Shown here in pieces: positions 1 to 20,661 of a stretch of DNA of 20,661 bases. Position numbers and translations under genes: made by a program. Every line of letters starts with the position of its first letter. The first letter of the stretch is position 1. The DNA is from a virus. Where the stretch lies: IMG/VR virus record IMGVR_UViG_3300027708_000341, positions 1 through 20,661 of that record, one strand, 5' to 3'. Below the pieces are notes generated by a model. It was not told where the DNA came from. It did not search any database and saw nothing but the letters and a program-made list of their open reading frames with translations.

Positions 1-2
1 AT

Positions 3-914
3 ACGGCACAAGTGTTAGAGTTCCGTCAACCAAAACTGATTGATGATTCTGAACCTGCTGTACCACAGAAATGGCCTGATTATGTACCATTTGGTTTCTA
101 CAAAGATATGAAGAATATCATTGGCAGCAAATCATTCTATCCAATTTTTGTTACTGGTTTATCAGGCAACGGCAAGACCTTGATGGTCGAGCAAGTGTGT
201 GCTGAATTGAATAGGGAGTGTATTCGTGTTAATATTTCAGTTGAAACTGATGAGAGCGACCTACTTGGTGGTCCTACCTTGGTCAATGGCAATGTGGTCA
301 ATCGTGATGGTCCTGTTCTTATTGCAATGAAGCGTGGCGCAGTATTGTTGATTGACGAAGTAGACCGTGGTTCTAATAAGTTGATGTGTTTACAAGGTAT
401 CATGGAAGGCAAACCTCATTACAATAAGAAATCTGGTGAGATGGTATATCCAAAGAATGGCTTTACTATCATTGCAACGGCAAACACCAAAGGTCGTGGT
501 AGTGATGAAGGCAAATATCTATCACAAATTCTTGACGATGCTTTCTTAGAAAGATTCCCAATTACGGTAGAACAGGAATATCCTGATGCCAAAACTGAGA
601 AGAAAATTCTATCACCATTGCTTGATGATAAAGATTTTGTTGAGAACCTATGCCAATGGGCTGATGTGGTTCGTAAATCGTACCAAGAAGGTGCTACTGA
701 TGAGATTATCTCTACTCGCCGATTGGTACATATTGCCAAGGCATATGGTATCTTTAAGGATAGAATGAAAGCCATTACATTGTGTGTGAATCGTTTTGAC
801 GAAGAAACCAAAATGGCATTCTTAGACCTGTATTCTAAGGTCGATAGTTCGGTAGAATCACCTGCTAATACAGCATCATCATTAGCATCAAGTGGTGAAC
901 CAGTACCGTTCTAA
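3..914 (+). CDS. cobS: CobS/MoxR-like AAA+ ATPase (5' end probably cut by window)
   Basis: A hexameric AAA+ ATPase of the family annotated CobS (cobaltochelatase subunit) in marine T4-like phages. Counting from the GTG at 12, the Walker A motif GLSGNGKT lies at residues 49-56, the Walker B core LLIDE at 112-116, and a sensor-I Asn in ATANTKGRG near 158. The pattern GxLxxGPVxxAMKRGAVLLIDEVD is typical of the CobS/MoxR branch. The reading frame is open to the window edge, and the GTG at 12 has no Shine-Dalgarno sequence before it, so the true start is probably upstream. The phage role is unknown: chelatase partner, remodelling of a protein complex, or a host-takeover function are all possible. 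Family assignment is firm; the biochemical role is not. The protein ends in a Ser/Ala-rich tail. Confidence 0.85.
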   Translation, partial: TAQVLEFRQPKLIDDSEPAVPQKWPDYVPFGFYKDMKNIIGSKSFYPIFVTGLSGNGKTLMVEQVCAELNRECIRVNISVETDESDLLGGPTLVNGNVVNRDGPVLIAMKRGAVLLIDEVDRGSNKLMCLQGIMEGKPHYNKKSGEMVYPKNGFTIIATANTKGRGSDEGKYLSQILDDAFLERFPITVEQEYPDAKTEKKILSPLLDDKDFVENLCQWADVVRKSYQEGATDEIISTRRLVHIAKAYGIFKDRMKAITLCVNRFDEETKMAFLDLYSKVDSSVESPANTASSLASSGEPVPF

Positions 915-936
915 ATGGCAAACATTTGGGTATTGC

Positions 937-965
937 TTGCCATATGGTAGGCATACCTGTATAAT
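937..965 (+). promoter_or_regulatory. Sigma70-type promoter with upstream TGCTTGC element
   Basis: TTGCCA (937-942), a 17-base spacer, and TATAAT (960-965) precede the gene at 1011. TGCTTGC (934-940) overlaps the -35 box, and the -10 box sits in TGTATAATG. The same two words with nearly the same spacing occur before the gene at 2180. TGCTTGC resembles the T4 MotA box (TTGCTTTA), but the gap to the -10 box is longer than in T4 middle promoters, so MotA-like use is only inference. Confidence 0.6.
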
Positions 966-1010
966 GTTTAATGTGGTATTTTATTATGTTTAATTTGAAG
1001 GAGTATTACA

Positions 1011-1349
1011 ATGGCTTTAACAGTTCGCAAGGGTAAGATTAATCGTCATGAGAAAATCACCCAAGTATTATTAAGTGGCAAACCAGTATCACCTCAGGAA
1101 ATTGCTGATGTATTCAAAGGCACCAATCAAGAGGCAGTATTGTATCGCCTATCAACTAACATTTACAATATCCGTAAAGACGGTGGTATTGTGAAAGTTA
1201 TCAAACAAGGCCGTAAAGTTACCGGTTATCAATTGGTTAATAATGACCAGTTCGATGCCAATGGTCGTTTCAAAGGCAATCAACAGTTACAAACTAAGGC
1301 ATCACCAGTTAAACCTGTTGTAGTCCAACAACCAACAGTAACCGTTTAA
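1011..1349 (+). CDS. Small winged-helix DNA-binding protein
   Basis: A 112-residue basic protein. Residues about 10-75 read as a winged helix-turn-helix: a helix with RHEKITQVLLSGKP, a recognition-helix candidate around EIADVFKG to RLSTNIYNIRKDGG, then a beta wing with VKVIKQGRKVTGYQL. The C-terminal ~35 residues are low-complexity and rich in Lys, Gln, Val and Pro, probably disordered. AAGGAG (998-1003) lies 7 bases before the ATG, and a good promoter lies upstream. A regulator or nucleoid-type DNA-binding role is inferred from the fold only; the target is unknown. The gene stands apart from the dense cluster downstream, with the structured RNA region directly after its stop. Confidence 0.7.
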   Translation: MALTVRKGKINRHEKITQVLLSGKPVSPQEIADVFKGTNQEAVLYRLSTNIYNIRKDGGIVKVIKQGRKVTGYQLVNNDQFDANGRFKGNQQLQTKASPVKPVVVQQPTVTV

Positions 1350-1356
1350 TAGTTTT

Positions 1357-1463
1357 ATGCCATCGCAGCTCGCTGTGAAGCGCCGTAAGTCGGTGGCACC
1401 TTATTAAAGCACATCATACGAACCGAGTTATCGGTAGCAAAGGCGTAAGCTGATGGTGTGCTT
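1357..1463 (+). ncRNA. Two tandem stem-loop RNA modules, family unknown
   Basis: This is the only long non-coding gap at this end of the window. Module 1 (1359-1397) is closed by GCCATC (1359-1364) with GGTGGC (1392-1397) and holds a CAG-CTCG-CTG hairpin. Module 2 (1407-1463) is closed by an 11-bp stem, AAGCACATCAT (1407-1417) with ATGGTGTGCTT (1453-1463), one G-U pair included. It holds a 5-bp hairpin ACCGA/TCGGT (1422-1435) and a GGC-GTAA-GCT GNRA-loop element. Both modules share a 20-base stretch (1377-1396 and 1437-1456) with 13 identical positions, centred on CGTAAG. There is no terminal T-run and no tRNA T-arm or anticodon pattern. It may be a processed phage RNA or a leader element for the next operon. 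Confidence 0.45.
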
Positions 1464-1484
1464 CAATAAAGTGAAAGGTGAATT

Positions 1485-1598
1485 ATGTTATATTTTATTT
1501 TAGGTCTTATTATACTTTGTGGATATATTATTGTTGCTACAATTTATATAAAAGAACGATTTGACGAACAATCTTTGAAAGATAATGATGGCAGATAG
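1485..1598 (+). CDS. 37-residue single-pass membrane protein
   Basis: ATG at 1485 is preceded by AAAGGTG (1474-1480). The product is 37 residues: a hydrophobic segment, about residues 2-22 (YFILGLIILCGYIIVATIY), followed by a short charged tail KERFDEQSLKDNDGR. The stop overlaps the start of the next gene by 14 bases, as in translationally coupled phage genes. It probably sits in the inner membrane. The family is not recognised. It is the first open frame after the structured RNA region. Confidence 0.55.
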   Translation: MLYFILGLIILCGYIIVATIYIKERFDEQSLKDNDGR

Positions 1599-1884
1599 AA
1601 TGGATTTTGAACAACAAATAGTTAAATGTTGGTCAGTTGTCGAGGACTTAAAGGACCTTGATGAAGGACTATTTGAAGGTTGGTTGGGCTTTAATCAAGA
1701 TGAGGTGTCAAACCACATTCTCGCTATCGCCAATAGTTATGATTTAAAATTCCACAAATTGTGGGAAATGTTTGAATCTGTACATATGCAATTGGTTCGT
1801 GAAAATAAGATGTTGAATGAAGAATGTGTAGCGTTGCGTAAGCAATTAGAAGATGTATCTTATAAAGAAAAGAAAAAGAAATGA
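1585..1884 (+). CDS. Hypothetical protein with C-terminal coiled coil
   Basis: A 99-residue protein. Three in-frame ATGs (1585, 1588 and 1600) are possible starts, and no strong Shine-Dalgarno sequence decides between them. The N-terminal half is acidic (EDLKDLDEGLFEGWLGF). Residues from about 60 onward form a predicted coiled coil with heptad-like hydrophobics (MFESVHMQLVRENKMLNEE), ending in a run of lysines. The family is not recognised. It overlaps the next gene through ATGA, so the two are probably co-translated. Confidence 0.6.
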   Translation: MMADRMDFEQQIVKCWSVVEDLKDLDEGLFEGWLGFNQDEVSNHILAIANSYDLKFHKLWEMFESVHMQLVRENKMLNEECVALRKQLEDVSYKEKKKK

Positions 1885-2099
1885 AATATATTGCAAAACC
1901 ATCCTTGTTCAATAATAAAGGTATGAAATCATTTTCCGAGGCCAAGGATGCAGTCCTATACTTGAATGAGGTGCTGAATGATGATGCGGTGAGTACTCAT
2001 TTAGACTATGTGTTTATTGCACCTAAGGCGTCTCCTAAGCAGTTAAGGCACGCTGTGGAAGAGTATATGGGTATTGGTAAACTCTTAGTCGTTGCTTAG
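1881..2099 (+). CDS. Hypothetical protein, 72 residues
   Basis: The start ATG overlaps the preceding stop (ATGA at 1881-1884), which fixes the start. The protein is small and mixed alpha/beta, with no membrane segment, Cys cluster or recognisable motif. It contains KASPKQLRHAVEEYMGIGK near the C-terminus, which looks helical. The family is not recognised. The stop is followed by an 80-base gap that holds the promoter for the next gene. Confidence 0.55.
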   Translation: MKYIAKPSLFNNKGMKSFSEAKDAVLYLNEVLNDDAVSTHLDYVFIAPKASPKQLRHAVEEYMGIGKLLVVA

Positions 2100-2120
2100 G
2101 AACAACAGTCGTGCAAATAA

Positions 2121-2151
2121 TGCTTGCGTTATTCTATGGTACCTGTATAAT
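2121..2151 (+). promoter_or_regulatory. Promoter with TGCTTGC and TGTATAATG elements
   Basis: TTGCGT (2124-2129), a 16-base spacer and TATAAT (2146-2151) stand before the gene at 2180. The sequence shares TGCTTGC (2121-2127), TATGGTA and ACCTGTATAATG with the promoter at 937-965. Here the two GGTA/TACC halves are fused into GGTACC, while the first copy has five extra bases between them. Reuse of the same spacer words suggests a phage-specific promoter class. Confidence 0.6.
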
Positions 2152-2179
2152 GGTTCCATTAATTGATAAGGAGTAGTTT

Positions 2180-2626
2180 ATGGGTACCAGAAGTTTAACA
2201 TTTGTATATGAAAAATATGGCCAAGTGCAAAAACCAGTGTGTAATATGTATCGCCAATTCGATGGCTATCCTACGGGACATGGTGCCGAGTTAGCCGAGT
2301 TTTTAAGTGGTGGTCGTTTAGTGGATGGATTGATTCACACCGAAACGGCAGAAGAAATGGTTTATAATGGCATGGGTTGTTTGGCCGCTAGTATGGTTGC
2401 CCACTTTAAAGAAACACCGGGTGGTTTCTATATTTACCCTACTGATACTACCGATTGTGGTCAAGATTATGAATATCATGTTTATAATAAAGATGGATTA
2501 TATGTTGAAGTATATAATTGTGGTTGTAATTTCTTTGGTGTAAGTGGTAGTGATAAACACGAAATGGTATTTGGTGGTTATTTAAAAGATTTCACAGAAT
2601 TTTGTAAAGAAAAGGAAACAGCATGA
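2180..2626 (+). CDS. Conserved phage protein of the MGTRSLT/YRQFDGYP family
   Basis: A 148-residue soluble protein of a family often seen in phage genomes with no assigned function. Hallmarks are the N-terminus MGTRSLTFVY, the motif MYRQFDGYPTGHGAELAEFL (residues about 23-42), and a Tyr/Cys-rich C-terminal half (DYEYHVYNKDGLYVEVYNCGCNFFG). AAGGAG (2168-2173) lies 6 bases before the ATG. It is the first gene after its own promoter and heads a run of coupled small genes. No enzyme motif is visible. Recognition as a conserved phage family is confident; function is unknown. Confidence 0.75.
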   Translation: MGTRSLTFVYEKYGQVQKPVCNMYRQFDGYPTGHGAELAEFLSGGRLVDGLIHTETAEEMVYNGMGCLAASMVAHFKETPGGFYIYPTDTTDCGQDYEYHVYNKDGLYVEVYNCGCNFFGVSGSDKHEMVFGGYLKDFTEFCKEKETA

Positions 2627-2751
2627 GTAGAGATGATTTGATTGGTAAATTAAAACGATATTTCTCCGTGGCCAAACTTGAACAAAAAGACCACGAAGAA
2701 TTGATGAATTTATATATTGAATATGTTGTGTTAGAGGAAGATTACATATGA
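2623..2751 (+). CDS. Hypothetical 42-residue protein
   Basis: The start overlaps the stop of the preceding gene (ATGA at 2623-2626), and AAAGGAAA at 2611-2618 provides a ribosome binding site. The product is 42 residues, charged and probably all-helical (LIGKLKRYFSVAKLEQKDHE then ELMNLYIEYVVLEED). No family is recognised. The next gene again begins inside its stop codon, so it fits the coupled operon. Confidence 0.55.
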   Translation: MSRDDLIGKLKRYFSVAKLEQKDHEELMNLYIEYVVLEEDYI

Positions 2752-2882
2752 TTAATTTGATTATTGGTTTCGTATTAGGTTTCTTTGTTGCAACCGTAGG
2801 TTTTACTGGCGTTGCACAAGCATTAGATAATGGCATTGAAACTGTTAAAAATGTTTCAGTTAAAGTTGATACAGGTAAATAA
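2748..2882 (+). CDS. 44-residue membrane or exported peptide
   Basis: ATG at 2748 overlaps the previous stop (ATGA). The 44 residues comprise a Gly/Phe-rich hydrophobic segment (LIIGFVLGFFVATVGFTGVA, about residues 4-23) and a short polar tail (ALDNGIETVKNVSVKVDTGK). The segment could be a membrane anchor or, given the ending VAQA, a cleavable signal. The family is not recognised. The stop overlaps the next start as TAATG. Confidence 0.55.
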   Translation: MINLIIGFVLGFFVATVGFTGVAQALDNGIETVKNVSVKVDTGK

Positions 2883-3085
2883 TGAAAACATATACTGTTA
2901 ATGTAAATGGTAATCCAGTCCGCAGTTTTGCGGTTGAATCTGAAGCGAGAGAGTTTATGCTTGCGTTTAGTTACGACCAACAATTACAGCAACAAAAGCT
3001 GGACTATATTGATGCAGCGGTAGATAAATCGGATTTAAGTGATGCAGTAGCAGTAATTGATTATATTATGAAAAAGGTGAATTAA
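2882..3085 (+). CDS. Hypothetical protein, 67 residues
   Basis: Its start is fixed by the TAATG overlap with the preceding gene. The protein opens with a beta-like MKTYTVNVNGNPVRSFAVES, followed by helical EAREFMLAFSYDQQLQQQKLDYIDAA and an acidic-to-basic C-terminus. There is no Cys and no membrane segment. The family is not recognised. It lies between a membrane peptide and a lipoprotein gene. Confidence 0.55.
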   Translation: MKTYTVNVNGNPVRSFAVESEAREFMLAFSYDQQLQQQKLDYIDAAVDKSDLSDAVAVIDYIMKKVN

Positions 3086-3086
3086 A

Positions 3087-3326
3087 ATGAAGTATAAATT
3101 TTTAGTATTTGTTCCTCTATTGGCAATTGTTGGCTGTTCTTCTACGCCTGTATACAAACTAAAAGGATATGATGGACCTGAAGCAATGGCTCGTAATGAG
3201 GTTGTGCAGGCATCCAAAGAATGTGTCCGTGCTAAGTTAAAACCGAATGTCGAATACACCTCACAGAAGATAAACTCTGGAGGTCGAGTATTGGTGCCCG
3301 TTAATGTTCATTGTGAGCCATATTAA
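3087..3326 (+). CDS. Small predicted outer-membrane lipoprotein
   Basis: A 79-residue protein with a lipoprotein signal: positive MKYK, hydrophobic FLVFVPLLA and lipobox IVGC, with the lipidated Cys at residue 17. The mature part has two further Cys, in KECVRAKL and VNVHCEPY, which could form a disulfide in the periplasm. Export and lipidation are inferred from the signal. A role in the cell envelope (superinfection exclusion, or an o-spanin-like part in lysis) is possible. It is short like phage o-spanins but lacks their usual Pro-rich body, so I assign no function. The start is 1 base after the previous stop. Confidence 0.65.
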   Translation: MKYKFLVFVPLLAIVGCSSTPVYKLKGYDGPEAMARNEVVQASKECVRAKLKPNVEYTSQKINSGGRVLVPVNVHCEPY

Positions 3327-3328
3327 TT

Positions 3329-3643
3329 ATGTTACTATTTGATACACTCTCCGCTTTTGGTATAACATCAACAATTTTACAGGTGATTATTATCGCTTGT
3401 GTTGCTATTGTTTTGATTGGAATTTATTGGCGTATTGTTGCCATTGGTGCAGGTATTTTGGTGTGTGCGGTTGTATTTGCAATGCCAAATAATAAAACTC
3501 CTGTATCATTGGATGAACCAACGAAAGTAATTGAAAAGGTCAAACCTGAAGATAAGGCACCTGAAGAATTCTTAACAGATTGCCAATTGTATAATGAAAC
3601 AACCAGAACTCAATGTGAGTTAATATGGAAAGAACGGTCATGA
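3329..3643 (+). CDS. Membrane protein with two hydrophobic helices
   Basis: A 104-residue protein. Residues about 15-50 are almost wholly hydrophobic with one Arg in the middle (TSTILQVIIIACVAIVLI, then YWRIVAIGAGILVCAVVFAM), suggesting a two-helix hairpin. The C-terminal ~50 residues are soluble, Lys/Glu-rich and hold two Cys (LTDCQLY, TQCELIW). It follows the lipoprotein gene with 2 bases between them, and the two may act together in the envelope. An i-spanin-like role is conceivable but not supported by a clear coiled coil. The family is not recognised. Confidence 0.6.
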   Translation: MLLFDTLSAFGITSTILQVIIIACVAIVLIGIYWRIVAIGAGILVCAVVFAMPNNKTPVSLDEPTKVIEKVKPEDKAPEEFLTDCQLYNETTRTQCELIWKERS

Positions 3644-3873
3644 GTGTAGATGATAAACATTTAGAAAATATTATCCTTGAATTGGATGATTATCTACTAA
3701 AGTTTGCAAATAAACATAAATTATCGGCTTTGTTACTTTCTTCTATTATGTTGGCTAGATTGACATGGATGAATAAGTTGGCAGGTGATCCAGAGGATTT
3801 TTCAAAGCTTTTAACAACTATTATAGATAGTATTGAACAAGAACAAATTGAAACGACTGGAAATTTGCATTAA
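3640..3873 (+). CDS. Hypothetical protein, 77 residues, helical
   Basis: The open frame runs from ATG 3625, but ATG 3640 overlaps the previous stop as ATGA (3640-3643) and has GGAAAGA just upstream, so I choose 3640. The product looks all-helical, with DDKHLENIILELDDYLLKFA and an amphipathic middle (ALLLSSIMLARLTWM), and an acidic C-terminus with EQEQIETTG. It has no known motif. Its stop overlaps the next start (TAATG). Confidence 0.6.
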   Translation: MSVDDKHLENIILELDDYLLKFANKHKLSALLLSSIMLARLTWMNKLAGDPEDFSKLLTTIIDSIEQEQIETTGNLH

Positions 3874-4523
3874 TGAAAATATACATGAATGGTTATCCAA
3901 ATCATTGGCTTTCTCCTTACACCGTCATTGATTATGTGTTCTTTTGGACAGATTGGTCTAAGTGTTCACGCAGCAAATGTTTTGTAGAAAATAAAGATTG
4001 GGTTAAACATCCTGCATGGGTTGAAAAGATTGTACCAGTATTAAATCCATTTTGTGAAGTATTACAATCTATTCGTAAATTATTCAGTCCAACCATCCGT
4101 TATGTAAAGATTGACAGTTACGATACATGGTCAATGGATCATACCTTGGCTTATATTATTCATCCAATGTTAGTTCAATTAAACGAAACTAAACACGGTG
4201 CTCCGTTTACTGATGATGAAGATGTACCAGAATACTTGCGTAGTCACATGGCACAACCAAAAGAAAATGAATGGGACATCGATAGTTTACATTCCATGCG
4301 TTGGGATTGGATTCTCAATGAAATGATTTGGTCATTTGAACAAAAACTCAAAGATGATGATGAATCACAATTCTTTGACCATTCAGAAAGTCGTGACATT
4401 AAAGATTTTAATGAGAGTATAAAGAAACTTAAAGTTGACCGTGAAGGTTTAGAAGCACACCAAAAACGAAAGGCTAATGGCTTTAGATTATTTGGTAAAT
4501 ATTATCAAAACTTGTGGGATTAA
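3873..4523 (+). CDS. Conserved phage protein, function unknown (216 residues)
   Basis: A Trp- and Tyr-rich soluble protein. The segment WSMDHTLAYIIHPMLVQLNE (about residues 87-106), followed by DDEDVPEYLR, is a signature I recognise from conserved proteins of T4-like phages without assigned function. A second block, SLHSMRWDWILNEMIWSFEQ (about 140-159), lies in the middle, and the C-terminus is Lys-rich. No catalytic motif can be named. The start is fixed by the TAATG overlap at 3871-3875. It is the largest protein of this small-gene cluster. Confidence 0.7.
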   Translation: MKIYMNGYPNHWLSPYTVIDYVFFWTDWSKCSRSKCFVENKDWVKHPAWVEKIVPVLNPFCEVLQSIRKLFSPTIRYVKIDSYDTWSMDHTLAYIIHPMLVQLNETKHGAPFTDDEDVPEYLRSHMAQPKENEWDIDSLHSMRWDWILNEMIWSFEQKLKDDDESQFFDHSESRDIKDFNESIKKLKVDREGLEAHQKRKANGFRLFGKYYQNLWD

Positions 4524-4525
4524 TC

Positions 4526-4777
4526 ATGCTATCATACTATTATTATTGGCAAGCATCAAGGCGTTTGGAAGAATCAAAAAAAACGGTAATGGCTATGGAG
4601 CCAGATGTACCACCAATGGTACAAGCACAATATGATATGATTGAACGGGAAATGGAATATTACCGTGACGAATCAGAGAAGTTTACCAAAATAATGTTGT
4701 GTTTTGTTATCATTGCGTGTATAATGTTAGTTATGTATAGTAAAGGATATGCTCATGTTCAAAAATTTATTGAATAA
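4526..4777 (+). CDS. C-terminally anchored small membrane protein
   Basis: A GTG at 4514 opens the frame inside the previous gene, but ATG 4526 just after the previous stop is the likelier start (83 residues). An N-terminal helical, charged region (WQASRRLEESKKT, then MIEREMEYYRDESEKF) is followed by one transmembrane helix at about residues 55-72 (KIMLCFVIIACIMLVM). The family is not recognised. A promoter-like sequence lies inside its 3' end, and the next gene starts within it. Confidence 0.55.
   Translation: MLSYYYYWQASRRLEESKKTVMAMEPDVPPMVQAQYDMIEREMEYYRDESEKFTKIMLCFVIIACIMLVMYSKGYAHVQKFIE
4697..4725 (+). promoter_or_regulatory. Possible internal promoter (weak evidence)
   Basis: TTGTGT (4697-4702), a 17-base spacer and TATAAT (4720-4725) lie inside the coding sequence of the membrane-protein gene at 4526, 30 bases before the next start. 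The -10 box is again in the context TGTATAATG, shared with the promoters near 960 and 2146, but the TGCTTGC element is absent. The match could be chance in AT-rich coding DNA. Confidence 0.3.
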
Positions 4778-5003
4778 AATCAAAGCAATTAATGTTGCTG
4801 GATATTTTATAGGTATTATAATTGGTTCTTTTATAATTGCTGGTGTTGCTTTCTTTGTGGAGAATCCACCATTATCAGAATATAAAGATGGTATTCAAAA
4901 CCGTTTGGTTTGGAATATTAAAGGTGAATGTTATTTTGTAAGGCCTGCGAACAATACGGTGTATTTGGTTCGTGTAATTGATTGTGATAAAGGAAACAAG
5001 TGA
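4755..5003 (+). CDS. Single-pass membrane protein, 82 residues
   Basis: ATG 4749 is possible, but AAAGGA (4742-4747) sits at proper distance only from ATG 4755, which I choose. The protein has a short basic N-terminus (MFKNLLNKIK), a transmembrane helix at about residues 14-35 (VAGYFIGIIIGSFIIAGVAF) and a periplasmic-type tail with two Cys (GECYFVRPANNTVYLVRVIDC). The tail pattern C-x-N-TVYLVRVIDC looks like a small beta domain with a disulfide. No family is recognised. It overlaps the gene at 4526 by 23 bases. Confidence 0.6.
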   Translation: MFKNLLNKIKAINVAGYFIGIIIGSFIIAGVAFFVENPPLSEYKDGIQNRLVWNIKGECYFVRPANNTVYLVRVIDCDKGNK

Positions 5004-5176
5004 AAGTAAAAACCAATAAAGATTTTAATCTAAGTAAATCATCTAAACGCATACTCGCTACTCTTTCTACAGACCAACGTGGTTCTTGGAAAAAAATGAT
5101 GATCGATGCAGAAATGGCAGAGAAACGTGCCAAGTTGGCCAAATTAACAATGAAGTCTGATAAAGGAGAAGCATAA
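5000..5176 (+). CDS. Small basic protein, GTG start (58 residues)
   Basis: This gene starts with GTG overlapping the previous stop (GTGA at 5000-5003), with AAGGA 5 bases upstream. It ends in TAA overlapping the next ATG (TAATG at 5174-5178). The product is 58 residues and strongly basic (MKVKTNKDFNLSKSSKRILA), with an Ala/Lys-rich helix at the C-terminus (AEMAEKRAKLAKLTM). Exact coupling on both sides makes it a real gene despite its size. The function is unknown; the charge would suit nucleic-acid or RNA-polymerase contact, but that is a guess. Confidence 0.65.
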   Translation: MKVKTNKDFNLSKSSKRILATLSTDQRGSWKKMMIDAEMAEKRAKLAKLTMKSDKGEA

Positions 5177-5436
5177 TGTCGTTATTTGTTGAGGTAGAAT
5201 CTACCGAAAAAAAATGCAAAGTAATCATTAATCTGGATAATGTATCCGAAATTGCACCACTAATTGATGGTGGTTGTATTCTATATTTTAATGATAAAGG
5301 TCCATACAAAGTAACTGATTCATATGAACAGTTCAAACAGTTTGCTATGGAAACTGTATCAGCTGATGATATCGCTAAGAAGGTAAAGTCTTTAAAGAAA
5401 TCTGCAGGTATTGAATTGGATATTCCTAAATTATGA
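5176..5436 (+). CDS. Hypothetical protein, 86 residues
   Basis: The start is fixed by TAATG. The N-terminal ~55 residues look all-beta (FVEVESTEKKCKVIINLDNV, then a turn, then CILYFNDKGPYKVTDSYEQF). The order of strands, with IxLDNVSEIxP and YKVTDSYEQF, recalls small FlbD-like domains; this is a weak resemblance only. The C-terminus is Lys-rich. It is coupled to the next gene through ATGA. The family is not assigned. Confidence 0.6.
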   Translation: MSLFVEVESTEKKCKVIINLDNVSEIAPLIDGGCILYFNDKGPYKVTDSYEQFKQFAMETVSADDIAKKVKSLKKSAGIELDIPKL

Positions 5437-5747
5437 GCAAATTTACATTTATCTGTGAAGATGATGCAATGCCTTTTTCTGAAGGTATTGCAATTAAAAA
5501 AACATTTGAATTTGAATCACATCGTTTAGATGCCATTCTGTCAGAGTTCCAAGATTTCCTAAAAGGTTGTGGGTTCTCAATCAATGGTCAACTGCAAATT
5601 GTTAAGCCTAAAGATAATTTATTGGATAATTTTAATACAATGTTGGGTGGTATTCATGCAGACCAAACAGTAACAGTAGGTGGCAGCACAGATACCATTA
5701 AATTAGGTGAAACAACATTTTTATTCAATAAAAATTCAAAACTTTAA
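5433..5747 (+). CDS. Hypothetical protein, 104 residues
   Basis: The ATG overlaps the previous stop (ATGA at 5433-5436). It begins with a beta strand and acidic turn (FTFICEDDAMPFSEGIAIKK), then a helix (LDAILSEFQDFLKGCGFSI), then a Gly/Thr-rich C-terminal half (TVTVGGSTDTIKLGETTF). The overall look is that of conserved small T4-like phage proteins with no known role. No catalytic motif is visible. Confidence 0.6.
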   Translation: MSKFTFICEDDAMPFSEGIAIKKTFEFESHRLDAILSEFQDFLKGCGFSINGQLQIVKPKDNLLDNFNTMLGGIHADQTVTVGGSTDTIKLGETTFLFNKNSKL

Positions 5748-6031
5748 TGAATGATTTATTTTATAATATCTTTAATTGGATAAGTGATGATTGGAAATCA
5801 AATAAACTCCGCTTTATCGTGGAGTTATTGGCATGGGCAATTAGCATTGGATGTTCTCTCACAATGGCTTTCACGGTGCCTAACCCACCGTTACTCATCT
5901 TATATCCAATCTGGATTGCTGGTTGTGCTATGTATTTGTGGGCTGCTCATACTCGTAAATCTTTTGGGATGGTTGCTAATTACTTGTTACTTGTTACTAT
6001 TGATACAATCGGCTTAATAAGGATGTTATGA
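5747..6031 (+). CDS. Membrane protein with three predicted helices
   Basis: A 94-residue protein whose start overlaps the previous stop (TAATG). Three hydrophobic spans are visible at about residues 25-43 (VELLAWAISIGCSLTMAF), 48-67 (PLLILYPIWIAGCAMYLWAA) and 73-93. The loop TVPNPP between helices 1 and 2 is the only feature that stands out. It is probably an inner-membrane protein; a holin role cannot be excluded, but nothing specific supports it. The next gene starts inside its stop (ATGA). Confidence 0.6.
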   Translation: MNDLFYNIFNWISDDWKSNKLRFIVELLAWAISIGCSLTMAFTVPNPPLLILYPIWIAGCAMYLWAAHTRKSFGMVANYLLLVTIDTIGLIRML

Positions 6032-6636
6032 CAGAATTAAAGTTTACTAATGGTTGGTTTGATACAACTGCCAAGCCAATTTGGGATGATATGATTCCTA
6101 AATTGAAACCACAAAAAATACTAGAAGTTGGTTCTTTTGAAGGTGCTAGTACCTGTTATCTCATTCAGAAACTATCCGATAGACCACTAGAACTACATTG
6201 CATCGATACATGGGATGGTGGTATTGAACACCAAGAAGGTGCTAGTGCTGAACATGATATGAATGTTGTTAAACAAACATTTCATAGTAATATTGATATT
6301 GTAAAAAATGATAATTTGGATTTATACATTCATCAAGGATATTCCGACATTGAAATGTCCAAATTATTAGTTGGCGAATATAAAGATTATTTTGATTTTA
6401 TTTACATCGATGGTTCACATGAATCACCGGATGTGTTGTGTGATGCGGTGTTAGGCTTCAGATTATTAAAAGTCGGTGGTGTAATGGTGTTTGATGATTA
6501 TCTTTGGCATCATGGTGACAAATCTTTACAATTTTGTCCAAAACTAGCAATCGATTCATTTGTCAATATATATTGGCGTAAATTAGAAATAACAACTTCA
6601 CCTTGTCAATTAATTATACAGAAAACTAGTAACTAA
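6028..6636 (+). CDS. Class I SAM-dependent methyltransferase (Methyltransf_24-like)
   Basis: A 202-residue Rossmann-fold methyltransferase. Motif I is KILEVGSFEGAST (residues about 30-42), the acidic ribose-binding residue is in HCIDTWDGG, and a later block, DFIYIDGSHESPDVLCDAV, then GGVMVFDDYLW, is typical of the Methyltransf_24 family. These enzymes often act on sugars or small molecules; the phage substrate is unknown. The last ~40 residues look like the C-terminal strand pair of the fold. The gene is coupled on both sides (ATGA and TAATG). Membership is confident; modification of host surface sugars or phage DNA is speculation. Confidence 0.8.
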   Translation: MTELKFTNGWFDTTAKPIWDDMIPKLKPQKILEVGSFEGASTCYLIQKLSDRPLELHCIDTWDGGIEHQEGASAEHDMNVVKQTFHSNIDIVKNDNLDLYIHQGYSDIEMSKLLVGEYKDYFDFIYIDGSHESPDVLCDAVLGFRLLKVGGVMVFDDYLWHHGDKSLQFCPKLAIDSFVNIYWRKLEITTSPCQLIIQKTSN

Positions 6637-7214
6637 TGAATATTTTTTACCTTGATAAAGACCCCATCAAATGTGCTCAAATGCATGTTGATAAACATGT
6701 ATGCAAAATGGTAATTGAGTATGCTCAGTTGCTTTCTACGGCTCATCGTGTACTTGATGGTGAAGAATATCGCAGACTTTCTGCAAATAATAGATCAATC
6801 AAAGCATGGCGATTGCCTGATGGTCGTGAAGAACGCCTCATGAAACCCACCATGATGAACCACCCATCCGCAATTTGGGTTCGCCAGTCAGATAAAAATT
6901 ATTTTTGGTTATATACTATGTGGTGTGAATTACTAAAAGAGTTCACATATCGTTATGGCAAAACACATGCTTGCGCCAGATTAATACCGGACTTAGGTGT
7001 ATTACCTACCAATATTCCAAATAAACCGTTTACTGGTCCTACACCAGCTATGCCTGAAGAATGTAAGGTTCCAGGCAATTCTTTACAGTCATACCATAAC
7101 TACTATGTGATGAGTAAACAACATTTGTGGTCATGGAAAGGAAAGATAAATAGTAGAGTAGAACCTAACTGGTTTACTAAAATGGTTGAACCTCTATCTT
7201 ATGGATACTCTTAA
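6636..7214 (+). CDS. Conserved phage protein of the MNIFxLDxDP / DKHVxKM family
   Basis: A 192-residue soluble protein. The N-terminus MNIFYLDKDPIKCAQMHVDK and the following HVCKMVIEYAQLLSTAHR form a well-conserved block in many T4-like phages. Also conserved are NHPSAIWVRQSDKNYFWL and AMPEECKV, the latter followed by an aromatic SYHNYY segment. The invariant-looking Asp, His and Lys residues suggest an enzyme, but I do not know an assigned activity. TAATG junctions at both ends place it in the same translation unit as the methyltransferase. Confidence 0.7.
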   Translation: MNIFYLDKDPIKCAQMHVDKHVCKMVIEYAQLLSTAHRVLDGEEYRRLSANNRSIKAWRLPDGREERLMKPTMMNHPSAIWVRQSDKNYFWLYTMWCELLKEFTYRYGKTHACARLIPDLGVLPTNIPNKPFTGPTPAMPEECKVPGNSLQSYHNYYVMSKQHLWSWKGKINSRVEPNWFTKMVEPLSYGYS

Positions 7215-7495
7215 TGCCGTCATATGACTTTTTAAATAAAAATACCAATGCAGTAGAAGAACACCGTATGTCCTATACCGTGTTGGAGCAATTCAAGCTC
7301 GATAATCCCCACTTAGAATTACACATATTTTTTGATAATCTACCAATTATGTCTGATGGTACTCGTTTATCGGTTCCTGGTATGGGTCGAGCCGATTCAA
7401 CCTTTGAGAAATACGTCATTGGTCGTATGAAAGAACAAGTTGGCCAAAACACAATTAAAGATGGTCACAAGACCAAAGCACCAAGAGAATGGTAG
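7214..7495 (+). CDS. Small phage protein, FmdB-like N-terminus without Cys
   Basis: A 93-residue protein beginning MPSYDFLNKNTNAVEEHRMS, followed by LEQFKLDNPHLE. This resembles the start of FmdB-type small zinc-ribbon proteins found in T4-like phages, but there is no Cys at all, so no zinc ribbon can form. The C-terminal half is basic (FEKYVIGRMKEQVGQNTIKD, then HKTKAPREW). The role is unknown. It is the last gene of the coupled chain; after it come about 114 bases with only a very short open frame. Confidence 0.6.
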   Translation: MPSYDFLNKNTNAVEEHRMSYTVLEQFKLDNPHLELHIFFDNLPIMSDGTRLSVPGMGRADSTFEKYVIGRMKEQVGQNTIKDGHKTKAPREW

Positions 7496-7527
7496 TCAAT
7501 AATTCTCTGCCTATTTTACTAATTAAC

Positions 7528-7561
7528 AAAGGAGTTGTTAATGCTAAAATTCAACCTGTAA
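7528..7561 (+). promoter_or_regulatory. Strong ribosome binding site with six-codon open frame
   Basis: A full AAAGGAG (7528-7534) is followed at the right distance by ATG 7541, yet the frame stops after six codons (MLKFNL, TAA at 7559-7561). It is in the same frame as the gene at 7610, with only this stop between them. It may be a leader peptide, the 5' part of an older, longer gene, or chance. The rest of 7496-7609 holds only a lone TATAAT at 7585-7590 without a fitting -35 box. Confidence 0.35.
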
Positions 7562-7609
7562 TACCCGTTCAAAAAGTGTCCAAGTATAATAAAAATCATA
7601 GGAGAACGG

Positions 7610-7780
7610 ATGAGCAAGAAAAGAGGAATGTCCAAACAACAGCGGCTATACTACGAATATCAAAATAAAGATAGAATTAGAGAAGAATTGATAGAAATAG
7701 TCAAAGTGACTAGGGAGTTAGAACAAAGGAATATAATCAATTCTTCAACCAACCCACACACAAACTCATATTATTACTGA
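7610..7780 (+). CDS. Small charged protein, 56 residues
   Basis: ATG 7610 has a good ribosome binding site (AGGAGA, 7600-7605). The product is highly charged: a basic N-terminus (MSKKRGMSKQQR), then an amphipathic helix, probably a coiled coil (YEYQNKDRIREELIEIVKV, TRELEQR), then a polar Asn/Ser/His/Tyr tail. The family is not recognised. It lies just before a putative late promoter and the virion-type genes. Confidence 0.55.
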   Translation: MSKKRGMSKQQRLYYEYQNKDRIREELIEIVKVTRELEQRNIINSSTNPHTNSYYY

Positions 7781-7788
7781 GATAAATA
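7781..7788 (+). promoter_or_regulatory. Putative late promoter GATAAATA
   Basis: GATAAATA (7781-7788) differs in one base from the T4 late promoter TATAAATA. It stands directly after the preceding stop and 33 bases before the virion-type gene at 7821. The same octamer stands in the leaders at 12382 and 14646. The T4-like late factor gp33 is encoded in this window. Confidence 0.5.
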
Positions 7789-7820
7789 GACAATCAACAA
7801 TAAAAACAGGTGTATAATAA

Positions 7821-8216
7821 ATGGCTAGTTCACTAATAACTCAAGGAGTTCAGTTTCCTGATGGTACAATCATGTCGAGTACCAGCGAATATGAGCGGGT
7901 AATTACAATTAATTCTGCCAATACGGCTGTTGATTTGAGTGCCTCCAGTTACGCAACATTCATCAAAGCCAATGTAGGTGCCAATTCAACCATAACTTTC
8001 TCCAACGCACCAAATGCAGCCAATACAGTATATTCATTCACTTTGATGACTGTCAATACTGGTCCAGCTTATACACTTGCTTTTGGTAATTCTGTTAAAT
8101 GGCCATATGGTATACAACCAGCTAGATCAGCGGCAACTGGTGCTATCGATATTTGGACATTTTTCTTAGAAGCCAATACTTACTACGGTTCACTATCAAT
8201 GGCTAACGTATCGTAA
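7821..8216 (+). CDS. Virion protein, probable tail fibre or decoration subunit
   Basis: A 131-residue all-beta protein, rich in Ser, Thr, Ala and Asn. It begins MASSLITQGVQFPDGTIMSS, a common start of phage fibre-associated proteins. It ends with a pattern I know from marine T4-like phage structural proteins: GNSVKWPYGIQP...AIDIWTFFLE...YYGSLSMANVS. It probably lies on the virion surface, near the fibres or head. AGGTG (7808-7812) lies 8 bases before the ATG, and a putative late promoter is upstream. The repeat-rich fibre-like gene follows 6 bases later. Confidence 0.65.
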   Translation: MASSLITQGVQFPDGTIMSSTSEYERVITINSANTAVDLSASSYATFIKANVGANSTITFSNAPNAANTVYSFTLMTVNTGPAYTLAFGNSVKWPYGIQPARSAATGAIDIWTFFLEANTYYGSLSMANVS

Positions 8217-8222
8217 TCAATC

Positions 8223-9158
8223 ATGCCTAAAATTTCTTTAAATTTACGTAAAGAACCAACAGATGTGGCACCCACATCGAATACCACATTTAATGCTCCG
8301 GGTAATTATTTACCTAGATACGGAAAAACTGACATCCTAGTTGGAGGTAGAGGTGCTCCAGGTAATGCAACAACGGGTGGTAACTATGCCACTACAAATC
8401 CGACAACAGGCGGTAACTACGCTGGTACAAATGCAACAACAGGCGGCAACTATGCTGGTACAAATCCGACAGAACCGGGTAACTATCTAGGATCTAATCC
8501 AACCGGTTATATCTATATGCGTAACATCTTACAAAATATTGATCCAGGTTCCGGAACAGGATTTGGTTATGATGATGACCCGGCAAGTGGGTATTATACT
8601 GAACAAGATAATCTCGGGAGCTTCTATAATGTAAAACCGGAACCTTATTCCTATTGGGGATTTTTTAATGAAAACCGGCCACTTGGAGCCGTTTACAATA
8701 TTTTTTCAGGACAGACATTATACAGTCAATTCCTAGGATTAACTTACACAAATGGTGTACCCACAAGTTATTCGAGAAATTATCTACAACAAAATGGATC
8801 ACCACCAACTTATGTGTATGCAGTAATAACTTATAATACAATGGCAATCCAACCTGGTGGTGCAACTTATAATCCACCAACACCAGGAAATGCATATTAT
8901 AATCCAATATATCCTGGTTATCCATATTATAATCCAACAATACCTGGAAATGCAAATTATAATCCAGTAGTACCGGGAACTGCTAGTGGATCTTATACAT
9001 TAGGTGGAGTAACATTAAGTGGTGCTCCAGCCGACACCAATGCCACAGAGGTCTTGCCAACACCATCATCATTAAAGTATAATGGACAATCTGGTATAAC
9101 TGTAACCGTACCAACAGGTGGATATGTTGTGATAACAAGTAAGGCAACAAACACTTAA
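8223..9158 (+). CDS. Repeat-rich Gly/Pro/Asn/Tyr fibre or adhesin-like protein
   Basis: A 311-residue low-complexity protein with two repeat arrays. Residues 52-95 hold four 11-residue units of the form GGNYAGTNxTT, the last with PG in place of GG. Residues 211-252 hold four 10-residue units of the form PGxAxYNPxx. Between them is a Tyr/Asn/Gly-rich region, and the C-terminus (SGITVTVPTGGYVVITSKATNT) looks like a beta-rich cap. Such sequences fit an extended virion fibre or receptor-binding tip; this is inferred from composition and from the preceding virion-type gene. No ribosome binding site is strong, and coupling to the preceding gene is likely. The next gene is a prolyl-hydroxylase-like oxygenase. 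Confidence 0.65.
   Translation: MPKISLNLRKEPTDVAPTSNTTFNAPGNYLPRYGKTDILVGGRGAPGNATTGGNYATTNPTTGGNYAGTNATTGGNYAGTNPTEPGNYLGSNPTGYIYMRNILQNIDPGSGTGFGYDDDPASGYYTEQDNLGSFYNVKPEPYSYWGFFNENRPLGAVYNIFSGQTLYSQFLGLTYTNGVPTSYSRNYLQQNGSPPTYVYAVITYNTMAIQPGGATYNPPTPGNAYYNPIYPGYPYYNPTIPGNANYNPVVPGTASGSYTLGGVTLSGAPADTNATEVLPTPSSLKYNGQSGITVTVPTGGYVVITSKATNT
8376..8507 (+). repeat. Four 33-base coding repeats
   Basis: Four in-frame 33-base units encode 11-residue copies of GGNYAGTNxTT in the fibre-like protein. The two middle copies are nearly identical at DNA level (GGCGGTAACTACGCTGGTAC against GGCGGCAACTATGCTGGTAC), differing mainly at third positions. The array can change length by slippage or recombination. 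Confidence 0.8.
8853..8978 (+). repeat. Four 30-base coding repeats (PGxAxYNPxx)
   Basis: Four in-frame 30-base units encode PGGATYNPPT, PGNAYYNPIY, PGYPYYNPTI and PGNANYNPVV, then a final PG. The Pro-Gly at a fixed 10-residue spacing gives a turn-rich, collagen-like appearance, although the period is not the collagen triplet. Confidence 0.8.
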
Positions 9159-9193
9159 TATATTATTGTTTTATTATTAAAGGATGTCATATC

Positions 9194-9793
9194 ATGAGTA
9201 GAAGAATTGATTTGTATGTTCCACCAATGGAACCATGTGTTATTTGGAGTGGTGGATTTACAGATGAGGAATGTGATTCAATTAAAGATACAGGTGAGTT
9301 GTGTGAATTTTTGGACGCTAAGGTTGGATCTTCTGGAGAAGATGGAACATTAGACGAAACTGCCAGAAAAACAAAAATAGTATGGATTCAACCCAAAGAA
9401 GAAACTGCATGGATTTTTGAGCGAATGAATGAAATCGTTGCAAAAATGAATTTTGATAAGTTCCAAATGGATTTAACACAATTCGATGGATTCCAATATT
9501 CAAAGTACGAAGTTGGTGACCATTATGATTGGCATAATGATACAGTATTGAGTCCACGAAGTGGTTTATTTCGAAAATTATCATTTAGTTTAATGTTGTC
9601 TGATGTTGATGATTATGAGGGTGGAGAATTTTTACTTTCAATATCGGGTTCGGAAACCAAAACAGAACCTATGAAGGTGAAAAAAGGTGACTTGGTTGCT
9701 TTCTATTCACACATTCCACATAAAGTTTCACCGGTGACTTCAGGTCAACGACTTACATTGGTGACTTGGGCATTAGGAAGTAAATTTAAATGA
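9194..9793 (+). CDS. 2OG-Fe(II) oxygenase, prolyl-4-hydroxylase type
   Basis: A 199-residue dioxygenase using Fe(II), O2 and 2-oxoglutarate. The iron-binding HxD is in YDWHND (His114, Asp116). The distal His176 and the 2-oxoglutarate-binding Arg186 are in PHKVSPVTSGQRLTLVTW, the classic P4H-type C-terminal block. The core FQYSKYEVGDHYDWH, then KLSFSLMLSD, then GGEFLL, is complete, so the enzyme should be active. Relatives are frequent in marine T4-like phages; substrates are mostly unknown. AAAGG lies about 10 bases before the ATG. Its place directly after a Pro/Gly-repeat virion-type protein suggests that protein as a possible substrate. It is coupled to the next gene by ATGA. Confidence 0.88.
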   Translation: MSRRIDLYVPPMEPCVIWSGGFTDEECDSIKDTGELCEFLDAKVGSSGEDGTLDETARKTKIVWIQPKEETAWIFERMNEIVAKMNFDKFQMDLTQFDGFQYSKYEVGDHYDWHNDTVLSPRSGLFRKLSFSLMLSDVDDYEGGEFLLSISGSETKTEPMKVKKGDLVAFYSHIPHKVSPVTSGQRLTLVTWALGSKFK

Positions 9794-10530
9794 ATCTTAT
9801 ACGACTTTTCAAATCTGATATTATTGAATTTTATTGTGAAGTTGGTGATTTTGGTATTATTCCGGAACCTTATCCAGCATTTAAAAATATACCAGAGTGG
9901 TTTAAAAAAATACCCAATGTAGTTCCTTCAAAAGATAGAACAAAAGATAGAGATCAATTTGGTGCTAAAGCTCACACGGCCAAAAAATGTATGCCGTTAG
10001 TTGATGCCATGTCTGTTGGTTTTATTATTCCTTTGTTTGGTGATGTTAATATTAGGACTAATAAAGAAGGTTCGTTAATTGAAGCCACAAATGGTCCATA
10101 TCATCCAGTAGTTAGTTTTCACAGTAAAGAACAATTGGGTGGTAAAACATCACCTAGTTATCCAGCTGACGCCATTAAGTTTATCAATAAATGGTATGTT
10201 AAAACTGCTCCTGGTTATTCAACACTTTTTATTCCACCAATTAATTGTTTTGATCCACGATTCACTTGCCTTGGTGGGTTGGTTGATACAGATAGTTATC
10301 CTAGGATTATTAATTTTCCAGCAATTTGGCACTTAAAAGATTATGATGATGTGGTTTCTGCCGGAACACCTTTGGTTACTTGTATACCAATTAAAAGAAG
10401 CGATATGGTAAGGCAAGCTCCAGTTAGAGTGCAAACTGAAAAAGAAAAAATGAATGAAGAGAAAGTAAAGCGTCAACAAGATTCAAGAAGAAGTGTTTAT
10501 ACTAATGAAATAAGAGTGAATAAAAAATGA
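9790..10530 (+). CDS. Conserved phage protein (DUF6065-like family)
   Basis: A 246-residue soluble protein with conserved blocks PEPYPAFKNIPEWFKKIP, KKCMPLVDAMSVGFIIPL, WYVKTAPGYSTLFIPPIN, FTCLGGLVDTDSYP and SAGTPLVTCIPIKR. I recognise these from a family of unknown function in phages and some bacteria; I believe it is the one called DUF6065. The name should be confirmed. No catalytic motif is established. The C-terminal ~45 residues are highly charged and look like a coiled coil. It is coupled to the oxygenase upstream and to a diverged paralogue downstream, both by ATGA. Confidence 0.65.
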   Translation: MNLIRLFKSDIIEFYCEVGDFGIIPEPYPAFKNIPEWFKKIPNVVPSKDRTKDRDQFGAKAHTAKKCMPLVDAMSVGFIIPLFGDVNIRTNKEGSLIEATNGPYHPVVSFHSKEQLGGKTSPSYPADAIKFINKWYVKTAPGYSTLFIPPINCFDPRFTCLGGLVDTDSYPRIINFPAIWHLKDYDDVVSAGTPLVTCIPIKRSDMVRQAPVRVQTEKEKMNEEKVKRQQDSRRSVYTNEIRVNKK

Positions 10531-11288
10531 AATTATTTGATAAATTCTTTAAAAAAGAACCCACAATCAAATTTAAGAGCCATATAGGAGACTTTTCAAT
10601 ATGTTCTCCCGTTGTCGAATCTTGGAAGATAAAATCCGAATGGATGAAAAATCAAAAACCAGAAAATAAATTTACAATCTGTCCTGGTATGTTGGACTAT
10701 CATATGACAGGATATATTATTTGTGCTCATACCGATATAGCAATTAAAGCAAATAAATCCGGAGTTGTTATTATACCACGACATTCAGTAGGATTGACTC
10801 AATTTGAAAAATCTCTAACCAAACCATCACCATTCCAATATAAATTGGTTGAAGGTATGGTACCAATCAACGATAATGTAGCAAAAAATGTTTATAAAAT
10901 ACCTTTGCCTTGGTCTATTTTTACCAAACCAGGTTATTCCGCATATGTTTTACCTCCGTTAATGCACTCTCAATTATCGGATAAAATTTTTGTTTATCCT
11001 GGTGTGGTTGACTATGACCAATTTCATGACGTATCATTTGTTTTTTCAGCAATTAAAGAGTGTGAAATTATAATACCAACCGGCACTCCTTTATTGCAAG
11101 TCATTCCATTTAAACGTGAAAAGATCACAGCAGAATGTGGAAAATCTACAGAATCCGAAAGAGATAAACATTACTTCTCTTTAGCCTCCCGAGAAATTAA
11201 AAATTATTATAGAAAATTCCTTAGTGAAAGAAAGTCATTTAAAATGAAATGTCCGTATGAGCATCCACAATATAAAGATAAAAAATAA
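10527..11288 (+). CDS. Diverged paralogue of the preceding DUF6065-like protein
   Basis: A 253-residue protein with the same block order as its upstream neighbour: an N-terminal I-x-F-x-S-H-I-G-D-F strand, then WSIFTKPGYSAYVLPPLM (compare WYVKTAPGYSTLFIPPIN), then VYPGVVDYDQFHDVSFVFSA, then IPTGTPLLQVIPFKRE (compare SAGTPLVTCIPIKR). The KKCMPLVDAMSVGF block is replaced by FTICPGMLDYHMTGYII. This points to tandem duplication followed by divergence. The C-terminus is Lys-rich. Function is unknown. Its ATG overlaps the previous stop, and its own stop overlaps the next start (TAATG). Confidence 0.6.
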   Translation: MKLFDKFFKKEPTIKFKSHIGDFSICSPVVESWKIKSEWMKNQKPENKFTICPGMLDYHMTGYIICAHTDIAIKANKSGVVIIPRHSVGLTQFEKSLTKPSPFQYKLVEGMVPINDNVAKNVYKIPLPWSIFTKPGYSAYVLPPLMHSQLSDKIFVYPGVVDYDQFHDVSFVFSAIKECEIIIPTGTPLLQVIPFKREKITAECGKSTESERDKHYFSLASREIKNYYRKFLSERKSFKMKCPYEHPQYKDKK

Positions 11289-11941
11289 TGTTTAACTTTT
11301 GCCCACCGAAAGAACTCAATGACCTTAAATCAGAAACTCAAGCAGATGGTAAAAGATATTACACCTTACCTGATGGTACTCGTTTACCATCTGTCACTAC
11401 AGTCCTTGGTGCATTAAAGAAAGATGCCATTCAAGCGTGGCGTAAAAGAGTAGGTGAAGATGTCGCCAATGCAATCTCCAAGAAGGCCACGGGTCGTGGT
11501 ACCAATGTACATACACTATGTGAACGATATTTAAATAATGATGCATTAGGTGACGTTATGCCTGATGCCGTAGAGATGTTTAGGTCATTAAAACCTTTAC
11601 TGAATCGTATTGATAATATTCACTATCAAGAATGTGCATTATGGTCTAAACAGTTGGGCATGGCAGGTCGTGTGGATTGCATTGGTGAGTTTGATGGTAA
11701 GTTATCTGTAATTGATTTTAAAACATCCAAAAAAATTAAAACAATTACACACATTGAAGATTACTTTTGGCAAACATCGGCATATGCTTTGATGTATGAA
11801 GAAATGATTGGTACACCAATTGATAATTTAGTTATTATCATGGCAGTAGAAGATGAACAACCACTTTTATTTAAACAAAAGACCGCAGACCATATTCCAG
11901 GTCTTGTAAAAGCAATTAAATTTTATAAGGAACAAAAATGA
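11288..11941 (+). CDS. PD-(D/E)XK exonuclease, MGME1-like
   Basis: A 217-residue nuclease of the RecB/MGME1-like branch. Motifs in order: LPSVTTVLGAL (33-43), ARGT-like GRGTNVHTLCERYL with His75 (69-82), YQECALWS with Glu115, GMAGRVDCIGEFDG with Asp130, and LSVIDFKTSKK with Asp143 and Lys145 as the PD-(D/E)XK core. QTSAYALMYEE matches the motif-IV Gln/Tyr helix. Relatives act on single-stranded DNA ends; in T4-like phages a role in replication, recombination or host DNA breakdown is likely. It is coupled to a secreted nuclease gene downstream by ATGA. Confidence 0.83.
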   Translation: MFNFCPPKELNDLKSETQADGKRYYTLPDGTRLPSVTTVLGALKKDAIQAWRKRVGEDVANAISKKATGRGTNVHTLCERYLNNDALGDVMPDAVEMFRSLKPLLNRIDNIHYQECALWSKQLGMAGRVDCIGEFDGKLSVIDFKTSKKIKTITHIEDYFWQTSAYALMYEEMIGTPIDNLVIIMAVEDEQPLLFKQKTADHIPGLVKAIKFYKEQK

Positions 11942-12375
11942 AAAACATATTAATTGCACTATTACTGGTTACTTCAACAACAGTATTTGCACAAAAACAA
12001 AAAGAAGGCGTAACATATAATGCAACCATCACTAGAGTAATTGATGGCGATACTGTAGCATTTCAAGCATTATGGTTACCAGACCCACTAAAGAAAGAAT
12101 TGTCTATTCGTGTGTTTGGTGTGGACACACCAGAAAAAGGATTTAGAGCACAATGTCCTTCTGAAGATGCTCGTGGCCAAGCTGCAACGGCATTTACCAA
12201 AAGTGTTATTAATGGTGCTACGATTAGACAAGTGGTGTTAATGGATTGGGACAAATATGGTGGCCGTGTATTGGGTGATGTAGTATTAGATGGTAAATCA
12301 TTGCGTACCATGTTAATCCGACAAGGATATGCACGGGAATACTATGGTGAAGCTAAGACCAGTTGGTGTAATTGA
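11938..12375 (+). CDS. Exported staphylococcal-nuclease-like thermonuclease
   Basis: A 145-residue SNase-fold Ca2+-dependent nuclease. A signal peptide is clear: MKNILIALLLVTSTTVFAQ, with likely cleavage after VFA. The catalytic set is present: VIDGDT with Asp38, SIRVFGVDTPE with Arg58, Asp63 and Glu66, and YGGRVLG with Arg110. Two Cys (CPSEDARG and the C-terminal SWCN) could form a disulfide, fitting the periplasm. The enzyme would cut DNA or RNA outside the cytoplasm. Possible roles are exclusion of incoming phage DNA, nutrient recovery after lysis, or DNA clean-up at lysis. It starts inside the stop of the MGME1-like gene. Confidence 0.85.
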   Translation: MKNILIALLLVTSTTVFAQKQKEGVTYNATITRVIDGDTVAFQALWLPDPLKKELSIRVFGVDTPEKGFRAQCPSEDARGQAATAFTKSVINGATIRQVVLMDWDKYGGRVLGDVVLDGKSLRTMLIRQGYAREYYGEAKTSWCN

Positions 12376-12381
12376 AATTTG

Positions 12382-12389
12382 GATAAATA
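12382..12389 (+). promoter_or_regulatory. Putative late promoter GATAAATA
   Basis: The octamer lies 6 bases after the nuclease stop and about 70 bases before the gene at 12458. It is identical to the motifs at 7781 and 14646. A 7-bp stem-loop follows almost at once in the leader. Confidence 0.5.
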
Positions 12390-12393
12390 AAAA

Positions 12394-12419
12394 TACCAGC
12401 AACACACAAACCGCTGGTA
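12394..12419 (+). other. Leader stem-loop (7 bp, 12-base loop)
   Basis: TACCAGC (12394-12400) pairs with GCTGGTA (12413-12419). It would lie close to the 5' end of a transcript started at the GATAAATA motif. No T-run follows, so it is not a terminator; an mRNA-stabilising 5' hairpin is a reasonable guess. Confidence 0.45.
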
Positions 12420-12457
12420 CACACAGTAGTTAAACACACACTAAAAGGAGTATTATA

Positions 12458-12736
12458 ATGAGTATGACACCATACGAGATACGGCTAGAACTCTTAAAAA
12501 TGGCCAAAGATATGCTCTCTGATGAGTATTATGGTAAAAGAGAAATTATATCAAACCAGTGGTTAACCAAGGTAGAAGAATCCAAAATTAACGGAACAAC
12601 TTCACCAGAACATCCAGGTTTTCCACCATTCCCCACCGAAGATGAAATTGTAAAGAAAGCGGAAGCTCTCAATCAATTCGTTTCTCAAACCCCTCCACAA
12701 CCTGAAGTAAAAATTACAAAGAAAACGAATTCGTAA
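12458..12736 (+). CDS. Conserved T4-like phage protein, MTPYEIRLELLKMA family
   Basis: A 92-residue protein with the N-terminal block MTPYEIRLELLKMAKDMLSD and EYYGKRE. A later PFPTEDEIVKKAEALNQFVS completes a pattern I recognise from marine T4-like phages. No function is known. AAGGAG lies before the ATG, within a ~70-base leader that carries a putative late promoter and stem-loop. A second, longer stem-loop follows the stop. The gene is thus flanked by hairpins on both sides. Confidence 0.7.
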   Translation: MSMTPYEIRLELLKMAKDMLSDEYYGKREIISNQWLTKVEESKINGTTSPEHPGFPPFPTEDEIVKKAEALNQFVSQTPPQPEVKITKKTNS

Positions 12737-12745
12737 TTGGAGAAA

Positions 12746-12772
12746 TCTGGCCACCGGTTTTTGGTGGTCAGA
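12746..12772 (+). other. Intergenic 10-bp stem-loop
   Basis: TCTGGCCACC (12746-12755) pairs with GGTGGTCAGA (12763-12772), with one G-U pair and a 7-base loop. It lies between the gene at 12458 and the cell-wall hydrolase gene, 19 bases before the latter's ATG. The + strand has no T-run after it, so it is more likely an RNA-processing, stability or translation-control element than a terminator. Confidence 0.45.
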
Positions 12773-12791
12773 ACATCAAAAAGGAAGAAAG

Positions 12792-13316
12792 ATGTTTAAG
12801 TACAAATCTATTATACTGACAGTAACCACGTTAATTGTTATTTGCATAGCACCAGCAATATCAGCACAATTAATTAATACAGGCTTAGAAAAAGAAGTAA
12901 CGGCAGAATACAACAAACAATTAGAATGTCTTGCAAAGAATATCTACTATGAATCTGGTAGTGAAAAATATGAAGGCAAATTAGCCGTAGCGCAGGTAAC
13001 ATTGAACCGTGTTAATAGTGGAAAGTTTCCATCTGACATATGTTCCGTTGTCTACCAAAAGACCACAGACCAAAATTTAAGAACTGTTTGCCAATTCTCA
13101 TGGACCTGTATGGTCAAAGAAATGGTAAGCAAAGATAAGTATATGTGGGAAGAATCGGTAAATATTGCTAAAAGAGCATTGACAGAACCATATGTACATG
13201 ATACAATAGCACAATCAAATGCATTGTATTTCCATGCAGTTTATATAAAGCCTAATTGGAGTCAGACCAAGGTTGTTAAACAAATAGGGAATCATATATT
13301 TTATAGTAAGATTTAA
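12792..13316 (+). CDS. Exported cell-wall hydrolase (SleB-like endolysin)
   Basis: A 174-residue protein of the SleB/Hydrolase_2 family, which cleaves peptidoglycan glycan strands. The N-terminus is a signal peptide or signal-anchor (YKSIILTVTTLIVICIAPAI, with AISAQ as a plausible cleavage site). The core reads CLAKNIYYESGSEKYEGKLA with catalytic Glu54 and Glu58 candidates, then VAQVTLNRVNSGKFPSDICS and VCQFSWTC. The C-terminal block NALYFHAVYIKPNW is also typical. Export through Sec would deliver it to the periplasm, making it the likely endolysin or an envelope hydrolase. The ribosome binding site is AAGGAAG (12781-12787). Confidence 0.8.
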   Translation: MFKYKSIILTVTTLIVICIAPAISAQLINTGLEKEVTAEYNKQLECLAKNIYYESGSEKYEGKLAVAQVTLNRVNSGKFPSDICSVVYQKTTDQNLRTVCQFSWTCMVKEMVSKDKYMWEESVNIAKRALTEPYVHDTIAQSNALYFHAVYIKPNWSQTKVVKQIGNHIFYSKI

Positions 13317-13317
13317 T

Positions 13318-13539
13318 ATGCCAACCCGTGAAGAAATTAAAAATTTTAGTATGTTGATTGAAGAGCTGGCAGTAAGTAAACGAATAGGCCTAATGGATTC
13401 CATATGTCATCATTGTAAAGAATCCGGCCTTGAAGTTGAGATTGCTGCCACATTATTATCATCCGCTCTCAAAGCAAGAATCAAAGAAGAAGCACAAGAA
13501 TTGAATCTATTGAAAAAAAGTTCTAGATTACCAATATGA
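13318..13539 (+). CDS. gp33: gp33-like late transcription co-activator
   Basis: A 73-residue protein matching the short gp33 of marine T4-like phages: a helical body (RIGLMDSICHHCKESGLEVE, then AATLLSSALKARIKEEAQEL) and the conserved C-terminus LNLLKKSSRLPI. In T4, gp33 binds the RNA polymerase beta flap and links the late sigma gp55 to the gp45 clamp at late promoters. Position supports the call: 33, 59 and 32 are also neighbours in T4. No other gp55 or gp45 gene lies in this window. It is coupled by ATGA to gp59. Confidence 0.72.
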   Translation: MPTREEIKNFSMLIEELAVSKRIGLMDSICHHCKESGLEVEIAATLLSSALKARIKEEAQELNLLKKSSRLPI

Positions 13540-14162
13540 CAGAAAACACAGGCTTTGCAGCATATGCCTTGTGGAATTCTTTGAAGTTACATTTTACATC
13601 ATCGTCATATGATTACTTCAAATACCACGGCAAGACCAATGTATCAAAGCAATCATTCACTATTCGAAAAGATAAGTACCAATTTTATAAATTATCCCGC
13701 AAATATAGTTTGGAAGAATTGAGGGACTTTTATGTGGCAAACTTTGTTAATGGTAACGGTGATTGGGTAGGTAACCTATTGCAAGATGGCGAAGAAAACT
13801 ATAACAAATGGCAAAAAACTCAACAGAGCTTGACTTATACCTTTGAGAATGATATAATATATTTGTTCGATGGTGTTGATGGTGCGGAGTTCTGGTCTAT
13901 GGATGATTACTTCAAACCTGTTGATGGTGGTTGGCCAATGTTAATCACCAAACTAATGCACAATAAGATTACATTGGAGACAGTTTGTATATTGATTGAT
14001 ATTGTTGGTTGTATGCCAAGATGGGAAAAACAAATAACAGAAGATATTATTTGGCCAACACATCACAGAATTATTACAAAATATACTCCTTTTATAAAAT
14101 ACGATAAGAATAAATTTTTACATATATTGAAGAAAAAAGTTAAAGAATATGCAGAAGGTTAA
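13536..14162 (+). CDS. gp59: gp59-like DNA helicase loader
   Basis: A 208-residue homologue of T4 gp59, which binds forked DNA and gp32 and loads the gp41 replicative helicase. The N-terminal domain keeps the T4-like order SYDYFKYHGK, IRKDKYQFYKLSRKYSLEEL, then FVNGNGDWVGNLL (T4 has RRDKYFFQKLSEKYKLKEL and NLVANQDAWIGD). The C-terminal domain has ITLETVCILIDIVG and ends in a basic helix (FLHILKKKVKEY). It lies between gp33 and gp32, as in T4. Its 3' end overlaps the next gene by 14 bases. Confidence 0.85.
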   Translation: MTENTGFAAYALWNSLKLHFTSSSYDYFKYHGKTNVSKQSFTIRKDKYQFYKLSRKYSLEELRDFYVANFVNGNGDWVGNLLQDGEENYNKWQKTQQSLTYTFENDIIYLFDGVDGAEFWSMDDYFKPVDGGWPMLITKLMHNKITLETVCILIDIVGCMPRWEKQITEDIIWPTHHRIITKYTPFIKYDKNKFLHILKKKVKEYAEG

Positions 14163-14640
14163 TATTACCAAAATATACTTGGACATGGATGGTGTGATTG
14201 CCGACTTCAATGCTCGGTATAAAGAATTATACAAAATTTATCCAAGTGAAGCTGATACCTATAAAGTATTTGATGGCTTCTTTACACAATTTATTGATGA
14301 CCAACAATTTGCTAAATTGGATTTAATGTCCGATGCGGTAGAATTGATTGAGTACTTAAAGACTTTATCAATACCAACCGAGATTCTATCATCAACATCA
14401 TCTGAAAGGCGTGATGCAGAGATTAGAAAGCAGAAATTGGAATGGTTAGACAAACATGATATTACATTTCCTGTAAATTTAGTACCAGGTAAAAGATTTA
14501 AAAAAGATTATTCTAATGCAAATGTAATATTGATTGATGATACATCCGTTAACATTGACCAATGGCGTAGAGAAGGTGGTATTGGTATACTTCATACTGA
14601 TACACTTAATACAATCAATACGCTAAAAATGTATGTTTGA
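14149..14640 (+). CDS. HAD-superfamily 5'-nucleotidase (deoxyribonucleotidase-like)
   Basis: A 163-residue HAD hydrolase. Motif I is YLDMDGVIADF with the nucleophile Asp12 and the acid/base Asp14. Motif II is ILSSTSSERRD, motif III the Lys in PGKRFKKDY, and motif IV VILIDDTSVNI. The small alpha cap between motifs I and II and the final NIDQWRREGGIGILH fit the 5'(3')-deoxyribonucleotidase type (NT5C). It probably dephosphorylates (d)NMPs in phage nucleotide metabolism. The ATG overlaps gp59 by 14 bases with no clear Shine-Dalgarno sequence, so coupling is likely. Confidence 0.8.
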   Translation: MQKVNITKIYLDMDGVIADFNARYKELYKIYPSEADTYKVFDGFFTQFIDDQQFAKLDLMSDAVELIEYLKTLSIPTEILSSTSSERRDAEIRKQKLEWLDKHDITFPVNLVPGKRFKKDYSNANVILIDDTSVNIDQWRREGGIGILHTDTLNTINTLKMYV

Positions 14641-14645
14641 CAATG

Positions 14646-14653
14646 GATAAATA
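14646..14653 (+). promoter_or_regulatory. Putative late-type promoter GATAAATA before gp32
   Basis: The octamer lies 5 bases after the HAD gene stop and 86 bases before gp32, so a transcript from here would carry a leader of about 75-80 bases. It is identical to the motifs at 7781 and 12382. T4 gene 32 also has several promoters, including late ones. Confidence 0.5.
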
Positions 14654-14703
14654 TTATGATATAGTAGTTGATTATGAGCAGTAATTTGAAAGTAGTTTAC
14701 ATT

Positions 14704-14725
14704 CCGTTAATACTCCGTTTATACG
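14704..14725 (+). repeat. Tandem 11-base repeat in the gp32 leader
   Basis: CCGTTAATACT (14704-14714) is followed directly by CCGTTTATACG (14715-14725), just before the gp32 ribosome binding site. T4 gp32 represses its own translation through a leader pseudoknot and an unstructured AU-rich region; this repeat could be part of such an operator. Confidence 0.4.
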
Positions 14726-14739
14726 AAAGGTAGCACAAT

Positions 14740-15633
14740 ATGAGTTTTGCAAATCTAAAACGTCAAAGTGGTAATCTCGACAAACTCTCCAAAGCAATTG
14801 AAGCACTAAGCACTTCTACTGAAGGTGGTTCAGAAAAGTCTGATAATTTCTGGCGACCAGAAGTAGATAAAGCAGGTAATGGAATGGCCACCATCCGTTT
14901 CCTACCCGCATCTGAAAAAGATGGTGAAGATGGTTTACCTTGGGTTAAAATCTTCTCCCATGGTTTCCAGGGACCTGGTGGTTGGCTTATTGATAACTGC
15001 TTAACAACCAAAAATCAACAATGTCCAGTTTGTGAACACAATTCTACATTATGGAATTCTGGCATTGAGGCAAACAAAGATGTGGTTCGTAAACAAAAGC
15101 GTAAATTGAATTACATCGCCAATGTTTATATTGTTTCTGATCCTAAACATCCTGAGAACGAAGGCAAGATTAAATTGTTTAAGTTCGGTAAGAAAATTTT
15201 TGATAAGATTTCTGAAGCAATGAATCCTCAATTTGCCGATGAACACGCAGTCAATCCATTTGATATGTGGAAAGGTGCTAACTTTAAGTTAAAAATCCGT
15301 AAGGTTGAAGGATATCAGAATTATGATAAGTCTGAATTTGATTCACCATCTGTATTATCTGACGATGATGCTAAGTTGGAACAAATCTGGAAAGATTCAT
15401 TCTCACTATCAGAGTTGACTGGTGAGAAAGAGTTTAAGTCATATGATCTATTGAAATCTCGCCTTGACAAAGTTCTTGGTCTTAATGGTGATGCACCTAG
15501 AACAACTGTTGAACAAGTTAAAGCTAAGACATTTGATGCACCAAAAGCAAAGGCTGAAGATTCACCCTTTAAAGATGATACATCTGATGAGGATGATCTA
15601 AGTTATTTCAGTAAGTTGGCTGAAGAAGATTAA
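14740..15633 (+). CDS. gp32: Single-stranded DNA-binding protein gp32
   Basis: A 297-residue homologue of T4 gp32 (301 residues). The N-terminal cooperativity domain carries basic LKRQSG (6-11), like the T4 LAST motif. The core has FRP/RFLP strands, then FSHGFQG with His74, Cys87, and CPVC with Cys95 and Cys98. This is the structural zinc site (H-x12-C-x7-C-x2-C, close to T4). The block MWKGANFKLKIRKVEGYQNY follows. The C-terminal tail is acidic (DDTSDEDDLSYFS and EED), as needed for contacts with gp59, polymerase and other partners. It covers ssDNA in replication, recombination and repair. AAAGG lies before the ATG. A strong terminator follows. Confidence 0.95.
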   Translation: MSFANLKRQSGNLDKLSKAIEALSTSTEGGSEKSDNFWRPEVDKAGNGMATIRFLPASEKDGEDGLPWVKIFSHGFQGPGGWLIDNCLTTKNQQCPVCEHNSTLWNSGIEANKDVVRKQKRKLNYIANVYIVSDPKHPENEGKIKLFKFGKKIFDKISEAMNPQFADEHAVNPFDMWKGANFKLKIRKVEGYQNYDKSEFDSPSVLSDDDAKLEQIWKDSFSLSELTGEKEFKSYDLLKSRLDKVLGLNGDAPRTTVEQVKAKTFDAPKAKAEDSPFKDDTSDEDDLSYFSKLAEED

Positions 15634-15658
15634 TGATGAGTTGTTGGTGAAGTATTAG

Positions 15659-15688
15659 AACCCCGCTTAGGCGGGGTTTTTTATTTTA
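15659..15688 (+). terminator. Strong intrinsic terminator between convergent gene blocks
   Basis: AACCCCGC (15659-15666), loop TTAG and GCGGGGTT (15671-15678) form an 8-bp GC-rich stem followed by a T-rich tail (TTTTTTATTTT) on the + strand. It ends gp32 transcription. On the - strand the tail after the stem is poor in T, so reverse termination would be weaker. It overlaps the 3' end of the - strand gene. Confidence 0.9.
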
Positions 15689-17302
15689 TACTGTCACTTG
15701 AATAAAATAATTCTGTGGAAGGTCATCTCTCACTTTGGTTGAACCTCCATACTGTAGTTTAGATTCTCTACCACCAAAGTTATTTGTTTTATTCATTGAA
15801 ATAACCTGTTCACCAGGACTTAAAGATTTATTAATTAAGTTTTCATCTTGTAATTGTGGAATTGTTTTTGTGGGAATTGGTTCTTGTTGTTTAGATTCTG
15901 ATTCATTATCATATTTTTTATAAGCAGACGTTACAGGTGATAAAGCATCAGAAAATTCTGATTCATTATCATATTTTTTATAAGCAGACGTTACAGGTGA
16001 TAAAGCATCAGAAATTTTATTTTCCATTTCTTTTGTATATTTACCAGCAACACCTTTAATACTTTCTTCTAAAAGTTTTTTAGTTTTTGGAACTTCTATA
16101 GCTTGAATTACGTCAGTTAGTGTAGCTTCTTTTCCATCTTTTTTAAATTTTAATGTACTTAATGTTCCACCTTTTTCTGGAGGAATTTCTTCTTTTTCCC
16201 ATCCATCATCAATCATTGCAGGAATTAAAACTTCTTGACGATATTTTTGTACAAGTAGTGTGCGTTTTTTCTTTAATTCTTCAATTTCTTTATTGGTTTC
16301 ATTTATTGAATTTATGTCCATTGTTCCGGATGCAGCATCACTTAAAGATTGTTCTTTTTCCAAAATTTTATCATCAATTTCTTTAGCTTCAGGTCCTTCT
16401 TTTAATGTTTTTTCATAATCTTTATAATTTGAATAAGCTGCAACTCCACCAACAGCAGCTAGTCCACCCAATAATATTAATGACATTGGTCCACCAATAA
16501 CAGCAGCCACGCCGGCACGAGCAATACTTTCTAATCCACCTACAACAAACTTCTTAAAAAAGGTTTCTATCAATGATGTGATTGGAGTTATTAATAAAGA
16601 CATTATTGTAGATGCAATTGATGAAGCAAAAGATACAAAAGAAGATGCTAGTGTGGTCAAAATTGGAATTATTGCAGACATCAAAGTGCCTAATAATTTT
16701 TTTATATTTTCTACCAATTTTTTAATAAAAGATTTTACACCAGTATCTTCTGGTTTTGCTTTATCTTTTTTACCTAAGATTGCATCGATAACTTTTTTGT
16801 GTCTACGTTTATCTTCAACTAATTGTTCTTGACGAAAGGCTTTTTCAATCTCATTGCTTAGTTTACTTCTTTCATGTGTTTTTTGCATGAAGTTATACAT
16901 TTTACCAAGAATATTGGCAATTGAATCACCAGATTTTAAAGCTGCAATAGGTCCACCACTCATTGTAGTAAACTGAGGATCTTTTTTTTCTTTTAATTTC
17001 TTTCTGCCTGGTTTTCCACTACGTCTATAACCACCAAAATATTCAATGTCACTATCACTTCTTCCCATTGCACGACCACCAATTGTGCGAATAGACCTAC
17101 CGATCACACCTTCACCGGTAATGGCTTTGAGCATATTCAACGGATCAAACTTTTCCTTAATGCCTAATGCTCTAGCTTTAAGTTTTTCTGATATGGCAGA
17201 TCCAATTGATGAACCTAGTCCTTCACCTTCTTTAAATTTCTTTTCAGCAATTAAAGATAAGAGACCTTTCTTTCTTACTTGCGAAGCCTTTTTATAGTCC
17301 AT
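15686..17302 (-). CDS. Large tail structural protein with hydrophobic core
   Basis: A 538-residue protein. In order: a basic N-terminus, a domain shared with its neighbour (residues about 104-139, with KSGDSIANILGKMYNFM), then a charged helix (140-185). Two long hydrophobic stretches follow (about 205-250 and 253-292, the latter Gly/Ala-rich). Next are a coiled coil (about 300-360), a perfect 20-residue tandem repeat (about 431-469) and a polar C-terminus with ISMNKTNNFGG. Hydrophobic helices in a tail gene suggest a tape-measure or injection role in the host membrane; this is inference. AGG lies before the ATG, and only 6 bases separate it from the upstream gene. Confidence 0.6.
   Translation of the reverse strand: MDYKKASQVRKKGLLSLIAEKKFKEGEGLGSSIGSAISEKLKARALGIKEKFDPLNMLKAITGEGVIGRSIRTIGGRAMGRSDSDIEYFGGYRRSGKPGRKKLKEKKDPQFTTMSGGPIAALKSGDSIANILGKMYNFMQKTHERSKLSNEIEKAFRQEQLVEDKRRHKKVIDAILGKKDKAKPEDTGVKSFIKKLVENIKKLLGTLMSAIIPILTTLASSFVSFASSIASTIMSLLITPITSLIETFFKKFVVGGLESIARAGVAAVIGGPMSLILLGGLAAVGGVAAYSNYKDYEKTLKEGPEAKEIDDKILEKEQSLSDAASGTMDINSINETNKEIEELKKKRTLLVQKYRQEVLIPAMIDDGWEKEEIPPEKGGTLSTLKFKKDGKEATLTDVIQAIEVPKTKKLLEESIKGVAGKYTKEMENKISDALSPVTSAYKKYDNESEFSDALSPVTSAYKKYDNESESKQQEPIPTKTIPQLQDENLINKSLSPGEQVISMNKTNNFGGRESKLQYGGSTKVRDDLPQNYFIQVTV
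15895..16014 (-). repeat. Perfect 60-base tandem duplication in coding sequence
   Basis: Two adjacent 60-base copies (15895-15954 and 15955-16014) are identical base for base. They encode two copies of SDALSPVTSAYKKYDNESE plus a joining residue, in frame. Absence of silent changes indicates a very recent duplication, or an assembly artefact. Confidence 0.9.
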
Positions 17303-17308
17303 TTTTTA

Positions 17309-18988
17309 TTACCTGTAAATAGGAAATTGTTTGGCCAAGATATCAGGCCAAAGGTTTTCATTGCCAGTTGATATCAACATGTTAGTATCACCAGAATAAT
17401 TGTTATTTGTTTGATTTAAAAATACTGATGCTTGTTGTGCAGTACTAAAAGATTTCTTAATTTTATTTGTTTCATTAAATTTACTGTCAGCTGCAGCAAT
17501 TGGAGATTCTGGAGTTTGTAGTGATGCAGTTGTGACAGGACTTATAGCCATAAAGGTACTTGGATCTACCTTTACACCTTTTTGCAAAACTTCATAGTGT
17601 AAATGTGGTCCTGTAGAACGACCAGTAGAACCTACTTCACCAATTTTTTGTCCTTTAGATACAGTATCACCTGCTCCTACATTAGTTTTTGATAGGTGAG
17701 CATATCGTGTCTTTAAGTTATTCCCGTGGTCAACTTCAATAAAGTTTCCATAACCTCCGGACTCGTTACCAATTCTAGTAACTACACCTTGTCCTGTAGA
17801 CACTACTGCATCACCTTGAGCACCTTTGATATCTATTCCACGATGGTCATGGTCACCACGATGCTCACCAAATTTACCAGATATTTTATTAGGTTGAATT
17901 GGTTGGCCAGATAAAGACCTCTCTATATTAGGAATATTTTGAACTCTTTTTTGTGCTTGTTCATCAGCATTTGCTGGTCGTTCAAACTTTTTTGTAAATT
18001 CTGTAGTTGCTTCTTCTGAAGATTTGAATTGTTTACTGGTATAATCTCTACCTTCTTTTTCTTTTAGTGCAAAGTCTATTTGACCTTTCCAATCTTTTTG
18101 CCAATCGGGACCAACTTCTTTTTTCATGGATTCAAATCGTTCATTGCGGTGTTGAAATAATCCACCAGAAGTACCATTATCACCTATTGCCCCAGGTTTG
18201 AAACTGGATTCTGCCTGTATGTTTGCTACCATACCCACAGCATGTTCATGTGACAAACCTTTTTCTTTGGTCAAGTAATCATAGATATCTTTTGCTTTAG
18301 TTTCATTTAATGTTCCTGCTGTTCCACTATCACCACCTTTAACAAAATCCGGCAACAAACTTTTCCAATCAACATTTGCTAATGCTTTCTCAGCTAAAAA
18401 GAATGTGCCAATGGCACCTGCACCCATGATACCAATCTTTGCTAATTTACCAAAATTAGTAGACTTACCACTTCTTTTACCAGCTGGTGCTTTTTTACCT
18501 GTTAACGCCATGACCAATTCATCCGTGAATCGATCTTTTTGGTCCATTAATTGTTTTCTATATTTCTCATCTGCCTTGTTTTGTTTCTTCTCAAGTAGAT
18601 AATTTCGCACCATAAAATTATACATTTTACCAAGAATATCCGCTTCAGAATCACCAGACTTCAGAGATTTGATTGGTCCATCACCTATCGTAGAAAAGTT
18701 TGGATCTTTGTCTTTGATTGTTTGTTTATACTCAGTCGTTTCTGGTTCGGAAGATGGTGTTGTAGTTTTTCTTGAAGGATTTGATTTAAAAAAACGAGAT
18801 AGTACAGGAGAGGCCATCATGTCTTTGATACCTTCAGTATTCATAATCCTATTGGATTTTTCCGATAAATTATTATTTTCAGCTTCTTTTTGGCCACCAG
18901 TTTTACCATTAGCTCCCATATTATATTGATAATCGGAAGATAAATTGGATGGAGTTAACCATTCATTTTGTTTAAAAAAGGAAGCCAT
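17309..18988 (-). CDS. Baseplate hub protein with tail lysozyme and M23 peptidase domains
   Basis: A 559-residue virion-associated murein hydrolase. In order: a polar N-terminus; a domain shared with the downstream protein (about 92-127, with KSGDSEADILGKMYNFM); a hydrophobic helix (about 183-200); a phage tail lysozyme domain (about 232-355, with the likely catalytic Glu260 in NIQAESSF and GGLFQHR). An M23 lysostaphin-type peptidase domain follows (about 370-478). Its zinc ligands are His382 and Asp386 in DHRGIDI and His464 in PHLHYE, with His431 in YAHL. The C-terminus has VFLNQTNNNYSG. It probably sits at the tail tip and cuts glycan and peptide bonds at DNA entry, the counterpart of T4 gp5. 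The start follows the preceding stop by 5 bases. Confidence 0.82.
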   Translation of the reverse strand: MASFFKQNEWLTPSNLSSDYQYNMGANGKTGGQKEAENNNLSEKSNRIMNTEGIKDMMASPVLSRFFKSNPSRKTTTPSSEPETTEYKQTIKDKDPNFSTIGDGPIKSLKSGDSEADILGKMYNFMVRNYLLEKKQNKADEKYRKQLMDQKDRFTDELVMALTGKKAPAGKRSGKSTNFGKLAKIGIMGAGAIGTFFLAEKALANVDWKSLLPDFVKGGDSGTAGTLNETKAKDIYDYLTKEKGLSHEHAVGMVANIQAESSFKPGAIGDNGTSGGLFQHRNERFESMKKEVGPDWQKDWKGQIDFALKEKEGRDYTSKQFKSSEEATTEFTKKFERPANADEQAQKRVQNIPNIERSLSGQPIQPNKISGKFGEHRGDHDHRGIDIKGAQGDAVVSTGQGVVTRIGNESGGYGNFIEVDHGNNLKTRYAHLSKTNVGAGDTVSKGQKIGEVGSTGRSTGPHLHYEVLQKGVKVDPSTFMAISPVTTASLQTPESPIAAADSKFNETNKIKKSFSTAQQASVFLNQTNNNYSGDTNMLISTGNENLWPDILAKQFPIYR

Positions 18989-18993
18989 TTAAT

Positions 18994-19191
18994 TTATCGT
19001 TTCATTGATGATTGTTGTTGTTTTATTTTTTCGTTTTCTTCTTCAATATACTGAACCAACATAGCAACGTAGATGTCACGTTCCCACGGCAACATATTTT
19101 CAAGTTCCGTAAGACTATATTTGTGGTGTTGCATCAAAGAGAAATTAGTTCTATAATAATTTCTCAGGTTGTCATAACAAAATATTACCCG
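18994..19191 (-). CDS. C-terminal extension of the gp26-type protein, read by -1 frameshift
   Basis: A -1 shift at the T_TTT_TTC site gives 65 extra codons starting CGG GTA ATA and ending in TAA at 18994-18996; the fusion would be about 305 residues. Within it, ATG 19134 could start a 46-residue protein, but the bases before it (AATTTCTCTTTG) contain no ribosome binding site. The frame contains NYYRTNFSLMQHHKYSLTEL, then MLPWERDIYVAMLVQYIEEE. The WERD-x-Y motif with an acidic, Lys/Gln-rich helix after it is what I expect from tail-assembly-chaperone extensions and short gp51-type proteins. Codons are clean and there are no stops. It lies between the gp26-type gene and the large hydrolase gene, where T4 has gene 51. 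Confidence 0.65.
   Translation of the reverse strand, partial: RVIFCYDNLRNYYRTNFSLMQHHKYSLTELENMLPWERDIYVAMLVQYIEEENEKIKQQQSSMKR
19139..19165 (-). other. Perfect 9-bp hairpin after the slippery site
   Basis: In the mRNA, GAGAAATTA (19165-19157) pairs fully with TAATTTCTC (19147-19139) around a 9-base loop. It begins 25 bases after the slippery heptamer and ends 4 bases before ATG 19134. It could stimulate frameshifting, though the spacing is longer than usual, or block free initiation at that ATG. Confidence 0.45.
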
Positions 19192-19910
19192 AAAAAACTT
19201 TCGAGACCTTCCATACTAATCGTATGGTCAAAACCGCATTTAGAACACTTCATCTCAACTTTCTTATTCAACTTTGGAAGGTCATTAAAAAACTCTTCCA
19301 ATTTAGAAAATTGTTCCTGACTTAAAGATTCAATAAACTGCATTAATTCTGTTCTTGGTGTTTCTTTTGCGTAGTAGTATTGTTCACCATCAAAGATATA
19401 TTCAATACTATCAATTACTACTTCAAATGCAATATCAACAGCCGAATCTTTTTTACTTAACTTATCAACCAAAGAAAATTCTGGATATTTCATTTTCAAA
19501 CTAATCTTATCGTTAATTTGAATAATATCTTTTCTATTTGGATCAATATCAACACTAATGTCTAATAGGTTGAATGTTGCTTCCATTTTGTTCTTACATT
19601 CAACATCATTAACCACATTGGTGCAAACATATTTGTTGGACACAACTTCACCAACAGACCTTGCACGAAGGTTAATAAAGTAAAACTCAACATCAATAAC
19701 GGGTAAGGCATCAACGTTGACACCTTCTGTTATTGTACAGTTGGTTAATACTTGTCTGATGTTTCTTTCAATGGTTTCTTTATCATCCGATTCCATTGCC
19801 ATCATTAAATTCTTTTGTTCTTTAACTAAGAAAGGCCTAAAACGAATTTGTTTCTTAGAAAGTGGTAATTCCAGTTCATAGACCGGGGTATCAATTTTTG
19901 GTAATGCCAT
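19185..19910 (-). CDS. gp26: gp26-type baseplate hub / tail-assembly protein
   Basis: A 241-residue protein of the T4 baseplate family that includes gp26. The N-terminus LPKIDTPVYELELPLSKKQI and FRPFLVKEQKNLMMA is typical. So is the C-terminus, MKCSKCGFDHTISMEGLESF followed by FG. Cys96 (YVCTN), Cys105 (VECKN), Cys222 and Cys225 could form a zinc ribbon. The family helps to assemble the hub around the tape measure. AAAGGAG lies before the ATG. The last codons are AGT TTT TTC GGG TAA, which contain a phased slippery heptamer leading into an open -1 frame; the protein thus probably has a short and a frameshifted long form. Confidence 0.78.
   Translation of the reverse strand: MALPKIDTPVYELELPLSKKQIRFRPFLVKEQKNLMMAMESDDKETIERNIRQVLTNCTITEGVNVDALPVIDVEFYFINLRARSVGEVVSNKYVCTNVVNDVECKNKMEATFNLLDISVDIDPNRKDIIQINDKISLKMKYPEFSLVDKLSKKDSAVDIAFEVVIDSIEYIFDGEQYYYAKETPRTELMQFIESLSQEQFSKLEEFFNDLPKLNKKVEMKCSKCGFDHTISMEGLESFFG
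19191..19197 (-). other. Slippery heptamer T_TTT_TTC for -1 frameshifting
   Basis: The codons AGT TTT TTC place the heptamer exactly in the X_XXY_YYZ phase, with both tRNAs able to re-pair after a -1 slip. It lies one sense codon (GGG) before the gp26-type stop. The shifted frame stays open for 65 codons. Confidence 0.65.
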
Positions 19911-19934
19911 TTTAAAACTCCTTTTTCAATTCAA

Positions 19935-20528
19935 TTATGCGCCTGTAATATCATTTAGTAGTCCAGATAAAACTCCTTGACGAATACTCTGGCCAAGGCT
20001 TGAAACTGTATTATTGTTCCATTGTTTGTATGCAAATACAACTGCAAGTTTATGGTATGAATCTGATGTCCAATCCATGTCTAATTGGTTTATGGCAATC
20101 GGGAATGCTTCCCTCAATACAGCAGAGTATGTTAATTTGTTAGTAACATCATATTGGTTAATAGAAACATCAACCGCATAGTTTGCTTTATATTGAAAGT
20201 TAAAATCTGTTGTTGGATTCATTAACTCTTGCCAAGAATCAAAAAAGATTTTTTCTTTCATATCATCAGATACAATAAAAGTAAGTGTCGCTTCATTGTA
20301 GGTTGTTTGATATGGAAATTTCTCTACTGGTGCAGAACCCATTTTCTTTTCGGCTGTTGCAAAAGTTCTACCTGGCATTTCAGCAGATTCACAACGCAAT
20401 GAAAAGCTTCTTGCACTAGTAATATATGGTATTAAAACCATTGGAACAGGAATGGTTACATCAAATCTAGAAGGTCTAGCGATATCAGTTTTAAAACTAG
20501 CCTTAAAATCGTTAATATTGCCGGCCAT
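19935..20528 (-). CDS. gp19: Tail tube protein, gp19-like
   Basis: A 197-residue tube-fold protein related to T4 gp19. Matching blocks are ARPSRFDVTIPV, LRCESAEMPGRTF, PYQTTYNEATLTFIVSDDM followed by KEKIFFDSWQELM, YDVTNKLTYSAVLREAFPIA, and NQLDMDWTSDSYHKLAVVFA followed by YKQW. These follow the order and spacing of the T4 protein. gp54 has the same fold, so a tube-cap role is a lesser alternative. The frame is open up to ATG 20564. ATG 20528 has AAGGAA at proper distance and overlaps the upstream stop, so it is the start. The last ~25 residues (SSLGQSIRQGVLSGLLNDIT) extend beyond T4 gp19. Confidence 0.8.
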   Translation of the reverse strand: MAGNINDFKASFKTDIARPSRFDVTIPVPMVLIPYITSARSFSLRCESAEMPGRTFATAEKKMGSAPVEKFPYQTTYNEATLTFIVSDDMKEKIFFDSWQELMNPTTDFNFQYKANYAVDVSINQYDVTNKLTYSAVLREAFPIAINQLDMDWTSDSYHKLAVVFAYKQWNNNTVSSLGQSIRQGVLSGLLNDITGA

Positions 20529-20661
20529 TAGTGTTTCCTTATTTCTTGTATGGATTCTTGCCATACTTTGTTTGCCGTTGCGCCTTTAAACTGCTGGAGT
20601 GGCAGTAAACTGGCAATCTCCCATTCATTTGGTTGAATGGTAAGTAATTTTGACTTAATAT
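20528..20661 (-). CDS. C-terminal end of an upstream tail-region gene (partial)
   Basis: On the - strand, a frame open from the window edge encodes 43 residues and ends in TAA at 20528-20530, overlapping the tail tube ATG as TAATG. It includes LLTIQPNEWEIASLLPLQQF, then KGATANKVWQESIQEIRKH. The coupling and the lack of stops support a real gene. Its position suggests a tail or baseplate component, but too little is visible to name it. Confidence 0.6.
   Translation of the reverse strand, partial: IKSKLLTIQPNEWEIASLLPLQQFKGATANKVWQESIQEIRKH

Follow-up and report, generated by a model that had tools for sequence, protein, structure and literature searches.

A probable −1 ribosomal frameshift linking gp26 and gp51 in an uncultured lineage of T4-like phages

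A −1 ribosomal frameshift at the end of a gp26-type gene very probably yields both gp26 and a gp26-gp51 fusion in the virus record IMGVR_UViG_3300027708_000341, of which positions 1 to 20,661 were analysed (the window, 20,661 nucleotides in all). This is the only explanation that fits well with the comparative sequence data and the structural model. Most ribosomes would end at the 0-frame TAA and release a short chaperone of 241 residues (TAC-N). A minority would slip one base back on T_TTT_TTC, the tRNAs paired with TTT and TTC shifting onto TTT and TTT. Translation of a further 65 codons, now in the −1 frame, would give a gp26-gp51 fusion of about 304 residues (TAC-NC). Both forms, by analogy with lambda G/GT, would coat the tape-measure protein, recruit tail-tube subunits and be absent from the finished virion; we infer the chaperone role, as well as the occurrence and efficiency of shifting. 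The slippery site, its phase, its conservation, the coding constraint, the homology and the fold are directly supported, and the features concerned are listed in Table 1.

Table 1. Features at the junction of the gp26-type gene and its −1-frame extension in the window
Feature	Position	Strand	Basis
gp26-type protein, 241 aa, predicted short tail assembly chaperone TAC-N	19185..19910	-	PF12322 T4_baseplate, phrog_150, fold
Slippery heptamer T_TTT_TTC	19191..19197	-	phase by direct reading and conservation
0-frame stop TAA, two codons past the heptamer	19185..19187	-	sequence
−1-frame extension, 65 codons, predicted gp51 / TAC-C domain	18994..19190	-	phrog_634, frame constraint, T4 gp51 alignment
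GAAGG within Glu-Gly codons, weak SD-like match, upstream of the heptamer; counterpart of the GAGGG of other T4-like groups	19200..19212	-	
9-bp inverted repeat, probably not functional	19139..19165	-	23/43 relatives, fold z, alignment folding

The 3' end of the gp26 gene reads GAA AGT TTT TTC GGG TAA on the minus strand, with the heptamer TTTTTTC in X_XXY_YYZ phase in the 0 frame, ahead of the 0-frame stop, which agrees with the slippery phase claimed by the first-pass annotation. Past TTT TTT, an open −1 frame of 65 codons begins with CGG, whose first base is the last of the heptamer (19191), and is closed by a stop at 18996-18994. There is no ATG in this frame before codon 20, and the sole early ATG, at 19134, has no Shine-Dalgarno (SD) sequence. 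These details had also been described, with all coordinates right. The gp26 protein matches PF12322 (E 1e-57; 195.8 bits against a curated cut-off of 24.5) and phrog_150 (1e-62), and the extension matches phrog_634 (1.1e-29) and the C-terminus of phrog_150. The comparison with T4 gp51 proposed at that stage aligns the extension with the C-terminus of gp51. The earlier gene order of tail tube, gp26-type gene and large tail proteins is borne out by domain and phrog matches: the tail tube gene (20564-19935; phrog_45, 1.6e-37) is followed by gp26, the extension and two large tail proteins, of which the first carries tail lysozyme and M23 domains while the second has weak tape-measure matches. The first of these, a 559-residue protein encoded directly after the extension (17309-18988, minus strand), combines phage tail lysozyme and M23 peptidase domains, both of which are cell-wall cutting.

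Elsewhere in the window, the gene of a 538-residue tail protein contains a perfect 60-bp tandem duplication (15895-16014; two copies, 100% match), which is either a recent duplication or an assembly artefact. A 311-residue protein encoded at 8223-9158 on the plus strand has 33-base and 30-base tandem repeats with TGGNYAGTNP-like and YNPxxPGNAY-like units, and it has no Pfam match. Two adjacent plus-strand genes (9790-10530 and 10527-11288) resemble each other on visual inspection; the first has a DUF6065 match (1.2e-7). They adjoin a 2OG-Fe(II) oxygenase gene at 9194-9793 (PF13640, 3.9e-17), with which they possibly form a modification cassette.

Related loci were gathered as 80 close relatives, 80 broader relatives and 84 sequences from three further queries, plus isolate records. 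In total, 259 loci were tested and three were unusable, two running off the contig end and one (L065) having a broken gp26 frame. The non-redundant set comprised 116 sequences, including the window, and that of close relatives 43. T_TTT_TTN, in phase and joined to a homologous −1 extension, was found in all 256 usable loci, so the alignment across relatives suggested by the first-pass annotation bears out both elements. These loci include cyanophages, pelagiphages, methylophage Melnitz, Caulobacter phage Cr30, Sinorhizobium phage phiM19, Rhizobium phage P10VF, Pseudomonas phage pf16 and Vibrio phage ValKK3, and the 116 non-redundant sequences span many phage families. Aeromonas phage Ah1, Acidovorax phage ACP17 and Stenotrophomonas phage Ps15 likewise have the heptamer and the extension. 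In every one of the 116, the codon before the run ends in T (NNT) and the first Phe codon is TTT, for which the naive probabilities are 5e-23 (fixed third-base T) and 1e-16 (fixed TTT), values that are too small given shared ancestry. The six T are invariant, while the second Phe-position codon varies (TTC, TTT, TTA or TTG) and the residue before the run can be Ser, Asn, Asp or Ala. In 253 of 256 loci, the end of the heptamer lies 3 or 6 nt upstream of the end of the stop codon. On this sequence comparison, the joint arrangement of heptamer and −1 extension is far beyond chance. The window itself belongs to an uncultured lineage with 65-83% identity to 80 metagenome contigs and less than 40% to isolates, and the sample numbers of its metagenomic relatives suggest a freshwater origin.

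The same conservation bears on the possibility that a missing or extra base in the record splits a single in-frame gene. Homopolymers are error-prone, the broken gp26 frame of L065 looks like such an error, and the run is one T shorter in Stenotrophomonas phage IME-SM1 (five) than in its relative Ps15 (six). Many independent assemblies and isolates nevertheless share this two-frame layout, 256 loci in all, which refutes sequencing or assembly error as the general cause and leaves it a negligible probability. Transcriptional slippage on the T run, in which mRNAs with an altered number of U would give the fusion by normal translation, could draw on the presence of the run in all loci and on its extension to T7 or T8 in some (Cr30, phiM19, Melnitz). 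Most loci, however, have only six T followed by C (A in 7 and G in 2 of the 116 non-redundant sequences), and a run of six T is short for slippage by RNA polymerase, yet preserves the ribosomal heptamer. Moreover, the SD-like and hairpin elements of other groups, described below, point to the ribosome, and slippage during transcription is thus highly improbable.

Three isolate records depart from the common pattern. In IME-SM1 (locus L275, about position 2208) the gp26 frame continues beyond the point where it normally stops, and a different frame encodes the extension; since Ps15 (L280) has six T, the five T in the deposited sequence probably reflect a homopolymer sequencing error. Vibrio phage Kuja (L276, about 2080-2110; Ackermannviridae) has AAC CTT TTT CAA TAA, with a slippery C_CTT_TTT instead of the T run, and its −1 extension ends in a similar PW motif. 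Streptococcus phage vB_SagM-GXN1 (L279, about 2220-2300) encodes a gp26-type protein without a T_TTT_TT heptamer. Its likely C-terminal extension occupies the +1 (or −2) frame, which may point to recoding in another direction within this family.

If ribosomes shift frame, translation should pass into the extension at the slip site. A separate small gp51 gene would instead be translated from a start codon of its own, or through termination-reinitiation close to the end of gp26, and no fusion would arise. In the window, 19 codons of the −1 frame lie between the heptamer and the first ATG. Across the 43 close relatives, the synonymous share of differences in these codons is 0.67 when they are read in the −1 frame, compared with about 0.20 for the other frames, and stop codons number 0 in the −1 frame against 126 and 128 in the other two. 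The codons before the ATG therefore evolve as coding sequence in the −1 frame only, judged from these substitutions. In addition, synonymous constraint in the window's lineage peaks from the NNT codon before the heptamer through −1 codon 6. Going upstream from the heptamer, a −1-frame stop is reached after no more than 19 codons, and a potential start codon of any kind occurs there in just 8 of the 256 loci.

Most records do annotate gp51 as its own coding sequence. Near the gp26 stop, codon 4 of the −1 frame is an ATG in 40 of the 116 non-redundant sequences, and some phages have TAATG or TGATG at the junction. In the window, by contrast, the first ATG comes only at codon 20 and lacks an SD sequence, and it reads ATA in 6 of the 43 close relatives. 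Ten of the 116 non-redundant sequences have their first −1 ATG within the conserved core, at codon 33 or 34. One of the records with its first ATG within the core, ACG-2014d, carries no gp51 annotation. A separate gene would also leave unexplained the constraint on the codons before the ATG and the fixed heptamer, and T4 has the fused form in one frame. An independently started gp51 is accordingly very unlikely, though less so than slippage of the polymerase.

A perfect 9-bp hairpin (GAGAAATTA/TAATTTCTC, minus strand) downstream of the heptamer, noted in the first-pass annotation, was considered as a stimulator of the predicted frameshift. The inverted repeat is present as described, but its standing as a functional element is not upheld: all nine pairs are kept in 23 of the 43 non-redundant close relatives, its fold z is −0.47, and RNAalifold detected no conserved RNA structure in the alignment of those 43 sequences. 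Because it is complete in so few relatives and begins 25 nt past the heptamer, which is too far downstream, the hairpin is probably not a stimulator and was rejected as a candidate. Other T4-like groups favour GAG in the Glu-Gly codons that precede the heptamer by about 9 nt, giving an SD-like GAGGG; GAG is used in 67 of 86 cases against 268 of 980 (27%) elsewhere (Fisher p 2e-20, which ignores phylogeny). No GAG enrichment was found in the window's group (p 0.29, again ignoring phylogeny). Fold z is below −2 in 40% of the 50-nt stretches past the heptamer in those other groups, compared with 7% in a control region, and in S-PM2, for example, a long stem with perfect pairing begins about 10 nt past the heptamer; the mean downstream fold z in the window's lineage is −0.23. 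An SD-like element and a downstream hairpin thus appear to be features of other T4-like groups, clear versions of which seem to be lacking in the window's lineage, and the efficiency of frameshifting there may consequently be low. It is conceivable, as a tentative suggestion, that this lineage slips on an almost bare T_TTT_TTC after losing the upstream GAGGG and the downstream hairpin, so that within one gene family stimulation would have changed or moved to an unknown signal, for example the synonymously constrained −1 codons 2-6. This comparison of stimulators across lineages may be new relative to the literature.

The assignment of gp26 to the tail assembly chaperones is consistent with an AlphaFold model (pLDDT 88.7). 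In VIA-align, the top two matches of residues 1-88 are B. subtilis YqbN (3klu) at Z 7.3 and, at Z 7.2, the tail assembly chaperone of HK97 (2ob9), followed by a protein of a V. cholerae PICI-like element (5ir0, Z 5.7), the next unrelated row scoring 3.2. Foldseek of the same model against the PDB gave no significant match, and a profile search against PDB sequences gave no match. The N-terminal domain of gp26 is thus predicted to have the TAC-N fold, with support that is moderate but specific. Taken together, the comparative sequence and structural evidence strongly supports the earlier suggestion that gp26 and gp51 are a chaperone pair made by −1 frameshifting.

If so, the annotation of a very common gene pair is to be corrected. 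The "gp51, hub assembly catalyst" of most T4-like phages is probably the C-terminal part of a frameshifted chaperone and not a free short protein, and reading T4 gp26 and gp51 as short and long tail assembly chaperones is supported. In addition, the 116 non-redundant natural variants, with and without stimulators, provide a comparison set for −1 shifting at a polyT heptamer. Vladimirov, Gautam and Davidson reportedly found in 2022 that frameshifting is conserved in several T4-like groups and that T4's group uses two genes. The TAC-N and TAC-NC genes of that work we take to be gp26 and gp51, in line with the T4 comparison made here.

The first-pass annotation knew of no description for this group; two later papers, however, cite frameshifting in T4-like phages as already published. 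The PRFect paper (PMC10885494) cites Vladimirov, Gautam and Davidson (2022, Virology 566:9-15) for some T4-like phages having separate short and long TAC genes with no frameshifting, and polyT −1 frameshift signals in T4-like TAC-N genes are credited to that work in the paper on phage Adele (PMC12846349). As far as these citing passages go, the window is therefore a well-supported but ordinary further case, with the same kind of polyT −1 signal in its TAC-N gene, and it differs in coming from an uncultured lineage less than 40% identical to isolates. T4 gp51 is needed for assembly and absent from the final particle (PMC3004832). Sullivan et al. (2010) described cyanophage and vibriophage gp51 as short of about 200 N-terminal residues relative to T4 gp51, and frameshifting is unmentioned there (PMC3037559).

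Among known systems, lambda gpG/gpGT resembles what is predicted for the window in that a short product and a −1 frameshift fusion come from the region separating the tail tube and tape-measure genes (see also PMC10885494), and differs in its slippery sequence. The N-terminal 88 residues of gp26 superpose on HK97 2ob9 and YqbN 3klu at a sequence identity of 5-8%, whereas gp26 is about twice as long and has an extra domain outside the match. A further parallel is with the hub assembly chaperones of T4. Both gp26 (208 aa; PF12322 only) and gp51 (249 aa) carry PF12322, and in gp51 a single open frame holds this domain (3.9e-52) followed by the extension (phrog_634, 1.2e-23), the arrangement of the predicted fusion product. 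In contrast to the window, the two T4 genes lie on opposite strands without a slippery heptamer, which is destroyed in T4 gp26 since its Phe-Phe codons are TTC TTT. T4-type gp26 domains form one well-supported group and T4-type gp51 domains another in a tree that separates these two groups but does not order their split relative to the frameshifting lineages. Since the gp26 domain and the extension share a single frame in gp51, T4 appears to rely on two genes for the same pair of short and long products, and so to encode separately what its relatives would make from one gene by shifting.
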